The notes beneath the pieces were generated by a model, which was not told the DNA's origin, did no database searches, and worked only from the letters and a program-made list of their open reading frames with translations. Below, in pieces: positions 1 to 64,000 of a stretch of DNA of 64,000 bases. How positions within the stretch are numbered: the first letter of the stretch is position 1; each line of letters opens with the position of its first letter. This DNA comes from Thiorhodococcus drewsii AZ1 (GTDB lineage: Bacteria > Pseudomonadota > Gammaproteobacteria > Chromatiales > Chromatiaceae). A program made the position numbers and the translations under genes. The DNA lies in the NCBI RefSeq assembly GCF_000224065.1, contig NZ_AFWT01000011.1:62001-126000 (forward strand). The letters are read 5' to 3'.

Positions 1-1
1 C

Positions 2-2065
2 GCCCAAGGGCGTAAGAAGGGGGCGAAGATCGTCTCTTTCGATCCGCGACGCTCCGAGACGGCGGCCAAGGCCGACGAGTGGATTCAGATCCGGCCGGGA
101 ACCGATCTGGCCTTTCTGCTGGCCATGATGCGCATCCTGATGGAGGAGGGGCTCTACGACGCGAGCTTCCTGCGCAAGCACACCAACATGCCCTTCCTCG
201 CCTATCGCGACGAGGATGGCGAGCTGCGGCTGTTGAACGATCCCGAGGGACGTCCGCAAGTCCTGGTCGAGGGCACCAACGAGGTTCGCACGCTCAAGAC
301 CTTCACCAACGACAACAACATCGATGTCGATGGCAACGCCTTCACGCCGTCATTGCTGACCCCCGTGGCCTACAGTCTGGACGGCAAGGCGGTGATGACC
401 GTCTTCGAGGCCCAGCTTCAGGAGCTCGCCTCCTATACGCCCGAATGGGCCGCCGAGATCACCGGCGTTCCGGCGCAGACCATCGTGCGCATCGCCCACG
501 AGTTCGGCACCACGCGCCCGGCGATCATCGATCCGGGCTGGCACGGCGCCCGTTACGGCAGCATCATGATGCAGCGTCGCGTGCAGGCCATGATCCAGGC
601 CCTGACCGGCGGTCTCGACCGCACCGGCGGCTGGATGAACTCGGCCGAGGTCCATCACAAGGCCGCGCGCATGTACGAGGCCATGGAGCACGGCTACGAG
701 ATGGGTTCGCCGCTCGCGACGCTCGCCGGGATGGCCTTCGCCAAGATGGTTATCGGCGCGCTCTCGAACGGTGACAACTTCTCGCACGGCCACCCGGGCT
801 GGGCCTGGAGCTGGAACGCACAGGAAAAGGCGGCGGGACGTTTCAACGTCGCGCTTCCGGTCATGACCGAGTCCGGTCTCAAGGAGTCGGTCGAGGGGCG
901 CGTCAAGCATGGTGACGAGCCCTATCTGACCCGCGGCTTTCTCATCAATGCCTCCAATCCGGTGCGTCACTATTATCCGGATTCGCGCTGGAAGGAGACG
1001 CTCAGTCACGAGAACGTCGAGCTGGTGGTCATGATCGAGGTGCTGCCCTCGGACACCGCACCCTATGCCGATGTCATCCTGCCCAACACCACCTATCTGG
1101 AGCGCGACGAGCCGGCCATCTACGGTAACGGGGTCAATCACGACCTGGCGCTGACCACGCGCTATGCGGCCATCCCGCCGCTCTACGACACCGAGGAAAC
1201 GGCCGACATCCTGTTGCGTATGACCGAGATCATCTCGGGCAACACCGATGTCTTTCACGAGTGGGTCGAGAAGCTCACCGGGCTCAAAGCAGAGCCGATC
1301 AAGGCCGCCCTAGAGCGCAATCGCCAGACGATGAAGAAGGGCGCCTATCAGATCGCCTGCCGCGAAGTGTCCTTCAATCAGACGGCCGAGCGTCTCGGCG
1401 TGACCCCCGAGCATATCGACGAGGTGCTGCGGGCCAAGGGCATCTATCACGAGCGCGACCGCGAATACATTCTCGATCATCACGCCATGCCCTGGCGCAT
1501 GCCGGTGCCGACCGAGTGCGGACGGGTGGAGTTCTTCTCCAACCTCATGCGTCAATTGCGCGACGACGGTCATCTGGAGCCCAACTTCGGCGTCCTGGCG
1601 ACCTATATCCCGATCAAGTTGCGCTCCGGTTCGCCCCAGGAGGTGTCGGCCCCGCTGGCCAAGGACGAGTTCTATTTCACCTATGGCAAGACCCCGACCG
1701 TCTCGCACGCCTCGACCAACAACAACAACCCGGTCCTGGCCGCGATCAACGACTTCAAGAGCGACGTCTACAAAGGGGTCTGGATCCATCCGGACCGCGC
1801 CAAGGTGCTAGGGATCGGAATGGGCGATTCCATCCAGATCACCAACACCCAGTCCGGTCAGCAGACTGGCGGACACGCCTACGTGACTCGTCTGATTCAT
1901 CCGGACGTCATCTTCATCTACAGCTCGTTCGGAGTGGAGAACAAGGCCCTCTCGCGTACCCACGGAGACGGCACTGCCACCAGCAAGCTCATTCCCTACC
2001 AGGTGGAGCCCGTGGTGGCGGGCTTCCGCTCGCAGGAATTCACCGTTCGCATCGCCAGGGCCTGA
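2..2065 (+). CDS. Molybdopterin oxidoreductase catalytic subunit (PsrA/PhsA/SreA-like), 5' truncated by window edge
   Basis: The reading frame is open from base 2, so the gene starts upstream of the window and 687 C-terminal residues are visible. It begins inside the molybdenum-cofactor domain (AKIVSFDPRRSETAAKADEW, then IRPGTDLAFLLAMM), a typical bis-MGD pattern, and ends with a MopB C-terminal domain (SHASTNNNNPVL; YVTRLIHPDVIFIYSSFGVE). The N-terminal [4Fe-4S] motif and any Tat signal are outside the window. It is followed 13 bases later by an electron-transfer ferredoxin subunit and then an NrfD-type anchor, the ABC order of polysulfide, thiosulfate and sulfur reductases and of sulfite-oxidising SoeABC. 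Established family knowledge supports a periplasmic or cytoplasmic sulfur oxyanion/polysulfide enzyme linked to quinone; the exact substrate cannot be told from what is visible. Confidence 0.9.
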   Translation, partial: AQGRKKGAKIVSFDPRRSETAAKADEWIQIRPGTDLAFLLAMMRILMEEGLYDASFLRKHTNMPFLAYRDEDGELRLLNDPEGRPQVLVEGTNEVRTLKTFTNDNNIDVDGNAFTPSLLTPVAYSLDGKAVMTVFEAQLQELASYTPEWAAEITGVPAQTIVRIAHEFGTTRPAIIDPGWHGARYGSIMMQRRVQAMIQALTGGLDRTGGWMNSAEVHHKAARMYEAMEHGYEMGSPLATLAGMAFAKMVIGALSNGDNFSHGHPGWAWSWNAQEKAAGRFNVALPVMTESGLKESVEGRVKHGDEPYLTRGFLINASNPVRHYYPDSRWKETLSHENVELVVMIEVLPSDTAPYADVILPNTTYLERDEPAIYGNGVNHDLALTTRYAAIPPLYDTEETADILLRMTEIISGNTDVFHEWVEKLTGLKAEPIKAALERNRQTMKKGAYQIACREVSFNQTAERLGVTPEHIDEVLRAKGIYHERDREYILDHHAMPWRMPVPTECGRVEFFSNLMRQLRDDGHLEPNFGVLATYIPIKLRSGSPQEVSAPLAKDEFYFTYGKTPTVSHASTNNNNPVLAAINDFKSDVYKGVWIHPDRAKVLGIGMGDSIQITNTQSGQQTGGHAYVTRLIHPDVIFIYSSFGVENKALSRTHGDGTATSKLIPYQVEPVVAGFRSQEFTVRIARA

Positions 2066-2078
2066 GGAGGACCGAGAT

Positions 2079-2696
2079 ATGCCACATTTCGCGATGGTTA
2101 TCGACCTCAACACCTGCGTCGGCTGCAACGCCTGCATGGCGGCCTGCGCGATGGAGAACCAGGCTCCGGTCTGGGACAAGGATAAATGGCGCACCTATGT
2201 GCACGACAAGGAGATCGGTCTCGGCTCCGACGTCAATCGCCGCTTCTTCCCCCGGCTGTGCAACCACTGCGACAACCCGCCCTGCATGTCGGTCTGTCCG
2301 ACCGGTGCGACCCAGAAGAAGGCCAACGGTATCGTCTTCGTCGACCAGGAGCTGTGCATGGGGTGCCGTGCCTGCGCCATGGCCTGTCCCTACCATGCTC
2401 GGGTCGCCATCACCAGCGACGACATGCGCGAGGGCCGGGAGTTTTACGGCTCGGACTATCGTCGCACCAGTCCCAGCATGGACAAATGCTCCTTCTGCGA
2501 TCACCGCGTCGAGCAGGGCATCAAGCCCGCCTGCGTCGAGACCTGTGTCGGCTCGGCACGCATGTTCGGCGACCTGGACGACCCCAACGATCCGGTCGCC
2601 CAGATGGTGGCGAGCGGCGCCGCTCGGGCGCTGATGCCCCATATCGGCACCCGACCGAACGTCTATTACATCGACGACATCAAGTGGAGGGGCTGA
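2079..2696 (+). CDS. Four-cluster ferredoxin subunit of the molybdoenzyme (PsrB/SoeB/DmsB-like)
   Basis: This 205-residue protein would carry electrons between the molybdenum subunit and the membrane anchor. Four cysteine groups are visible: C13, C16, C19 and C23 (CVGCNACMAAC), then CNHCDNPPCMSVCP, CMGCRACAMACPYHAR, and CSFCDHRVEQGIKPACVETC, the pattern expected for four [4Fe-4S] clusters. There is no signal peptide; homologues are exported, if at all, together with the Tat-bearing catalytic subunit. A strong GGAGG lies just downstream of the preceding stop and supports the ATG. The next gene starts three bases after the stop, so translational coupling is likely. Confidence 0.92.
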   Translation: MPHFAMVIDLNTCVGCNACMAACAMENQAPVWDKDKWRTYVHDKEIGLGSDVNRRFFPRLCNHCDNPPCMSVCPTGATQKKANGIVFVDQELCMGCRACAMACPYHARVAITSDDMREGREFYGSDYRRTSPSMDKCSFCDHRVEQGIKPACVETCVGSARMFGDLDDPNDPVAQMVASGAARALMPHIGTRPNVYYIDDIKWRG

Positions 2697-2699
2697 GCG

Positions 2700-3659
2700 A
2701 TGGACGTCAACATGACCTATGCCACCCAGGACATCTGGACCTGGTGGCTTGCCATCTATCTCTATTTCGGCGGTTTGGGTGCGGCGACGCTCGCGGTGAC
2801 CTTCCTGACCGACATGTATCTCAAACCCCACCGCCATCTGGTGATCTGGGGCGCCGGTGCCGGCGTGGTGCTGCTGGCGCTGGGTTCGCTCATGCTGTTC
2901 GGCCATCTGCTCGACAAGACGGCCGTGCTCAACGTCCTCAATCCGATGATCCTCTTCCGCAAGCCGGATGCCTGGATCGCCTGGGGCACCCAGTTCATCA
3001 TCTGGATGATGGTGTGGGGCGTGCTCTATGCCTTGCCCTATGTGCGCGAGACCGACTTCCCGCGTAAGGTGCCCGGACTCAGGAACCTCATCGATCGACC
3101 CTTCGTCGTCACCATCGGCACGCTGGTGCAGCGCTTCCATTACACGGTCGGCTGGCTCGCGGTTATCAACGGGGTTGGGGTCGCGGTCTACACGGGCCTG
3201 CTGCTGCAGTCCTTTCCGGCCGTTGCGCTCTGGCACAATCCGGCGGTGCCGCTGCTCTTCACCGTCTCGGCCTTCTCGACCGCCATGGCCTTCCTGTTGC
3301 TGCTGATGTACACCCTGATCAACGATCAGGCCGACGAATACATCCGGGTGCTCTATGAGCGTATCGACTTGGTGCTCATCGCCGCCGAACTGGTCATCCT
3401 CTTCTCGCTCTACCAGTACCTCAAGAACGGGTCCGAGTCGGGGGTGCGCTCGCTGGAGCTGCTCTGGAACGACTACGGTTGGCTGATCGGCTTCATCGGT
3501 TTCGGTCTGATCGTGCCCTTTGTTCTGGAGCTCAAAGGCGTCATCAAGGGCTGGGCGACCCGTGTGCCCATCATCACCGCCTCGATCCTGGTGCTCACCG
3601 GCGGCTATTTGCTGCGTTACTACTTCATGTACGCCGGCGTCTACGCCTATCCATGGTGA
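2700..3659 (+). CDS. NrfD/PsrC-type membrane anchor subunit
   Basis: A 319-residue polytopic membrane protein with about eight hydrophobic helices, beginning with WTWWLAIYLYFGGLGAATLA and ending with a helix near the C-terminus (LLRYYFMYAGVY). The opening W-x-LAIYLFxGGLGAG-like segment is characteristic of the NrfD/PsrC family, which holds the quinone site of polysulfide reductase-type complexes. It follows the ferredoxin subunit by three bases, and its stop overlaps the start of the TorD-like chaperone gene. It is the likely site of quinone reduction or oxidation for the complex. It resembles PsrC more than the DmsC type by eye, but I cannot quantify this. Confidence 0.88.
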   Translation: MDVNMTYATQDIWTWWLAIYLYFGGLGAATLAVTFLTDMYLKPHRHLVIWGAGAGVVLLALGSLMLFGHLLDKTAVLNVLNPMILFRKPDAWIAWGTQFIIWMMVWGVLYALPYVRETDFPRKVPGLRNLIDRPFVVTIGTLVQRFHYTVGWLAVINGVGVAVYTGLLLQSFPAVALWHNPAVPLLFTVSAFSTAMAFLLLLMYTLINDQADEYIRVLYERIDLVLIAAELVILFSLYQYLKNGSESGVRSLELLWNDYGWLIGFIGFGLIVPFVLELKGVIKGWATRVPIITASILVLTGGYLLRYYFMYAGVYAYPW

Positions 3660-4258
3660 GTCAGAATCCGAGCTCTGCCGGGGCCGTTCAGGGTGCCGGA
3701 ACACGCCATGCTCCTGCGCATCTGCGCCGTCTCTCCGTCCTGCTGTCCATGCCGGAGGAGGGGGCGCTCGATGCGCTGCGCGAGATGTCCGATCAGGTCC
3801 CTTGGCTCGGGGAGGCGGTCGCCGAACTGGAGGGCGTCGCCCTGGATCGCTGGCAGGCCGAGCACACCTGGCTCTTCGTCAGTGGCTATCCCAAAACACC
3901 CTGTCCGCCGTTCGAGTCGGCCTATCGCCAGGGACAGATGGGGGGCACCATGGCCTCGGATCTCGTCGCCTTCTATCGGCGCGTCGGTCTCGAGCCGGAA
4001 GGCGTGCCGGCGGACTATCTGGGAACGCTTCTGGAGTGTGCCGCCTATCTCGCCGACCTGGCTCGCTCAGAGGAGACCGAATCTGCCCCCTGTCTGGTGG
4101 TCGCGTTGGAGCGCGAGCTGTGGCAGGAGCATCTGGGGCATTGGCTGCCGCGCTTTGCGGTCGATCTGGAGCGTGCCGCCCAGCTCAAACTGTATCGTGC
4201 GCTCGCCGTCCAGCTCGGCGCGCTGATGGAGGAGTGCGCGATCGATGGCGATGGATGA
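3653..4258 (+). CDS. TorD/DmsD-family molybdoenzyme maturation chaperone
   Basis: The start chosen is the ATG at 3653, which overlaps the end of the anchor gene and gives 201 residues, the usual TorD size; an open frame upstream of it only shadows the anchor gene. The core shows the TorD pattern: L-F-V-SGYPKTPCPPFESAYRQG followed by a short region, then VAFYRRVGLEP and PADYLGTLLECAAYLADL, equivalent to the PPYES...FY...GL...PDHLG.EL block. Such proteins bind the Tat signal of their partner molybdoenzyme and hold it until the cofactor is inserted. Position inside the operon points to the catalytic subunit as its client. Confidence 0.85.
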   Translation: MVSQNPSSAGAVQGAGTRHAPAHLRRLSVLLSMPEEGALDALREMSDQVPWLGEAVAELEGVALDRWQAEHTWLFVSGYPKTPCPPFESAYRQGQMGGTMASDLVAFYRRVGLEPEGVPADYLGTLLECAAYLADLARSEETESAPCLVVALERELWQEHLGHWLPRFAVDLERAAQLKLYRALAVQLGALMEECAIDGDG

Positions 4259-4808
4259 GGTCGGTTGGCGGGTTCTGGGTCCTGAGTTCGGCGACGACGA
4301 GGCGCTTTCCGCCGAGGTCTTGGCGGTGCACCGGTCCTTGCTCGATGGTCCATTGGCGGGCGATCCGTCGCTCAATCTGGCGCTGCCGATCCAGGTCCGT
4401 GCCCTGAGGCGTGTTGAGGACTGGCGGGTGCTTCTGCTGCTCACGCCTTGGATGTTCGCGCGCCTGCTCTTTCCCGACCGGCCGCTCGACCTGGATCTGC
4501 CGTTCGGCTGGTCCGCGGCCGAGCGTGACCAGGCCGACTATCTGGTTCTGGGGCCTATGCTGACTCCGGAACTCCTGGGTCGGGTCCAGCGTGCCCATCT
4601 GAACTATCACCCCAGACTTGGGCATTATCTGCTCCAGCCCATCTGTCTCGATCTGGAGCGCTATACGGATCCGGAGTCGGTGTTCGAGGAGTGGAATGCC
4701 GTTATCCGGACCCGCGACGAGAACATGGAGCAGGCCAAACGCGACTGTCCCATGCAGCAGGAAATCTCGCGCCGCGAGCTCTTTCGACGCCTCAAGCCGA
4801 ATGCCTGA
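4245..4808 (+). CDS. HybE-like assembly chaperone (putative)
   Basis: A 187-residue protein overlapping the TorD-like gene by 14 bases. The stretch LALPIQVRALRRVEDW followed by LLLLTPWMFARLLFP resembles the [NiFe]-hydrogenase chaperone HybE, which has a MPVYV...GQW...TPWM...FP block, and its C-terminus (ISRRELFRRLKPNA) resembles the RR-L-x-x-R tail of HybE proteins. HybE proofreads Tat export of the hydrogenase-2 small subunit. No hydrogenase gene is visible here, so I infer a homologous role in assembling or exporting the adjacent molybdoenzyme complex. The middle of the protein (residues 90-150) is not recognisable to me, and the family assignment is only moderately sure. Confidence 0.45.
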   Translation: MAMDEVGWRVLGPEFGDDEALSAEVLAVHRSLLDGPLAGDPSLNLALPIQVRALRRVEDWRVLLLLTPWMFARLLFPDRPLDLDLPFGWSAAERDQADYLVLGPMLTPELLGRVQRAHLNYHPRLGHYLLQPICLDLERYTDPESVFEEWNAVIRTRDENMEQAKRDCPMQQEISRRELFRRLKPNA

Positions 4809-5040
4809 TCGACCGCTCTTTCCGGTTCGTCCGGGTATTACGGCAATCTGCGAACCAGCTCCCGCTTTGTCCCCCAAGAACGTCCTAAGCTGATATCGAA
4901 AGGAGACGTTGAGGTAACGCGAAACCGCTGGATACCACATCAATGGTGACGGATCTGAAAGGATCCGGTCCTCCCGGCCTCGGATACCAGGTGTGCGATG
5001 GACCGCTCCACGCAGTCGGTCAGCCCATGGGAGGTGTCCA

Positions 5041-5226
5041 ATGACATACGTCTATCAATGGTTCGGTGCGCTCAACGGCTGCGCCTTCCTCTACGGTTGC
5101 ATGCTCGGGATGACCTCGCAGATGATGCGTCAGGCCGGTAACCCGCTCTATCTGCCGCGCCCGACCGGAGCGGCCGGCACGCCGAGTCCCCACGACCCGA
5201 CGGTCGACCCTCGACCTTCCCACTGA
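5041..5226 (+). CDS. Small unknown protein, 61 residues
   Basis: An ATG at 5041 is preceded by GGGAGGTGTCCA, a good ribosome binding site, and opens a 61-codon frame. The first half is hydrophobic and rich in Gly, Cys and Met (ALNGCAFLYGCMLGM), which could be one short membrane helix; the second half is Pro-rich and charged with His and Asp (PHDPTVDPRPSH). It lies 232 bases downstream of the HybE-like gene on the same strand, and the octamer GGATACCA occurs twice in the gap (4930-4937 and 4982-4989). I do not recognise a family. A GTG start at 4993 is possible but lacks a comparable ribosome binding site. Confidence 0.45.
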   Translation: MTYVYQWFGALNGCAFLYGCMLGMTSQMMRQAGNPLYLPRPTGAAGTPSPHDPTVDPRPSH

Positions 5227-5343
5227 GGCCCCATCGAGCGCAGCGGAATCCAGGAACGGGTCTCGGTCAACGCCAAGATGTCGGCTTGACGAGACGCGGT
5301 CCCTGGATTGCGCTCGCGCTGCATCCGGGCGACGCGGGGATCT

Positions 5344-6225
5344 TCAGGCCACTCCCAATCGGTTTGCGATCCGCGTCCATAAGGCCGTTACGGCCTTGGT
5401 GGCGGCATGATCTTCGCCCTCGTCGATCAGGCTGTGTCTGTTGGCGAGTGCGCGATGCACCGCTGGATCGAAGGGGATGTCTCCGGCGATCTCGACGCCC
5501 GCGCCATCGCACCAGTCGCGAATCATGGCGCTGTTCTGGGGACTCAGGTCGTGCTTGTTGATGCAGACCGTCAGAGGAACCCGGAAGTGCGCGCACAGCC
5601 CGGCGACCCGTTGCAGGTCGTGCAGTCCGGAGGGCGTCGGTTCGGTAATGGCCAGGACCAGATCGACGCCCGTGATGGCCGCCGTCACCGGACAGCCGGT
5701 ACCGGGCGGCCCGTCGTTTAGGATCAGCTCCGCGTCTTCTTCCTCGGCCAGCTGTCTGGCCTGGCGTCGCACCAGCGTCACCAGCTTGCCGCTGTTGTCC
5801 TCGCCGATGCCGAGCCGGGCATGGACCAGGGTGCCGCGTCGGGTGTCGGAGATCCGCCAGTCGCCGCAGATGTGGTCTTCCATCTGGATCGCCCATTCGG
5901 GACAGATACGGGCGCAGAGACCGCAGTGCTCGCAGGCCAGTTCGTCGATGACGTAGCCCGCATCGAAGTCGAGCTGGATGGCGTCGAAACGGCATTGGCT
6001 CTGACAGATCCCGCATTCGGCGCAGAGCTCGGGGTCGATACGCGGGCTGCGCATGGCGCTGAATGGCTCGACGCTCCGGGGCTCGGGATCGAGCAGCAGG
6101 TGCAGATTGGAGGCGTCCACGTCGCAATCGGCCAGCACCTTGCGATGGGCCAGCGCGGCGAAGGCCGCGCTCACCGTGGTCTTGCCGGTGCCGCCCTTGC
6201 CGCTGATGAGGGTGAGTTCCTTCAT
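5344..6225 (-). CDS. MinD/ParA-type ATPase with inserted ferredoxin domain (second of pair)
   Basis: This 293-residue protein starts MKELTLISGKGGTGKTT, a deviant Walker A motif of the MinD/Mrp family, and has an inserted two-cluster ferredoxin domain at about residues 65-115 (CAECGICQSQC and CEHCGLCARICP). The switch region is LILNDGPPGTGCPVTAAI. The ATG overlaps the stop of the partner ATPase gene as ATGA, which fixes the start; an upstream extension of 25 codons runs into that gene. Proteins of this kind occur in pairs next to orange protein (ORP) genes and are thought to act in metal-cluster assembly or loading. Electron transfer coupled to ATP hydrolysis is an inference. Confidence 0.88.
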   Translation of the reverse strand: MKELTLISGKGGTGKTTVSAAFAALAHRKVLADCDVDASNLHLLLDPEPRSVEPFSAMRSPRIDPELCAECGICQSQCRFDAIQLDFDAGYVIDELACEHCGLCARICPEWAIQMEDHICGDWRISDTRRGTLVHARLGIGEDNSGKLVTLVRRQARQLAEEEDAELILNDGPPGTGCPVTAAITGVDLVLAITEPTPSGLHDLQRVAGLCAHFRVPLTVCINKHDLSPQNSAMIRDWCDGAGVEIAGDIPFDPAVHRALANRHSLIDEGEDHAATKAVTALWTRIANRLGVA

Positions 6226-7082
6226 GCGGCCATGTCCTCCTGAATTCGCTGATACAGTGTCTGGAAGCGCTCGCGCCAGATGGGATCGGCCTCGACCCAA
6301 GGCTTGCCTTCTGCATAGGCCTCGGCGAGTCCTCGGTCGAATGGGATCTCCATCAGCACGGGGACATCCTCCTTGGCGCAGAAGTCCTGCACAGCGCGGT
6401 CTCCGATGTCGCTGCGGTTGAGCACCAATCCGCAGGGCAGGCCGAGCCTGCGCGCCACGGCGAGTGCGAGCTCCAGGTCGTTGAGCCCGAACGGCGTGGG
6501 TTCGGTGACCAGCAGGCAGTAATCGGCCCCGTGCAGCGTTTCCACCATGGGGCAGGCGGTGCCGGCCGGTGCGTCGAGGATGCCGATACGTCCCGGTCTC
6601 AAGCGTTGCTTGGCCGCCTTGATCACGGCCACAGTGGCCGTTTCGCCCAAATTCAGCAGACCCTGGGCGAATCCGATGGAGTGTCGATCACGCTGTATCA
6701 GCCCGCATTCGATCGATCCGATCTCCTGGGCGGTCTCTTCGATCGCACCCGGTATCCGGCACACCTGTTCGCAGACCCCGCATCCGTGGCAGAGCTCCGA
6801 GAACAGCAGGACCCGCTGTTTGGTCAGGGCCAGTGCGTTGAACTCACAGGCATCGGCGCATTCGCCGCAGCGGGTGCAGAGCTCGGGATCGATGCGTGGC
6901 AGCGGTTTGGTGACGGCGGAGCGTTCGAGGAGCTCCGGGTGCAGAAACAGATGCCCGTTCGGTGTCTCCACATCGCAGTCGATGTAGTCCGTTTCCGTCA
7001 GGGCGAGCGCCAGACTGGTGGCCACCGACGTCTTGCCGGTGCCGCCCTTGCCGCTGGCGACGGCGATCGTCAGTGGTCTCAT
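6222..7082 (-). CDS. MinD/ParA-type ATPase with inserted ferredoxin domain (first of pair)
   Basis: A 286-residue paralogue of the next gene, beginning MRPLTIAVASGKGGTGKTS. The inserted ferredoxin domain carries CTRCGECADAC and CHGCGVCEQVC, and the switch motif reads ILDAPAGTACPMVETL. It begins three bases downstream of the NifX-like gene and ends in an ATGA overlap with the second ATPase, so the pair is almost certainly made together and may form a heterodimer. Homologous pairs in Desulfovibrio accompany the Mo-Cu orange protein. Its role is probably cluster handling rather than plasmid or septum positioning, since no partner ParB or MinE gene is near. Confidence 0.88.
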   Translation of the reverse strand: MRPLTIAVASGKGGTGKTSVATSLALALTETDYIDCDVETPNGHLFLHPELLERSAVTKPLPRIDPELCTRCGECADACEFNALALTKQRVLLFSELCHGCGVCEQVCRIPGAIEETAQEIGSIECGLIQRDRHSIGFAQGLLNLGETATVAVIKAAKQRLRPGRIGILDAPAGTACPMVETLHGADYCLLVTEPTPFGLNDLELALAVARRLGLPCGLVLNRSDIGDRAVQDFCAKEDVPVLMEIPFDRGLAEAYAEGKPWVEADPIWRERFQTLYQRIQEDMAA

Positions 7083-7085
7083 GAA

Positions 7086-7556
7086 TCAGGTCCGTCCGCG
7101 ACGGCCCAATCCCTTGCCGGCACCCGTGCCCCGTCCGGCGCCGCGACCTCCACCGCATCCGCCACCACCGCCTCCGGCGCGTCTGCAGCGACCGGCGCCA
7201 GGTCCAGCGCCCATGCGCGATGGGGTGAGGGCGACGGCTGGCGCCGTAGACGTCACCAAGGCCGATGCCTCGCGCACACTGCCCGAGGCGCCCTCGACGA
7301 TGCGCAGACCGCTGTCCCGAAGCACGGCTGTGGCCTTGGGACCGCACTGCCCGGTCAGCAGGACATCGGCCTCCTGATCCAGGACCCATTGGGCGGCCTG
7401 GGTTCCGGCGCCGCCGGCGGCGTCGAGGAAGGGGTTGGAAACGGCCTCAATGGCACCGGAATCGGTGTCGAGGCGGACGAAATAGGCGCAGCGCCCGAAT
7501 CTGGGGTCCAGGGCGGCATCCAGATCCTGACCGGTGGATGTGGCAATGATCTTCAT
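7086..7556 (-). CDS. NifX/NifB-like (dinitrogenase iron-molybdenum cofactor fold) protein with Gly/Cys-rich tail
   Basis: A 156-residue protein starting MKIIATSTGQDLDAALDPRF, followed by GRCAYFV, the usual opening of the NifX/NafY/ORP fold, with a second half GTQAAQWVLDQEADVLLTGQ and LRIVEGASGSVREA. After about residue 112 it changes into a Gly/Arg/Cys-rich tail (GAGRCRRAGGGGGGCGGG). That tail recalls the small Gly-rich DUF5320 proteins often found in the same clusters, so it may be a fusion. The start at 7556 gives the canonical N-terminus; a longer upstream frame overlaps the neighbouring gene. It is expected to bind a metal cluster, but no nif genes are visible. Confidence 0.8.
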   Translation of the reverse strand: MKIIATSTGQDLDAALDPRFGRCAYFVRLDTDSGAIEAVSNPFLDAAGGAGTQAAQWVLDQEADVLLTGQCGPKATAVLRDSGLRIVEGASGSVREASALVTSTAPAVALTPSRMGAGPGAGRCRRAGGGGGGCGGGRGAGRGTGAGKGLGRRGRT

Positions 7557-7626
7557 GAGTTGACTCCGATGGCAAGGCGTCGAGGTGAATTGGCGCCGGA
7601 TGAAATGGGTTGCATGCGCTGTGGGA

Positions 7627-7989
7627 TCAGTGCTTGTGGTCGCATTCGGCGATGCCGTCGACCGCGCCCGCGAGATAGGCGTCCAGGGTCTCTGCAACAC
7701 TCGGACGCGCCCCCGTGACGACCTGGATCCCGAACTGGCTGAACCATTGGATGGCCTTGGCGCCCATGCCGCCGGCGACGACCACGTCGGCACCGAGCGA
7801 GTGGATGAACTCCGGGATCTGGCCGGGCTCATGGTGCTCGGCATAGGGATTGGCATGGACCTGGGTGTCGACGATCTTGCCGTCCGCGTCGATCTCGGCC
7901 AGCAGAAAGTGGCTGCAATGTCCGAAATGCATCGACATTTCGCCAGCAAGACCACGGTCGTCATTCGCCGTCAGTACGATTTTCTTCAT
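7627..7989 (-). CDS. ORP/NifX-like metal-cluster-binding protein
   Basis: A 120-residue single-domain protein starting MKKIVLTANDDRGLAGEMSM and continuing HFGHCSHFLLAEID, with IPEFIHSLGADVVVAGGMGA and a His-rich end (AECDHKH). Size and pattern match the orange protein and other stand-alone members of the NifX/NifB C-terminal family. The ATG at 7989 lies inside the 3' end of the DUF134 gene (29-base overlap), which implies co-transcription. In Desulfovibrio the orange protein carries a mixed Mo-Cu sulfide cluster and its operon also encodes paired MinD-type ATPases, as here. The ligand in this organism is unknown. Confidence 0.82.
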   Translation of the reverse strand: MKKIVLTANDDRGLAGEMSMHFGHCSHFLLAEIDADGKIVDTQVHANPYAEHHEPGQIPEFIHSLGADVVVAGGMGAKAIQWFSQFGIQVVTGARPSVAETLDAYLAGAVDGIAECDHKH

Positions 7990-8362
7990 CTTGGATTCCT
8001 GAATGTTCGGTGGGTGATTGATCGGTCGCCGCGTCGAGTGGCTGCCCCTTGATGGTTCTCTGGGTCGCGTCCGTTGCGTGGGCATCGGGCTCGACCAGCA
8101 GTCGCTTGCCATGGATCAGTGCCTCGGCAAGCTTGCGCCGGGCCTCGGCCAGGGTGCGCGACAGGGTGCTGCGCGAGATCCCCATCCGTTGGGCGCTCTG
8201 CTCCTGGTAGAGTCCTTCCAGGTCGGTCAACCGCAATGCCTCCAGTTCGTCGGCGCGCAGGATCAGTGTCTCCAGCTCGCGGCTCTCGCGTCCGCAGGGC
8301 TTGAAACAGCGCACGCTGGGCGTGAGTCCGATACAGCGGGCACGTCTTCGTCTGCCTGGCAT
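7961..8362 (-). CDS. DUF134 family DNA-binding regulator
   Basis: A 133-residue protein of the DUF134 (UPF0251) family: it starts MPGRRRRARCIGLTPSVRCF followed by KPCG, then ELEALRLTDLEGLYQEQSA and a helix-turn-helix AQRMGISRSTLSRTLAEAR that resembles sigma region 4. The last 40 residues are poorly conserved. AGGAG six bases before the ATG supports the start. As the first gene of the operon, with a perfect palindrome 47 bases upstream of its start codon, it is the obvious candidate for autoregulating the ORP-like genes. Its effector is unknown. Confidence 0.85.
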   Translation of the reverse strand: MPGRRRRARCIGLTPSVRCFKPCGRESRELETLILRADELEALRLTDLEGLYQEQSAQRMGISRSTLSRTLAEARRKLAEALIHGKRLLVEPDAHATDATQRTIKGQPLDAATDQSPTEHSGIQDEENRTDGE

Positions 8363-8408
8363 GAGGTTCTCCTAGGGGTGAGCTACTCGTCACTCGGGAT
8401 CTCATTAA

Positions 8409-8426
8409 AATGCACATATGTGCATT
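8409..8426. promoter_or_regulatory. Perfect 18-bp palindrome, candidate operator of the DUF134 operon
   Basis: The sequence AATGCACATATGTGCATT is its own reverse complement. A further half-site (TGCATT) lies at 8429-8434. The site is upstream of the DUF134 start and about 210 bases from the divergently transcribed glycosyltransferase, so it could serve either promoter. The binding protein is inferred from proximity only. Confidence 0.55.
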
Positions 8427-8638
8427 GGTGCATTGAGAATTATCAGACCGATCCGGTGGGAAATCGCGGCGCGCTGGATTCTCCTTGAATGAAGGGAGAG
8501 GATGCAGCGGTGTTTTTCATGCCTTGCGGCGCGACCGATTCGGGCGGCAATGACATGAAAATTCATAAAATTAGAAGACTCTAAAATTTGATCGAACCGT
8601 GTTAAGATCCGCGAGATTTTGGAGCGAGGAATCAACTA

Positions 8639-10198
8639 ATGACCAACGCAGAGAACACATCCGCCGATGTCAAGTCGGCCTCCGGAGCGACGCGTCCGAA
8701 AGGTCGCTCGCTCGTACTATTGACCTTCATCTTGGCCATCGTCTTCGTCGGTTCTGGCCTCGTCGGTCATGCGCCCTGGAAGCTGCACGAGGTGCAGAGT
8801 CTGGAGATGGTGCAGACGATGGCCGACAGCGGCGATTTCGTCGTGCCCATGCAGGCGGGGCAGCCCGCGCTCGATACGCCTCCACTCTATGTCGATGCCG
8901 CCACCCAGATCATGGAGCGGCTGGCGGATGGCGTTCCCAAGGCCGATGCCGCGCGTGTGACCAGCGGCCTCTTTCTGGCGGTCACGTTGCTGTTCGCCGG
9001 ACTGCTCGGTCGGCTGACCTGGAAACCGGCCGAGTCCAAGGGTGTCGGGCCGGCCGGGTCCATGACCGTCCTGCTTCTGATCGGCACGCTGGGCCTCTTC
9101 TGGTTCGGGCATGACGCGGTCGCCGACAGCGCCCTGTTGGCAGGTGCCACCATGGGGCTGTACGGTCTTCTGCTGTTGCCGAAACGTGTCCTTTTGGGCG
9201 GGCTTTGGTTCGGTACCGGACTCGGTATCGCCTTCATGGCGAAGGGTCTGCTCGGGCCGGCGATTCTGCTGATTACCGCCCTGGCGATGCCCTTCCTGGC
9301 CACCTGGGGTGGATTGGGCCGACAGATTCGCGGGATCATCGTCGGACTCCTGTTCGCTGCGCCCTGGCTGCTGTTCTGGCCCTGGCTGCTGCATGAGCGC
9401 GATCCGCAGCTCTTCGATCAATGGCTGTGGGGCAACACGCTCGATCTCTATCTGAACAACCTCGCCCTCGGCACCCCGGAAGAGAATATCCGCTGGCTCT
9501 GGACCGGACTTCTGATCGCCTTCCCGGCCTGGTTGCTGGCCCCCTTGGCCTTGCTGGTGCGTCCCTTCGCCTTCTTCGGTCTGCCCGGTGTGCGCCTGGC
9601 CCTGCTGGCGTCTCTGGTCGGCTGGGTGGTCATGCTGGTTGCCGAACCGGCCCAACCGATCGATGCACTGATGCTGCTGGTGCCGCTGGCGGTGCTCGGA
9701 GCGGGTGCCGTCACCCGCATGCCTGGCATCCTGGTGCTGCCGATCAAATGGTTCTCCGCGCTCCTGTTCGCCGCCGTGGCGATCGCGCTGTGGGGGCTGT
9801 GGGGCTATCTGCGCTTCGGTGCCCAGTTGCCCGAGATCGCACAGCTGAACGCCTTTATCCCGGCCGACTACAGCTTCGTCTTCCAGCCCGGGCTCTATCT
9901 GGTTGCGGCCTTTGCGACCGTCATCTGGCTCTGGATCGTCATGCGCTTCCGTTCGCCCAATCCGTCGGCGCTGCTGGTCTGGCCGGCTGGTGTCGTCATG
10001 GCCTGGGCCTTGCTGACCCTGCATCAGCCTCTGATGGATCAGATCATCGCCGAGCGCGGCATGATCAAGGAGCCTGTCGTGGGTCAGATCGCGCTCCTCT
10101 TCCAGGAGCCGAGCGAGGCCGAAGCCTCTCCAGCCACTTCAGCGGCATCGGTGCCCGCCACCGAGCAGCCCGCTACTCAGGCCGTCGAAACGCCTTGA
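8639..10198 (+). CDS. ArnT/PMT-like polytopic glycosyltransferase
   Basis: A 519-residue membrane protein with about eleven hydrophobic segments between residues 24 and 460. The first periplasmic loop contains the expected acidic pattern after the first helix (HAPWKLHEVQSLEMVQTMAD, then FVVPMQAGQPALDTPPLYVD), as in ArnT and related lipid-linked sugar transferases that move a sugar from a polyprenyl phosphate to lipid A or other envelope targets. The Ala/Thr/Pro-rich last 40 residues look disordered. GGAGCGAGGAA upstream supports the start. It stands alone between the DUF134 operon and a convergent kinase gene; neither a sugar-activating nor an arn partner gene is nearby, so the substrate is open. 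Confidence 0.72.
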   Translation: MTNAENTSADVKSASGATRPKGRSLVLLTFILAIVFVGSGLVGHAPWKLHEVQSLEMVQTMADSGDFVVPMQAGQPALDTPPLYVDAATQIMERLADGVPKADAARVTSGLFLAVTLLFAGLLGRLTWKPAESKGVGPAGSMTVLLLIGTLGLFWFGHDAVADSALLAGATMGLYGLLLLPKRVLLGGLWFGTGLGIAFMAKGLLGPAILLITALAMPFLATWGGLGRQIRGIIVGLLFAAPWLLFWPWLLHERDPQLFDQWLWGNTLDLYLNNLALGTPEENIRWLWTGLLIAFPAWLLAPLALLVRPFAFFGLPGVRLALLASLVGWVVMLVAEPAQPIDALMLLVPLAVLGAGAVTRMPGILVLPIKWFSALLFAAVAIALWGLWGYLRFGAQLPEIAQLNAFIPADYSFVFQPGLYLVAAFATVIWLWIVMRFRSPNPSALLVWPAGVVMAWALLTLHQPLMDQIIAERGMIKEPVVGQIALLFQEPSEAEASPATSAASVPATEQPATQAVETP

Positions 10199-10205
10199 GC
10201 CCCGT

Positions 10206-10234
10206 CCTGGAGGCGCGTTTCGCGCGCCTCCAGG
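10206..10234. terminator. Strong hairpin between convergent genes
   Basis: A perfect 12-bp stem (CCTGGAGGCGCG with its complement) encloses a five-base TTTCG loop, eight bases after the glycosyltransferase stop. No long T-run follows, so it may act in both directions or stabilise the 3' end. Confidence 0.55.
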
Positions 10235-10315
10235 TCATTCCTCCTCGATACTTCTGGTCTGGATAGATCCGAGACTGTTCCCTGGATTGGTGCGCCGCAT
10301 CCAGGCTGCGCAGGT

Positions 10316-12334
10316 CTACGGGGGCTGGGTGCGAGGCAGTTCGATTCTGAATTCGGCACCTGGTTCGCGGCCGATCAACTCGACCCGTCCATCCATGGCG
10401 AGTGTGAGGCGTCGGACCAGGGCCAGTCCGATGCCGGTTCCCGAGATGGCACGCTGCTTGGCTTCCTCCCCGCGATAAAAGAGTCTGAAAACACGGTTGC
10501 GCTGGCCTCTAGGGATGCCCGGTCCGAAATCGCGCACGCTGAGACAGATCCGTTGCTCGCCACGAGACTCGCATGCGATCCGGATGCGGCGCTCGGGGGT
10601 ATCGGCTGCGAATTTGAGTGCGTTGTCGACCAGGTTGATGAAGATCTGGACGAAGGCATCCGGATCCACCTGTACCCAGCCGGGCGTGTCGCACACGATC
10701 TCCAGGACGAATCCAGCCCGCTCGACCTGGGCCGCGACCCGCTCGTGCACCGTTTGCATCAGTGTCTCGACGGCGATTGGCTGGATCTCCAGGACCAGTG
10801 CGTCGCGTCCGATGCGGGCGAGTTGCAGCACGTTGGCGATGAGTCGCGACAGACGCTCGCTCTCTTCGTGGATCAGGCGGTAATAGGTCTGCTTGCGATG
10901 CTCGGCGGCGAATCCGGCACTCAGCATCTCGGCGTACATGCGGATCGATGTAAGCGGCGTCTTCAGTTCGTGGCTCACCGATGACACGAAGTCCTGTTGC
11001 TGACGGACCAGCTCGATCTGTCCCATCCCCAGCCGATACATGAGCCAACCGCCGGCCAGGAGCACCGAGGCCAGGGCTGCCGCCATCCAGCCGATGACGG
11101 CTGCGCCCGGCGGGTTGGGTAATCGGGTGACGCTGAAGATGAGTTCGAGTCCGCCGAAGGGCTCTTGCATGCGCGTGCGATAGAGCGGGCTGCCGCTCAG
11201 CGCCGGCGTGCCGCTGACGAGGGTGCGTTCCGGTGGCGAGCGGAAGCTGGCGAGCGATTCGCCTCGATAGGTCAGTGTCAGATCGCAGTTGCGGGCCAGG
11301 GCCGTCGTCTCGAAGGTCTCTCCGGCGATCGCCTCCAGGAAGGCCCCTTGCTTGATGAGCGCGCCCTGGATGATGCGCTCGCCGTCGCGCCAGACGCTGC
11401 GGAACAGCAGGAAGTGCCCGCTGTCCAGCCGACCGACCTCCATGGGTTCGATAGCGGTGTCGAAAAGCTGAACGGAGTGTCGGTTCGACAACTCGGCAAC
11501 CGGTGCGCTGGGCGTGCTTGCAGCCGCTGGCGGTTCCTCAAGCCCGAGGCTGTCACTCGGTTCGCTCGGTGATGATTTGGCCTGCGCTGTCTCGGCCTGT
11601 TCGCTCAGCTCGGCAGACCGCTTGGCACGTCGCTTGGTGAGCGACGAGACGTCGCTCGTCGCATCCTCGGCGAGTCGCTCGAAGGCGGCCTGAGAGAGTC
11701 GGTTGGATGCCGGACGGGGTGATGGGTGCGCGTTGAGCGAATTGTCCTGGGTCCTGTCGTATCGGTAGGCGCTCTGTTCGTTCGCATGTCGTTCCAGCTC
11801 CGCAGTCTGGATATCGGTCCGAGCGGTGGGGGTGTCGAGTTCGCGCGCGCCGCGCTCGACCAGCCGATTGCCGACCAGGATGTCTTCGATCCGCTGAGAT
11901 TGTGCCTGGCGTAGCGCGATCTGGCCCGAGTCGAGCCCGAAATCGGATGGCGATACGCCAGGTTCCGGGACCAGCGGTGAGCTGAAGCGGCCGTCCGCGC
12001 GGACCTGGAACCAGCCGACGAGTCCGGGGATGGCCTGGGTTGCCGTCAGCTCGGACAGTGGCGAGCGGCGAGGATAGGCGCTTGCGGTCCCGATGACGAA
12101 ACCATAGTCGTCGATTCCGCGCGATTCCTCGTCGCGAACCAGTTGGGCCAGGGCGCGGTCGATCCGGGCGGCGAATTCCTCGGCGGCGATCTGTTGCTGG
12201 CGGAAGGACTCCCATTTGATCTGGTCGTAGGCCTTGTCGACCAGCAGGAGGCTCGGGATGGCGAGCGCGAGCACGAACGACAGGATTCCGAGCCGCAGCC
12301 GGGTCCGGGCGTTGCTCATCTCCAGTCCGCTCAT
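10316..12334 (-). CDS. Sensor histidine kinase of an envelope-stress-type two-component system
   Basis: A 672-residue kinase with a membrane helix at about residues 13-33, an unusually long periplasmic part of some 380 residues (about 170-270 is Ala/Ser/Glu-rich and low in complexity), a second helix (VIGWMAAALASVLLAGGWLM), then HisKA with phosphoacceptor H455 in SVSHELKTPLTS, an N-box (QIFINLVDNALKFA) and G-boxes (DFGPGIP; GTGIGLALVRRL). The ATG overlaps the response regulator stop as ATGA. Directly divergent are a PspA-like gene, a membrane protein and a VWA protein, suggesting that it senses membrane or envelope damage; that role is inferred. Confidence 0.92.
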   Translation of the reverse strand: MSGLEMSNARTRLRLGILSFVLALAIPSLLLVDKAYDQIKWESFRQQQIAAEEFAARIDRALAQLVRDEESRGIDDYGFVIGTASAYPRRSPLSELTATQAIPGLVGWFQVRADGRFSSPLVPEPGVSPSDFGLDSGQIALRQAQSQRIEDILVGNRLVERGARELDTPTARTDIQTAELERHANEQSAYRYDRTQDNSLNAHPSPRPASNRLSQAAFERLAEDATSDVSSLTKRRAKRSAELSEQAETAQAKSSPSEPSDSLGLEEPPAAASTPSAPVAELSNRHSVQLFDTAIEPMEVGRLDSGHFLLFRSVWRDGERIIQGALIKQGAFLEAIAGETFETTALARNCDLTLTYRGESLASFRSPPERTLVSGTPALSGSPLYRTRMQEPFGGLELIFSVTRLPNPPGAAVIGWMAAALASVLLAGGWLMYRLGMGQIELVRQQQDFVSSVSHELKTPLTSIRMYAEMLSAGFAAEHRKQTYYRLIHEESERLSRLIANVLQLARIGRDALVLEIQPIAVETLMQTVHERVAAQVERAGFVLEIVCDTPGWVQVDPDAFVQIFINLVDNALKFAADTPERRIRIACESRGEQRICLSVRDFGPGIPRGQRNRVFRLFYRGEEAKQRAISGTGIGLALVRRLTLAMDGRVELIGREPGAEFRIELPRTQPP

Positions 12335-13032
12335 TCGACCAGGCGGTAGCCGACACCGCGCACCGTGACCAGACGAGACGGATCGCTCGGATCCGGTTCG
12401 ATCTTACGGCGCAGCTTGGCGATATGGATGTCGACGGTGCGTGTCTCCAGACCGCAATCGCGGGCGTATCCCCAGACCTTGTTCAAGAGTTCCTCGCGCG
12501 AGACCGTGCGTCCGCGATGCGCGGCCAGGTAGGCGAGGATGTCCATCTCGCGGCGGGTGAAGAGGAGTTCTTCGTCGCCACGTCGTCCGCACAGTGACTG
12601 GTTGTCCAGCTCAAGATCGCCGATACGGATCGGCGAGTCGGTGTCCTCGCGTCCCTGCGCGCGGCGCAACACGGCCTGGACCCGTAGAACCAGTTCGGTG
12701 ACCGAGAAGGGCTTGGAGACATAGTCGTCGGCCCCGAGCCGCAGCCCTTGAATGATGTCGCTGTCCGCGCTGCGGGCAGTCAGCATGATGATCGGCTGGG
12801 TGCGGTCGACCGCGCGGATGCGGTCGCAGATGGCGAATCCGTCGAGTCCAGGCAACATGATGTCGAGGAGCAGCATGTCGAAGGTCCCGGTCAGCGCCTT
12901 GGCGAGCCCGGTCGGTCCGTCGGAGGCCGTTTCGACCTCGTACCCGTGATAGACGAAGAGGTCTTCCAGCCCGATGCGGATGGCCGCTTCGTCCTCGACG
13001 ATCAGGATGCGCGGCTTGGTCGAGGTGCTCAT
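12331..13032 (-). CDS. OmpR-family response regulator
   Basis: The ATG at 13032 gives 233 residues starting MSTSTKPRILIVEDE; a longer frame upstream adds 25 unconserved residues and was not used. The receiver domain has the acidic pocket in VEDE, phosphoacceptor D57 (LLLDIMLPGLDGF), the conserved T (IMLTARS) and K (VSKPFS). The C-terminal winged helix reads LEDNQ-like linker, then EELLFTRREMDILAYLAAH and TVDIHIAKLRRKIE, typical of OmpR/PhoB. It is transcribed first, ahead of the kinase, and divergently from the PspA-like operon, whose promoter it most likely controls. Confidence 0.94.
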   Translation of the reverse strand: MSTSTKPRILIVEDEAAIRIGLEDLFVYHGYEVETASDGPTGLAKALTGTFDMLLLDIMLPGLDGFAICDRIRAVDRTQPIIMLTARSADSDIIQGLRLGADDYVSKPFSVTELVLRVQAVLRRAQGREDTDSPIRIGDLELDNQSLCGRRGDEELLFTRREMDILAYLAAHRGRTVSREELLNKVWGYARDCGLETRTVDIHIAKLRRKIEPDPSDPSRLVTVRGVGYRLVE

Positions 13033-13077
13033 AGTCGGTGAGAGATGCTCCAGTTTGGGCGCTTTCGGAAGGCTAAC

Positions 13078-13099
13078 ACCCGTGCGTTCTGGCACGGGT
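13078..13099. promoter_or_regulatory. Inverted repeat in the divergent control region
   Basis: ACCCGTGC and GCACGGGT flank a six-base spacer, forming a perfect 8-bp inverted repeat between the response regulator and the PspA-like gene. A second, smaller one (GGGTTT-TACC-AAACCC) lies at 13125-13140. Either could be an operator or part of an untranslated leader. Confidence 0.4.
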
Positions 13100-13211
13100 A
13101 AATTCACTGTAAAAGATGCGTGTCGGGTTTTACCAAACCCTGTCTGGGTGCGTCGCCGCGTCCTCCGTAGACTGAAATCGCTATCACACGAGCGATGTCG
13201 GAGGTATGACG

Positions 13212-13757
13212 ATGACGATCCTGTTCCGAATGGCGCGACTGCTGCGCGCCGATATCCATGCGCTGCTCGACCGGTTCGAGGCGCCCGATCTCATTCTGTC
13301 CCAGGCGCTGCGCGAGATGGAGCAGGCGCTGGATCGCGACCGTCAGGAACTGGCGCGGCTGGAGCGCGAGTCCAGATGGTTCGCCGAGCGCGAGGCCGAG
13401 TTGCAACGCCTGGCGCGGGACGAGGAGGGTGCGTTGACCGACTGTCTCGTCGCCGGCCAGGACGATCTGGCGCGCTCGGTCATCCGACGTCGTCTGGAAC
13501 GCGAGCGCCAGGCTGAATCTGTCCGTCGCGGCGCGGCGGGCATCGCCGAGACCCGCGCGGGGCTGGAGCGAGAGATCGCCGCGAGGTCGGGGCGTCTGGC
13601 CGAGCTGCGCGCCCAGGCGGCGCTCCATGAAGAGACCCAGGTCGAGGATCCGATGCATCCGCGCGCGTTCGACCTGGATGCCGTTTCGGTCGTGCGCGAT
13701 GCCGATGTCGAGATCGCTCTGTTGCGCGCCAAGCGTGCGCGGGAGTCGCGGTCATGA
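13212..13757 (+). CDS. PspA/IM30-like coiled-coil protein
   Basis: There are two in-frame ATGs; GGAGG ends one base before 13206 but eight bases before 13212, so 13212 is preferred, giving 181 residues. The N-terminus (MTILFRMARLLRADIHALLD) and the following DLILSQALREMEQAL match the PspA/IM30 pattern, after which the protein is a long, Arg/Glu-rich coiled coil. It is shorter than the usual 220 residues. PspA proteins oligomerise on damaged membranes and limit proton leakage. Neighbours are a membrane protein (ATGA overlap) and a VWA protein, not PspBC, so sensing must run through the divergent two-component system rather than the classical Psp switch. Confidence 0.75.
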   Translation: MTILFRMARLLRADIHALLDRFEAPDLILSQALREMEQALDRDRQELARLERESRWFAEREAELQRLARDEEGALTDCLVAGQDDLARSVIRRRLERERQAESVRRGAAGIAETRAGLEREIAARSGRLAELRAQAALHEETQVEDPMHPRAFDLDAVSVVRDADVEIALLRAKRARESRS

Positions 13758-14308
13758 AGAAACCCGGTTTCGGTGAAGGCGTTCTGGTCGCCCTGGTGGC
13801 GGCGATCCTGGGCGCGGTCGTATTCGACGGCTTGACCCTTTTGGTTCCGGCGTCTGTCGCGGCGAATTGGGTGCTCATGGGGCTCGGGTTTGGCTATGTC
13901 CTCTACCTGCTCGGGCGCGCCGATCCCTCGGTGGGGCGGCTGCCGCTGTTCTTGCTCTGGCTGGCTGTCACCCTGGTGTCCTGGTCGCTGACCTCGGATT
14001 TCGGGATTTTCTGTCTCGCTCAACTGGCCGTTCTCTGGCTGGTGCGAGCACTCTGCTTCCATGCCGGTCCGGTCGCGGCTGCGATGGATCTGGGGCTGTT
14101 CCTGCTTGGCGGTTTGGCCGGGTTCTGGGCCGCTCAGCGCACTGGTAGTCCATTCCTCGTCATCTGGACCTGCTTCCTCGTCCAGGCGTTCTTCGTCTAC
14201 ATCCGTCGGCCAACAGGGGCAGTGTCCGGTGCGTCGGTTGAGTCTGACGCCTTCGGCCAGGCCGAACGGGCCGCAGAGCGCGCCTTGAGCCGTCTCTCCC
14301 GGTTCTGA
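13754..14308 (+). CDS. Unknown inner-membrane protein next to PspA-like protein
   Basis: A 184-residue protein with about five hydrophobic segments (GVLVALVAAILGAVVFDGL; VLMGLGFGYVLYLLG; LFLLWLAVTLVSWSL; LAQLAVLWLVRAL; LGLFLLGGLAGFW) and a soluble C-terminal tail of about 35 residues. Its start overlaps the PspA-like stop as ATGA, so the two are co-translated and may interact, with this protein offering a membrane anchor for the PspA-like coiled coil. I do not recognise a named family; a similar gene arrangement is, as far as I know, seen in other proteobacterial PspA loci. Confidence 0.75.
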   Translation: MKKPGFGEGVLVALVAAILGAVVFDGLTLLVPASVAANWVLMGLGFGYVLYLLGRADPSVGRLPLFLLWLAVTLVSWSLTSDFGIFCLAQLAVLWLVRALCFHAGPVAAAMDLGLFLLGGLAGFWAAQRTGSPFLVIWTCFLVQAFFVYIRRPTGAVSGASVESDAFGQAERAAERALSRLSRF

Positions 14309-14350
14309 AGCAAATCACACACCGAACTTCACACGCAGAGGTCCATCGCC

Positions 14351-15610
14351 ATGAAATCGCAGTCCATCCGATCCGCTTTCAAGAACCGCCCCGCGCTCAA
14401 GATCCGGCTGTTGGCCGTGAGTCTGCTCGGGCTCACCGCCGCCGCCTTGCTCTATTACCCGAGCCTCATGTCCGCCGAACGGGGCGTCCCCGACCAGCCG
14501 GTCCAGCAGCCGGCGGTGCTCGGTATGCCGGATAGCGCCCAAACGCCGGTCATCGAGGCCGTTTTCGTGCTCGACACTACAGGCAGCATGGGCGGTCTCA
14601 TCCAGGCCGCCAAGGACAAGATCTGGTCGATTGCCACCAGCATGGCATCGGCGCAGCCGGCCCCCGAGATCCGCATGGGGCTCGTCGCCTATCGCGACCG
14701 GGGCGATGACTATGTCACCCGGGTGGTCGATCTGTCGTCCGATCTGGATGCCATTCAGGCCCAGCTCATGCGCTTTCAGGCCCAGGGCGGTGGCGATGGG
14801 CCGGAGAGCGTCAATCTGGCGCTGAACGATGCGCTGCACCGGATCGGCTGGAGTCAGGGGGCGGGCGTCTATCGGGTCATCTTCCTGGTCGGCGATGCCG
14901 AGGCGCATATGGACTATCAGGACGAGGCCCAGTATCCGGCGATCCTGAAACAGGCACGCCGTCAGGGGATCCGCATCAATGCCATCCAATGCGGCGACCT
15001 CTCGGGGACGCAGGAGCAGTGGCGGCACATCGCCCAACTGGGCGATGGGAGCTATTTCCAGGTCGGCCAGTCTGGAAGCGCCGTGGCCATCGCCACGCCC
15101 TTCGACGAGACCTTGGCCAAGCTCGGTGCCGATCTCGACGACACCCGGCTCTATTACGGCGCGGCGGACGAGCGTGCGCACAAACGCGACAAACTGGCCG
15201 CGACCAAGGCGGTCCAGGCCGAGGCGTCTGCGGCTAGCCAGGCGCGCCGCGCCGAGTATGCCTCGACCAAGAGCGGCGCGGCCGGTCTGCTCGGCGACAA
15301 GGAGTTGATCGAGGAGGTGTCGACGGGGCGGCTGGCGCTGGAGGATCTTCCGGCCGAGCAATTGCCCGAGCCGCTCAAGGCGCTGGAGGTCGAGCAACAG
15401 CGTGAGCTGATCGCCAATCAGGCGGCCAAGCGCGATGCGCTGCGCCAGGAGATCCAGCGGGTCTCGGCCGAGCGCGCCAAGTATCTCAAGGATAGGCTCT
15501 CCGAATCGGGCGATGCCGAATCTTCGCTCGACAATAAGATCTTCGGCGCAGTCCGTGAGCAGGGGGCCGATGTGGGCCTCTCATTCGGATCTGCGGCACC
15601 GGCCTATTGA
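14351..15610 (+). CDS. Exported VWA-domain protein
   Basis: A 419-residue protein with an N-terminal hydrophobic segment (residues 19-37, LLAVSLLGLTAAALLYYP), which is either a signal peptide or an anchor. The von Willebrand A domain spans about residues 70-265 and has an intact metal-binding MIDAS: DTTGSMG, the conserved downstream D in VAYRDRGDD, and VIFLVGDAEAHMD. The remaining 150 residues are helical and charged (QQRELIANQAAKRDALRQE). It follows the membrane protein gene by 42 bases on the same strand and completes the putative envelope-stress operon. The ligand bound by the VWA domain is unknown. Confidence 0.82.
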   Translation: MKSQSIRSAFKNRPALKIRLLAVSLLGLTAAALLYYPSLMSAERGVPDQPVQQPAVLGMPDSAQTPVIEAVFVLDTTGSMGGLIQAAKDKIWSIATSMASAQPAPEIRMGLVAYRDRGDDYVTRVVDLSSDLDAIQAQLMRFQAQGGGDGPESVNLALNDALHRIGWSQGAGVYRVIFLVGDAEAHMDYQDEAQYPAILKQARRQGIRINAIQCGDLSGTQEQWRHIAQLGDGSYFQVGQSGSAVAIATPFDETLAKLGADLDDTRLYYGAADERAHKRDKLAATKAVQAEASAASQARRAEYASTKSGAAGLLGDKELIEEVSTGRLALEDLPAEQLPEPLKALEVEQQRELIANQAAKRDALRQEIQRVSAERAKYLKDRLSESGDAESSLDNKIFGAVREQGADVGLSFGSAAPAY

Positions 15611-15729
15611 GTCTCGACGGAGACCGAGACATCCGTGCTCGCTGGTGGTGCGGATGTCGCCCCATCTTGACCCTGCAAACCGCTCACGCGATAGTGCCGC
15701 GCGTTTCCTCCATCAAGCAGATCTACATC

Positions 15730-16623
15730 ATGTCAACATCCACTCGGGAGAGCGTCTCCCTGGTTCTCGGAAGCGGTGGCGCTCGGGGTCTCGCTCATAT
15801 CGGAATCATCGAATGGCTGAACGATCACGGCTATCGTATCGCCTCGATCAGCGGTGCATCGATGGGGGCGCTGGTCGGCGGTATCTATGCCGCTGGCGAG
15901 CTGGATGCCTACAAAGGCTGGGTCTGCTCGCTGGGGAGGACCGACGTGCTGCGGTTTCTCGACTTCGCCTTCAGCGGTGAGGGGCTGCTCAAGGGGGATC
16001 GCATCATGGATACGCTGCGCGAGATGGTCGGGGAGTGCGCGATCGAGAATCTCCCGATCAACTTCACGGCGGTCGCGACCGACATCGAGCGTCAGCGCGA
16101 GGTCTGGATCACCGAGGGACCACTCTTTGACGCAGTGCGGGCCTCGATCGCCGTCCCCGGTGTCTTTACCCCCTATGAGTACCAGGGCATGACGCTGGTG
16201 GACGGTGGCTTGCTCAATCCTGTTCCGATCGCGCCGACCTTCCGCGACTTCACCGATCTGACCATCGCGGTCAATCTCAACGCCAAGGCGTCTCGATCGA
16301 AGCGGACGGATCCGCCGCCTACGCCCCGAAAATCTGAGCCGGATCGCGGCTATCAGGCGCGGATAAGGCAGTTTCTTGACGCGATCGGGGAGAATTTGAT
16401 GAGTTCGGGGGATCAGCGGTTGGGCGTCTTCGAGCTGACGACGCGCTCCTTCGAGACCATGCAGAACGCCATCGCGGCGACCAAGATCTCGGGCTATCGG
16501 CCCGACGTGCTCATCGATGTCCCGCGTGACTCCAGCGCCGCGCACGAATTCCATCGTGCACGGGAACTCATCGACTTGGGGTATTCGCTCGCGGAATCGG
16601 CGATGGGGGCTGGCCGAAACTGA
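15730..16623 (+). CDS. Patatin-like phospholipase (RssA-like)
   Basis: The ATG at 15730 gives 297 residues starting MSTSTRESVSLVLGSGGARG; the open frame upstream of it has no homology signal. All patatin motifs are present: oxyanion loop GSGGARGL, nucleophile motif GASMG, and the Asp of the Ser-Asp dyad in VDGGLLNP. Such enzymes hydrolyse acyl esters of membrane lipids at the cytoplasmic face. It lies 120 bases downstream of the VWA gene on the same strand, so it could be read through from the PspA-like operon and take part in membrane remodelling; this link is inferred. Confidence 0.88.
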   Translation: MSTSTRESVSLVLGSGGARGLAHIGIIEWLNDHGYRIASISGASMGALVGGIYAAGELDAYKGWVCSLGRTDVLRFLDFAFSGEGLLKGDRIMDTLREMVGECAIENLPINFTAVATDIERQREVWITEGPLFDAVRASIAVPGVFTPYEYQGMTLVDGGLLNPVPIAPTFRDFTDLTIAVNLNAKASRSKRTDPPPTPRKSEPDRGYQARIRQFLDAIGENLMSSGDQRLGVFELTTRSFETMQNAIAATKISGYRPDVLIDVPRDSSAAHEFHRARELIDLGYSLAESAMGAGRN

Positions 16624-16668
16624 GTCGCGGAGATCGGGAGTGCCGCGAGCCTCCGTGGACGATTCGAC

Positions 16669-17067
16669 TCAGTGTGCGGACGCCTTGATGGCCTCTTCGC
16701 GGGTGAAAAAGGCGTTGTCACGGACGAATCCGGAGACGATTTCTGTGCGTGCCGCCGTAACGTGGCCTTCGGCGTCCCGATCGGCGATCCAGGACTCGGG
16801 CAGGCCGTCCAGTACATGGATCGGGGCCAGGGTCCCGTCACTGAAGCGTGACAACAGATATTCGCCGGTGATGCGGTTGAGATAGCCGGGACGGAATCCG
16901 TCGTTGCGATTGTTCTGACTGATCCCGCGTGTCTGGGCATAGAGCCGGTTTTCGTCACGTAATGACATTTGGGTCAGTGCACCGCGCAGGCGCTGTGCGC
17001 GCTCGCGCTCCCGCTCCCGCTGGACATCCTGGGTGATCGTGACGGTCTGAAGCTGTTCGTTGTACAT
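16669..17067 (-). CDS. Conserved-looking hypothetical protein, 132 residues
   Basis: The ATG at 17067 follows GGGGAGTGAAGAT and gives a protein starting MYNEQLQTVTITQDVQ; a further 19 codons upstream are possible but lack a better signal. It has a very charged stretch (RERERERAQRLRG) followed by a more ordered region with N-R-L-Y-A-Q-TRGISQNNRNDGF, YLLSRFSDGTLAPIHVL and FTREEAIKA. The coding frame is supported by codon usage like its neighbours. I do not recognise a family. It lies downstream of the Lrp-type regulator on the same strand, 143 bases away. Confidence 0.6.
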   Translation of the reverse strand: MYNEQLQTVTITQDVQRERERERAQRLRGALTQMSLRDENRLYAQTRGISQNNRNDGFRPGYLNRITGEYLLSRFSDGTLAPIHVLDGLPESWIADRDAEGHVTAARTEIVSGFVRDNAFFTREEAIKASAH

Positions 17068-17209
17068 ATCTTCACTCCCCATTCGGAGATTCGGCGGCGG
17101 GTCTTTCGGCTTCGAGTCAACCAATGCCTCTTTGGCACTGTTAAACCAAGCAAACCTCGCGCCAGTCCCGCCGAATTCGTCTCGCCCACTGTTGGGTGAG
17201 GCGCTTCAT

Positions 17210-17668
17210 TTAGGTTATCGGCAGATTCGTCCGTTCCAGTACCCTTCTGAGAACGAAACTGGAATGTACCCCTGAAACACCGTCGATGCGTGTGATCCTG
17301 TTCAATAAAAGCTCTTGATAGGCATCCATGTCACGAACAATTACCTTAAGTTGGTAATCTGCGTCACGTCCCGTGATCAATAGGCACTCCAAGACCTCTG
17401 GCATCTCCTGCACGGCCGTCTCGAAACGCTCGAAACGCTCCGGTGTGTGCCGATCCATCGAAATGCTCAGGATCACCATGAGGTTGAGTCCGAGTCGCTG
17501 GGCATCCAGCCAGGCCCGATAACCACGGATGACGCCCGACTCCTCCAGCGCCCTGACGCGTCTCAGGCAGGGCGAGGGGGAAAGCCCGATGCGTTCCGCA
17601 AGGTCCTGATTGCTCATGCGTCCATCCTGTTGGAGTTCCTCCAGGATGCGTCTGTCGTAGCGGTCCAA
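17210..17668 (-). CDS. Lrp/AsnC-family transcriptional regulator
   Basis: The typical Lrp N-terminus LDRYDRRILEELQQDGRMSN has no ATG nearby; a TTG at 17668 preceded by AGGAGGAGAG and a seven-base spacer is the most likely start, giving 152 residues, the usual size. An ATG 33 codons upstream (17767) would add an unconserved extension. The helix-turn-helix (NQDLAERIGLSPSPCLRRVRALEE) is followed by an effector-binding ferredoxin-like fold (CLLITGRDADYQLKVIVRDM). It is divergent from leuA, suggesting control of leucine synthesis or its own gene in response to an amino acid. Confidence 0.87.
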   Translation of the reverse strand: MDRYDRRILEELQQDGRMSNQDLAERIGLSPSPCLRRVRALEESGVIRGYRAWLDAQRLGLNLMVILSISMDRHTPERFERFETAVQEMPEVLECLLITGRDADYQLKVIVRDMDAYQELLLNRITRIDGVSGVHSSFVLRRVLERTNLPIT

Positions 17669-17972
17669 TGTGACCCTCTCCTCCTCGATACACGCGAGGG
17701 ATCTCTTTGATGAACGCCTTCTTGGCGTGGCGAATATTGGCAGAATATTGCTGATTATCTGCTTCATGCGCCTTTATTCGCAATCCTCTGTCGTGCGGCT
17801 CGACGTATCCTTTCAACCGTCGACCAACCAGTCGGCATCTGCGGCAAGCGCTCACGAGGCGCGCGCCATCAGGCTTCGGATCCTAACCCGGATCGGAGCG
17901 GCCCGAGCCCTACCAGGGAGAGGCCAGAGATGTTTTTCACGCCAATCAATTCCAATGATCAGGGAGAATTCC

Positions 17973-19640
17973 ATGAGCAGTTTCGACCACCGCAGATATC
18001 GCCCCGGCCCGGTGGTGCATCTGCCCAACCGCCAATGGCCGAACCGAACCGTTCAGACTGCGCCCGCTTGGACCAGTGTGGACCTGCGCGACGGCAATCA
18101 GGCACTGATGGAGCCCATGGGCGTGACCCAAAAGCGCCGTCTTTGGAACCTGCTGGTCGGAATGGGATTCAAGGAGATCGAGGTTGGTTTCCCCGCCGCC
18201 AGTCAGCCGGATTTCGATTTTGTCCGCTGGCTGATCGACGAGCGACAGATTCCAGAGGACGTGACCATCCAGGTTTTGGTTCAGGCGCGCGAGGATCTGA
18301 TTCGCAAGACCTTCGAGGCACTGCGGGGTGTCTCCCGGGCCATCGTGCACGTCTATAATTCGACCTCGCCTGCTCAGCGCGACTGGGTGTTCGGTCAGGA
18401 TCGTGACGGCGTGAAGGCGATCGCCCGCCGGGGCGCCGAGTGGGTGCTGGCCGAATCGCGCCGCTATCCGCAGACCCACTGGACCTTCCAGTATTCGCCG
18501 GAGAGCTTCACGGCTACAGAGTTGGATTATGCGCTGGAGGTCTGCGAGTCGGTCCTGGACGTTTGGGAGCCGACCCCGGAACGGCCCAGCATCATCAACT
18601 TGCCGGCGACGGTGGAGGTGGCCAGCCCCAATGTCTTTGCCGATCAGGTGGAATATTTCTCCACCCATATCGGGCGACGCGAGGCGATCGTACTCTCGGT
18701 TCATACCCACAATGACCGTGGTGGCGCGGTCGCTGCTGCCGAGCTGGCCCTGTTGGCGGGGGCCGACCGGGTCGAAGGAACCTTGCTCGGCAACGGTGAA
18801 CGGACCGGCAATGCCGATCTCCTGACCTTGGCCATGAACCTCTACAGTCAGGGCGTGGATCCGCGCCTGGATCTGAGCAATCCGGACGAGATCGTGCGGG
18901 TTTGCAACGAATGCACCGGTTTGCCGGTGCATCCGCGCCATCCCTGGGTCGGCGAGCTGGTCTACACGGCCTTTTCGGGAAGTCACCAGGATGCGATCCG
19001 CAAATGTCTGGCGCGCCAAACGCGCGAGGAGCCCTGGCAGGTGGCCTATCTGCCGATCGACCCGCAGGACTTGGGGCGTAACTATGAGGCGGTGATCCGG
19101 GTCAACAGCCAGTCGGGCAAGGGCGGGGTGGCATTCGTCTTGGAGCGAGAGTACGGGCTGGTGCTGCCGCGCTGGATGCAGGTGGAAATGGCCCGCCTGG
19201 TTCAGAAAGAGACGGAGACGCGTGGCGGCGAGATGGATCCGGCCAGCATTTACGCCATTTTCGAGCGTTGCTTCATGACGGATCGCAGCCCGTACCGCTT
19301 GATCGGATACCGTCTGGATCGCAATGACAGCGATCGCATCGAGGTCCGGATCGGTTCTGCTGCGGGCGAACAGATCCTGCATGGCGCGGGGCAGGGGGCC
19401 ATTGCGGCCTATGTGGACGCCTGGACGCGTTGGAGCGGACGATCGCTGCGGATCATCGACTATCAGGAGCATGCGATCGGTGCCGGGACCGACGCCGAGG
19501 CCGTGGCCTATGTGCAGCTGGAGATGGAGGGAGTCCGGGTTGCTGGCGCGGCGATCGATCGCGATACGGTCGCGGCATCACTGCGCGCGGTGCTCGCGGC
19601 GCTGAACCGGAGCGGGGCGGAGTGGATGCAGGCCGCTTGA
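17973..19640 (+). CDS. leuA: 2-isopropylmalate synthase
   Basis: A 555-residue enzyme condensing acetyl-CoA with 2-oxoisovalerate in the first committed step of leucine synthesis. The start at 17973 follows AGGGAG and gives MSSFDHRRYRPGPVV; open frame upstream is not homologous. The catalytic barrel has the DLRDGNQAL motif, the HTHND metal ligands and GTLLGNGERTGNADL; the C-terminal third (QSGKGGVAFVLEREYGLVLP and later) is the regulatory LeuA domain. Length and order match the long LeuA form seen in many actinobacteria and some proteobacteria rather than the E. coli form. It stands alone, divergent from an Lrp-type gene. Confidence 0.95.
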   Translation: MSSFDHRRYRPGPVVHLPNRQWPNRTVQTAPAWTSVDLRDGNQALMEPMGVTQKRRLWNLLVGMGFKEIEVGFPAASQPDFDFVRWLIDERQIPEDVTIQVLVQAREDLIRKTFEALRGVSRAIVHVYNSTSPAQRDWVFGQDRDGVKAIARRGAEWVLAESRRYPQTHWTFQYSPESFTATELDYALEVCESVLDVWEPTPERPSIINLPATVEVASPNVFADQVEYFSTHIGRREAIVLSVHTHNDRGGAVAAAELALLAGADRVEGTLLGNGERTGNADLLTLAMNLYSQGVDPRLDLSNPDEIVRVCNECTGLPVHPRHPWVGELVYTAFSGSHQDAIRKCLARQTREEPWQVAYLPIDPQDLGRNYEAVIRVNSQSGKGGVAFVLEREYGLVLPRWMQVEMARLVQKETETRGGEMDPASIYAIFERCFMTDRSPYRLIGYRLDRNDSDRIEVRIGSAAGEQILHGAGQGAIAAYVDAWTRWSGRSLRIIDYQEHAIGAGTDAEAVAYVQLEMEGVRVAGAAIDRDTVAASLRAVLAALNRSGAEWMQAA

Positions 19641-19681
19641 GGTTTGGTACGCAAAAAAGCGCGAAAAATCTGGCGCGACGT

Positions 19682-19713
19682 CAAGGGGGCGGGTCATATG
19701 ACCCGCCCCCTTG
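19682..19713. terminator. Perfect 32-bp inverted repeat, bidirectional terminator
   Basis: CAAGGGGGCGGGTCAT is followed directly by its exact complement, so the whole 32 bases form a self-complementary hairpin between the convergent leuA and STAS genes. The downstream tracts are only weakly T-rich on either side. Confidence 0.65.
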
Positions 19714-19745
19714 AACTTAGGCGATATGCGGAAACCGCCTTACCG

Positions 19746-20108
19746 TCAGGCCGACAGAAGGTCTGTCTCGGCGGCTGAGGTGTCGAACGTGGACGAAGAA
19801 TCCTGCGGGACGACATTCAATGCGTTGCTGAGAACGCGCGGTGTCCGGCGAAGAATCTCGGGATGATCGCTTAGAACCACTACGGTGGCTCCAATGCGCT
19901 GGAGCCGTTCGTTCAGCATCCAGAGTAGCGCAAGCCCCGAGTCGAAGACTCGATCGAGCCTGGTGAGATCCAGGATGCAGGTGCGCAGGGTCGTAGGGAT
20001 GGTGGCTGAAACCAGACAGACGTCTTCGGATATTGTCAGGTCGAGATCGCCATGGAAGGACAGGTCCAATCTGTCTTCACTCGGAATAAACGACGTAATC
20101 ATCGGCAT
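19746..20108 (-). CDS. STAS-domain (anti-sigma factor antagonist-like) protein
   Basis: A 120-residue single-domain protein; the core LDLSFHGDLDLTISEDVCLV, then ILDLTRLDRVFDSGLALLWM and GATVVVLSDHPEILRR follow the STAS pattern, with D-S-G-L at the usual phosphorylation-site position (S in DSG). The last 25 residues are polar. GGAGG eight bases before the ATG supports the start. Such proteins act as partner-switching regulators, but no anti-sigma kinase or PP2C gene is near, so its target is unknown. Confidence 0.8.
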   Translation of the reverse strand: MPMITSFIPSEDRLDLSFHGDLDLTISEDVCLVSATIPTTLRTCILDLTRLDRVFDSGLALLWMLNERLQRIGATVVVLSDHPEILRRTPRVLSNALNVVPQDSSSTFDTSAAETDLLSA

Positions 20109-20428
20109 TAACCCATCCTCCTGTGGTGCGCCGTGGGCCGATACCCCAAGGCTGCAGCAATGAAAACTGGTCCTGATCGGACCGCTACAATCCCGGAAAC
20201 CGGCTGCGCGTCGATTATGGACCCATTGATCCGTATTGCCCAGTATTCTTTTTAGGTATTTATCGCAAGGCTCTGAGCTAGATCGGAGGGATCGGTTTTA
20301 AGCCTATATTATAGAAGGAAATAAGACGAGAGTGTAGTCCGTAAGATTACTTACCGTGACGTTTGCGGGGTGCGATCCATGTGGGCTCACGTCGGCAATC
20401 GATCTCGGAGGCGGCCCCCATTGAGCGG
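20109..20428. other. Non-coding stretch upstream of the STAS gene
   Basis: About 320 bases between two genes on the minus strand. It is more AT-rich than its surroundings near 20230-20330 and includes, on the minus strand, CTATAATAT (about 20300-20308), a good -10 element for the STAS gene without a clear -35. I see no ORF or strong hairpin in it. Confidence 0.4.
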
Positions 20429-21649
20429 TCAAGAGGGAAGTAGAAGCAGCTCCGGGGGGTCGATGCCCCAGTTTTTCGGCAGTTCGGCGCCGACGATGCG
20501 TTCCTCGGATGCCTTGTTGATACGGGATAGATCGAGATCGCTGACTGCGAGGAAGCGCCGCTGCTTGGCGTCCATGACGATCCGGATCACCGGCTTGAAC
20601 AGATCCTCGCGTCCGGATTCGATGACCACGCCCAACCTGCCACTTCGCAGTTTTACCAGGGTGCCTACGGGATAGATGCCGACGCAGCGGATAAACTGCT
20701 GGACCAGTTCCGGATCCAGATGATGGCGCCATTCCAGGAGTTTGCGTAGCGCTTGATGCGGCTCGACCCCCTTGTGATAGACGCGCTCGCTTGAAATCGC
20801 ATCATAGATGTCGACGATGGCGGCCATTTTGCCGTAGAGCGAGATGCCTGGGGCGGACTTTTTGTTGGGGTAGCCGCTGCCGTCCATGCGCTCGTGGTGT
20901 TCAATGGCGACCGCCAGGGCGATCGACGGGAAGTCGGGAATCTTGGACAGGATGTGATGGCCCTGATCCACGTGCCCGCGCATGATGTCGAACTCCTGCT
21001 CGGTCAGTCGTCCCGGTTTGTTGATGATGCGACCGGGGATCATGGCCTTGCCGATGTCGTGCAGTATGGCTCCAAGGGCGATGTCCTCGATCTCTTGTTG
21101 CTCCATGCCCATCGCTCTGGCGAAGCAGGTCATGAGGACGGCAACGTTGACCGAGTGCTCGAACTGATAGAGCCCGACGCGCCGAATTCGGCTGAATGCA
21201 AGCAGGGCATCCGGATTGCGGAACACGGAGGACACCAGATCGCTGATCAGCGGGCGTGCCTGATCCAGGCTGGGGGCCTTGCCGAGACGGGCGGCGCTCA
21301 TGAAGTCGCCGATGAGGGCGATCGCTTCGGTATGAATACGTTTCGCCGCGAGGCGCTCGACGCTGAGCGGAACCTCGTGCGCCTCTCCGCCGCCCTCTTG
21401 GGCGACCTCGGCCAAATTCTCTTCCAGCGCCTGGTTGACCTCCGTTTCGGTCGGCGCCTCTTCGACGTCCAGCCCGTACTCGGTATCGATGTAGAGTTCG
21501 CGGATTCCGAGCGTGCGGATCTTTTCCAGGGCGTTGTCGCTCTTGAGCATGAAGCGGCTGCGGATGAATCCGTGATCCAGCCAGCCACAGTTCAGATCGT
21601 GGATGTACATGCCGATCTGGAGTTGATCCACCGCGATCTTCTTGATCAT
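20429..21649 (-). CDS. HD-GYP domain c-di-GMP phosphodiesterase
   Basis: A 406-residue protein starting MIKKIAVDQLQIGMYIHDLN, the signature of the DUF3391 domain that precedes many HD-GYP domains. The HD-GYP domain spans about residues 150-330 and has complete motifs: HSVNVAVL, LHDIGKAMIP, GHVDQGHHIL, and IEHHERMDGSGYP. It is therefore probably an active enzyme breaking c-di-GMP to pGpG or GMP. It has no membrane segment. It is followed, on the same strand, by a STAS protein and preceded by recN. Its input signal presumably comes through the DUF3391 region. Confidence 0.93.
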   Translation of the reverse strand: MIKKIAVDQLQIGMYIHDLNCGWLDHGFIRSRFMLKSDNALEKIRTLGIRELYIDTEYGLDVEEAPTETEVNQALEENLAEVAQEGGGEAHEVPLSVERLAAKRIHTEAIALIGDFMSAARLGKAPSLDQARPLISDLVSSVFRNPDALLAFSRIRRVGLYQFEHSVNVAVLMTCFARAMGMEQQEIEDIALGAILHDIGKAMIPGRIINKPGRLTEQEFDIMRGHVDQGHHILSKIPDFPSIALAVAIEHHERMDGSGYPNKKSAPGISLYGKMAAIVDIYDAISSERVYHKGVEPHQALRKLLEWRHHLDPELVQQFIRCVGIYPVGTLVKLRSGRLGVVIESGREDLFKPVIRIVMDAKQRRFLAVSDLDLSRINKASEERIVGAELPKNWGIDPPELLLLPS

Positions 21650-21695
21650 ATCGATGCGTTCTCCGGCAATAGCGGGGATAGATATCCGGTTCGAC

Positions 21696-23369
21696 CTAGA
21701 CGTCTATCCGGTCCAGCATTTCGCTAGCGTGTTCGCGTGTCTTGAGAGTGATCTCCGTTCCGCCGAGCATGCGGGCGATCTCCTCGATCCGGTTTGCGTC
21801 GTCCAATGGCTCGATGCGCGTATGGGTCTGGCCATCGATGGCTTCTTTGCGCACCCGATACTGTTGGTGGGCCTGCGCCGCGACCTGGGGCAGGTGGGTG
21901 ACGCAGAGCACCTGGCGCGAGGCGCCGAGACGGCGCAGGAGACGTCCGACGATCTCGGCGATTCCGCCGCCGATACCGACGTCGACCTCGTCGAACACCA
22001 GGGTTGGGACGCTGCCGCAACTGGCGGTGGCGACCTGGATCGCCAGGCTGATGCGCGAGAGTTCGCCGCCCGAGGCGACCTTGACCAGTGCCTGAAGTGG
22101 CTGCCCCGGGTTGGCGCTGACCAGGAATTCGATCCGTTCCAGACCGCCGCCTCCGGCGCGTTCCGGCTCCAGGTCTTCGATTCGAACCTCGAACCGGCCT
22201 CCGGCCATGCCGAGTTCCTGCATGGAGTCGGTGACCGTCTCACCGAGACGCGATGCGCTCTGGGCGCGGGCCGCACTGAGTTCGCGTGCTCGGTCGAGGT
22301 AGTGCTTATAGGCGGCGTCGCGCTTCGCGCGCAGCGCGTCCAGGGTGATGTCGGCCGCCTCCAGCGTTTCCAGTTCGGAGCGACGTTCGACCAGAAAATC
22401 GGGTAACTGGTTGGGAAAGACCCGGTATTTTCGCGCCAGGTCGTGAATCAGGGCGAGACGCTCGGCGACGGTATCCAGTGCGCCCGGATCGATTTCGAGT
22501 CCGTCGAGATAGTGTCTCAGGCTGGCGGCGGCCTCTGCGGCATTGATCGCCGCAGTTTCGAGCAGATCCCGGCAGACGCCGAGTTCGGGATCGATTTCCA
22601 GAAGTTCGTCGACCTCGCTGGTTGCCGATCTCAACTGGTCCTCCAGCGAAGGCTCGGTTTCCGACAGAGTCTGGAGGATGCGCGCCGCGCTCTGCTGGAG
22701 TCGATCCAGATGTCCGAGTCGGCGCTCTTCCTGACTCAGTGCTTCGATTTCGCCCGGATTCAGGTCGAGACGCTCCAGTTCATCGACAGTGAAGCGCAGC
22801 AGGTCGAGCCGGGCGGCCCGGTCATGGCTGGCCGCTTCCAAGGTCGAGAAATGCTGTGCCAGTGCGCGGTAGTCGGCAAAGGCCGCAGCGACCGTCTGGG
22901 CGAGTGCGGTCTGTCCGCCGTAGGCGTCGAGCAGATCGCGCTGCGCCGTGGCCCGCAGCAGTGACTGGTGGGCGTGCTGTCCGTGGATGTCGACGAGTAG
23001 ATCGCCCAACGCCCGCAGTTGGCCGCCATTCGCTGGTCTTCCATTGATATAGGCCCGCGATCGGCCCTTGCGCGGGATCAGGCGGCGCAGGATGCAGACG
23101 CCCTCGTCGTCGTCCAAGTTCTGTTCGGCGAGCCAGCGGGCTGCCGGGGGGCAGTGCGTCAGGTCGAGTTGAGCGACGATTTCGGCGCGCTCGGCACCCG
23201 CGCGGATGAGACTGGCCTCGGCCTTGTCGCCCAGGACCAAGCCGAGTGCATCGATAAGGATCGATTTGCCGGCGCCGGTCTCGCCCGTGAGCGCGGTCAT
23301 GCCTGCGCTCCAGTCGAGTTCCAGGCTGCTGACGATCACCAGGTCGCGAACGAGCAGATGGCTCAGCAT
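21696..23369 (-). CDS. recN: DNA repair ATPase RecN
   Basis: A 557-residue SMC-like ATPase for double-strand-break repair. The ATG at 23369 gives MLSHLLVRDLVIVSSLELDW, the canonical RecN start; a short upstream extension was not used. Walker A is GETGAGKS, the signature motif is VASGGELSRISLA, and Walker B is TLVFDEVDVGIGG; the central 250 residues are coiled coil. The start overlaps the end of the NAD kinase gene by seven bases. The nadK-recN order is common in proteobacteria. The two seem to form an operon. Confidence 0.95.
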   Translation of the reverse strand: MLSHLLVRDLVIVSSLELDWSAGMTALTGETGAGKSILIDALGLVLGDKAEASLIRAGAERAEIVAQLDLTHCPPAARWLAEQNLDDDEGVCILRRLIPRKGRSRAYINGRPANGGQLRALGDLLVDIHGQHAHQSLLRATAQRDLLDAYGGQTALAQTVAAAFADYRALAQHFSTLEAASHDRAARLDLLRFTVDELERLDLNPGEIEALSQEERRLGHLDRLQQSAARILQTLSETEPSLEDQLRSATSEVDELLEIDPELGVCRDLLETAAINAAEAAASLRHYLDGLEIDPGALDTVAERLALIHDLARKYRVFPNQLPDFLVERRSELETLEAADITLDALRAKRDAAYKHYLDRARELSAARAQSASRLGETVTDSMQELGMAGGRFEVRIEDLEPERAGGGGLERIEFLVSANPGQPLQALVKVASGGELSRISLAIQVATASCGSVPTLVFDEVDVGIGGGIAEIVGRLLRRLGASRQVLCVTHLPQVAAQAHQQYRVRKEAIDGQTHTRIEPLDDANRIEEIARMLGGTEITLKTREHASEMLDRIDV

Positions 23370-24265
23370 ATCGACTCCCGAGTCGCGGGCGTGTTGTGTC
23401 CCCAATGCAGTTTGGCGCGCAGGATCGTGTAATGATCGTGCCCCCTAGGGTGTAGCAGGCGCACCTGGTTGGGGTGGCGTGCGATCTCGACGACTGAGTC
23501 GGGCGGCAATTGACGGATGATTTGTCCGTCGCATGTCACCTGGACATGCCCCAAATCGTGTGCGAGCACGCGAATCTCGATGCGCCGGTTACCCGGCACC
23601 ACCAGCGGACGGTTGCTCAGATCGTGCGGGCAGATGGGGACGAGCAGGATGGCGTCGAGCGCGGGATCGACCAGCGGACCGCCGCCGGAGAGCGCATAGG
23701 CGGTCGAGCCGGTCGGCGTGGATACGATGAGGCCGTCCGAGCGTTGGATGTTGACGAAGACCCCGTCGATATAGGTCTCGAACTCGATCATCCGTGCGGT
23801 ATTCCACTTATGGATGGCGACCTCGTTGAAGGCGGGGTAGGGCTCGCTGGTCTGCGTACCGGTGCGCACCAGGGCGCGCAGCATGGAGCGGGACTCGGAT
23901 TCGAACTCACCGGCGATTACCTGGTCGATGGTGGTTTCGATTGCGTCTGGAGACACGTCGACCAGGAAGCCGAGCCGGCCCAGGTTGATGCCCACGAGCG
24001 GCACGTCGTGGACGGCCATGCTGCGGGCGGCGTGCAGCAATGTGCCGTCGCCGCCAACGATGATGATGAGATCGCTGCGGGCGCCCAATTCCGACGCGGC
24101 CACCGCCGCGCCGACATCGGCATCGAGCAGATGTGCGCCTTCGGCGTCCAGTAGGACCTCCAGGGCATGTGAGCGTAGATGATGGACGAGACGGCGCAGC
24201 GTCCGTTGCACCCGCTCGGGATCTCCTTGTTTGGCAACGATGCCGACGGTTTCGAATAGCGGCAT
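23363..24265 (-). CDS. nadK: NAD kinase
   Basis: A 300-residue enzyme phosphorylating NAD to NADP. The start at 24265 gives MPLFETVGIVAKQGDPERVQ. The diagnostic motifs are GGDGTLLHAAR (nucleotide binding and catalysis), GINLGRLGFLVDV, NEVAIHKWNTARM, and SDGLIVSTPTGSTAYALSGGG. Length matches the family. An upstream in-frame ATG 26 codons earlier has no support. It overlaps recN and is divergent from hrcA. Confidence 0.95.
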   Translation of the reverse strand: MPLFETVGIVAKQGDPERVQRTLRRLVHHLRSHALEVLLDAEGAHLLDADVGAAVAASELGARSDLIIIVGGDGTLLHAARSMAVHDVPLVGINLGRLGFLVDVSPDAIETTIDQVIAGEFESESRSMLRALVRTGTQTSEPYPAFNEVAIHKWNTARMIEFETYIDGVFVNIQRSDGLIVSTPTGSTAYALSGGGPLVDPALDAILLVPICPHDLSNRPLVVPGNRRIEIRVLAHDLGHVQVTCDGQIIRQLPPDSVVEIARHPNQVRLLHPRGHDHYTILRAKLHWGHNTPATRESIC

Positions 24266-24544
24266 GGATCTTCTGAATGATGGATGGGCAAGGCCGGGGA
24301 GAGAGAACGCACAAACGTTAGCATGGGGTCCAAGTGACGCCAATACCGCCGCTGAAGTCGGGGCTGCGACGGCGGGTCTTGGTGTTCATCGCATTGTGCT
24401 CTGATGTTGGTGGTTTCGGTGCGTCTTTTTTTCAGTGGCTTAGGTGCTCTAGATACGGTTGTTCATCCCCGCGTCATCGCGGAAATGCTGGCGATTTCGG
24501 CCTTCCTGGGGGCGGCTCGAACGTTGGTTCGGCTGGAACGAGCC
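24266..24544. other. Divergent spacer between nadK and hrcA
   Basis: About 280 bases that hold the promoters of nadK and, at the right-hand edge, of hrcA. No convincing ORF; a 78-codon open frame here lacks a ribosome binding site and familiar composition. Confidence 0.4.
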
Positions 24545-24573
24545 TTGACAGTATCCATGCGAATCCCTAAATT
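24545..24573 (+). promoter_or_regulatory. Sigma-70-type promoter of hrcA
   Basis: TTGACA (24545-24550) and TAAATT (24568-24573) are separated by exactly 17 bases, placing the transcription start near the first arm of the CIRCE element. This would let HrcA block initiation. Confidence 0.7.
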
Positions 24574-24579
24574 GCGGTG

Positions 24580-24606
24580 TTAGCACTCTATGTAGGTGAG
24601 TGCTAA
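24580..24606 (+). promoter_or_regulatory. CIRCE operator
   Basis: TTAGCACTC, nine bases, then GAGTGCTAA: both arms match the CIRCE consensus with no mismatch and the spacer has the canonical length. It sits at the expected transcription start of hrcA, the gene for its own repressor. Confidence 0.95.
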
Positions 24607-24668
24607 AGCACGGATCCGGGAATTGGCCCGGTTACGGCACAATAATCAACGGGTATCGGTGGCAAGAC

Positions 24669-25721
24669 TTGGCTAACGACACGCGAAGCGGTGACTCCCA
24701 GGTAAGCGATCGTGCGCAGCATTTCCTGAAGGCGCTGGTCGAGCGCTATATCAGGGACGGGCAGCCTGTCGGCTCGCGAACCTTGGCGAAGGATACCGGG
24801 CTGGAGCTCAGTCCCGCCACCGTGCGCAATGTTATGTCCGATCTGGAGGATCTGGGGCTGGTTGTATCGCCCCACACCTCGGCTGGACGGGTCCCGACGG
24901 CGGCCGGATACCGGATGTTCGTCGATTCGCTGCTCACGGTGCGGCCACCCTCGCCGGATGATATCGCTTCGCTGCAAGGCCGTTTCGAATTCGGGATGGA
25001 TTCGAAGACCCTGGTCGAGACCGCATCGAATCTGCTGTCCGGGATCACGCATCTCGCTGGCGTGGTGATGCTGCCGCGCCACGAGCGTACCGCCTTTCGC
25101 CAGATCGAGTTGCTGCCGCTGTCCGAGAATCGGGTGCTCGCCATTTTGGTGACCAGCGAGGGCGAAGTCCACAACCGGATCGTCAACACCGACCGGAGCT
25201 TCACCGCGTCCGAGTTGGAGCAGGCGTCGAATTTTCTGACCCAGCTGTTCACCGGTCAGGATATCCGCGAGGTGCGCAAGCGTCTTCTGGACGACCTCAA
25301 GCACACGCATGCCAACATGGATCAGATCATGGTGCGTGCCCTGGCGCTCGCGCAGGGTGTGGTCGAGTCTGCCGAGTCGCGTGACGATTGCTTCATCGCC
25401 GGGCAGACCAATCTGATGGAATTCGGTGAACTGGCGAGCATGGATCGGCTCAAACAGCTATTTGACGCCTTCAACAAGAAGCGCGAGATCCTGCATATCC
25501 TGGATCGTTGCATCGCCGCCGACGGCGTACAGATCTTCATCGGCGAAGAGTCCGGATACGGACTTCTCGACGATTGCAGCCTGGTCACGACCAATTATCG
25601 CGTCGAGGGCAAGGTGATTGGCGTGCTCGGTGTGATCGGGCCGACGCGCATGGACTACCAGCGCGTCATTCCAATCGTCGATATCACGGCGCGGCTGCTG
25701 TCCGCCGCGCTGCGACAGTAA
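24669..25721 (+). CDS. hrcA: Heat-inducible transcription repressor HrcA
   Basis: A repressor of chaperone genes that binds CIRCE and needs GroEL for folding. The conserved start is SDRAQHFLKALVERYIRDGQ followed by PVGSRTLAKDTGLELSPATV, the winged helix. The first in-frame initiator codon after CIRCE is TTG at 24669, giving 350 residues, the usual length; a GTG at 24600 lies inside the operator and was rejected. The C-terminus VIGPTRMDYQRVIPIVDITA is also conserved. It heads the series hrcA, grpE, dnaK, dnaJ. Confidence 0.94.
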   Translation: MANDTRSGDSQVSDRAQHFLKALVERYIRDGQPVGSRTLAKDTGLELSPATVRNVMSDLEDLGLVVSPHTSAGRVPTAAGYRMFVDSLLTVRPPSPDDIASLQGRFEFGMDSKTLVETASNLLSGITHLAGVVMLPRHERTAFRQIELLPLSENRVLAILVTSEGEVHNRIVNTDRSFTASELEQASNFLTQLFTGQDIREVRKRLLDDLKHTHANMDQIMVRALALAQGVVESAESRDDCFIAGQTNLMEFGELASMDRLKQLFDAFNKKREILHILDRCIAADGVQIFIGEESGYGLLDDCSLVTTNYRVEGKVIGVLGVIGPTRMDYQRVIPIVDITARLLSAALRQ

Positions 25722-25804
25722 TCATAAAGTCACATTTATCCCCGCCGTCCCTGGCGCCGACAGTTGGTGCTGGGATCAGGCTGTACAGAGAATCGGAGGT
25801 CATG

Positions 25805-26461
25805 ATGAACGCGGATCCACATCGCCCGGAGTCCACGGAGGAGGGCAGTACGCCACAGGTGGAGGATGCGTCTCTGCGCGCGGCCGTGGATGCCTACATG
25901 GAGACGACGGCGGCCGAGCCACCGGCGCAGCAGGGCGCGTCGGGCGAGTCGGAGGCTCAGGCCGAGGGCGAGTCCGAGCAGATCTCGGCCGAGGAGTTGG
26001 TCGCCGCGCTTGAGGTGGCGAAGGCCGAAGCCGACGACCATCGCGAGCAGGTGCTGCGCGCGCGCGCCGACATGGAGAATCTGCGTCGTCGGCACAGTGC
26101 CGAGCTGGACAAGGCGCACAAGTATGCGCTGGACAATTTCGTGCGCGAACTGCTGCCGGTGCGCGACAGCCTGGAGCTGGGACACCAGGCCGCCATGGAC
26201 GAGACGGTCGACATTACCAAGCTGCGCGAGGGGACCGAGCTGACCCTGAAGCTTCTGGGCGATGTCATGGATAAATTCGGCGTGTCCCTGATCGATCCTC
26301 AGGATCAGCCGTTCAACCCCGAACTGCATCAGGCCATGACGATGCAGCCGCGCGAAGACGTGCCGCCCAACACCGTGGTCGGGGTCATTCAAAAGGGTTA
26401 CACGCTCAACGGCAGACTGGTGCGTCCGGCGCTGGTCATGGTGTCGCAGCAGGCATCCTGA
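25805..26461 (+). CDS. grpE: Nucleotide exchange factor GrpE
   Basis: The DnaK cofactor that releases ADP. Two adjacent ATGs follow GGAGGTC; 25805 has the better spacing and gives 218 residues. The first 70 residues are acidic and low in complexity, then comes the long dimerising helix (HREQVLRARADMENLRRRHS) and the C-terminal beta domain (FNPELHQAMTMQP; TVVGVIQKGYTLNGRLVRPA). The gene lies 83 bases after hrcA. Confidence 0.95.
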   Translation: MNADPHRPESTEEGSTPQVEDASLRAAVDAYMETTAAEPPAQQGASGESEAQAEGESEQISAEELVAALEVAKAEADDHREQVLRARADMENLRRRHSAELDKAHKYALDNFVRELLPVRDSLELGHQAAMDETVDITKLREGTELTLKLLGDVMDKFGVSLIDPQDQPFNPELHQAMTMQPREDVPPNTVVGVIQKGYTLNGRLVRPALVMVSQQAS

Positions 26462-26550
26462 ACCCAGGCTTGAACGGGGTCTGATCCTCCCCAATTCGAC
26501 TGAATTATTCGGCGCCTCAGCGCCCCTGAAACATTTTTGGAGAAGAAAAA

Positions 26551-28488
<1,938 letters not shown>

Positions 28489-28525
28489 GGTGACGAACTA
28501 GCAGCTGACCCTGGGTCCTAGGAGC

Positions 28526-28559
28526 GAAAGCGTACAGGTGCCAACACCCGTACGCTTTC
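28526..28559 (+). terminator. Intercistronic hairpin between dnaK and dnaJ
   Basis: GAAAGCGTAC and GTACGCTTTC form a perfect 10-bp stem around a 14-base loop. No T-run follows. It may be a partial terminator or an RNA-processing and stability element that lowers dnaJ relative to dnaK. Confidence 0.5.
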
Positions 28560-28611
28560 TGCTTGATAGGGCTGTTAAACTGATCAGTTGCCGGTAGCTG
28601 GAAGCAAATCA

Positions 28612-29754
28612 ATGTCAAAACGCGATTACTACGAAGTCTTGGGCATCCAACGCAATGCGAGCGAGGCCGACGTCAAAAAGGCCTTTCGCCGTCTGGCGAT
28701 GAAATATCACCCCGATCGAAACACGGGGGATGCGGATGCGGAAACCAAGTTCAAGGAAGCCAAGCAGGCTTACGATGTCCTGAGCGATGCGAAGAAGCGC
28801 TCGGCCTACGATCAGTTCGGCCATGCTGGTGTCGATTCGGGTGCGGGAGGCTTCGGTGGCGGTCCAGGGGACTTCGCTGGCGCGGGCTCCTTCTCCGATA
28901 TCTTCGGCGATGTCTTCGGCGACATCTTCGGTGGACGTACCGCCGGTGGCAGACGCAGCCAGCGCGGGGTGGACCTGCGCTACGACCTGTCGCTGACCCT
29001 GGAAGAGGCGGTTGCCGGCAAGGATGTCAAGATCCGTATTCCCACTCTGGTGGATTGCCAGTTCTGTGGCGGCAGCGGGGCCAAGCCGGGCACCCAGCCC
29101 AAGCAATGTCCAACCTGTGGGGGCATGGGGCAGGTGCGGATGCAGCAAGGCTTCTTCTCCATTCAGCAGACCTGTCCGGATTGCCGCGGCGCGGGCGTCG
29201 TGATCGACGAGCCCTGCTCGCACTGCCGTGGTCGCGGTCGGACTCAGGAGGAGAAGACGCTGTCGGTGAAGGTTCCGCCGGGCGTCGATACCGGGGACCG
29301 CATTCGCCTAGCCGGGGAAGGCGAGCGTGGCGAGCAAGGCGGTCCGCCAGGGGATCTGTATGTGCAGGTCCAGGTTATGGAGCACCCCATCTTCACCCGC
29401 GAGGACAGCAATCTCTATTGCCAGGTACCGATCGGCTTCGTTACGGCGGCGCTGGGAGGCGAGTTGGAGGTCCCGACGCTCGACGGCAAGGTGATGCTGA
29501 AGATCCCGGCGGGTACCCAGACTGGCAAGATGTTCCGAGTGCGCAATAAGGGCGTGAAGCCGGTACGTGGCGGCGTGGTGGGCGATCTCATCTGCCGAGT
29601 GACGCTGGAGACGCCGGTCAACCTGACCGACCGTCAAAAGGAATTGCTCGAGGAGTTCGAGGTCAGCGTGCGCGAGGGTGGCTCGCGGCACAATCCGCAG
29701 TCCCATTCCTGGCTCGACGGCGTCAAGAGTTTCTTCGAAAAAATGGGTCTTTGA
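28612..29754 (+). CDS. dnaJ: Chaperone DnaJ (Hsp40)
   Basis: The ATG at 28612 gives 380 residues beginning [20 protein letters not shown], with the J-domain HPD motif (KYHPDRN), a Gly/Phe-rich linker ([14 protein letters not shown]), and four zinc motifs: [24 protein letters not shown] and CSHCRGRG. It stimulates DnaK ATPase activity and delivers substrates. An eight-codon upstream extension was rejected. Confidence 0.97.
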
Positions 29755-30681
<927 letters not shown>

Positions 30682-30693
30682 GGGTTCCGGTTA

Positions 30694-30722
30694 TGGGTGG
30701 CGAAGCCTCGTTTCGTCACCCA
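30694..30722. terminator. Terminator-like hairpin between dapB and the DUF3775 gene
   Basis: TGGGTGGCGAA and TTCGTCACCCA pair with a single mismatch around a seven-base loop, between convergent genes. Confidence 0.5.
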
Positions 30723-30761
30723 ACCTATTGATACATGCGGCGCCGGGCTTCACCCGACATG

Positions 30762-31148
30762 TCAATCCTCGCAGGAATACCCGTGGGCGATGAGCCCTTC
30801 CGTCAGGTGGTCGGCGATCATGGGGTGCGATAGCAGATAGGCGGCTGCGTTCAGCGAATAGTCTCCGATCGCGTCATCGACCGCCGACTCCCAGTCCTCG
30901 ATGGCGTAGTCTCCGCGTCCGAGCCACATGAGCGCGACCAGTTCGGCGCGTTGGCGCTCGCTCATTGTTCCAATTGTCTGCATCATCTCCTGGACGCTGT
31001 AGTCCTCGCTGTGATCGGCGAGGACCTGTAAAGCCCAGTCCTCCGTGGGGCTCGACGGGCTGTCGGGGATCACCACCTCCTCCTTGGCTTGGAACTCCCG
31101 TGCCTTCGCGACGATGTGGCACAAGGTCTCTAATTTGAGGTGCAGCAT
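30762..31148 (-). CDS. DUF3775 family protein
   Basis: A 128-residue acidic protein starting MLHLKLETLCHIVAKAREFQ with the DUF3775 pattern: SEDYSVQEMMQTIGTMSERQ, then AELVALMWLGRGDY, and a C-terminal L-SHPMIADHLTEGL. No biochemical function is known for the family. It stands alone between dapB and the initiator tRNA; AGGACACC before the ATG is a usable ribosome binding site. Confidence 0.8.
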   Translation of the reverse strand: MLHLKLETLCHIVAKAREFQAKEEVVIPDSPSSPTEDWALQVLADHSEDYSVQEMMQTIGTMSERQRAELVALMWLGRGDYAIEDWESAVDDAIGDYSLNAAAYLLSHPMIADHLTEGLIAHGYSCED

Positions 31149-31346
31149 ACTTGGTGTCCTCTTCCACCTGTTTCAGGTCGACCCATCGCTTCGCCAGGAT
31201 GGCTGTCCGTAGGGTGACGCTCGGTCTGATTGGAGTCCATTGTACTGCGATCCACCCGGTTGTCGGGTCGAACGCAGATCAGTATTGGCATGATCCTCGG
31301 TTCCCGAGGCGCGCCCGATGCCACCAACATTTATGCGTTCGATGGG

Positions 31347-31375
31347 TTGCGCTCTGGCGATAAGATCTCTATACT
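31347..31375 (+). promoter_or_regulatory. Promoter of the initiator tRNA gene
   Basis: TTGCGC (31347-31352) and TATACT (31370-31375) are 17 bases apart, putting the start about six bases before the tRNA. Confidence 0.65.
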
Positions 31376-31387
31376 TGTTTCTTCTGA

Positions 31388-31464
<77 letters not shown>

Positions 31465-31470
31465 AATTAA

Positions 31471-31504
31471 AAAGGCTTAGAGTTTATGACTCTAAGCCTT
31501 TTTT
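31471..31504 (+). terminator. Rho-independent terminator of the tRNA gene
   Basis: AAAGGCTTAGAGT pairs fully with ACTCTAAGCCTTT around a five-base loop, and the second arm runs into a T-run of six. Confidence 0.92.
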
Positions 31505-31590
31505 CGTTGTGTCCGACCTTGAGTGGGGTGCTCGTCCTTGCTGCACCTTGGATTATGCCGAGGTCTGTTGTGCGGGAGAATCGGACGTTG

Positions 31591-32121
31591 TCATTGTGCG
31601 CTGCGTCGCGATCGTTTGCGTGCGACCAGAGCGGCGAGGATGGCAAGGCCCGCTATGACATAGAGAAAGAGGCTTGCGTCTTTCGGGAGCGAGTGCGGAA
31701 TATATTCGCCGAGATAGAAGCCGATCAGGCTGAAAATCGTGGCCCAAACTGAGGTCGCGATAGCGCTGAAAATCAGGAATCGGCGCAGAGGAATCTCGCT
31801 CAATCCCGCCATCATCAGAAAGAGCGTTCTCATCCCGTAGAGATAGCGATAGGTGAGCAAGAGGAGCATGGAATGCTTCTTCAGCCAGACCTTTGGGGCA
31901 TGAAGACGACTGGAGAGTACGGGACTCTTTTCGATCCGTTCGGCGCCGAAAAAACGCGCCATGATGAAATAGAACCAATCCGCTAAGAGCGTTCCGGCGA
32001 GTGCGGCAAGAAAGACCCAGTGAAGCGTCATGAGGCCGCGTTGGGCCGCAAAGGCCGCTGCGATGAGGGTCAGTTCACCTTCGAACATGGCGCCGAAGGA
32101 TATGCCGAGATAGATCAGCAT
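31591..32121 (-). CDS. DedA/VTT-family membrane protein
   Basis: The ATG at 32121 gives 176 residues; the open frame upstream (74 codons) lacks homology. The sequence MLIYLGISFGAMFEGELTLI, then FLAALAGTLLADWFYFIMAR and a Gly-containing YRYLYGMRTLFLMMAGLSEI segment match the DedA/SNARE-associated pattern of acidic and Arg residues in re-entrant helices. Family members transport or flip polyprenyl phosphate or phospholipids and affect membrane potential. The first helix is somewhat shorter than usual. It is divergent from the CxxCxxCC protein. Confidence 0.8.
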   Translation of the reverse strand: MLIYLGISFGAMFEGELTLIAAAFAAQRGLMTLHWVFLAALAGTLLADWFYFIMARFFGAERIEKSPVLSSRLHAPKVWLKKHSMLLLLTYRYLYGMRTLFLMMAGLSEIPLRRFLIFSAIATSVWATIFSLIGFYLGEYIPHSLPKDASLFLYVIAGLAILAALVARKRSRRSAQ

Positions 32122-32370
32122 CGAAGGGTTTCCATTGCAAGGGATTCGATCATTGATGCGGCGGGAAGTGACGGCTGTCGACGTGGGCCCGAGCATATTG
32201 CGACGTTTGTCGAGTGAGTTGGATACACTATCACCGCTCGGGATCGGAAAAATGCCGTTTTTGGCGGCTCTTGAGTATGCTGGTGTTTTAACACTCTTTT
32301 TGGACGATTCGAAGACGTCGGGTGTCGCGCGTCGATTTCCCATCTTCGATGAAGATCATGGCCATTGATA

Positions 32371-32934
32371 ATGTCGAATCGAAACGATGTCTCCTCGTTC
32401 TCCTCTGGAAGCCCAGGGCAGCTATCCGAGAGACATGAGGAATCATCCATCTCGCATCTGTTCCCGCGCCTTGGTTTCATCTCTCTCTACGTGCTCAATC
32501 TGCTCACGCTAGGCCTGTTGTCCTACCTGCTCGCTCCCTTTACGAGTCTCCTCTTCTTCGACGATCCGCGTTTCTGGCGGCACTGGCACAAATTCCACAA
32601 GCTGACCCTGCGCAGCATGCATCACACGCTGGCACTGTTGCGTCAGTCCGAGTATTCCCAGGTTTTTCATGTGCCTTGGCTCAAGGCGCCCAGGATGTCG
32701 CCGGATCGAACCCGTCTGCGCGTCAGGCCCGAGTGGCTGCGTTTGCATGGCGAACACTGTGACGGCTGCACGACCTGCTGCGAGCGGATCGACTGCACGC
32801 TTATCGATCCAGACGTCAAGGGTTGCATGGTCTACGGCTCCTTTTTCTGGAAATACTTCACCTGCGGCCCCTTTCCCGAGAATCGGCGTCAGATCGACTA
32901 CTACGGCTGCGAAAAGTGGCAGTCGGACGTGTGA
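32371..32934 (+). CDS. Membrane-associated CxxCxxCC protein of unknown function
   Basis: The ATG at 32371 gives 187 residues. One or two hydrophobic segments (YVLNLLTLGLLSYLLAPFTS) are followed by a basic, His-rich stretch (FWRHWHKFHKLTLRSMHHTL) and a Cys-rich C-terminus: CDGCTTCC, then C at ERIDC, VKGC, FTCGPF and YYGCEKW. The C-x2-C-x2-CC pattern resembles the zinc/iron-chelating YkgJ-type domain. That suggests binding of a metal or an iron-sulfur cluster near the membrane; I cannot assign a family firmly. No neighbour on the same strand explains it. Confidence 0.65.
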   Translation: MSNRNDVSSFSSGSPGQLSERHEESSISHLFPRLGFISLYVLNLLTLGLLSYLLAPFTSLLFFDDPRFWRHWHKFHKLTLRSMHHTLALLRQSEYSQVFHVPWLKAPRMSPDRTRLRVRPEWLRLHGEHCDGCTTCCERIDCTLIDPDVKGCMVYGSFFWKYFTCGPFPENRRQIDYYGCEKWQSDV

Positions 32935-33071
32935 CATCGGAGCTGGATTTTCCGCGTTCTTTGATCCGTCGACGAGGTTGATGTCGACGGAGCGTCCCAG
33001 GCTACGCGGCCTTTCTGAAGGGCGGTCTCTGCCGCTGACAACGGGTGTCGTCAGCGGTGTTCCCGCTGACG

Positions 33072-35033
33072 CTAGAGTCCGACCTTGAACTGACCGATCT
33101 CGTTGCGTAGGGCGCTGGCCAGGCGTGCTAATTCCTCGGTCGAGGTGCTGACCTGCTCGGTCGCGCTGGCGACACGCGCCGTCTGCTCCTTGAGGTTGCC
33201 GACGTTGCGCGCGATGTCTCCGGCCACGGCGGTCTGTTCCTCGGTTGCGGTGGCGATCTGGGTGGTCATGTCGTCCATGGTGCGCACCCTGGACACGATG
33301 CCGTCCAGCGCCTGGTCGACATGCTGGGCCTGGTTGACCACGTTCTCGGTCTGCTCGCGGCTATGGTTGATGCGCTCCACGGCCAGGCGCGTACTGCTGC
33401 GCAACTGCTCGATGGTCTGGCGGATCTCCTCGGTGGAGTTTCGGGTGCGCCCGGCGAGCGTGCGCACTTCGTCCGCTACCACCGCGAATCCGCGTCCCTG
33501 CTCTCCGGCCCGTGCGGCCTCGATCGCGGCGTTGAGGGCGAGCAGGTTGGTTTGATCGGCGATGCTTTTGATCACCTCTACCACGATGTCCACGGTCTCG
33601 CTGGCGCGCCCGACCTCCTCGATCACGCTTGCGCTTTCCTGGATGTCGCTGTCCAGGGTACGGATCGCGATCAATGCTTGAGCCTCGGCCTCGCGACCTT
33701 GGCTCGCCTCGGTACGTGCCTGATCGGTCGCCTTCGCCGTGTCGTGAACATTGCGCGACACCTCTTGCAGGGTCATCGACATCTCTTCGACTGCTGCGGC
33801 GACCTGCTCGGTTTCGGCGACCTGTTGTTGAATCGTCGTGCGATTTTCTTCGCTCACCATATTCAGCTCTTCCGCCGACGATGCCAACTGTGCGACTGAG
33901 CCTTGGACCGCGCGGACGATCCCTTGGAGCTTATCGACGAAGCGATTGAAGCTGTGGGCGAGTGCGCTCAGTTCGTCCCGCCCGTCAGCGGGAAGACGGG
34001 TCGTGAGGTCACCATCACCATCGGCGATATCGGCGAGCATCAGGTTCATTTGGCGCAGTGGACGGGTGATGGCCCGAATGACCATCCAGGAGAGCAGCAC
34101 GCCGAATATGACGGCGACGCTGGTCAGCACGATCAGGCGCAGCTCGGTCTCATTGAACTGGTTCTCGATGCGCTCGGATTGCTGGTTCAGGGACTCGGCG
34201 ACGCTAGTACGCAATGCCTCGGCCTTCTCCGCGATCTGGGGTCCGATCTCGTCCAGCGTTTGAATCCCCGCGTTTCGGGCCTCAATGACCCTGACCACTG
34301 TATTGAATGCCTCCTCATAGCTGGATAGAAGCCCTGCCACCTTCAGGGTCAGCGCACGCCGCTCGGGTTGGTCGCCAATGGCGCTCAAGGCGTCGTTCAG
34401 CGGTACGAGTTCCCCTTTCACTCCCCGCATCGAGTCGGCATCGTTTTCCAGCAGATATTTGACGACAAAGAGGCGCAGTTGCAGTAGATGCCGTTGGGCG
34501 ACACCCACGCGGTAGCTCGTCTCGATGTCCCCATTGCGATGCGCGGTTTCCATCATCTCGGTCAGCGCATCCGCGATCTGGGGACCGATGACGTCGAGCT
34601 TCTCCTCGACGAGCGCATTGCGCTGCTCCATATTGGTCACGATCGTCGAGTCGAACGTGTCGATGTATCGGGCATTCAATGCGGCGATTTCCTCCATCAG
34701 CTTTACCCGGCGCGGTTCCTGGATCGCCTGGCGCGCCCGCTCCAATTCCGTCTGGCTCGTTGCACGTTCCTCTCTGAACGTTTCGGCGTCTCGCGGGTCG
34801 CGCGATTTCAGGTAGGACTTCACCGCAAGGCGCTGTTGCAGCAGATCGGAACGGATTTTGGCGGCGACATCGGCGTTCGGGATCAGGTTCTGGGTAATCG
34901 TCCCGACCGCTCGATCCACCGTTCGATTGGCCTGGAAGGCCACGATTCCTTCAGAGACCAGGAGGAAAATCAGTAATCCGGGTACGAGCCAGATTTTGAA
35001 GCCAACGGATAGCTTGTTGAGCAATGACTGCAT
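33072..35033 (-). CDS. Methyl-accepting chemotaxis protein
   Basis: A 653-residue chemoreceptor: first membrane helix at about residues 14-33, a mainly helical periplasmic domain of about 260 residues (a size like helical bimodular ligand-binding domains), second helix ([20 protein letters not shown]), HAMP ([20 protein letters not shown]) and a signalling domain with the conserved tip [20 protein letters not shown] followed by [15 protein letters not shown]. There is no CheR-binding pentapeptide at the C-terminus (GQFKVGL). The ligand is unknown. It is a single gene. Confidence 0.94.
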
Positions 35034-35338
35034 GTCCTCGTTCCTTCATCAATGTAGGAATGGTCCCAGCTGAATCGGCATCAGGCGATGACAGCGTTGA
35101 CTGGGGTTAGGGGGGGCTGTGCGTTGAATCGGACTCTATGCCGTTCTCGCACATCTGCATTCGACCGGTGCGAAGAATAGCGCCGCCGCTGGAATCGAAA
35201 TGAGGTGGGTATCGCAGAATTTCGCACTAATAAGGTCGGGATTGGGGCGCGGGGGATAGGCGGTGGCCAAATCGAGTGCATGCGAAGAAAACGTGAATGG
35301 CGTGCATGCTGGAAAACATTCGTGCTTGCTGCGTTACT
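35034..35338. other. Intergenic region upstream of the chemoreceptor gene
   Basis: About 305 bases between two minus-strand genes, presumably holding the chemoreceptor promoter. I looked for sigma-28 and sigma-54 boxes and found no convincing match, and there is no ORF with a ribosome binding site. Confidence 0.35.
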
Positions 35339-37369
35339 TCATCGTGAGTTCGGCCCTGCTTGCGAGTCGTGCTCTGCGATCTGGACTCGGTTGCGGCCTT
35401 GTTCCTTGGCGTCGAGCAGGGCATCGTCGACACGCTTGAGCAGGGATTGGATCGGTTCCTCCAGTTCGGCTTCGGCAACCCCGAGGCTCACGGTGAACTG
35501 CTCCAGCGGAGGAATCCGCAGCGACGCAACGCAGGCGCGCAAGGTTTCGGCAACGGTAGCGGCGGCACGCAGTCTGGTGTTGGGGAGCAGGATCATGAAC
35601 TCCTCTCCCCCCCAGCGGGCCAGTTTGTCGGTTTTGCGCAGCCGCTCCGAGAGTGTTTGGGTCAGGCGTGTGAGGGCAAGATCGCCCACATCGTGCCCGA
35701 AGGTGTCGTTGATCGATTTGAATCGATCGATGTCGAGCATGATCAGCGAATAGGGTGTCCCATGACGCTTGGCCAGATCGTGCGCCATCTTCAGCATCTG
35801 TTCGCAGTAACGACGATTCCAGATGTCGGTGAGTGGATCGTGATGGGCGGCGTGCTGGAGTTCGGCCTCCAGGATCTTGCGGTCGGTGATGTCGATCAGT
35901 ACGCCGTTGAAGAGCGTGAAGGCGTTGGTATGCTGGCGTGGTCGAGAGCGTCCGAGCAGCCATTTGACGCCTTTGGGTGTCTTGACGCGCCACTCGCATT
36001 GCCAAGGGTCGTGGCTGCGAACGGCGCGCTGAATGCTTCTGCTGAGCAGCCCCTGGTCGTCTGGATGGGTCGTGGCGAGCAAGGGAATGGGATCGGGCAG
36101 ATCCGGCTCTTCCGGTAGACCGAGCAGTTTTCCCAGTCCGGCGCTGACGAACAGCATGTCGATCTGGCCGTTGGCGTCGACCTGCATCTGGAAGACGACG
36201 CCGGGAAATGAATTGGCCAGATCGATGACCTGCGCCTCGCGCGCCTTCTGTTCGGTTAAATCCGAGAAACTGACGACGACGCCGACACATGTCCGCGCTC
36301 GCACGATGGGTGCGGCGTAAAGGAGGGTGGGTATCTGTACGCCGTCGCCACGGATCAGCCATTCCTCGTGGTTTTTAAGTGCCTGTCGGTTCGTTCCCAC
36401 GCCTTGAATCGCGTAGGTCTTCGATTCGCTTGCGTCGGGGAATATGGTCCGCAGATGCGCGTTCAGCAGTTCGCTCTCATGGCGATATCCGAGTAGGCGC
36501 AATGCCGCTGGGTTGACGAAGGTGAAGCGGCCGTCCAGGTCGATGCCGAAGACGCCGTCATGGATGCTGTCGAGCAGGAGTCGATTGAAATGCTCCGTCT
36601 CTTTTTGTGCGGTGATGTCGTGGATGATCGAGAGGAGTAGACGCCGGTCACCCACCTCTACGGGACCTGCGTAGGTTTGTACATCGCGCAGACTTCCGTC
36701 CGCGAGACGATGCTTAAAGTGCAAGGGTTTGTGGCCGCCTTTCCAGGAGGCGATGCGTTGGGTGATGGGCAGGGCGGATCTGCCCAGTGAGTTGATTTCC
36801 CAGACATGCAGCGAACAGAGTTTATCGTAGGGATATCCGTAGAAGGCGACTGCGGTTGGGTTGGCGTCGACGATGGCGCCTTCCCGCTCCGGATCGATCA
36901 GCAGCATGGGGGCCGTATTGGCGCGGAACAGGCTTTCGTAGAGCGTGCGCTCGCCGTTTTGATCCGGGCCGGATGCGCGTGCCGTTTCGGCATTTGGATG
37001 CGGGTGGGTCTGGATGCGAGTCGACTGTTGATGGTGGAGCGCTGGCGCCGGATGTCCCTCTGCAAGCCAGCCGATGCGCCCGTCGGCGAGCCGAGTCTCG
37101 AAGCAGTGGCAGGTCATGACGGTCTCGGCTTCGGGCGAACGGATGTGCCAGATCTCGGAAACCGTTGACATTCGGTCGGCTTGAGCTGCGCAGATGTCGG
37201 AACGCGACGCATCCTGGTGTTCGTCGACTCGGCGCTCGAGTTGCCCGTGCGTTGGACCATCCCAGTATTCACGCGCGCTCGGGTTTGCCCACAGTAGGGC
37301 GTCCGTTGCGGGATCGATGATCCATACTGGGGTCTGAAGTCGGGTCAGGATCTGCAGCGCGTCTAACAT
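35339..37369 (-). CDS. PAS-GGDEF diguanylate cyclase
   Basis: A 676-residue soluble protein with about four PAS-like domains (beginning near residues 5, 140, 265 and 385) and a C-terminal GGDEF domain. The cyclase site is GGEEF (LARWGGEEFMILLPN), an accepted active variant, and RKTD five residues earlier forms an intact inhibitory c-di-GMP site. Activity as a product-inhibited diguanylate cyclase is therefore expected. The PAS segments could bind haem, flavin or small ligands, with no diagnostic residues that I can name. It has no membrane helix. Confidence 0.93.
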   Translation of the reverse strand: MLDALQILTRLQTPVWIIDPATDALLWANPSAREYWDGPTHGQLERRVDEHQDASRSDICAAQADRMSTVSEIWHIRSPEAETVMTCHCFETRLADGRIGWLAEGHPAPALHHQQSTRIQTHPHPNAETARASGPDQNGERTLYESLFRANTAPMLLIDPEREGAIVDANPTAVAFYGYPYDKLCSLHVWEINSLGRSALPITQRIASWKGGHKPLHFKHRLADGSLRDVQTYAGPVEVGDRRLLLSIIHDITAQKETEHFNRLLLDSIHDGVFGIDLDGRFTFVNPAALRLLGYRHESELLNAHLRTIFPDASESKTYAIQGVGTNRQALKNHEEWLIRGDGVQIPTLLYAAPIVRARTCVGVVVSFSDLTEQKAREAQVIDLANSFPGVVFQMQVDANGQIDMLFVSAGLGKLLGLPEEPDLPDPIPLLATTHPDDQGLLSRSIQRAVRSHDPWQCEWRVKTPKGVKWLLGRSRPRQHTNAFTLFNGVLIDITDRKILEAELQHAAHHDPLTDIWNRRYCEQMLKMAHDLAKRHGTPYSLIMLDIDRFKSINDTFGHDVGDLALTRLTQTLSERLRKTDKLARWGGEEFMILLPNTRLRAAATVAETLRACVASLRIPPLEQFTVSLGVAEAELEEPIQSLLKRVDDALLDAKEQGRNRVQIAEHDSQAGPNSR

Positions 37370-37591
37370 CGGGAGGCCGTCTTGTGGGGCATGGGGGTTG
37401 GATGGAGCTTGGGGGTCAGGTGATTGCAGGAGATGGAATCGTCCAACGATCTCGGCGTGGATCGATGGTAAACGAGGGCGAGCCTGAATAGCGGGGTCTT
37501 GATCCGATCTATATTCGCGTACCCGTTCGATTGACCGCGCGCTCGCCTGACCTCATGCTTGAAAGGCCAGCAGCCAATTCCGTCGGTTCCA

Positions 37592-38395
37592 ATGGTGTTC
37601 TCTGCGCGTTCCTTGTGGTGTTTGCCGATCATCCTTCTGTGCGTGTCCGCTCCATCGATGGCGGGGGATTGGCGGTCCGTCGAGGCGTTCGACGAAGCGA
37701 TCTCGGTCTCGGATCTCAGCGAGGTCAGCCATCACCTGATCCGGGCCTCGGATGGGGAGAAAATTGAGGCGCACCTCGTTTTTTTCACCTCCAGCGCCTT
37801 TCGTCTCAAGGTCGTCGACCTCGGAGACAGGGCGCTGACCGGCCATATCGATTTGGCCGATGCGCTCAGATCCGCCGGATGCGTTGCCGGCGTCAACGGC
37901 GGCTTTTTTCATCGCGATGGCAGACCGCTCGGTCTGGTGATCGCGTCGGGGCAGAGGATTAACCGCTTCGAGACCTCAAGGCTGCTCAGCGGCCTGATCT
38001 ATGGCGATGCGCGTGGGATCTATCTGATACGCCGGGGCCGATTCGAGGATCGCCCGGGCATCGATGCCTTGCTGCAAAGCGGGCCCTACCTGGTCGAGGC
38101 GGGCAGGGCGGTTCGAGGGCTCTCGGACGCTGCGACCGCCTCAAGAACCTTCGTCGCCACCGACTGGCGCGGTCGTTGGCTGCTCGGCGCGATGCATGCT
38201 CGCATTACCTTGGCCGAGTTGGGTGAACTGCTCGCGACTTCTGGGTTGCTGGCGCCCTGGCGGGTCGACCGCGCGCTCAATCTCGACGGGGGCTCGTCGA
38301 CCGGCTTCTTTTTCGCCGGTGCCGCCGATCGGTCCTCAGTGATTCTCCGCCCGCGTAAGGCCGTGCGCACGCTGCTCGGAATCGTGCCACGCTGA
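37592..38395 (+). CDS. Secreted phosphodiester glycosidase-family (NAGPA-like) protein
   Basis: The ATG at 37592 gives 267 residues with a clear signal peptide (SLWCLPIILLCVSAPSMA, cleavage before GDW). The conserved family blocks GCVAGVNGGFFHRDGRPLGL and VDRALNLDGGSSTGFFF are present, with the paired Asp/Asn and Gly residues that form the active site of the uncovering-enzyme family. It would act in the periplasm on a sugar phosphodiester, for example from capsule or teichoic-like polymers; the substrate is unknown. The next gene, an esterase, begins 34 bases downstream. Confidence 0.8.
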   Translation: MVFSARSLWCLPIILLCVSAPSMAGDWRSVEAFDEAISVSDLSEVSHHLIRASDGEKIEAHLVFFTSSAFRLKVVDLGDRALTGHIDLADALRSAGCVAGVNGGFFHRDGRPLGLVIASGQRINRFETSRLLSGLIYGDARGIYLIRRGRFEDRPGIDALLQSGPYLVEAGRAVRGLSDAATASRTFVATDWRGRWLLGAMHARITLAELGELLATSGLLAPWRVDRALNLDGGSSTGFFFAGAADRSSVILRPRKAVRTLLGIVPR

Positions 38396-38429
38396 CATTT
38401 GCCGACCACTTCCAATCGGAGACCGCACG

Positions 38430-39383
38430 ATGCCTTTTTCACATGGCTATGCGTTCGACCCAAGCTACGGCTTCGACCTTGAGCGGCTTCTCGCAATCGC
38501 GCCTCCCCAGGAACCGGACGATTTCACCGCCTTTTGGCGTGCCAGGCTGGAGCGCGCGCTCAGGGTCGAGACGAATCCGCGTCTATCGACATCCACACTG
38601 GTGGATCCGCATTTCCGCGTCATCGATCTCCAGTACCGATCGACCGACGGCTTTCAGATCGGTGGCTGGCTGCTGATTCCGATGCATGCAGACATCCGGC
38701 GCGGCATCCTTTTGGGACACGGCTACGGCGGTATCGATCGGCCTCCCATCTCCCTGCCGCGCCAGGATTGCGTCTATCTGGTTCCCTGTTTTCGAGGCCT
38801 CTCGCTCAGCCGACGGCCACCCATTTCTGAGGATCCGAATTGGCACGTCCTGCATGATATTCAGAGCCCCAATCGCTACATCATCGGTGGTTGCGTCGAA
38901 GACATCTGGACCGGCGTCAGCGTACTGCTGGATCTCTTTCCCGAGGTCCAAGGACACGTCGGCTATGCGGGCATCAGCCTCGGGGGCGGATTGGGGGCCA
39001 TGGCGATGGCCTGGGACGCACGTATTGGGCGCGGACACCTCAATGTGCCGACCTTCGGCCATCAGCCATTACGGTTGAAGTTGCCGAGCGCCGGCAGCGC
39101 CGAGTCGGTGCGAGACTTCGTGAACGATCGCGGTCGCGTACCCAACGCCTTGCGTTACATGGACGCCGCAATCGCCGCGCGTTACATCCGCCAGCCGATG
39201 CACATCGCCGCCGCGCGCTTTGACCCCGTGGTTCCTCCGCCCGGTCAGTTCGCGGTCTACAACGCCATTCCGGGCGACAAGCGACTGATGGTGCTGCAGG
39301 CCGGGCATTTCGACTATCCGGATCGGGTGGGCGAGGCGCGGGAACTGGTCAGTCAGCTGTGGAGCTTTTTCGCACCCTTGTGA
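38430..39383 (+). CDS. Acetylxylan esterase/cephalosporin-C deacetylase-like hydrolase
   Basis: A 317-residue alpha/beta hydrolase without signal peptide. The nucleophile is in GYAGISLGGGLGAM, the acid in AAARFDPVVPPP and the His in VLQAGHFDYPDR, a complete triad. The N-terminal LQYRSTDGFQIGGWLLIP and the RGILLGHGYGG oxyanion region fit the AXE1 family, which removes acetyl groups from sugars. It directly follows the phosphodiester glycosidase-like gene and faces a TRAP transporter operon, hinting at use of an acetylated or phosphorylated sugar. Confidence 0.82.
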   Translation: MPFSHGYAFDPSYGFDLERLLAIAPPQEPDDFTAFWRARLERALRVETNPRLSTSTLVDPHFRVIDLQYRSTDGFQIGGWLLIPMHADIRRGILLGHGYGGIDRPPISLPRQDCVYLVPCFRGLSLSRRPPISEDPNWHVLHDIQSPNRYIIGGCVEDIWTGVSVLLDLFPEVQGHVGYAGISLGGGLGAMAMAWDARIGRGHLNVPTFGHQPLRLKLPSAGSAESVRDFVNDRGRVPNALRYMDAAIAARYIRQPMHIAAARFDPVVPPPGQFAVYNAIPGDKRLMVLQAGHFDYPDRVGEARELVSQLWSFFAPL

Positions 39384-39418
39384 GGGTGTTTGCGCGCGCG
39401 ATGCGTCTCTTTCAAGTC

Positions 39419-40708
39419 TCAACGGCTCATTGGCAGCAGGAGTGCGAGTCCTGGGAAGGCGATCAGGGCGCCGATGCGGATGAAGTCCATGGTGACGAAG
39501 GGTAGGAGTCCGTGAAAGATGCTCGACAGGGGCACGGTTTTGGTGACCGACCGCAGGACGAAGGCGTTCATGCCGACCGGCGGTGTGATGTAGCTGATCT
39601 CGGTGGCGACGACCACGAAGATGCCGAACCAGATGAGATCGAAGCCGGACGCGGCTACCACGGGATAGAGGATCGGCACGGTCAGCAGCACCATCGACAG
39701 GCTTTCAAGCACGCTGCCGAGCAGGAGATAGACGCCCAGGATGGCCAGAATCAGCAGGAGCGAGCTGTCTGCGAGCGGCCCGAGCGCCTCCCGGATGTCG
39801 GAGGCCATGCCGGAGAGGTTGACGTAGTTGGAGAAGGTGAGGGCGCCGAACAGGATGAAGAACATGATGGCCGTCAGCTTGGCCGTCTCGGCCAGGGTCT
39901 CGATGGTGCGCCGTATCTGGAGTTGCCCTCTGAGCGCCGTCAGCAACATGGCACCGGCCGCGCCCATGCCGGCCGCCTCGGTGGCGGTGAAGACCCCGAA
40001 ATAGATGCCGCCCATCACGAAGGCGAATAGGACCATCGCACCGGCGACACCGCGCAATGCGGCCAGACGTGCTCGCAGTGGAAGTTTGGGTTCGACGGGG
40101 ATCTCGCGGCCCTTGCCGACCGACACGCTGAACCGAACCGCCACCATGTAGCCGACGACGCCGAGCAGTCCGGGCAGAATGCCGGCCAGGAACAGTTTGC
40201 CGATGTCCTGCTGGGTCATGATGCCGTAGAAAACCAGGATGACCGACGGTGGAATCAGGATGCCGAGCGTGCCGCCGGCAGCAACGGAGGCCGTCGCCAG
40301 ACCGTCCGGGTAGCCGAAGCGCCGCATCGAGGGCAGTGCGATCCGCGACATGGTCGCCGCAGTCGCCAGCGAGGAGCCGCACACAGAGGAGAAGCCGCCG
40401 CAGGCGACGACGGTGGCCATGGCGAGCCCGCCGCGCCGATGACGCAGCCAGGCGTAGGCGGCGTCGTAGAGTTCGTGGGCGATTCCGGACTGCACCACGA
40501 AATTCCCCATCACCAGGAACAGCGGCAGCACCGAGAGCGAATAGGTGCGACTGTTGTCGAAGACGGTCTGTCCAAGCAGCGACAGCGCCGGGTCGACACC
40601 GATCAGTGTCGCGGTGCCGAGCGTGCCGACGAGGAGCATGGAGGCGGCCAGCGGAACGCCGGCCAGCATCAGAATGACGAGCAGAAGAATACCGTAGGGC
40701 CAATCCAT
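39419..40708 (-). CDS. TRAP transporter large membrane subunit (DctM)
   Basis: A 429-residue permease with about twelve hydrophobic segments, containing the family block VCGSSLATAATMSRIALPSM and AAGGTLGILIPPSVILVFYG and the later ISYITPPVGMNAFVLRSV. The start at 40708 (MDWPYGILLLVIL) matches the family; an ATG 20 codons upstream overlaps the small subunit gene and was not chosen. It imports, with the small subunit and binding protein, an organic anion driven by sodium or proton gradient. Confidence 0.93.
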   Translation of the reverse strand: MDWPYGILLLVILMLAGVPLAASMLLVGTLGTATLIGVDPALSLLGQTVFDNSRTYSLSVLPLFLVMGNFVVQSGIAHELYDAAYAWLRHRRGGLAMATVVACGGFSSVCGSSLATAATMSRIALPSMRRFGYPDGLATASVAAGGTLGILIPPSVILVFYGIMTQQDIGKLFLAGILPGLLGVVGYMVAVRFSVSVGKGREIPVEPKLPLRARLAALRGVAGAMVLFAFVMGGIYFGVFTATEAAGMGAAGAMLLTALRGQLQIRRTIETLAETAKLTAIMFFILFGALTFSNYVNLSGMASDIREALGPLADSSLLLILAILGVYLLLGSVLESLSMVLLTVPILYPVVAASGFDLIWFGIFVVVATEISYITPPVGMNAFVLRSVTKTVPLSSIFHGLLPFVTMDFIRIGALIAFPGLALLLPMSR

Positions 40709-40748
40709 CAGGGTCTCGGGGCGGGTCAGTGGGGTAGGCTGCTTGAGT

Positions 40749-41270
40749 TCAGTCGATGCATGGGGCACCGTCGGTCTGGCGATGACCCTGGGTGCGGAAG
40801 ATCACCATACCGATCAGCAGGACCGAGGCCAGCCAGCAGAGTACCGCCGCCCCATAGGCGAAGGGGGCGATCGGTAGGCGCAAATAGATGCTCGTCTGGC
40901 CGTAGCTGGCGAGCATCCCGCCCATGACCAGGAGCCGCCAGCCGATCACGCCCAGCACCAGGGCATTGACGAGCCGCGCCAGGGTGAGCAAGGGGGTGCG
41001 CGTCCAGGCCGGCAGGCGCTCGGTGAGGAGATCCACCGTGACGTGACCATCGGACAGCGAGACCAGCGGAAGGCCGAGGAAGACCACGCCGACGAGCATC
41101 AGCTCGGTGAGTTCGCCGGCCCCCGGCAAGGGCGCGGCGAACAGATAGCGGCCGATGACATCCACCACCGTCAGCAGAATCATCGCCAGCATGGTCAGGG
41201 CGCAGGCGCCCCCGAGCAGTGCCGAGCCGATATCAGCGAGCGAGCGGCTTGGCATGAACGGCAGTCTCAT
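40749..41270 (-). CDS. TRAP transporter small membrane subunit (DctQ)
   Basis: A 173-residue protein with four hydrophobic segments (ALTMLAMILLTVVDVIGRYL; LTELMLVGVVFLGLPLVSL and two more) and the conserved G-x-GELTE-like loop between them. Its ATG overlaps the stop of the binding-protein gene, and 40 bases separate it from the chosen start of the large subunit gene. It bridges binding protein and permease in the membrane. Confidence 0.88.
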   Translation of the reverse strand: MRLPFMPSRSLADIGSALLGGACALTMLAMILLTVVDVIGRYLFAAPLPGAGELTELMLVGVVFLGLPLVSLSDGHVTVDLLTERLPAWTRTPLLTLARLVNALVLGVIGWRLLVMGGMLASYGQTSIYLRLPIAPFAYGAAVLCWLASVLLIGMVIFRTQGHRQTDGAPCID

Positions 41271-42277
41271 CGGGTCTCGGCGGCGATACGGGCCTTCATA
41301 TCGTCCATGGCCGCCTTGGCGTCGACACCCGTCGCCGCGATTTCATCGAGTTTCGACTCGATGACCGGATCCAGCATCTGGTGCAGTGTGCCGAGCTGTT
41401 CCTCGGTGGCGACATGGAGCTGGACCTTGCCTTCCAGCGCGTCGCGTCCGGCTGCGTCGGCTGCGTCCCAGGCCTCGCCGGCGAGACGGGCCAGTGCCTC
41501 GCCCGAGACGCTGTCGATGGCGGCCTTGTCGGCCTCGGACAGACGATCCCATGTGCGCCTGTTCATCACGAAGAAGAACGAGGTGTTGTAGAGACCGCCG
41601 GGGACCACGAAGCCCTGGTCGACCAGGCCGTCCAGACGAAAAAAGGTGACGGATTCGAAGGGGAACAGGATGCCGTCCGCGACCCCGCCCGAGATGAGCT
41701 CATAGGCCTTGGACGAGGGGCTTTGGACCGGGACCGCGCCGAGCGCGGTGGCGACGTCGTTCGCCATGCCGCCGCCGATGCGCAGCTTGGCTCCGGCGAT
41801 ACCGTCGAGCGAGGAGAGATCGCGTCCCTTGGTGAAGACCTCGCCGGGACCGTGGGTGAAGACGCCCAGGACCTTGACGCCTGCATATTCTCCAGCCGCT
41901 TCGAGCCGCTCCTTGAATACCTGCCAATAGGCGATCGAAATGGCCTCGGAGCTGTCACCCAGGAAGGGAAGCTCAGCGAGCATGGAGGTCTTGAAACGGC
42001 CCGGCGTGTAGGCCTGGGCGCCGAAGGTGATGTCGGCAATTCCGTTGGCCGCGAGATCGTAATGGGCCGGCGGTGGTCCGAGCGGCGCGTCTAGGATCTG
42101 GATCGAGACGCGTCCTTCGGTCGCCTTCTCTACAGCCGCCTTCCAGGGCAGCATCACATCCTTCACGACCGGATGGCTCGTCGGCAGCCAGTTCGAAAAT
42201 CGAAGCGTCTCGGCGGAGGCCGATCCAGCGAGCGCGATCAGTCCGGCGGTTACGCCGGTCAACAGGGCACGGAGCAT
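41267..42277 (-). CDS. TRAP transporter substrate-binding protein (DctP)
   Basis: A 336-residue periplasmic protein with a signal peptide (LLTGVTAGLIALAGSASA, cleavage before ETL). Mature residues begin LRFSNWLPTSHPVVKDVMLP; later blocks are GIADITFGAQAYTPGRF, LRIGGGMANDVATALGAVPV, and the Arg that usually contacts a carboxylate in KLRIGGG. It is the first gene of the binding-small-large set. The ligand cannot be predicted; carboxylates and related anions are usual. Confidence 0.92.
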   Translation of the reverse strand: MLRALLTGVTAGLIALAGSASAETLRFSNWLPTSHPVVKDVMLPWKAAVEKATEGRVSIQILDAPLGPPPAHYDLAANGIADITFGAQAYTPGRFKTSMLAELPFLGDSSEAISIAYWQVFKERLEAAGEYAGVKVLGVFTHGPGEVFTKGRDLSSLDGIAGAKLRIGGGMANDVATALGAVPVQSPSSKAYELISGGVADGILFPFESVTFFRLDGLVDQGFVVPGGLYNTSFFFVMNRRTWDRLSEADKAAIDSVSGEALARLAGEAWDAADAAGRDALEGKVQLHVATEEQLGTLHQMLDPVIESKLDEIAATGVDAKAAMDDMKARIAAETR

Positions 42278-42629
42278 AGAGATCCCCTTAGATTATCGGT
42301 GTGTCCGAGCCGAGCGCGGCATTTCCGGACACTTTATGCGGAAAACGTAACATGGAGAAAGTCGCCGAGAAAGCGGAATTTCGAATCAGTCCACGAACCT
42401 CATCATCGCCTGGGTGAAGCGCAACGACACTCCGGAGCGCTGCCAGCGCCCTTTCGGTGCGCGTTCGCGCCTGGCCCCAATGGGGACAACTTCCTCGAAA
42501 AGGTCATGCGATCGTCACTCGCATGTCATAGATCCTCAATCGGACCTGCTTAGCATCCTTCTCGAATTCGACGTCCAGGCGCGCGCATGGCGCGGTTTCG
42601 GACCCATTTCCACAATACGAGAAACGACG
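42278..42629. other. Divergent intergenic region between TRAP operon and phytase-like gene
   Basis: About 350 bases. It carries phased GTCA repeats described separately, and the promoters of both transcription units are expected here. An open frame leading into the phytase gene has no ribosome binding site and was rejected. Confidence 0.4.
42502..42529 (+). promoter_or_regulatory. Phased GTCA repeats resembling a Pho box
   Basis: GGTCAT, CGTCAC and TGTCAT are spaced so that the three GTCA cores start exactly 11 bases apart (42503, 42514, 42525), the period of PhoB direct repeats. They lie about 100 bases before the start of the phytase-like esterase. The match to the full consensus is partial and no clear -10 follows. 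Confidence 0.35.
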
Positions 42630-44996
42630 ATGCAGACATCGACACGGGGAATCTTCCTGCCCTCCTTGCTTGCGATGGGGGTGGCCATGGCGACTCAGGC
42701 CCAGGCCGATACCGGCTGGAATGGGGTATCAGCCACGATTTCCGACCTGAGATCCGGTGAGGTTGGCGCGCGCTTTCAGCGCATCGCGACGTTCGGCAAC
42801 TATCTGAACCTCGATGCGGAGGATCTCGACGAGGAGACCGTCTCCGAAATCGTCGCCGCCACCAAGGATGGCGAGACGCTCGTCTATACCGACAGCCCGG
42901 GCGAGTCGATTGGGTTCGTCGATATCAGTGATCCCACCAAGCCGATGCCACTCGGCCGTGTTGCGGTGGGCGGCGAGCCGACCTCGGTCGATGTGATCGG
43001 CAACCTGCTGGCACTGGTCGCGGTCAACACGAGCGATGATTTCCTGAATACCAGCGGCCGACTGCTGGTGGTGAACATTCCGCGACAGACCCTTGTCGGC
43101 TGGATCGAGCTCGACGGTCAGCCGGATTCCATCAAGATCAGCAGCGATGGCGACTATGCCGCCATCGCTATCGAGAACGAGCGTAACGAGGAGGCGACGG
43201 TCGACGGCGTTGAGGGCGGTCTGCCGCAGGATCCGCCCGGCTATCTGGCGATCGTCGATATCCATGGCACGGATCCGAGCGGCTGGAATCTGCGTCGCGT
43301 GGAACTGACCGGTCTCGCCAGCTACGGCAGCAGCGATCCCGAGCCCGAATTCGTCGACGTCAACGCACAGAATCAGGTGATCGTCTCGCTTCAGGAGAAC
43401 AATCATCTGGTGGTCGTGGATCTGCCGAGCGGCGAGATCCTCAAGGACTTCGACGCTGGCGCGGTGGATCTCACCGGGGTCGACGCCACGGAGGACGGCA
43501 TCATCTCGCTCACCGAGACGCTCGACGGCGTTGCGCGCGAACCGGATGCCGTGTCCTGGGTGCCCCTGGATCCGCGCGGCGACAGCCATTTGATCGCGAC
43601 CGCCAACGAGGGCGATCTCTTCGGCGGCAGTCGTGGCTTTTCGCTCTTCGATCCGAAGCTCGGAGGCGACCCGCTGGTCTTCGACAGCGGGGCCTCGCTC
43701 GACGCCATCGCGGCCCAATTCGGTCACTATCCAGAGGACCGCTCCGAGAACAAGGGGAGCGAGCCGGAGGCGGTCGAGTTCGGCCGCTTCGGCCGCCAGG
43801 ACTATCTCTTCGTGGGATCGGAGCGCGGCAGCTTTGTCGCCGTCTACAGGATGAACCAGGGACAGCCGGAGTTCTTCCAGCTTCTGCCGGCACCGCTCGG
43901 TCCAGAGGGCCTGCTGGCGATCCCGTCGCGCAATCTGCTCATCGCCTCGGGCGAGAAGGACGATCCTTCGTACGGCGTGCGCTCGAGCATGATGATCTAT
44001 CAGCTCAAGCGCGGCAGACCGGACTATCCGCAGATCCTCTCAGCAGACGACGGCACCGGCGCACCGATCACCTGGGCGGCGCTTTCCGGGATGGTTGCCG
44101 ACCCCAACGATTCGAACCGACTGTTCGCCGTTTGGGACTCCTTCTTCTCCGAGAGCCGCATCCTCACCATCGACGTCTCACAGTCCCCCGCCGTCATTAC
44201 GGACGCCATGACCATGAGCGGCGGCACCGGCAACTATGACCCTGAGGGTATCGCCATTGCGCCGGACGGTAGCTTTTGGATCGCCAGCGAGGGCAACAAG
44301 GACGACTCGCGCCCCAACCGCTTGCTGCAGGTCGACTCCAGCACCGGCACGGTCCTGCAGGAGATCGGTCTGCCGAGCGAAATTCTCGCCTGTCGCGCGG
44401 CCTCCGAGGAGACCGCGACGCTTGGTTCGGGCTTCGAGGGGCTCGCGGTTCAGGGCGATGCCTCCGGGTACCGTCTGCTGGTCGCCCAGCAGCGCGGCTG
44501 GAACTACACCACCTCGGCCTGTGAGGATCTGGATGACGATGCCGGTGGGCTCGATGCCAACGGCCAGCCGCTACGGACGCGGATCTGGACCTATGATCCG
44601 GTCAGCGGCGACTGGGGCCACATCGGCTGGGAATTGGCGGCGGTTCCGGAGCATGCGAGCTGGGTCGGTTTGTCCGAGATCAGTGCCATGCCGAACGGCG
44701 CCTATGTCCTGATCGAGCGCGACAACCGCTCCGGCGATTTCGCCGTGACCAAGAACCTGGTCGAAGTGAGCGCGGCCGCCATGACCGATGGTCTGATTTC
44801 CGCGTCGGAAAAATCGACCTTCGATCTCATCCCCAGCCTCAAGGCCACCAACGGCTGGATGACCGACAAGCCGGAAGGCGTTGCCGTCACCCGTCGAGGG
44901 CGCGTCTATCTGGTGACCGACAACGACGGTGTCGATGGCTGGTCGGGTGAGACCTGGTTCCTCGACCTGGGTCGTTATCCGCGTCTCTTCGACTGA
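42630..44996 (+). CDS. Secreted phytase-like esterase with N-terminal beta-propeller
   Basis: The ATG at 42630 gives 788 residues with a signal peptide (FLPSLLAMGVAMATQAQA, cleavage before DTG). The first half has WD-like or LVIVN-type repeats (GFVDISDPTKPMPLGRVAV; LLVVNIPRQTLVGWIELDGQ), suggesting a propeller. The second half, from about residue 475, contains AALSGMVADPNDSNRLFAVW, YDPEGIAIAPDGSFWIASEG, and KPEGVAVTRRGRVYLVTDND, the pattern of the esterase-like phytase domain. It probably hydrolyses phosphate esters in the periplasm or outside. It stands alone. Confidence 0.75.
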   Translation: MQTSTRGIFLPSLLAMGVAMATQAQADTGWNGVSATISDLRSGEVGARFQRIATFGNYLNLDAEDLDEETVSEIVAATKDGETLVYTDSPGESIGFVDISDPTKPMPLGRVAVGGEPTSVDVIGNLLALVAVNTSDDFLNTSGRLLVVNIPRQTLVGWIELDGQPDSIKISSDGDYAAIAIENERNEEATVDGVEGGLPQDPPGYLAIVDIHGTDPSGWNLRRVELTGLASYGSSDPEPEFVDVNAQNQVIVSLQENNHLVVVDLPSGEILKDFDAGAVDLTGVDATEDGIISLTETLDGVAREPDAVSWVPLDPRGDSHLIATANEGDLFGGSRGFSLFDPKLGGDPLVFDSGASLDAIAAQFGHYPEDRSENKGSEPEAVEFGRFGRQDYLFVGSERGSFVAVYRMNQGQPEFFQLLPAPLGPEGLLAIPSRNLLIASGEKDDPSYGVRSSMMIYQLKRGRPDYPQILSADDGTGAPITWAALSGMVADPNDSNRLFAVWDSFFSESRILTIDVSQSPAVITDAMTMSGGTGNYDPEGIAIAPDGSFWIASEGNKDDSRPNRLLQVDSSTGTVLQEIGLPSEILACRAASEETATLGSGFEGLAVQGDASGYRLLVAQQRGWNYTTSACEDLDDDAGGLDANGQPLRTRIWTYDPVSGDWGHIGWELAAVPEHASWVGLSEISAMPNGAYVLIERDNRSGDFAVTKNLVEVSAAAMTDGLISASEKSTFDLIPSLKATNGWMTDKPEGVAVTRRGRVYLVTDNDGVDGWSGETWFLDLGRYPRLFD

Positions 44997-45007
44997 AGCA
45001 GACCCTG

Positions 45008-45041
45008 ATCGGAGGTCCCGCCCCGCGTCGGGGCCTCCGAT
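45008..45041 (+). terminator. Hairpin after the phytase-like gene
   Basis: ATCGGAGG and CCTCCGAT enclose a second stem CCCCG/CGGGG around a CGT loop; the hairpin is very GC-rich but is not followed by a T-run. Confidence 0.55.
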
Positions 45042-45381
45042 GGCACGACCGGGCGGGTTGGACTGAATACCCGGTGGATATATTTCGTCAGTGCTGTAGC
45101 ATATCCCTCGGCTACGCAATGTGGCCGATTGGATCGGCACCCTCGTGTGCCACATCAAGACGGCGGCTTCTGACCGCCAACTCAATCACAGTCTCTGTGT
45201 TCAGCGCGGGTCTTCGCCCGCACGACACGACGCAGCATCCGCGTCGATCGATCGTTCGTATCTTCTGGAGTCTCGAGCATTCGCGTGCCTTGACTTCGCA
45301 CAAACAGGGATGGCGTGTGCCTGCTCGGCATGCGTCTTTCGCTGATTGCATTTCCATTCCATTGACGGGAGTCGAGATCGC
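45042..45381. other. Upstream region of the betaine synthesis genes
   Basis: About 340 bases without a convincing ORF. It is a likely site of osmotic control of the following two genes, but I could not define a promoter: TTGGAC and TATATT near 45059-45085 are only 15 bases apart. Confidence 0.35.
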
Positions 45382-46200
45382 ATGATCAATACAGCAGTCA
45401 AACAAGAATTCGGGTCGAACCCACTCAAGGTTCGCGACACGAATCACTATCAGGCCGAGTACGTTCATTCGTTCGTCGATAGATGGGATCAGCTGATCGA
45501 TTGGGACCGCCGGGCCGAGAGCGAGGGCGACTTCTTCATCCGTCTCCTCCAGGAGCAGGGCGCCAGGAAGGTGCTGGACGTTGCGACGGGGACCGGTTTC
45601 CACTCGGTCCAGCTGCTCAAGGCCGGTTTCGAGGTGACCAGTGCCGACGGCAGCCCGGTCATGCTCGGTAAGGCGTTCGAGAACGCGCGCAAGCGCAACC
45701 ATATCCTGCGGACCGTGCATGCCGATTGGCGCTGGCTCAATCGCGACGTTCACGACTATTACGACGCGGTCATCTGTCTCGGCAACTCCTTCACCCACCT
45801 GCACGATGAGAAAGATCGGCGCAAGGCGTTGGCCGAGTTCTATGCGACGCTGAGGCACGACGGCGTGCTTATCCTCGATCAGCGCAATTACGACGCCATC
45901 CTCGACCACCAGATCGAGCCACGCCATAACTTCTATTATTGCGGTGATAACGTCCGTGCCACCCCAGAGCACATGGATGACTCGCTGGCGCGCTTCCGCT
46001 ATGAATTCCCGGGCGATGAGGTCTTCCACCTCAACATGTTCCCGCTGCGCAAGCAGTATATGCAGCGTCTGTTACACGAGGTCGGCTTCCAGCGCGTCAC
46101 CACCTATGGCGACTTCAAGGAAACCTACCGCGAATCCGAGCCCGACTATTTCATCCACGTTGCTGAGAAGCGTTACATCGAAGGGGGTGACGAGGAATGA
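45382..46200 (+). CDS. Glycine/sarcosine N-methyltransferase
   Basis: A 272-residue SAM-dependent enzyme making sarcosine and dimethylglycine from glycine. The ATG at 45382 gives MINTAVKQEFGSNPLKVRDT, then EYVHSFVDRWDQLIDWDRRA, VLDVATGTGFHSVQLLKAGF (SAM site), LRTVHADWRWLNRD and ICLGNSFTHLHDEKDRRKAL, closely resembling the Halorhodospira enzyme that I recall. Its stop overlaps the next start as ATGA. Glycine betaine made this way is the main compatible solute in halophilic phototrophs, which fits a salt-adapted host. Confidence 0.94.
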   Translation: MINTAVKQEFGSNPLKVRDTNHYQAEYVHSFVDRWDQLIDWDRRAESEGDFFIRLLQEQGARKVLDVATGTGFHSVQLLKAGFEVTSADGSPVMLGKAFENARKRNHILRTVHADWRWLNRDVHDYYDAVICLGNSFTHLHDEKDRRKALAEFYATLRHDGVLILDQRNYDAILDHQIEPRHNFYYCGDNVRATPEHMDDSLARFRYEFPGDEVFHLNMFPLRKQYMQRLLHEVGFQRVTTYGDFKETYRESEPDYFIHVAEKRYIEGGDEE

Positions 46201-47039
46201 GCGCAACCTATTCCAACGTGGTCGAGACGGCACGGACCTATTACAACAGCGAGGATGCGGACAACTTCTACTTCCATGTCTGGGGAGGGGAAGACATTCA
46301 CATCGGTCTCTATGAGAGCACCGATAGCCCGATCGCCGAATCCAGCCGCCGCACTGTCGAGCGCATGTCTACGAGCGTGCAAGGGTTGGGCCCGGAGACC
46401 CGTGCGCTGGATCTCGGCAGCGGTTACGGTGGTGCGGCGCGGTATCTGGCGAAGACCTTCGGCTGCAGCGTGACCGCGCTGAACCTCAGCGAGCGCGAGA
46501 ACGCGCGCAATCGCGAGATGAGCCAGGAACAGGGTGTCGGTCACCTGATCGAGGTCGTCGAAGGCAGCTTCGAATCCGTCCCGGCGCCGGACGCCTCCTT
46601 TGATCTGGTGTGGTCGCAGGACGCGATCCTGCACAGCGGAGAGCGCGATCAGGTCATCCGTGAGGCGGCTCGTGTTCTGCGTCCCGGGGGCACGCTGATC
46701 TTCACCGATCCCATGCAGGCAGACGACTGCCCGGATGGCGTTCTGCAACCGGTCTACGACCGCATCCATCTCGACTCGCTCGGTTCAATCGGCTTCTATC
46801 GCGCGGCTGCGGCTCGTCATGGTCTGCAGGAGGTTGAGGTTATCGAGCTGACGCCGAATCTGATCGTCCACTATGCCCGAGTCCAGCAAGAACTCGAACG
46901 GGTTCGGTCCGACCTCGACGGCCTGGTTTCCGAAGCCTATATCGACCGCATGCTGGCCGGATTGGGCCATTGGGTCGAGGCCGGAGAGAAGGGCTATCTG
47001 AGCTGGGGCATTCTGCACTTCAGTAAGCCGAGCTCCTGA
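46197..47039 (+). CDS. Sarcosine/dimethylglycine N-methyltransferase
   Basis: A 280-residue SAM-dependent enzyme completing glycine betaine synthesis. It starts MSATYSNVVETARTYYNSED, then NFYFHVWGGEDIHIGLYES, ALDLGSGYGGAARYLAKTFG (SAM site), and DLVWSQDAILHSGERDQVIR, as in SDMT proteins. It overlaps the first methyltransferase by four bases and the two are clearly one operon; no transporter or regulator is included. Hairpin 47049-47069 ends it. Confidence 0.94.
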   Translation: MSATYSNVVETARTYYNSEDADNFYFHVWGGEDIHIGLYESTDSPIAESSRRTVERMSTSVQGLGPETRALDLGSGYGGAARYLAKTFGCSVTALNLSERENARNREMSQEQGVGHLIEVVEGSFESVPAPDASFDLVWSQDAILHSGERDQVIREAARVLRPGGTLIFTDPMQADDCPDGVLQPVYDRIHLDSLGSIGFYRAAAARHGLQEVEVIELTPNLIVHYARVQQELERVRSDLDGLVSEAYIDRMLAGLGHWVEAGEKGYLSWGILHFSKPSS

Positions 47040-47048
47040 TCCCGAGGC

Positions 47049-47069
47049 GCGGCGGGCTTGGCTCGCCGC
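47049..47069 (+). terminator. Hairpin after the betaine operon
   Basis: GCGGCGGGC pairs with GCTCGCCGC (one G-U) around TTG. It lies ten bases after the stop, between convergent genes. Confidence 0.5.
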
Positions 47070-47102
47070 CCGGACGAAGCGCGGTTCAATCCGGGGATGC
47101 CG

Positions 47103-47915
47103 TCAAGGCAAATTGCTGTCGCTTCGGTCGGACGTCCATCCCATCGCGGTGCGCTCGAATTCCCAGCGCTTGGCCACGTTGAAACGCGTGCCATCCCAAC
47201 GCATGGCGTCGATGCGGATCTGCCGCGTCGACGCCTCGATCCGATTGAAGGCGTTCGGTTCGCCCTTACGACGCCTTGAGATGGCGGTGCCGGCTTGTGC
47301 GACGACGATCCCATGGGTCGTTCCTGCATCGCTCTGGTGCAGGTGTCCGCCGAGAATGAGGTCGATCCTGGCCGAACGCAGTCCGCCCAATACCTCCTGC
47401 GCACGACCGACGAGTCCGCGTCGACGCATGGCGTCGGACAGTAGGAAGGGATGGTGTGCGACCAGGATACGCATTGCATCGGGTTCGGCGGCACTGGCGA
47501 GCCGCACGACGCGCCCTAATTGATCCAGATTGATCCGACCTCGCGACCAGTCCAGGTGTAGCCCCCAGCGCCGCGCGGTCTTGACCCCGATCGCAATGAA
47601 TTCCTGTCCTGCAATGCTGGATTCCAATTCCTCCGAGATGTGTCTGCGCCACATCCGCCAGGGATGGATGAAGCGGCGCCATGGACGCCAGCCGGGCAGG
47701 TCGTGATTGCCCGGCACCACCAGCAAAGGCTCGGGGAGCATGCGGATGAATTCGGCTGCGGCGGCGAATTCGCGCGGTCGGGCGTGCTGAGTGAGATCGC
47801 CGCTTAGTGCGACCAGTGTGGGTTCCATTCGCCGGATCTCGGTACTCAATGCCTCGGCCAGGCGCGGCAGATGGGTCCCGAAATGCAGATCTGAGATGTG
47901 AGCGATACGCATCAT
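47103..47915 (-). CDS. Metallophosphoesterase
   Basis: A 270-residue cytoplasmic enzyme with the five calcineurin-like motifs: ISDLHFG, LSGDLTQHA, VVPGNHDLPG, LVAHHPFLL and GGHLHQSDA, together binding two metals. The long Trp/Arg-rich insertion (WRPWRRFIHPWRMWRRHIS) is unusual and may touch a lipid or nucleic acid. The substrate is unknown; cyclic nucleotides and UDP-diacylglucosamine are known for the superfamily. A diacylglycerol-kinase-like gene lies 15 bases upstream on the same strand, so a lipid substrate is plausible. Confidence 0.88.
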   Translation of the reverse strand: MMRIAHISDLHFGTHLPRLAEALSTEIRRMEPTLVALSGDLTQHARPREFAAAAEFIRMLPEPLLVVPGNHDLPGWRPWRRFIHPWRMWRRHISEELESSIAGQEFIAIGVKTARRWGLHLDWSRGRINLDQLGRVVRLASAAEPDAMRILVAHHPFLLSDAMRRRGLVGRAQEVLGGLRSARIDLILGGHLHQSDAGTTHGIVVAQAGTAISRRRKGEPNAFNRIEASTRQIRIDAMRWDGTRFNVAKRWEFERTAMGWTSDRSDSNLP

Positions 47916-47930
47916 GCTGAAAAGAGCGGC

Positions 47931-48857
47931 CTAGCCGCGAGCAGAGGGATCAGGTCGGGGGACCAGCATTGCGACGCGGCGCGGTTCGATGCGGAATCGG
48001 AGCGGCGTTTTCAAACGCCGGATCTCGCCATCCAGCATGACGCTAATCGTGCCGCGCCCGGAGATGGACAGGCTCGCCTCGGTGGCGGCGGTGGTCAGCA
48101 CGGCATCGTCGGCCTGCCAATTGCCCAGCATCAGTCGAGTGAAGAGACGTGTGAGTTCGCGAAAGGTTGCCTTGCGGACCGCATAGATGCCGAGCACGCC
48201 GGCATCGAGGTGCGTCCTCTGGAGCAGTGTGCCGAACGCGCTGTCGAGTAGATTGTTGGTGACCACCACCGTGTGCGAGTGCAACCGTTCGGAGTCCTTC
48301 TCCGTGACAAGTCGCATGCGCCGATGCGGATAGATCCGAAGGAGCTTCAGGCCGCGCCAGAGCAGTTTGGGCCAACGGCTCCAGGGTGCCGTGTATCGTT
48401 CGCGCTCGCGTTCGCGTCCCACGAGAGTCCCGACGCCGATCATGCAGGCGCAGAGAAAGGGCTGATCGTTGACCTGGCCCAGATCCAGGGTCTGGACGCG
48501 GGCTTCCAGCAGGGTCTGGATGGCTGCATCCATATCGAGCGGGATACCAAGATCCTTGGCCATCCAATTCATGGTGCCGCGCGGGAGGATACCCAGTGGT
48601 ATGGAGCACGGACCGAGGGCCTCGACGACGCTCAGCAAGGTGCCGTCGCCGCCCGCAACGTAGATGGCGCGGACATCTTCGTCGAGCCTGTTGTGCAGAC
48701 GTTCGGCGAGCCCTTGCGGCCCGAATGGAATGATCTGGATTCGGATGCCGCGTTCGCTCAGGCGGTGCTCCAGCAGATCGAGCAGTGGATCGACGCCGCT
48801 CGCATCGGCGTTGCCCGATGCTGGGTTGATGACGACGAGGATGCGGGATCCTTTCAT
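47931..48857 (-). CDS. Diacylglycerol kinase-family lipid kinase (YegS/DgkB-like)
   Basis: The ATG at 48857 gives 308 residues starting MKGSRILVVINPASGNADAS; the upstream frame to 48905 was not used. The nucleotide motif is YVAGGDGTLLSVVEALG, followed by LGILPRGTMNWMAKDLGIPL and the C-terminal domain (ISVMLDGEIRRLKTPLRFRI). It phosphorylates a lipid hydroxyl in the cytoplasm, substrate not determinable. It is followed closely by the metallophosphoesterase gene. Confidence 0.9.
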   Translation of the reverse strand: MKGSRILVVINPASGNADASGVDPLLDLLEHRLSERGIRIQIIPFGPQGLAERLHNRLDEDVRAIYVAGGDGTLLSVVEALGPCSIPLGILPRGTMNWMAKDLGIPLDMDAAIQTLLEARVQTLDLGQVNDQPFLCACMIGVGTLVGRERERERYTAPWSRWPKLLWRGLKLLRIYPHRRMRLVTEKDSERLHSHTVVVTNNLLDSAFGTLLQRTHLDAGVLGIYAVRKATFRELTRLFTRLMLGNWQADDAVLTTAATEASLSISGRGTISVMLDGEIRRLKTPLRFRIEPRRVAMLVPRPDPSARG

Positions 48858-49054
48858 GTCGAATGCCGTCTCGGTCGATGTCTCGATAGTGCGTGTCGCA
48901 AGCATGCCCTCTCTCTAGGGGTGGAGTGAACCGCTACACTTGAGAGTGGTGGTCCACAGGCGTTGATGTTTGGGGCGTGACCCTGACTCTGCCAAGTACC
49001 CAGCGTACGCCTGTCCGGCGCATGGCTTACCACACTGCATGAGGGATCGAATCG

Positions 49055-51505
49055 ATGACGACGCCCCCTAATGCCATCACAGATGCTATCGGTCTTCGAT
49101 TGCAGTGCGACCTGCTCGACAGGGTGCGCGATGGACTGATCGTGGTGGACATCGTTGCTGGCCGGATCCTCTTTGCCAATAGCGTCGCCTGCCGTTTGCT
49201 CGCGACCAGCAAGTCCCATCTGCTCGGAACCCGTGTCGAACATCTGTCTATCTGGCCGGAACGCCGGTTTTTCCAGGACGCCGTCGACATCTTGAGCAAG
49301 GCCGACGCGGAACAACAGGTTGCGCTCGACGTGCCTCGTGACGACAACCCGCTTGAGATTCGACTGAGCCGATTTGCGAGCGGCGATGCCGACCTACTCC
49401 TGATGACTGTCTGCGATCCGCATGACCGTCTTCAATCAGAGACCGCTCTGCGTGAGAGCGAGGCGCGCTTTCGCGGCATCCTGGAACAATTGCCCGCGAT
49501 CGCCGTACAGGGCTATGACGAGCAACGTCGGGTGACCTTCTGGAATCAAGCGAATGAAGGCATCTACGGCTACCGTCCGGACGAGGCCCTAGGACAACGG
49601 CTGGAGGATCTTATCATCCCGGAGCCGATGCGCGATGGCGTGGTCAGAGATGTCACTGACTGGTTGGAGCGTGATATCCCGATCCCGTCCTGTGAACTGA
49701 CGCTGCGTCGCAAGGACGGCTCGCCGGTGAGGGTCTACTCAACCCATGTGATGCAGTGCAACAGCTCGGGTCGCAAGGAGATGTTCTGTGTCGATCTGGA
49801 TCTGAGTCCAATCCGTGCCGCCGAGGAACGTTTGCGGCTTGCCGGCACCGTTTTTGACAGCACGGCGGAGGGCATCTTTTTGACCGACCCCGGTTCGCGC
49901 ATCGTCGAGGTCAACCGCGCCTTTACCGAGGTCACCGGCTACCTGCGCGAGGAGATCATCGGCAAGCCGTTGTCGTCGTTCAAATCCGGGTGCCATCGGC
50001 CGACGTTTTTCCAGGCCATCCGCCGCTCGTTGGCTGAAAATAACCACTGGCGTGGAGAGATCTGGGTCCGTTTCAAGGATCGCAGTATTCATTCGGCATT
50101 GGTCAATCTCAGTCGGGTCGAGAACGAGCAGGGACAAACCACGCATTACGTCGGAGTCTTCTCCGATAACAGCATGGTCAAGAATTGGCAGGAACGGCTC
50201 GACTTCCTGATCCATCATGACGCCCTGACCCATCTGCCCAACCGCGTGCTTTTCGAAGCGCGTCTGGATCATGCGATCCGCCGAGCCGAGCGAGATCAAG
50301 ACCATCTCGCCGTCCTGTTCATCAACCTCGACCGCTTCAAGGGAATCAACGACAGCCTGGGACATCCAGGCGGAGATCGGCTGCTGTGCGAGGTTGCCAA
50401 GCGTCTGCGCGACGGGCTGCGCCGCGACGATACCCTTGCCCGCTTCAGTGGTGACGAGTTGATGGTCATCATCGAGGATATGGCCGACGATGCGGACGCC
50501 GGCCGGATCGCTGGAAATCTGCTGAATACCATCGTGCGTCCCTTCCAGATCGGTGGACGCGAGATCTTTATCACCGCGAGCATCGGTGTCGCGCTCTATC
50601 CGCGCGATGGCGGCGCAAGCACAAGCCTGGTCCGCAATGCCGGCTTCGCCTTGCGGCAGGCCAAAAAGGCCGGCGGAAACGGTTACGCCTTCTATACCGA
50701 TGCGCTGACCGAGGACGCCAGGAGCTATGCCCTGCTCGAAAACGGCTTGCGCCGAGCGGTCAGGACCGATGAGTTGCGTTTGTACTACCAGCCTCAGATC
50801 CGTCTCGGCAGCGGCGAATTGATCGGACTCGAGGCACTGATCCGTTGGGAGCACCCCGAGTTGGGGTTTCTGCTGCCGGGGCGTTTCATCCAGATCGCGG
50901 AGGAGAGTGGCATTATCGCGGCCATTGGGGAATGGGCGCTCCACAGCGCTTGCGCTCAGGCCCGGTCATGGCTCGACAGTGGGCTCGAATTCGGACGGGT
51001 CTATGTCAATGTCGCCCATTCTCAGATCCATCGCGGCGACCTGCATCGTGTCACGCGACGGATTCTCGACCAGACCGGTCTGCCCGCCGAGCGTCTGGGG
51101 CTTGAGATCACCGAGGGCGTGGCCATGGAACGCGGCACCGACTCGATCATCGCCGAGTTGGACCGACTCAAGAGCGATAACGTCGGTCTCGCCATCGACG
51201 ATTTCGGTACCGGCTACTCTTCGCTGTCGCGATTGAAACAGTTGCCGGTCGACCAACTCAAGATCGATAGCTCGTTCGTCCGCGATATCGGGGGCGGTGG
51301 TCGCGACCTCGACATCGTGCGCGCGATCATCACGCTCGGCCATACGCTCGACCTCGAGGTGCTCGCCGAAGGCATCGAGACCCAGGAGCAGCATGCCTTG
51401 CTGCTCGCCGAGGATTGCCGATTCGGCCAAGGCTTCCTCTATGCCAGGCCCATGCCTCCGGAAGCCCTGTCCGGATGGCTCAAGGACTGGTTGCCTGCAG
51501 TCTAG
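49055..51505 (+). CDS. PAS-GGDEF-EAL c-di-GMP protein, probably a phosphodiesterase
   Basis: An 816-residue protein with about three PAS domains (near residues 20-120, 145-255, 270-385), a GGDEF domain whose active site reads FSGDELMV instead of GGDEF, and an EAL domain with its catalytic residues: EALIRWEHPE, VNVAHSQI (Asn), LEITEGVAM, IDDFGTGYSSLS, LKIDSSFV and LAEGIETQEQ. The degenerate cyclase site suggests that GGDEF serves as a GTP-sensing partner. There is no membrane helix. It is divergent from the lipid kinase-like gene, with no partner in the operon beyond the following kinase-like protein. Confidence 0.92.
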   Translation: MTTPPNAITDAIGLRLQCDLLDRVRDGLIVVDIVAGRILFANSVACRLLATSKSHLLGTRVEHLSIWPERRFFQDAVDILSKADAEQQVALDVPRDDNPLEIRLSRFASGDADLLLMTVCDPHDRLQSETALRESEARFRGILEQLPAIAVQGYDEQRRVTFWNQANEGIYGYRPDEALGQRLEDLIIPEPMRDGVVRDVTDWLERDIPIPSCELTLRRKDGSPVRVYSTHVMQCNSSGRKEMFCVDLDLSPIRAAEERLRLAGTVFDSTAEGIFLTDPGSRIVEVNRAFTEVTGYLREEIIGKPLSSFKSGCHRPTFFQAIRRSLAENNHWRGEIWVRFKDRSIHSALVNLSRVENEQGQTTHYVGVFSDNSMVKNWQERLDFLIHHDALTHLPNRVLFEARLDHAIRRAERDQDHLAVLFINLDRFKGINDSLGHPGGDRLLCEVAKRLRDGLRRDDTLARFSGDELMVIIEDMADDADAGRIAGNLLNTIVRPFQIGGREIFITASIGVALYPRDGGASTSLVRNAGFALRQAKKAGGNGYAFYTDALTEDARSYALLENGLRRAVRTDELRLYYQPQIRLGSGELIGLEALIRWEHPELGFLLPGRFIQIAEESGIIAAIGEWALHSACAQARSWLDSGLEFGRVYVNVAHSQIHRGDLHRVTRRILDQTGLPAERLGLEITEGVAMERGTDSIIAELDRLKSDNVGLAIDDFGTGYSSLSRLKQLPVDQLKIDSSFVRDIGGGGRDLDIVRAIITLGHTLDLEVLAEGIETQEQHALLLAEDCRFGQGFLYARPMPPEALSGWLKDWLPAV

Positions 51506-51714
51506 AACCGGTCGGGGTCGTAACCTGGCTGCAGCGCAGCGGAACCCATGTCGTAGGATGGACGTAGAGTGGAAATCGGCTTGATCTTTGCTTTTAATTA
51601 TTCAGTCAGCGCTGTCTCGCGCAGACTGGATTGGAGCGTCCTGATGAGGATGTGGGCAGGCTTGCCTGCTTCCAGGCGACTCCATTGGGTCAACCAATAG
51701 ATCAAATTGTCGCC

Positions 51715-52422
51715 ATGTCGTCCATGCTAGATCAGTCCGCTTTTCCATTCTTTCCGCTCGATCCCGATCGGGAGCGTCTTGCCGACTTGGAACGGCGTTC
51801 GCTGCTCGCCGAGCAGGCCCGGCAGCAGGCTCACCATCTGCGTACGCCGTTGAGCGTGATCAAGCTGATTTCCGAGACTTTGCAGCTGGATCTCTTCGAC
51901 GATCGCAGCCACCGCGAGCGATTGCAGCGCCTGCTTGGGGCGGCCTCGACCCTGTCTAACGGGTTGAGCGATGCCGTGCGCTCGACGGGTTTCGGTGACG
52001 GTCCCCAGCAGCGGCTCGATGGGCTGGCCGTCGCTGCCGATGTCATGCGTCTCCATGGTGGCCGCGTCGTCACGCCCGACGACGGCATGCGGCATTCGAC
52101 AGAGATCGAGATCGAGCCTGACAGCTTCGAGGCTGCGCTTGTCCATTGTCTGCGGTTTCTCGGAATCGGCACCGATTGCGGCTGGAGCAGGGGTTCGGTC
52201 CCGGTGATGGACTGCGAAGCGGGCGAGGGGCGTCTCAGGCTACGACTGAGCGTGGAGGGGGGCTTCTCTCCCGATATTCCCACCGAACGCGCCGACCTTC
52301 AGCTCATGGCTCTGGCGGCAGAGCGTTGCGCGCGCGATTGCGGCGGTACGCTGACACTGACCGCCGAGAGCGCGACCTTCGAGCTGCCATTGGCACCTCC
52401 GCGGGAGGGAAGTGCAGCCTGA
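51715..52422 (+). CDS. Histidine-kinase-like protein with degenerate catalytic domain
   Basis: The ATG at 51715 gives 235 residues. A clear HisKA H-box, QQAHHLRTPLSVIKLISETL, has the phosphoacceptor-type His followed by LRTPL. The following domain is only faintly like a HATPase: DSFEAALVHCLRFLG stands where the N-box Asn should be, and MALAAERCARDCGGTLTLTA resembles the end of such a domain, but the G-box glycines are missing. It probably cannot bind ATP. It starts 209 bases after the EAL protein gene on the same strand, and may be a phosphotransfer or docking partner. Confidence 0.6.
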   Translation: MSSMLDQSAFPFFPLDPDRERLADLERRSLLAEQARQQAHHLRTPLSVIKLISETLQLDLFDDRSHRERLQRLLGAASTLSNGLSDAVRSTGFGDGPQQRLDGLAVAADVMRLHGGRVVTPDDGMRHSTEIEIEPDSFEAALVHCLRFLGIGTDCGWSRGSVPVMDCEAGEGRLRLRLSVEGGFSPDIPTERADLQLMALAAERCARDCGGTLTLTAESATFELPLAPPREGSAA

Positions 52423-52742
52423 GGCCGATGTCGCCGCGCCATTCTCGCGTTCGGGCGGCTGCCTTGGCGGTTTCTCTGCTTGGCGTATGGCTGAGTTGGA
52501 AGCGAACGGGGCTAGAATTATCCAGATTCAGGTCCGAAATCGTTCGTGTCGGGGTCCGTACCCAGAAATACGGGCTCAAGGATGAGCCGCAATTGGACGC
52601 GAACGGCGATTCTGTCTGACCCTCTCGACTCGTCTTCTCCCACTTCCCACTGGTGCCTTTGCCCCATTAGCCGGGGCTAAACCACCAAATCCTATGTGCT
52701 TCACCAGGCTACGGGGTAGCCCGAATATGGAGGACCCTTGTC

Positions 52743-53564
52743 ATGTCTAGAAGCAAGCCAAGTGCGGGGCTTTCCCGCGAGGAAAGGCACGAGGTGTCCG
52801 AGCGTCTGAGCCTGAGGTCGTTGCAGGTGTTCGAGATCGTGCGCCAGGAGGGTGTGGAGGAGTTGTCGCGGCCGATCAATTCGCTGTTCTGGTCCGGGAT
52901 CGCTGCGGGGCTGTCGCTCAGTTTGTCGGTCTATTGCATGGCCTTCCTGCATCAGGCGTTGGAGGGCAGTCGGCTCCAGCCCGCACTGGTCGGTTTTGGC
53001 TACAGTGTGGGATTCGTCATCGTGATCCTGGGACGCCTGCAACTCTTCACCGAAAACACCATTACGGTCGTGCTTCCGGTCTTGAGCGATATCAGTCGCT
53101 TCAAGATTCAGCGGACTCTGCGGCTCTGGGCCGTCGTCTTCATCGCCAACATGATCGGGACACTGGTTTCGGCACGGGTTGCGATTTCGGGCGGCATGCT
53201 GCCGCCCGAGCAATTGGAGGCGGCGCTCCTGGTCTCGCAACACCTGCTGCAGTATTCCGCGCTTCAGATCCTGCTCTATGGCATCCCGGCCGGGTTTATG
53301 GTGGCCTCGATCGTCTGGTTGATCCCGAACGCCAAGGGCGGCGAGTTTTGGATCATCGTGCTCATCACCTACATGATCTCGGTCGGCGGGCTGACGCACG
53401 TCGTAGCCGGATCCACCGAGTGGTTCCTGCTCGCCATGGACGGGGATTGCACCTGGGTACACGCGGTCTTCTCGGGAATCCTGCCGGCCTTGATCGGTAA
53501 CGTGATCGGCGGGACCGGACTGTTCGCCCTCATCACCTATGCCCAGGTGAAGGATGAGATCTGA
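52743..53564 (+). CDS. Formate/nitrite transporter family channel
   Basis: A 273-residue inner-membrane protein with six hydrophobic segments. The pattern LFWSGIAAGLSLSLSVYCMA, then GFVIVILGRLQLFTENTITV, and VVAGSTEWFLLAMDGDCTWV is of the FNT family, with the LF-E-N loop and a C-terminal Gly-rich helix. The N-terminal 45 residues are charged. FNT channels pass formate, nitrite, lactate or hydrosulfide; the sub-family is closer to YfdC-like proteins than to FocA by eye. In a sulfur bacterium, hydrosulfide cannot be excluded. GGAGG at nine bases before the ATG supports the start. Confidence 0.85.
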   Translation: MSRSKPSAGLSREERHEVSERLSLRSLQVFEIVRQEGVEELSRPINSLFWSGIAAGLSLSLSVYCMAFLHQALEGSRLQPALVGFGYSVGFVIVILGRLQLFTENTITVVLPVLSDISRFKIQRTLRLWAVVFIANMIGTLVSARVAISGGMLPPEQLEAALLVSQHLLQYSALQILLYGIPAGFMVASIVWLIPNAKGGEFWIIVLITYMISVGGLTHVVAGSTEWFLLAMDGDCTWVHAVFSGILPALIGNVIGGTGLFALITYAQVKDEI

Positions 53565-53594
53565 AATCCAGTGGCGCGAATAGGTGGGTTCAAT

Positions 53595-53614
53595 TCAATG
53601 ACACATGTCATTGA
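53595..53614. promoter_or_regulatory. Inverted repeat, candidate operator
   Basis: TCAATGACA and TGTCATTGA are perfect 9-base arms around a two-base spacer, 30 bases after the FNT gene. It is too short and too AT-rich to be a typical terminator, so an operator is more likely. Confidence 0.4.
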
Positions 53615-53758
53615 TGTCAATCCGCGAAAGGGAATTCCGCAAAAGAGCTCGTTGCGATAGGGAAGGTGGTCGGGTGAATGTCCGTCAAAACAGACTGCAT
53701 TGATTGGGTATATCGGTCTCGTGATTAAGTCAATGTTTTTATTGTATTTTGATATTTA

Positions 53759-53771
53759 AATCAATGTCTTG
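53759..53771. promoter_or_regulatory. IHF consensus-like site
   Basis: AATCAATGTCTTG fits the WATCAANNNNTTR consensus exactly. Such matches occur by chance about once or twice in a window of this size, but this one falls in the AT-rich upstream region. Confidence 0.3.
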
Positions 53772-53935
53772 CGTTTGATTTTTCTTGTGTCTGCATGGAC
53801 GCTTCATGTGCTATTTGTGAACTGGTTATCAGGTTCATGATTTTGGCGCTGTTAACCTGAATTGGCTCTTGCATACCGTTGCCAGACGGTTCGGGAGAGG
53901 AATGTTGTAAACATCATGGAAATGGAGAAGTTAAG

Positions 53936-54400
53936 ATGAAATTCCGTTTTGCCCTTGCTGGCGCTATCACCGCACTTCTAATCGCTTCGCCCGCCGCTTT
54001 TTCCGCTGACGATTTCGCCACTCCCCAGGAGGCAGAGGCGATGGTGCAAAAGGCCATCGACCACATTCATGCCGTCGGCAAAGAACAGGCCTTTGCGGAC
54101 ATTACCGGCAAGAAACCCGGCTGGATCGACCGTGACCTCTATCCCGTCGTCTTCGATCGCGAAGGCAACAATCTGGCCCACGGCCAGAACCCGAAGATGG
54201 TCGGAAAGAACTTTCTCGGCGTCACGGATGCCGGCGGTACGGCATTCATCTCGGAGCGCATGGAGCTCGCCAAGACGCATACCAGCTATTGGCACGACTA
54301 CAAGTACAAGGATCCCGTCACCAAGGCCATTCTCCCCAAGACGAGCTATTGCCAGACCAGCGACGATCTCATCGTCTGCGCCGGCGTTTACAAGCGTTAA
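53936..54400 (+). CDS. Secreted single-Cache-domain protein
   Basis: The ATG at 53936 gives 154 residues with a signal peptide (ALAGAITALLIASPAAFSA, cleavage before DDF). The mature part is a single Cache domain: AMVQKAIDHIHAVGKEQAFA, then DRDLYPVVFDREGNNLAHGQ, NPKMVGKNFLGVTDAGG and YCQTSDDLIVCAGVYKR. Such domains normally sit in chemoreceptors or kinases; here it is free in the periplasm. It lies 27 bases before a chemoreceptor gene, so I infer that it could bind a ligand and present it to that receptor. Confidence 0.82.
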   Translation: MKFRFALAGAITALLIASPAAFSADDFATPQEAEAMVQKAIDHIHAVGKEQAFADITGKKPGWIDRDLYPVVFDREGNNLAHGQNPKMVGKNFLGVTDAGGTAFISERMELAKTHTSYWHDYKYKDPVTKAILPKTSYCQTSDDLIVCAGVYKR

Positions 54401-54427
54401 CTGATCGCGCGCCGGGATTATCTCGCC

Positions 54428-56149
54428 ATGAAACTCAGGCACAAGATATTTGCCGCACCAGGCATCATCCTGATATTCCTCGTCGTTTTCGGACTCCTCG
54501 TCCTCGACTCGATGCGTCGCCAGAACGCGGCGCTCGACGAGATCTACGTTGTCCGGTTCGGCGATTATGAATTCGCGACGCACCTCGCGGGTACGATCGA
54601 CGACGTTCAGGCCCGCGCCTATCGTCTGATCAACTGGATGAGCGCCTTCGACGACTCGACGATCGACAGCGAAACACAGGGAATCGTCAAGAGCCTCACT
54701 CAGGTGACCGATGCGCTTGCTGAGGCCGCGAAAGCGGGACAAGGAGACGCCGATCTAGATCAGACGTATGGCGAGATTCTCCCGGCGGTTAAGACGTATT
54801 CCAAACAGATCAGCGATGCCCTCGACCTCGCGACCATGGATCCCAACATGGGCATGGCCATGATGGAGAAGGCCGACAAGAGCTATCAGCAGTTTGCGAC
54901 TCGGCTCAAAAACCTGATCGAGACCGATCGCAAAGCGGCGGGCGAAAGCTATGATATGGCTCGGGCGCAATTCGGTCGCGCCTTGGGTATCGCCGGGGTC
55001 GTGCTGGGTTTGGCCCTGCTGACGGGGATTCTGGTCAGTTGGATCCTGGGGCGCGGCATCATGAAACCGTTGCGCTATGCCGCCGATGGTTCCAAGAAGA
55101 TTGCGGCGGGGGATCTGACCGTTGCGCTGCACAGCTCGGCGAACGACGAGGTTGGCGATCTCATTCGCGCGCTCGACGCCATGCGTGACAATCTCAAAGG
55201 CATGATCGAGTCCATCCACGAGACGGCCGGGCAGCTCGGCACCGCTACGGATCAGCTCGTCGATGGGGCCACCAAGGTCGCTCAGGCATCGGAATCGCAG
55301 TCGGAGACGGCATCCTACGTCGCGACGGCCGTCGAAGAGCTCAACTCATCGATCAACCACATGGCCGACAACGCGCGCCAGGTGCAGGAACTGTCGCGCA
55401 ACTCCAGCCAGGTTTCCCATCAGGGCGGCGAGATCATTCGCCAGACCTTGGACGAGACCCAACGGATCGCCTCCGAGATCACCCGGGCCGCCCAGACGAT
55501 CGAGGGGTTGGGCGAACAGTCGTCACACATCTCGGATGTCGTCAGCGTTATCCAGGGGATCGCCGCTCAGACGAATCTTTTGGCCCTGAATGCGGCCATC
55601 GAGGCTGCGAGGGCAGGGTCGCACGGTCGAGGATTTGCCGTGGTCGCCGAGGAGGTCCGCGAACTCGCCCGGCGTACTGCGGGCTCGACCGACGAGATTC
55701 GCGAGATGGTCGAAAAAATCCAGCAAGGTTCCAACGACAGCGTTGCAGACATGCGGCGTGCGGTGGCGGCCGCCGACGGCGGTGTCAATCGCGCGGTCGA
55801 GGCCGGTGAGTCCAGTCGCGAGATTACGGCGGGCATGGAGGCCATGCTGCGCGAGGTCGATGCCATCACCGGCGCGCTGAACGAGCAGGGCACCGCCAGC
55901 CAGGAGATCTCCTCGAACATTCAGCGCATCGCCGACATGGCCACGGAGAATAGCACCTTCGCCTCCCACTCGGCTGGAGCGGCGAAGCAGCTGCAGGAGA
56001 TCGCCGCAATCATGCTGCGCCAGGTCAGCCGTTTCCAGATCGTTGCCGTTCCGGCGCCTTCCTCTGAACCGACCTCCCTGAACGACGGGTCGGAGGATTT
56101 GGAGATGCATCAAATCGATGGGGAGACTGTCGTGGCGCTCCAGACCTGA
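54428..56149 (+). CDS. Methyl-accepting chemotaxis protein
   Basis: A 573-residue chemoreceptor: helix one at residues 8-28 ([20 protein letters not shown]), a helical periplasmic domain of about 150 residues with no Cache fold of its own that I can see, helix two ([20 protein letters not shown]), HAMP and the signalling domain with [20 protein letters not shown] followed by [15 protein letters not shown]. There is no terminal pentapeptide. It is preceded by the secreted Cache gene. That gene pair suggests a receptor sensing through a separate periplasmic protein. Confidence 0.93.
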
Positions 56150-56389
56150 TCTCAGCGCCGAGCGTCGGGTGGCGGGGTGGAGATGCCCCGCGCTCGGCGC
56201 CGGTCTCCTCGTGTCCTTTTCCACGTCGCCCGCTACACCGCCTGCCCGGCCTCGTCCGTGAGGACGGTTTCAGGGCGCGTGCCGCACGGATGCCGGTCTG
56301 TCTTGGCTGTCGCCAGAAGGCGGGCGACTTCCTCCGATTCTACCCAGTTCGTCGTTCAACCAAGCCTCAGGTGAAGGCGGGAGTCGTAC

Positions 56390-58249
56390 ATGATCAACAG
56401 CCTATTTGCCACGCGTCTGCTGACCGTGGCGGTCCTCGCCGCCTCGACTGCGCTCGCGGCCGAGGACTCAATCAAGACGCCGAACGGTGCCATGCGGCCC
56501 ACGATACAGGTCATGAACGCCGCCGTGTCGGCGCCGGACCAGTATTCGGCACTCGCGGCCATCGAAATCTTCAAGGCTGGTGGCAATGCCATCGACGCGG
56601 GGATCGCCGCGACCATCGTCTCCAAGGTCACTCAGCACGCCCACGACAGCTGGGGTGGCGAGACGCCGATCATGATCCACCATGCGGCGACGGACAAGAC
56701 CACCTACATCTCCGGCATCGGGCCCTCGCCGCAGTTGGCCACGGTCGAGTATTTCCAGAAGGTCCACAGCGGCATCCCGACCACGGACAGTGTCGACATC
56801 GCCTCCGTGCCGGGCAGCCTGGCAGGCCTCGCCCTGGCCCTGAAGGAATACGGCACCCTGCGTCTGGCGGACGTGATGGCGCCGGCCATCGAACTGGCGG
56901 AGGAGGGCTTCCCCATCTCGCCCATGCAGGTGAAATGGCTCAAGAAATACGAACCCATCTATTCGAAGTGGCCCGACTCCAAGCGCGTTTTCATGCCCGA
57001 GGGCAAGGTACTGGAGGTCGGCGAGATCTTCAAACAGCCCGATCAGGCGCGGATGATGAAGGCGATGGTGGCCGCCGAGAGCGCCTATCCGGACGACCGC
57101 GCGAAAGGCATTCAAGCCGCGGTCGACTACTTCTACAAGGGTGACGTTGCCAAGGAAATCGACCGCTTCATGCACAACCTTCCCGATGTCGGAATCCCCG
57201 ACCAGGGACTGCTGAGATACGGCGATTTCGTCAAGTTCATCGACGAGGTCCAGATCGAGTACGCCCCGCTGCATACCACCTACGAGGACTCGAAGGGCAA
57301 CCGCTACGACTTATACGCCGCCAACACCACGACTCAGGCGCCGGCGCTGCTGATGGCGGTCAATATCCTCGATGCCTACGACATCGGCGCGATGGCGCAC
57401 AACAGCCCCGAGTATCTGCATCTGCTCGTCGAGACCATCGATTTGGTCATGGCCGATCGTTACACCTATTTCGGCGATCCGGACGTGGTGTACGTCCCTC
57501 AGGAGCAGCTGGTCTCGAAGGCATATGCCGACGTCCGCCGTCCCCTGATCGATCCGAAGAAGGCCGCCCCGCACTTCGAGCCGGGCGATCCCCGCGCGAT
57601 GAAGGCGCGACTGGCAGGGACGCTCAATCTGGCCCAATCGGACGGCCCTCCGAGCGATTGGGAGACCAGCACCGTTCAGCTGGCCACGATGGACAAGGAT
57701 GGCAACATGTTCAATGCCACCTCCAGCAACAACATGGGGGTCAAGTTCGGCGTGGTGCCGGGCAACGTCGGTTTCCTGCTCGGCGGACGCATGCGCATGT
57801 TTTACATGGATCCCGAGAGCGCCAACCAGGTGGGTCCCTTCAAGCGTCCGCGCGTCACCCCGTGCCCGGTCCTGGTGTTCAAGAACGGCAAGCCCTGGCT
57901 CAACCTCGGCACGCCGGGCGGCGACCAGCAGATCCAGACCATGCTGCAGCTGTTCATGAATATCGCCGAATTCGGCATGCCGCTGCAGAACAGCGTCGAG
58001 CAGTACCGCTTCAGGAGCTTCGCCTTTCCCAAGGCCTTCTATCCCGGCGAGATCCTGGATTATCAGATGGGCATCGGCCACCTGGCCAGCCCGCAGGTCC
58101 TGAAGGGACTCGAAGCCTTGGGCCACCAGGTGAAGGTCGAGGATACCTGGAAGGAGCCCTATGGCGGCGCTGCCCTGGTTTCGTTCGAGAACGGGGTGCT
58201 CTCGGCGGGGGCCGATCCCAGGCGTGAAACCTACGCGCTCGGATACTGA
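56390..58249 (+). CDS. Gamma-glutamyltranspeptidase-like Ntn-hydrolase
   Basis: A 619-residue periplasmic protein with a signal peptide (LLTVAVLAASTALA, cleavage before AED) and GGGAG-type ribosome binding site (GGGAGTCGTAC) before the ATG. The large-subunit region is conserved (AIEIFKAGGNAIDAGIAATI; SVDIASVPGSLAGLALALKE). The putative self-cleavage and nucleophile Thr aligns at T428 (DWETSTVQLATMDKDGN). The small-subunit glycines are changed compared with E. coli Ggt (GNVGFLLGGRM), so its substrate may not be glutathione. It stands alone; in sulfur bacteria such enzymes may handle glutathione-related thiols. Confidence 0.85.
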   Translation: MINSLFATRLLTVAVLAASTALAAEDSIKTPNGAMRPTIQVMNAAVSAPDQYSALAAIEIFKAGGNAIDAGIAATIVSKVTQHAHDSWGGETPIMIHHAATDKTTYISGIGPSPQLATVEYFQKVHSGIPTTDSVDIASVPGSLAGLALALKEYGTLRLADVMAPAIELAEEGFPISPMQVKWLKKYEPIYSKWPDSKRVFMPEGKVLEVGEIFKQPDQARMMKAMVAAESAYPDDRAKGIQAAVDYFYKGDVAKEIDRFMHNLPDVGIPDQGLLRYGDFVKFIDEVQIEYAPLHTTYEDSKGNRYDLYAANTTTQAPALLMAVNILDAYDIGAMAHNSPEYLHLLVETIDLVMADRYTYFGDPDVVYVPQEQLVSKAYADVRRPLIDPKKAAPHFEPGDPRAMKARLAGTLNLAQSDGPPSDWETSTVQLATMDKDGNMFNATSSNNMGVKFGVVPGNVGFLLGGRMRMFYMDPESANQVGPFKRPRVTPCPVLVFKNGKPWLNLGTPGGDQQIQTMLQLFMNIAEFGMPLQNSVEQYRFRSFAFPKAFYPGEILDYQMGIGHLASPQVLKGLEALGHQVKVEDTWKEPYGGAALVSFENGVLSAGADPRRETYALGY

Positions 58250-58286
58250 GGGCGTCCGGGGTTCCGGCGACTGGAGTGGGAGACCT

Positions 58287-58323
58287 GGACGTTGGTGCTG
58301 TCTGAATGCCGTCGCCAACGTCC
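58287..58323. terminator. Hairpin between convergent GGT-like and mgtE genes
   Basis: GGACGTTGG and CCAACGTCC form a perfect 9-bp stem around a 19-base loop. Confidence 0.45.
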
Positions 58324-58338
58324 GCCCTGGTGCTCCGG

Positions 58339-59994
58339 TCAGAGCAAAATCAGGGTGGCCAGTCCCAGGAAGGCGAAGAAGCCGACGATGTCGGTGACCG
58401 TGGTCAGCACCACGCTGCCGGCCAGGGCAGGGTCGATGCCGAGGCGCGACATGAGTAGCGGAATGGCGACCCCGGAGGCGGCGGCACAGAGCAGGTTGAG
58501 CAGAATGGCCACGGCGATGATGCCCCCAATGGTCCAGTTGCCGAACCAGACGATGGCCAGTGCGGCGACTACCAAGGCCCAGAGCAGGCCGTTGAGCAAT
58601 CCGATTCCCATCTCCTTGAGCAGCAGGATGCGGGTGTTGCCGCTGCCGAGCTGACCGGTCGCCAGCCCTCGGATGACCAGGGTGAGGGTCTGACTGCCGG
58701 CGATGCCGCCCATGCTGGCGACGATCGGCATCAGGACGGCGAGCGCTACCACCTGCTGCAGGGTGCCTTCGAACAGGCCGATGACCCAGGCTGCGAGGAA
58801 GGCGGTGATGAGATTGATGCCGAGCCAGACCGCGCGCCGGCGGCTGCTGGCCAGCACTGGCGCGAACATGTCGGTCTCTTCGTCCAGGCCGGCCATGCCT
58901 AGAAGGGCATGGGCGCTCTGCTCGCGGATGACGTCGACCACGTCATCGATGGTGATGCGTCCGAGCAGGCGTCCCTCGGCATCGACCACCGGGGCCGAGT
59001 TCAGATCTTCCTGCTCGAAACGCTGCGCCACCGCGTCGCTCTTCTGGTTCGCTGGAACCGGCTCGAAATCCGTCTCCATCAGTTCCGACACTGAGGTTTC
59101 TGGGCGCGCGGTCAGCACGCGCTCCGTCCGCAGCGTGCCCTGGTAGCGGTGCTTGCGGTCGATGACGAAAAACTTGTCCGTATTCGGCGGCAATTCCTCG
59201 CGCAGGCGCAGATAGCGGAGCAGGGTGCCGACCTTGATGTTGCTGCGCACCTCCACCTGGTCCATGTTCATGAGACCGCCGGCCGTGTCCTCGGGATAGG
59301 AGAGCATCGACTGCAGGCGTTCGCGCTCGCGTTGATCCATGGCGTCCAGGATCTGACGCCCGGTGGCTGTCGGCAGGTCTTGGATGAGGTCGACCAGATC
59401 ATCGGGCTCGAGTCCGCGCGCAGCCTCGACCAGATGCTCCATATCCATCTCGGAGGCCAGACGCCGACGTACCTCCTCGTGCAGGTGCCGCAGAACCTTG
59501 GCGGTGCGCTCACCCTCCACCATGTCCCAAACGCTGGCTCGCTCGGTTGCCGGCAGGGATTCCAGCAACCCGGCAATGCGCGCCGGATGCAGCTTGTGAA
59601 ACAGCCGGGCGATCCGCTTGAGCTTGCCCTGATCCAAGGCCTCCAGGACCAGACGCAACTGGGTCTCCGGTTCTTCGTCGACACGGCTGTTTGCAGGCGA
59701 TGCGCCGTCCTCGGACGGACCCATATCCGCATCCAGCTCATAGGCCAACTGGGTACGGAGCGCGCTGGACAGGTAGGACAGGACCTTGGGCTCGGTTCGG
59801 GCGTCGAGCTGATGCAAGGCGTCGACCCGCTGCTGGGGCGTGAGTCGCTCCAGGAGGCTGGCGATCTTCGCTGGGTGCATCGTCTTGAGCAGTCGGCGGG
59901 CGCGTTTGATCTGATCGCGCGAGAGCATCTCGCGGAGCTGATCGATTTCGGTTGCGACGGACTCGGATTGATTCTGTTGAGGTGTCTGCTTCAA
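58339..59994 (-). CDS. MgtE-family magnesium transporter with duplicated N-terminal domain
   Basis: The frame stays open to an ATG at 60123, but the first 43 residues there look non-coding and no ribosome binding site precedes it; a TTG at 59994 is my preferred start (551 residues). The family parts are the MgtE N domain (LFHKLHPARIAGLLESLPAT), a CBS pair (APVVDAEGRLLGRITIDDVV) and five membrane helices with MPIVASMGGIAGSQTLTLVI. Before this N domain lies a second copy (LLKTMHPAKIASLLERLTPQ), so the protein is about 100 residues longer than typical MgtE. It imports Mg2+ and probably senses it with the N and CBS domains. Confidence 0.88.
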   Translation of the reverse strand: MKQTPQQNQSESVATEIDQLREMLSRDQIKRARRLLKTMHPAKIASLLERLTPQQRVDALHQLDARTEPKVLSYLSSALRTQLAYELDADMGPSEDGASPANSRVDEEPETQLRLVLEALDQGKLKRIARLFHKLHPARIAGLLESLPATERASVWDMVEGERTAKVLRHLHEEVRRRLASEMDMEHLVEAARGLEPDDLVDLIQDLPTATGRQILDAMDQRERERLQSMLSYPEDTAGGLMNMDQVEVRSNIKVGTLLRYLRLREELPPNTDKFFVIDRKHRYQGTLRTERVLTARPETSVSELMETDFEPVPANQKSDAVAQRFEQEDLNSAPVVDAEGRLLGRITIDDVVDVIREQSAHALLGMAGLDEETDMFAPVLASSRRRAVWLGINLITAFLAAWVIGLFEGTLQQVVALAVLMPIVASMGGIAGSQTLTLVIRGLATGQLGSGNTRILLLKEMGIGLLNGLLWALVVAALAIVWFGNWTIGGIIAVAILLNLLCAAASGVAIPLLMSRLGIDPALAGSVVLTTVTDIVGFFAFLGLATLILL

Positions 59995-60757
59995 GTGTTT
60001 TTTCCGATTTTGAAAAGCACTGACATGGGCCAAAGGCGGGGTGGGAAAAGAGCATTCGACGATCCGCTGGGATTGCGGTCTTTTGAGATGTCGGGCCGCT
60101 CTCGGTGAATCCGGCTCATGCATGTTGCGTTGGTCTTATTCTTTCGCTAGAGGCTGCTCGCTATTTTGGGGCGGATCGCGGTATCGCGCGTGGATTTCTG
60201 GTGGTCGAATGGGCTGTAACGAGACTGATGTGATGCCATGTTTTGATGGTTGCGATAACACAGAAGCCTCGGCAAGTCTAACGATATTAATATTGCCGAA
60301 TTATGTTTAATAAAAACATTGACTTGTGATTGTTTGGTGGTGGGAATTCATTGGTTTTTGATGGTTTGGCTGTATTATTGCGTTAGAGTGCGTTAGCATA
60401 TTTCGCAATAGAGGCAGGCAATGGCGAGCCTTTTTTCGATATTGCCAGTATGCGTTTCTGGTTCGACGTTTCCATAGCGAGACATCGCACGGTTGCTGCG
60501 GTAACCGTTCTCCTGTCGTACCAGGTCAGGTGTTTTTCGCATTCGATCATCGAGTTGATGAACGCGAAAATCTGTGGTTGCCTTTTCGGTTGCCGATCTG
60601 TTGATCGAATTCGAAAATTCTGTTATTGGTCTACGTATCGCATCGATTGTCTGCGAACCGCGTGGCAGACCAAATCCGCAATATCGAGCGTCTTCCTGCT
60701 TGCGCCGTATGCTTAGACGAATGAATTCCTCATTCGTCATACATAGAAGGAGCAGTC
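59995..60757. other. Long AT-rich intergenic region
   Basis: About 760 bases between divergent genes. The part from 60230 to 60420 is AT-rich, with an inverted repeat CGGCAA (60270-60275) and TTGCCG (60293-60298) around a palindromic ATATTAATAT. Open frames here (one of 115 codons on the minus strand, one of 88 on the plus) lack ribosome binding sites and recognisable content. It may carry a non-coding RNA or control elements, but I see no decisive structure. Confidence 0.4.
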
Positions 60758-61417
60758 ATGACGGACTCTCAATCCGCCCATACCGAAGAACGTGATGTCA
60801 CCAAACTGATCGGCGTAACATCCGCCAAGCTCGACGAGCTGGAAAAATACTACGATAGTTGGTCGGCCACCTACGAGAAGGATCTGACTTCCATGGGGTA
60901 CAATGCCCCGCAGATTGCTGCGAAAGCCATCGAGAAGCACGGGATCGATCCGTCCCTGCCGATTCTCGATGCCGGTTGCGGTGTCGGTTTGACCGGGCAT
61001 CATCTCGGCGAGTTGGGCTTTAAATCCGTTATCGGTGTCGATTACTCCAGCAAGTCGCTGGAGCGCTCCGAGGAGCGCGGTTGTTATTCCGAACTCATCC
61101 GAGTGGATTTGAACAGGCCGCTGGATTTCCCGGACGATCATTTCGGCGCGGCCCAGTGCATCGGAACCCTCACCTACATCGAGAACATCGACGGGCTGAT
61201 GCGTGAGTTCCATCGCGTCGTCAAGCCGGGCGGGATCGTGCAGCTGAGCCACCGCGTCGACCTCTACGACGACGACTACAAAAAGGCGCTGGCGAGTCTG
61301 ACCGAAAAAAATCTCTGGGCACATGTCCATCATTCGGACCCGCATCCCTATATCCCCGGTCACCAGGACTTCGGCGACGACCAGGCGATCATCTTCGACA
61401 TCTTCCGGATCCATTGA
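60758..61417 (+). CDS. Class I SAM-dependent methyltransferase
   Basis: A 219-residue protein; AAGGAG five bases before the ATG supports the start. The core has ILDAGCGVGLTGHHLGELGF (SAM site), VIGVDYSSKSLERSEERG, and AAQCIGTLTYIENIDGLMRE, then VVKPGGIVQLSHRVD. It resembles the METTL27-like group of small methyltransferases. The substrate is unknown. It stands alone after the AT-rich region. It is not closely similar by eye to the betaine enzymes at 45-47 kb. Confidence 0.85.
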   Translation: MTDSQSAHTEERDVTKLIGVTSAKLDELEKYYDSWSATYEKDLTSMGYNAPQIAAKAIEKHGIDPSLPILDAGCGVGLTGHHLGELGFKSVIGVDYSSKSLERSEERGCYSELIRVDLNRPLDFPDDHFGAAQCIGTLTYIENIDGLMREFHRVVKPGGIVQLSHRVDLYDDDYKKALASLTEKNLWAHVHHSDPHPYIPGHQDFGDDQAIIFDIFRIH

Positions 61418-61438
61418 TCCGAACGGGGTTCTTCCCCG

Positions 61439-61468
61439 GCACCATCCGGGCTGCGTCTCGGATGGTGC
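61439..61468 (+). terminator. Hairpin after the methyltransferase gene
   Basis: GCACCATCCG and CGGATGGTGC form a perfect 10-bp stem around a ten-base loop, 21 bases after the stop, without a T-run. Confidence 0.55.
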
Positions 61469-61797
61469 GCCATCAGCGTTTCCCCCCAAGTTTCCCCTTC
61501 ATGCCGAGCGGCTGGTTACAGCGGTGCATTTGAACCGGGCGATGGTTCATAGAACCCGTTGCAGAGTTTCCGCATCCCCGGTGTTTTAAAAAAAGACTTT
61601 TTGAACAGTGGCTTGCTTGGTTTGGCATTCGCTTTGCATTGAATGTGGAGCGAGTGCGAGATCGGCGGTCCCCTGTTGGCGCAGGCTGCGCTTCAAGCAG
61701 GGCTCTTGATCTTTTCAGATAGACGCCGAGATCCGCTGTGACCCTACACCCCACTGTCGTCACACGAATGTGGCGCAATTTTGAAGGAGCGACCTTT
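61469..61797. other. Intergenic region before the helical lipoprotein gene
   Basis: About 330 bases with no credible ORF; the promoter of the following small lipoprotein gene should lie here. I found no consensus elements worth naming. Confidence 0.35.
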
Positions 61798-62046
61798 ATG
61801 AAGATCATGAACATGAGCAAGACTGGATTTGCCATTCCTACGGCCATCGTGTTGGCCATGATGCTGACGGCGTGCGGCGATACGGACGACGGTAAGGCCG
61901 AAAAGATGGGCGCCCAGATCGACCAGGCCGTTGAACAGGCCAAGAGCAAGGTCGAGGAGGCGAAGGATTCGGTGTCGAACGCCATGGAGAGGGCCGGCGA
62001 CAAGATGGAGGAGGCGGGCGATCGCGTCGAGGACAAGACCGACTGA
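61798..62046 (+). CDS. Small helical lipoprotein
   Basis: AAGGAG eight bases before the ATG at 61798 gives an 82-residue protein. The signal sequence ends in a lipobox (VLAMMLTACGDTDD, Cys at LTAC), and the mature part is a repeating amphipathic helix rich in Ala, Glu, Lys and Asp (QIDQAVEQAKSKVEEAKDSV; NAMERAGDKMEEAGDRVEDK). Such sequences resemble stress-induced and LEA-like helical proteins. It is followed by HdeD-like and DUF302 genes on the same strand, a plausible stress set. Confidence 0.8.
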   Translation: MKIMNMSKTGFAIPTAIVLAMMLTACGDTDDGKAEKMGAQIDQAVEQAKSKVEEAKDSVSNAMERAGDKMEEAGDRVEDKTD

Positions 62047-62196
62047 CCTGCGGTTCGCTTACAAGGCTTGCGCAGGACGTCGTGACTCGATGATCCGCGT
62101 CCCGACTCCTGCGCTGTTCGCCCTCGGCGACCCACGCTTGGGTGCGTGGGGCGACCTCTCCGTTTATTCAGTACACCTCAATTTGGAGCATTCAAG

Positions 62197-62772
62197 ATGA
62201 GTCAATCCGCTATCGCCGAAGAGCTTGAGTCTCTGCCTGGAGACCTGCCTCGCAACTGGGGCGGGTTGGTGGCGCTCGGCGTCGTATCGACACTACTCGG
62301 CCTCTTCGGACTCTGGTCGGCTTTCTGGCTCACGCTTGCCGGCGTGCTGATGTTCGGCGCGCTGCTGGCGCTCGGGGGCGGTCTGCAACTGTTCGATGCC
62401 TTCAAGTGCAAGGGCTGGAAAAGTACCTTCGCGCATGGAGGCATCGCATTCATCTATCTGATCGTCGGCGGACTGATGATCTTCGATCCGGTCGGCGCCG
62501 CCGTTGCGCTCACGCTGGTCCTGGGCGTCGCCTTGCTGACCGCCGGCTCGCTGCGATTGGTGATCGCCTTTCAACATCGCAACGAAATCGGCTGGAAGTG
62601 GGCCGCCGGAGGTGGTCTGCTCTCCATGTTGCTCGGCGCGCTGGTTCTGGTGCAGTGGCCGGTGTCCGGCGTCTGGTTGATCGGCCTGGTGATCGCCATT
62701 GAATTGCTGATCAATGGCTGGACCGCGATCTTTCTCGGCCTCGTGTTGCGGCGGGCCAAGCGTTTGGCTTGA
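62197..62772 (+). CDS. HdeD/DUF308-family membrane protein
   Basis: The ATG at 62197 gives 191 residues with about six hydrophobic segments (GGLVALGVVSTLLGLFGLWS; GGIAFIYLIVGGLMIFDPVG; GGGLLSMLLGALVLVQWPVS), arranged as paired GLxLLxxG repeats typical of the HdeD family. HdeD takes part in acid resistance in E. coli at high cell density; the exact mechanism is not known. GGAGCATTCAAG before the ATG is a usable ribosome binding site. Confidence 0.82.
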   Translation: MSQSAIAEELESLPGDLPRNWGGLVALGVVSTLLGLFGLWSAFWLTLAGVLMFGALLALGGGLQLFDAFKCKGWKSTFAHGGIAFIYLIVGGLMIFDPVGAAVALTLVLGVALLTAGSLRLVIAFQHRNEIGWKWAAGGGLLSMLLGALVLVQWPVSGVWLIGLVIAIELLINGWTAIFLGLVLRRAKRLA

Positions 62773-62837
62773 GCCAGACGTGTCTTACGCAGGTCGACCG
62801 GCGAGAACGCGGTGCGACTCATATGGAGGATGAACCG

Positions 62838-63230
62838 ATGTATGGTTTTGCCATCGAAGTCGATCTTGAATTCGACGCGGCCATCGACCGCGTGATCGAG
62901 GCATTGCAGGCCGAGGGGTTCGGTGTGCTCACCGATATCGATGTTCAGGCGACGCTCAAATCGAAGCTTGGCGTCGACAAGGGGCCCTATCGGATCCTGG
63001 GTGCCTGCAATCCACCGCTTGCCAGTCAGGCGGTGGATCTGGAGCCCGACATCGGCTTGCTGCTCCCCTGCAACGTCGTGGTACGTCAATCCGACGAGCA
63101 AAAGGTCCGTATTGCCTTCATGGACCCGAAAGCGGTATTGAATCTGGTCGATAACCCGCAGGTGGCCAGGCTCGCTTCGGATGTCCGGGACCGTCTCGAC
63201 CGGGTCGTCACCGCCCTCGGCATGCTCTGA
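62838..63230 (+). CDS. DUF302 family protein
   Basis: GGAGG eight bases before 62838 selects this ATG and gives 130 residues. The pattern YGFAIEVDLEFDAAIDRVIE, then ALQAEGFGVLTDIDVQATLK, YRILGACNPPLASQAVDLEP, and GLLLPCNVVVRQ is characteristic of DUF302, including the conserved Cys in ILGACNP and LLPCN. Function is unknown; a role in thiol or metal binding is suggested by the two Cys. It starts 65 bases after the HdeD-like gene. Confidence 0.88.
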   Translation: MYGFAIEVDLEFDAAIDRVIEALQAEGFGVLTDIDVQATLKSKLGVDKGPYRILGACNPPLASQAVDLEPDIGLLLPCNVVVRQSDEQKVRIAFMDPKAVLNLVDNPQVARLASDVRDRLDRVVTALGML

Positions 63231-63287
63231 GGAGCGGCGGCATTCCGGATTGGGCTGCGCGTCGTCCGGGGAGGTCGTCGCGCGTGC

Positions 63288-63782
63288 TTATTGGGCGGGC
63301 GTCAGGATGGCGTACGTCATATCGGGCATGTATCCGGTATCCATGGACGGATCGAACGGCCACTGGGGGTCGCCCGAACGTAATTGTCCGCCGACATGAA
63401 TCAACTCGCAGGCGTAGGACATCGTCGCAGAGGGTGCCGCGCCTGTCGCATGATTCGGGACGAGGATCGTGCATGCGTCGCTCGACGCACATCCGCGCGG
63501 CTTCAAATCCTGTCGAACCCGAAGTGTGCCGCTGTCGCTCGCGGCGACAATCGCCTTGACCGCGTCGCATGCGAGGGCACCATACCCTGCGAAGTTGGCC
63601 GGGTACCCGCCATTGAATGAACTGTCGACGAATTTCAGGTCGTACAGTTCGCCTCGAATCTCCACGTTCACCACATCTGTGATCTCGCCGTTGTCGACGA
63701 CGAGCGATCCCGCTTGAGCCTGGCAGGTCGCGCCAATGCATATGACCGCCATGGCCAACCCTGAAATCTTTTTAAATATCAT
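63288..63782 (-). CDS. Secreted hypothetical protein
   Basis: The ATG at 63782 gives 164 residues with a signal peptide (ISGLAMAVICIGATCQAQA, cleavage before GSL). The mature protein has VDNGEITDVVNVEIRGELYD, FNGGYPANFAGYGALACDAV and several Cys that could form disulfides (CDAV; GCASSDACTI; YACELI). It was not recognised. An upstream 52-codon extension of the frame has no support. Confidence 0.7.
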   Translation of the reverse strand: MIFKKISGLAMAVICIGATCQAQAGSLVVDNGEITDVVNVEIRGELYDLKFVDSSFNGGYPANFAGYGALACDAVKAIVAASDSGTLRVRQDLKPRGCASSDACTILVPNHATGAAPSATMSYACELIHVGGQLRSGDPQWPFDPSMDTGYMPDMTYAILTPAQ

Positions 63783-64000
63783 ATCTATCCCGGTAATCGT
63801 GTATCGGCATGGGTTTTCTGCCCCGTTGTCGATCCCCGCTCTGTCCTTGATCCGGACGAAGAACGGACGTTCATCGATCAGGAACCCAACGCGATAAACC
63901 CCACAATTTCGACCGAAAGATGCGCTGGGTAAATGCAACCAGCATTAGGGGTAACTTATACTCCGCAGTGAATCGTCATGCTGGCATTGCGATGATCTTT

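Follow-up and report, generated by a model that had tools for sequence, protein, structure and literature searches.

The window, that is the whole stretch of 64,000 nucleotides analysed here, comes from Thiorhodococcus drewsii AZ1. Two genes lie side by side on its + strand. The first (53936-54400) encodes a secreted stand-alone protein of 154 aa with a single Cache domain (sCache_2), and the second (54428-56149) encodes a chemoreceptor (MCP) of 573 aa without a Cache domain, which is the arrangement that an earlier note on this DNA had described. The intergenic gap of 27 bp (54401-54427) and the common strand are consistent with one operon.

An FNT channel gene (52743-53564) precedes the Cache gene and a gamma-glutamyltransferase (GGT) gene (56390-58249) follows the receptor gene, both assigned by Pfam. 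The flanking FNT, kinase-like and GGT proteins were searched with tblastn at 18 other pair loci, some with short flanks, and none of them was found. This result suggested that the conserved unit consists of the Cache gene and the receptor gene, and the FNT channel was rejected as a part of it. The flank comparison is limited by the contig of the closest relative, which ends just past the receptor gene.

The 371 bp that separate the FNT gene from the Cache gene (53565-53935) are A-T-rich, with about 42% GC versus about 55-65% around them, and no clear promoter was found there. Promoter and terminator scans at the pair gave one match each, both on the other strand and at chance level (1.0 and 2.2 in shuffled sequences). 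Two sigma-factor-type patterns were counted over the whole window. The sigma-28-like pattern had 32 matches versus 18.5 expected, and the one nearest to the Cache start (53908-53934) was poor, with 3 mismatches; the sigma-54-like pattern stayed at chance (28 versus 24.9).

Secreted Cache protein

The Cache reading frame runs from the ATG at 53936 to the stop ending at 54400, and its product begins with MKFRFALAGAITALLIASPAAFSA. By inspection this N-terminus resembles a Sec-type signal peptide, and export of the protein is predicted. The signal peptide likely covers residues 1-24 (53936-54007, + strand), with cleavage after AFSA judged by eye. Prediction placed a single hydrophobic segment at residues 5-23 and no second one, and the AlphaFold2 pLDDT was low over residues 1-20. 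The protein matched sCache_2 (PF17200) with 47.7 bits against a cut-off of 25, and Pfam gave only Cache families and no output domain. A Cache fused to a membrane-spanning output protein was thus not what was found, as the product has 154 aa and only the signal peptide as a hydrophobic part.

The AlphaFold2 model of the Cache protein had a mean pLDDT of 87.7. Its best PDB fold matches were the Cache domains of chemoreceptors, namely 4exo/2qhk, 4k08 and 5g4y, and the top four matches, all of this kind, had E values from 2.2e-9 to 1.6e-8. The counterpart in Imhoffiella purpurea, the nearest named relative, is 88-89% identical. In the home genome (draft, 5.5 Mb) nine sCache_2 matches were detected. 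Two of them lie in short frames, one of 159 aa and one of 179 aa, and the 179-aa frame is the Cache gene of the window.

The only cysteines of the window Cache are C139 and C148, both in the last beta hairpin, where they could form a disulfide. The CXXCH heme motif is absent from its sequence, and identity with the heme Caches (sCache_heme) was thereby ruled out.

Chemoreceptor next to the Cache gene

The receptor has the composition of an MCP, with two transmembrane segments predicted at residues 7-25 and 180-198, a HAMP domain (51.3 bits) and an MCPsignal domain (144 bits). Pfam detected 4HB_MCP_1 in its N-terminal part (36 bits, cut-off 27) and no Cache domain. The small helical periplasmic part claimed in the earlier note was confirmed by the AlphaFold2 model, in which four helices were seen (residues 2-69, 76-103, 108-137 and 139-226; mean pLDDT 78, built from 7 sequences). 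The periplasmic bundle spans about residues 26-179 (54503-54964, + strand), and its membrane-distal tip lies at about residues 65-78 and 134-150 of the model. We propose this bundle as the docking part, on the basis of the transmembrane prediction, the modelled helices and the positions enriched in paired receptors (see below). MCPs are numerous in the home genome (53 MCPsignal matches, 52 over the cut-off), and 4HB_MCP_1 was found in only 12 of its ORFs (13 matches).

Conservation of the Cache-receptor pair

Sixteen loci came from a first pattern search of GTDB genomes, and the order Cache then MCP was observed in 7 of them (L045, L046, L047, L049, L051, L052 and L053), all among the nine closest. 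The unpaired ones were L048, L050 and seven more distant loci (L054-L060). A Cache profile (A1) of 12 rows, 10 from pairs and 2 unpaired, was built after the neighbours had been seen. Its rows include L020 and the whole group of nine closest loci from that search (two of them unpaired), and the unpaired L054-L060 were left out. The profile was searched in four genome sets with genomes drawn evenly: the phylum of the window (349 genomes), the order of another match (300) and the phyla of two MAGs, one from Nitrospirae (148) and one titled Deltaproteobacteria (297). The 349-genome and 300-genome sets overlap. Caches were counted when they scored at least 160 bits as the sole Cache domain of a frame shorter than about 260 aa. 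Five MCP-fused frames of at least 160 bits (G338, G452, G1114, G1071, G1092), secreted proteins with two Caches and all matches below 160 bits were excluded from the count. A limited number of candidates was scored in each genome, and the counts given are thus minimum values.

Among the matches listed, 23/43 stand-alone Caches of at least 160 bits were directly followed by a same-strand MCP gene at a distance of 3-85 bp, and 3/43 had an MCP directly upstream. At 190 bits or more the downstream pair was present in 17/20 of the matches listed, and the other three were the first Cache of the Cache-Cache-MCP array L053, a contig-edge case and one true negative (L122). Conservation beyond close relatives, which had been set beforehand as the check on the pair, was thus observed at both thresholds and in several phyla. 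When the four Caches that are themselves A1 rows were removed, 20/39 (at least 160 bits) and 14/16 (at least 190 bits) of the matches listed were paired. As a control for the bias of A1, Caches were also ranked by the window Cache alone; 16 of the top 20 were paired, and the other four were an array, a contig-edge case and the negatives L065 and L122. Below the top-scoring Caches, unpaired members predominate. By our own estimate, a random gene of the home genome has roughly a 1% chance of a downstream MCP neighbour, given its 53 MCP matches among about 5,000 assumed genes.

Pairs were found in named Chromatiaceae (Imhoffiella) and Betaproteobacteria (Uliginosibacterium, Pseudoduganella), as well as in Nitrospirae and in MAGs of the deltaproteobacterial group. 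Three further paired genomes (G238, G255, G307) belong to another class of the same phylum, probably the Alphaproteobacteria. Several loci had only a 1.5 kb flank, one (G874:C61) ends at a contig edge and another (G408:C208) has 197 bp downstream. Some pairs are embedded in che clusters. The gene order is CheW-Cache-MCP-CheR-CheA-CheB in L052; in L179, Cache-MCP-CheR-CheD is preceded by CheA and CheB at a distance of about 1 kb; and in L053 it is CheA-Cache-Cache-MCP-CheW, with the receptor split over two ORFs in this MAG.

Bundles of the partner receptors

In 28/30 pairs the periplasmic part of the receptor consists of about 150-170 residues between two predicted transmembrane segments, and one of these 28 has an extra segment, probably spurious. 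The periplasmic part of the remaining two has about 283 residues. When paired N-termini were compared with Pfam, 19/22 matched 4HB_MCP_1 at E 0.01. Ten further partner receptors, most of them chosen as atypical, all matched 4HB_MCP_1, TarH or HBM, five below the curated cut-off; three of the ten are cut off before or within the signalling part. Overall, helical-bundle families were matched in 29/32 scanned partner receptors (22 + 10), some weakly, and none of the 32 contained a Cache domain.

A receptor profile (A4) was built from 22 of 28 paired N-termini; L051, L052, L146, L110, L020 and L171 were dropped as atypical or near-duplicate. The scan of the ten further receptors covered L051, L146 (as L233), L110 and L020, without L052 and L171. 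Searching A4 over the 349 genomes gave 38 matches, and the neighbourhoods of 32 were covered (30, the second receptor of G320 and G387). Among the matches listed, seven genomes reached at least 170 bits, and in six of them a Cache lies directly upstream of the receptor, these six receptors being A4 rows themselves. In the seventh (G320) no Cache adjoins the top receptor or the second one (146 bits), and one receptor has a Cache about 3.6 kb downstream. Among the weaker receptors (89 bits or less), 23 had a locus from this search, and none of these showed a Cache directly upstream. The reversed order, with the Cache downstream of the MCP, was seen in G387 (receptor 79 bits) and G408:C208.

Several bundle positions are more conserved in 34 paired than in 23 unpaired receptors. 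W70 (56% versus 13%), M146 (74% versus 13%), A149 (76% versus 26%) and D150 (71% versus 13%) sit at or close to the membrane-distal helix ends in the AlphaFold2 model. Positions along the helices were also enriched in the paired receptors, namely K126 (68% versus 9%), F44 (53% versus 0%) and A62 (53% versus 4%), so the signature may mark a receptor subfamily rather than a docking site. By eye the common signature is missing in eight paired receptors (L051, L052, L146, L110, L020, L180, L176, L177), suggesting that helical receptors of more than one family have become partners of the Cache. Cache and receptor bundle co-diverged slightly beyond the signalling domain, with a partial r of 0.27 (p about 0.02, 18 pairs); after removal of near-copies r was 0.29, a weak signal. 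This co-divergence is suggestive only.

Ligand pocket

According to the PscD report (PMC5062169, in the sections available), the ligand carboxylate is hydrogen-bonded by Tyr90, His103, Tyr143 and Lys156. These residues align with Y69, H82, Y122 and K135 of the window Cache, whose acid-binding pocket is apparently intact. All four contact residues are kept in 35/38 paired and 44/50 unpaired stand-alone Caches, and in 16/29 fused Caches (one of the 29 has no letters there); the three groups, which also served for the tree below, were listed by hand and include near-duplicates. Since the unpaired stand-alone Caches keep the pocket too, the pocket alone does not point to the receptor. Among the closest solved structures, by sequence and by fold, are 4exo, 4k08 and 5g4y, which are Cache domains that bind carboxylates. 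A small carboxylate is predicted as the ligand of the Cache protein, but not which one. Both pocket tryptophans of PscD, W92 and W145, are replaced in the window Cache (V71 and Y124), and the ligand may therefore differ from that of PscD.

Unpaired Caches and other arrangements

Stand-alone members of this Cache family occur frequently, and many of them have no receptor as a neighbour. In Pseudoduganella namucuonensis (G405) at least 19 family matches were found, 16 of them in short stand-alone frames. Of 17 matches examined there (L050, L100, L106, L110, L113-L119, L186-L191), two have an MCP beside them (L110, L188) and 15 have none.

On a tree of 107 Cache domains the label "paired" needs 14 changes, at least 7 of them on well-supported branches, compared with a mean of 31.5 when the labels are shuffled. 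The tree has few alignment columns, a rough bootstrap and several long branches. The 14 changes suggest that partners were gained or lost repeatedly, and the smaller number of changes than with shuffled labels suggests that pairing was inherited over long stretches.

Other arrangements were also noticed. A C-terminal Cache on MCPs with two N-terminal transmembrane segments occurs in L066, L125, L161, L165 and L154, and further MCPs with a C-terminal Cache are L069, L080, L087, L130, L131, L135, L139, L028 and L173. This Cache is apparently cytoplasmic, because no transmembrane segment separates it from the MCP domain. The four carboxylate residues are kept in L066, L125 and L154 and not in L161 and L165. 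In L170 and L171 the Cache is flanked by an MCP gene on either side, and the upstream MCP seems to have no periplasmic domain. The MCP-like ORF of L173, which ends in a Cache, has a membrane part similar to that upstream MCP.

A second conserved lineage of stand-alone Caches was found in the family and genus of the window (L015/L034, L022-L027, L033, L035) and also in the home genome (C141). No MCP was seen beside it, and a LysR-like regulator, recognised by eye, is nearby in several of the loci. Two Cache stretches in tandem within one ORF of about 280-390 aa were seen in L070, L071, L074, L077-L079, L082-L086, L132-L134 and L143. Pfam shows only Cache families in L134, and L030 carries four sCache_2 stretches in 594 aa.

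Discussion

We propose that the two genes encode a two-protein chemoreceptor, and give this reading a probability of about 0.64. The secreted Cache protein would bind a small carboxylate-type ligand in the periplasm, and the loaded (or empty) protein would dock on the membrane-distal tip of the bundle of the adjacent receptor. Docking would change the control of CheA by the receptor through HAMP and the MCP hairpin, with the Cache domain filling the role that solute-binding proteins (SBPs) such as MBP play for Tar. The secretion signal, the Cache fold, the contact residues, the Cache-less receptor and the wide conservation of the pair can be read directly from sequence or model; from them we infer the ligand class, direct docking, the docking site and the direction of the response. 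The earlier note had suggested a split chemoreceptor in which the soluble protein binds the ligand. Its two-protein sensing unit, with the soluble protein as the predicted binder, is the best-supported reading, but the word "split" fits less well. The receptor keeps a complete helical-bundle sensor domain, so "binding protein plus receptor" is the better description.

It is also conceivable, though rather unlikely, that the two proteins work independently: the Cache protein would bind or buffer a carboxylate for uptake or scavenging and the receptor would sense a ligand of its own, the genes being neighbours because both respond to one substrate. Helical-bundle receptors can bind ligands directly, as is known for Tar, and the upstream FNT channel could carry a small monocarboxylate. 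With the L053 array and the contig-edge case set aside, 18/43 Caches lack a downstream MCP on their own strand; upstream of one of these 18 lies an MCP. However, the search at 18 other pair loci detected no FNT gene, and it is the receptor, not a transporter, that belongs to the unit. Moreover, the partner receptors scanned are of the helical-bundle type wherever they match anything and have no Cache of their own, and some pairs lie inside che clusters.

Another, improbable reading makes the Cache a ligand-free, constitutive partner that sets the activity or stability of the receptor, as YfiR does on YfiN. Small periplasmic partners encoded beside sensors do exist (PMC3375315, PMC12714742 and PMC13001219, each in the portion available), but the contact residues kept in 35/38 paired Caches would not be required of a ligand-free scaffold. 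Less probable still is a redox sensor in which a cross-strand disulfide between C139 and C148 is read by the receptor. The position of these only two cysteines in the last hairpin would suit it, as would the redox roles proposed for stand-alone heme Caches in the accessible part of PMC12889525. Both cysteines are kept in 11/38 paired Caches, but the pair is absent from the other 27/38 and no CXXCH heme motif exists; a structural disulfide would explain the cysteines equally well. Coincidental adjacency, for which only the MCP-rich home genome (53 matches) speaks, was rejected as very improbable, since in several phyla the two genes recur in one order, on one strand and a short distance apart, and since it is contradicted by the paired counts of 23/43 and 17/20 among the matches listed and 16/20 in the control.

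The two-protein chemoreceptor resembles MBP-Tar-type chemoreception, in which MBP docks on the membrane-distal tip of the Tar bundle: in both, a soluble periplasmic binding protein is proposed to stimulate a helical-bundle receptor. It differs in that the binder is a single Cache rather than a classical SBP, no transporter belongs to the conserved unit, and stimulation is what we infer here. As in SBP systems, a soluble protein, predicted from its signal peptide to be exported, is encoded with a receptor lacking that domain; a recognised SBP family was not detected, Pfam giving only Cache families. TorT-TorS and LuxP-LuxQ are further sensing units in which a periplasmic partner works with a membrane receptor. 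The VtrA/VtrC co-components (PMC9214523, as far as its accessible text goes) are likewise such a unit. Unlike the present pair, these three have other folds, and their outputs are kinases or regulators, not an MCP.

SBP families known to activate chemoreceptors and kinases are covered by PMC9602780, and in the available portion of that source the word Cache appears once, in a cited title. Many SBP-activated kinases are encoded next to the sbp gene, according to the accessible part of PMC11113362. The window Cache shares the Pfam family (for PscD, in the excerpt of PMC5062169), the fold and the four contact residues with the sCache_2 receptors for C2/C3 carboxylates PscD, McpP and Adeh_3718. 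Those receptors carry the Cache as their own membrane-anchored domain, whereas in the present pair it forms a secreted protein apart from the receptor, which has a helical bundle. In most cases a Cache sensor belongs to the receptor protein itself, as the earlier note stated, and this agrees with the figure of more than 90% fused in the available text of PMC12889525. The same text describes stand-alone Caches for the heme family and calls them highly unusual for Caches generally; the 2016 Cache census, in its accessible part, counted 2243 sCache_2 domains, 1534 of them in MCPs and 356 in HKs (PMC4822843). sCache_heme proteins (Tll0287/DUF3365) are stand-alone Cache proteins too (PMC12889525, same text), but the window Cache has no CXXCH and adjoins a chemoreceptor. 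Our literature search, with subscription titles mostly outside its scope, found no published account of a secreted Cache protein paired with a chemoreceptor. Binding-protein-assisted chemoreception is thus known for classical SBPs (PMC9602780, in the portion available), and what would be new here is a Cache as the binding protein.

A wider, more tentative idea, which we consider possible but doubtful, is that single Caches form an unrecognised class of soluble chemotaxis binding proteins across phyla, with the receptor-less paralogues as interchangeable ligand adaptors feeding a few helical-bundle receptors. If so, ligand recognition would be separated from signalling. If secreted Caches do act as binding proteins, a class of sensors is being overlooked in annotation, and a 4HB receptor whose ligand has not been identified may have a partner encoded beside it that can be tested. 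The attractant of the receptor would then be predictable from what the Cache protein binds, and fused and two-protein receptors could be compared as states of one module.
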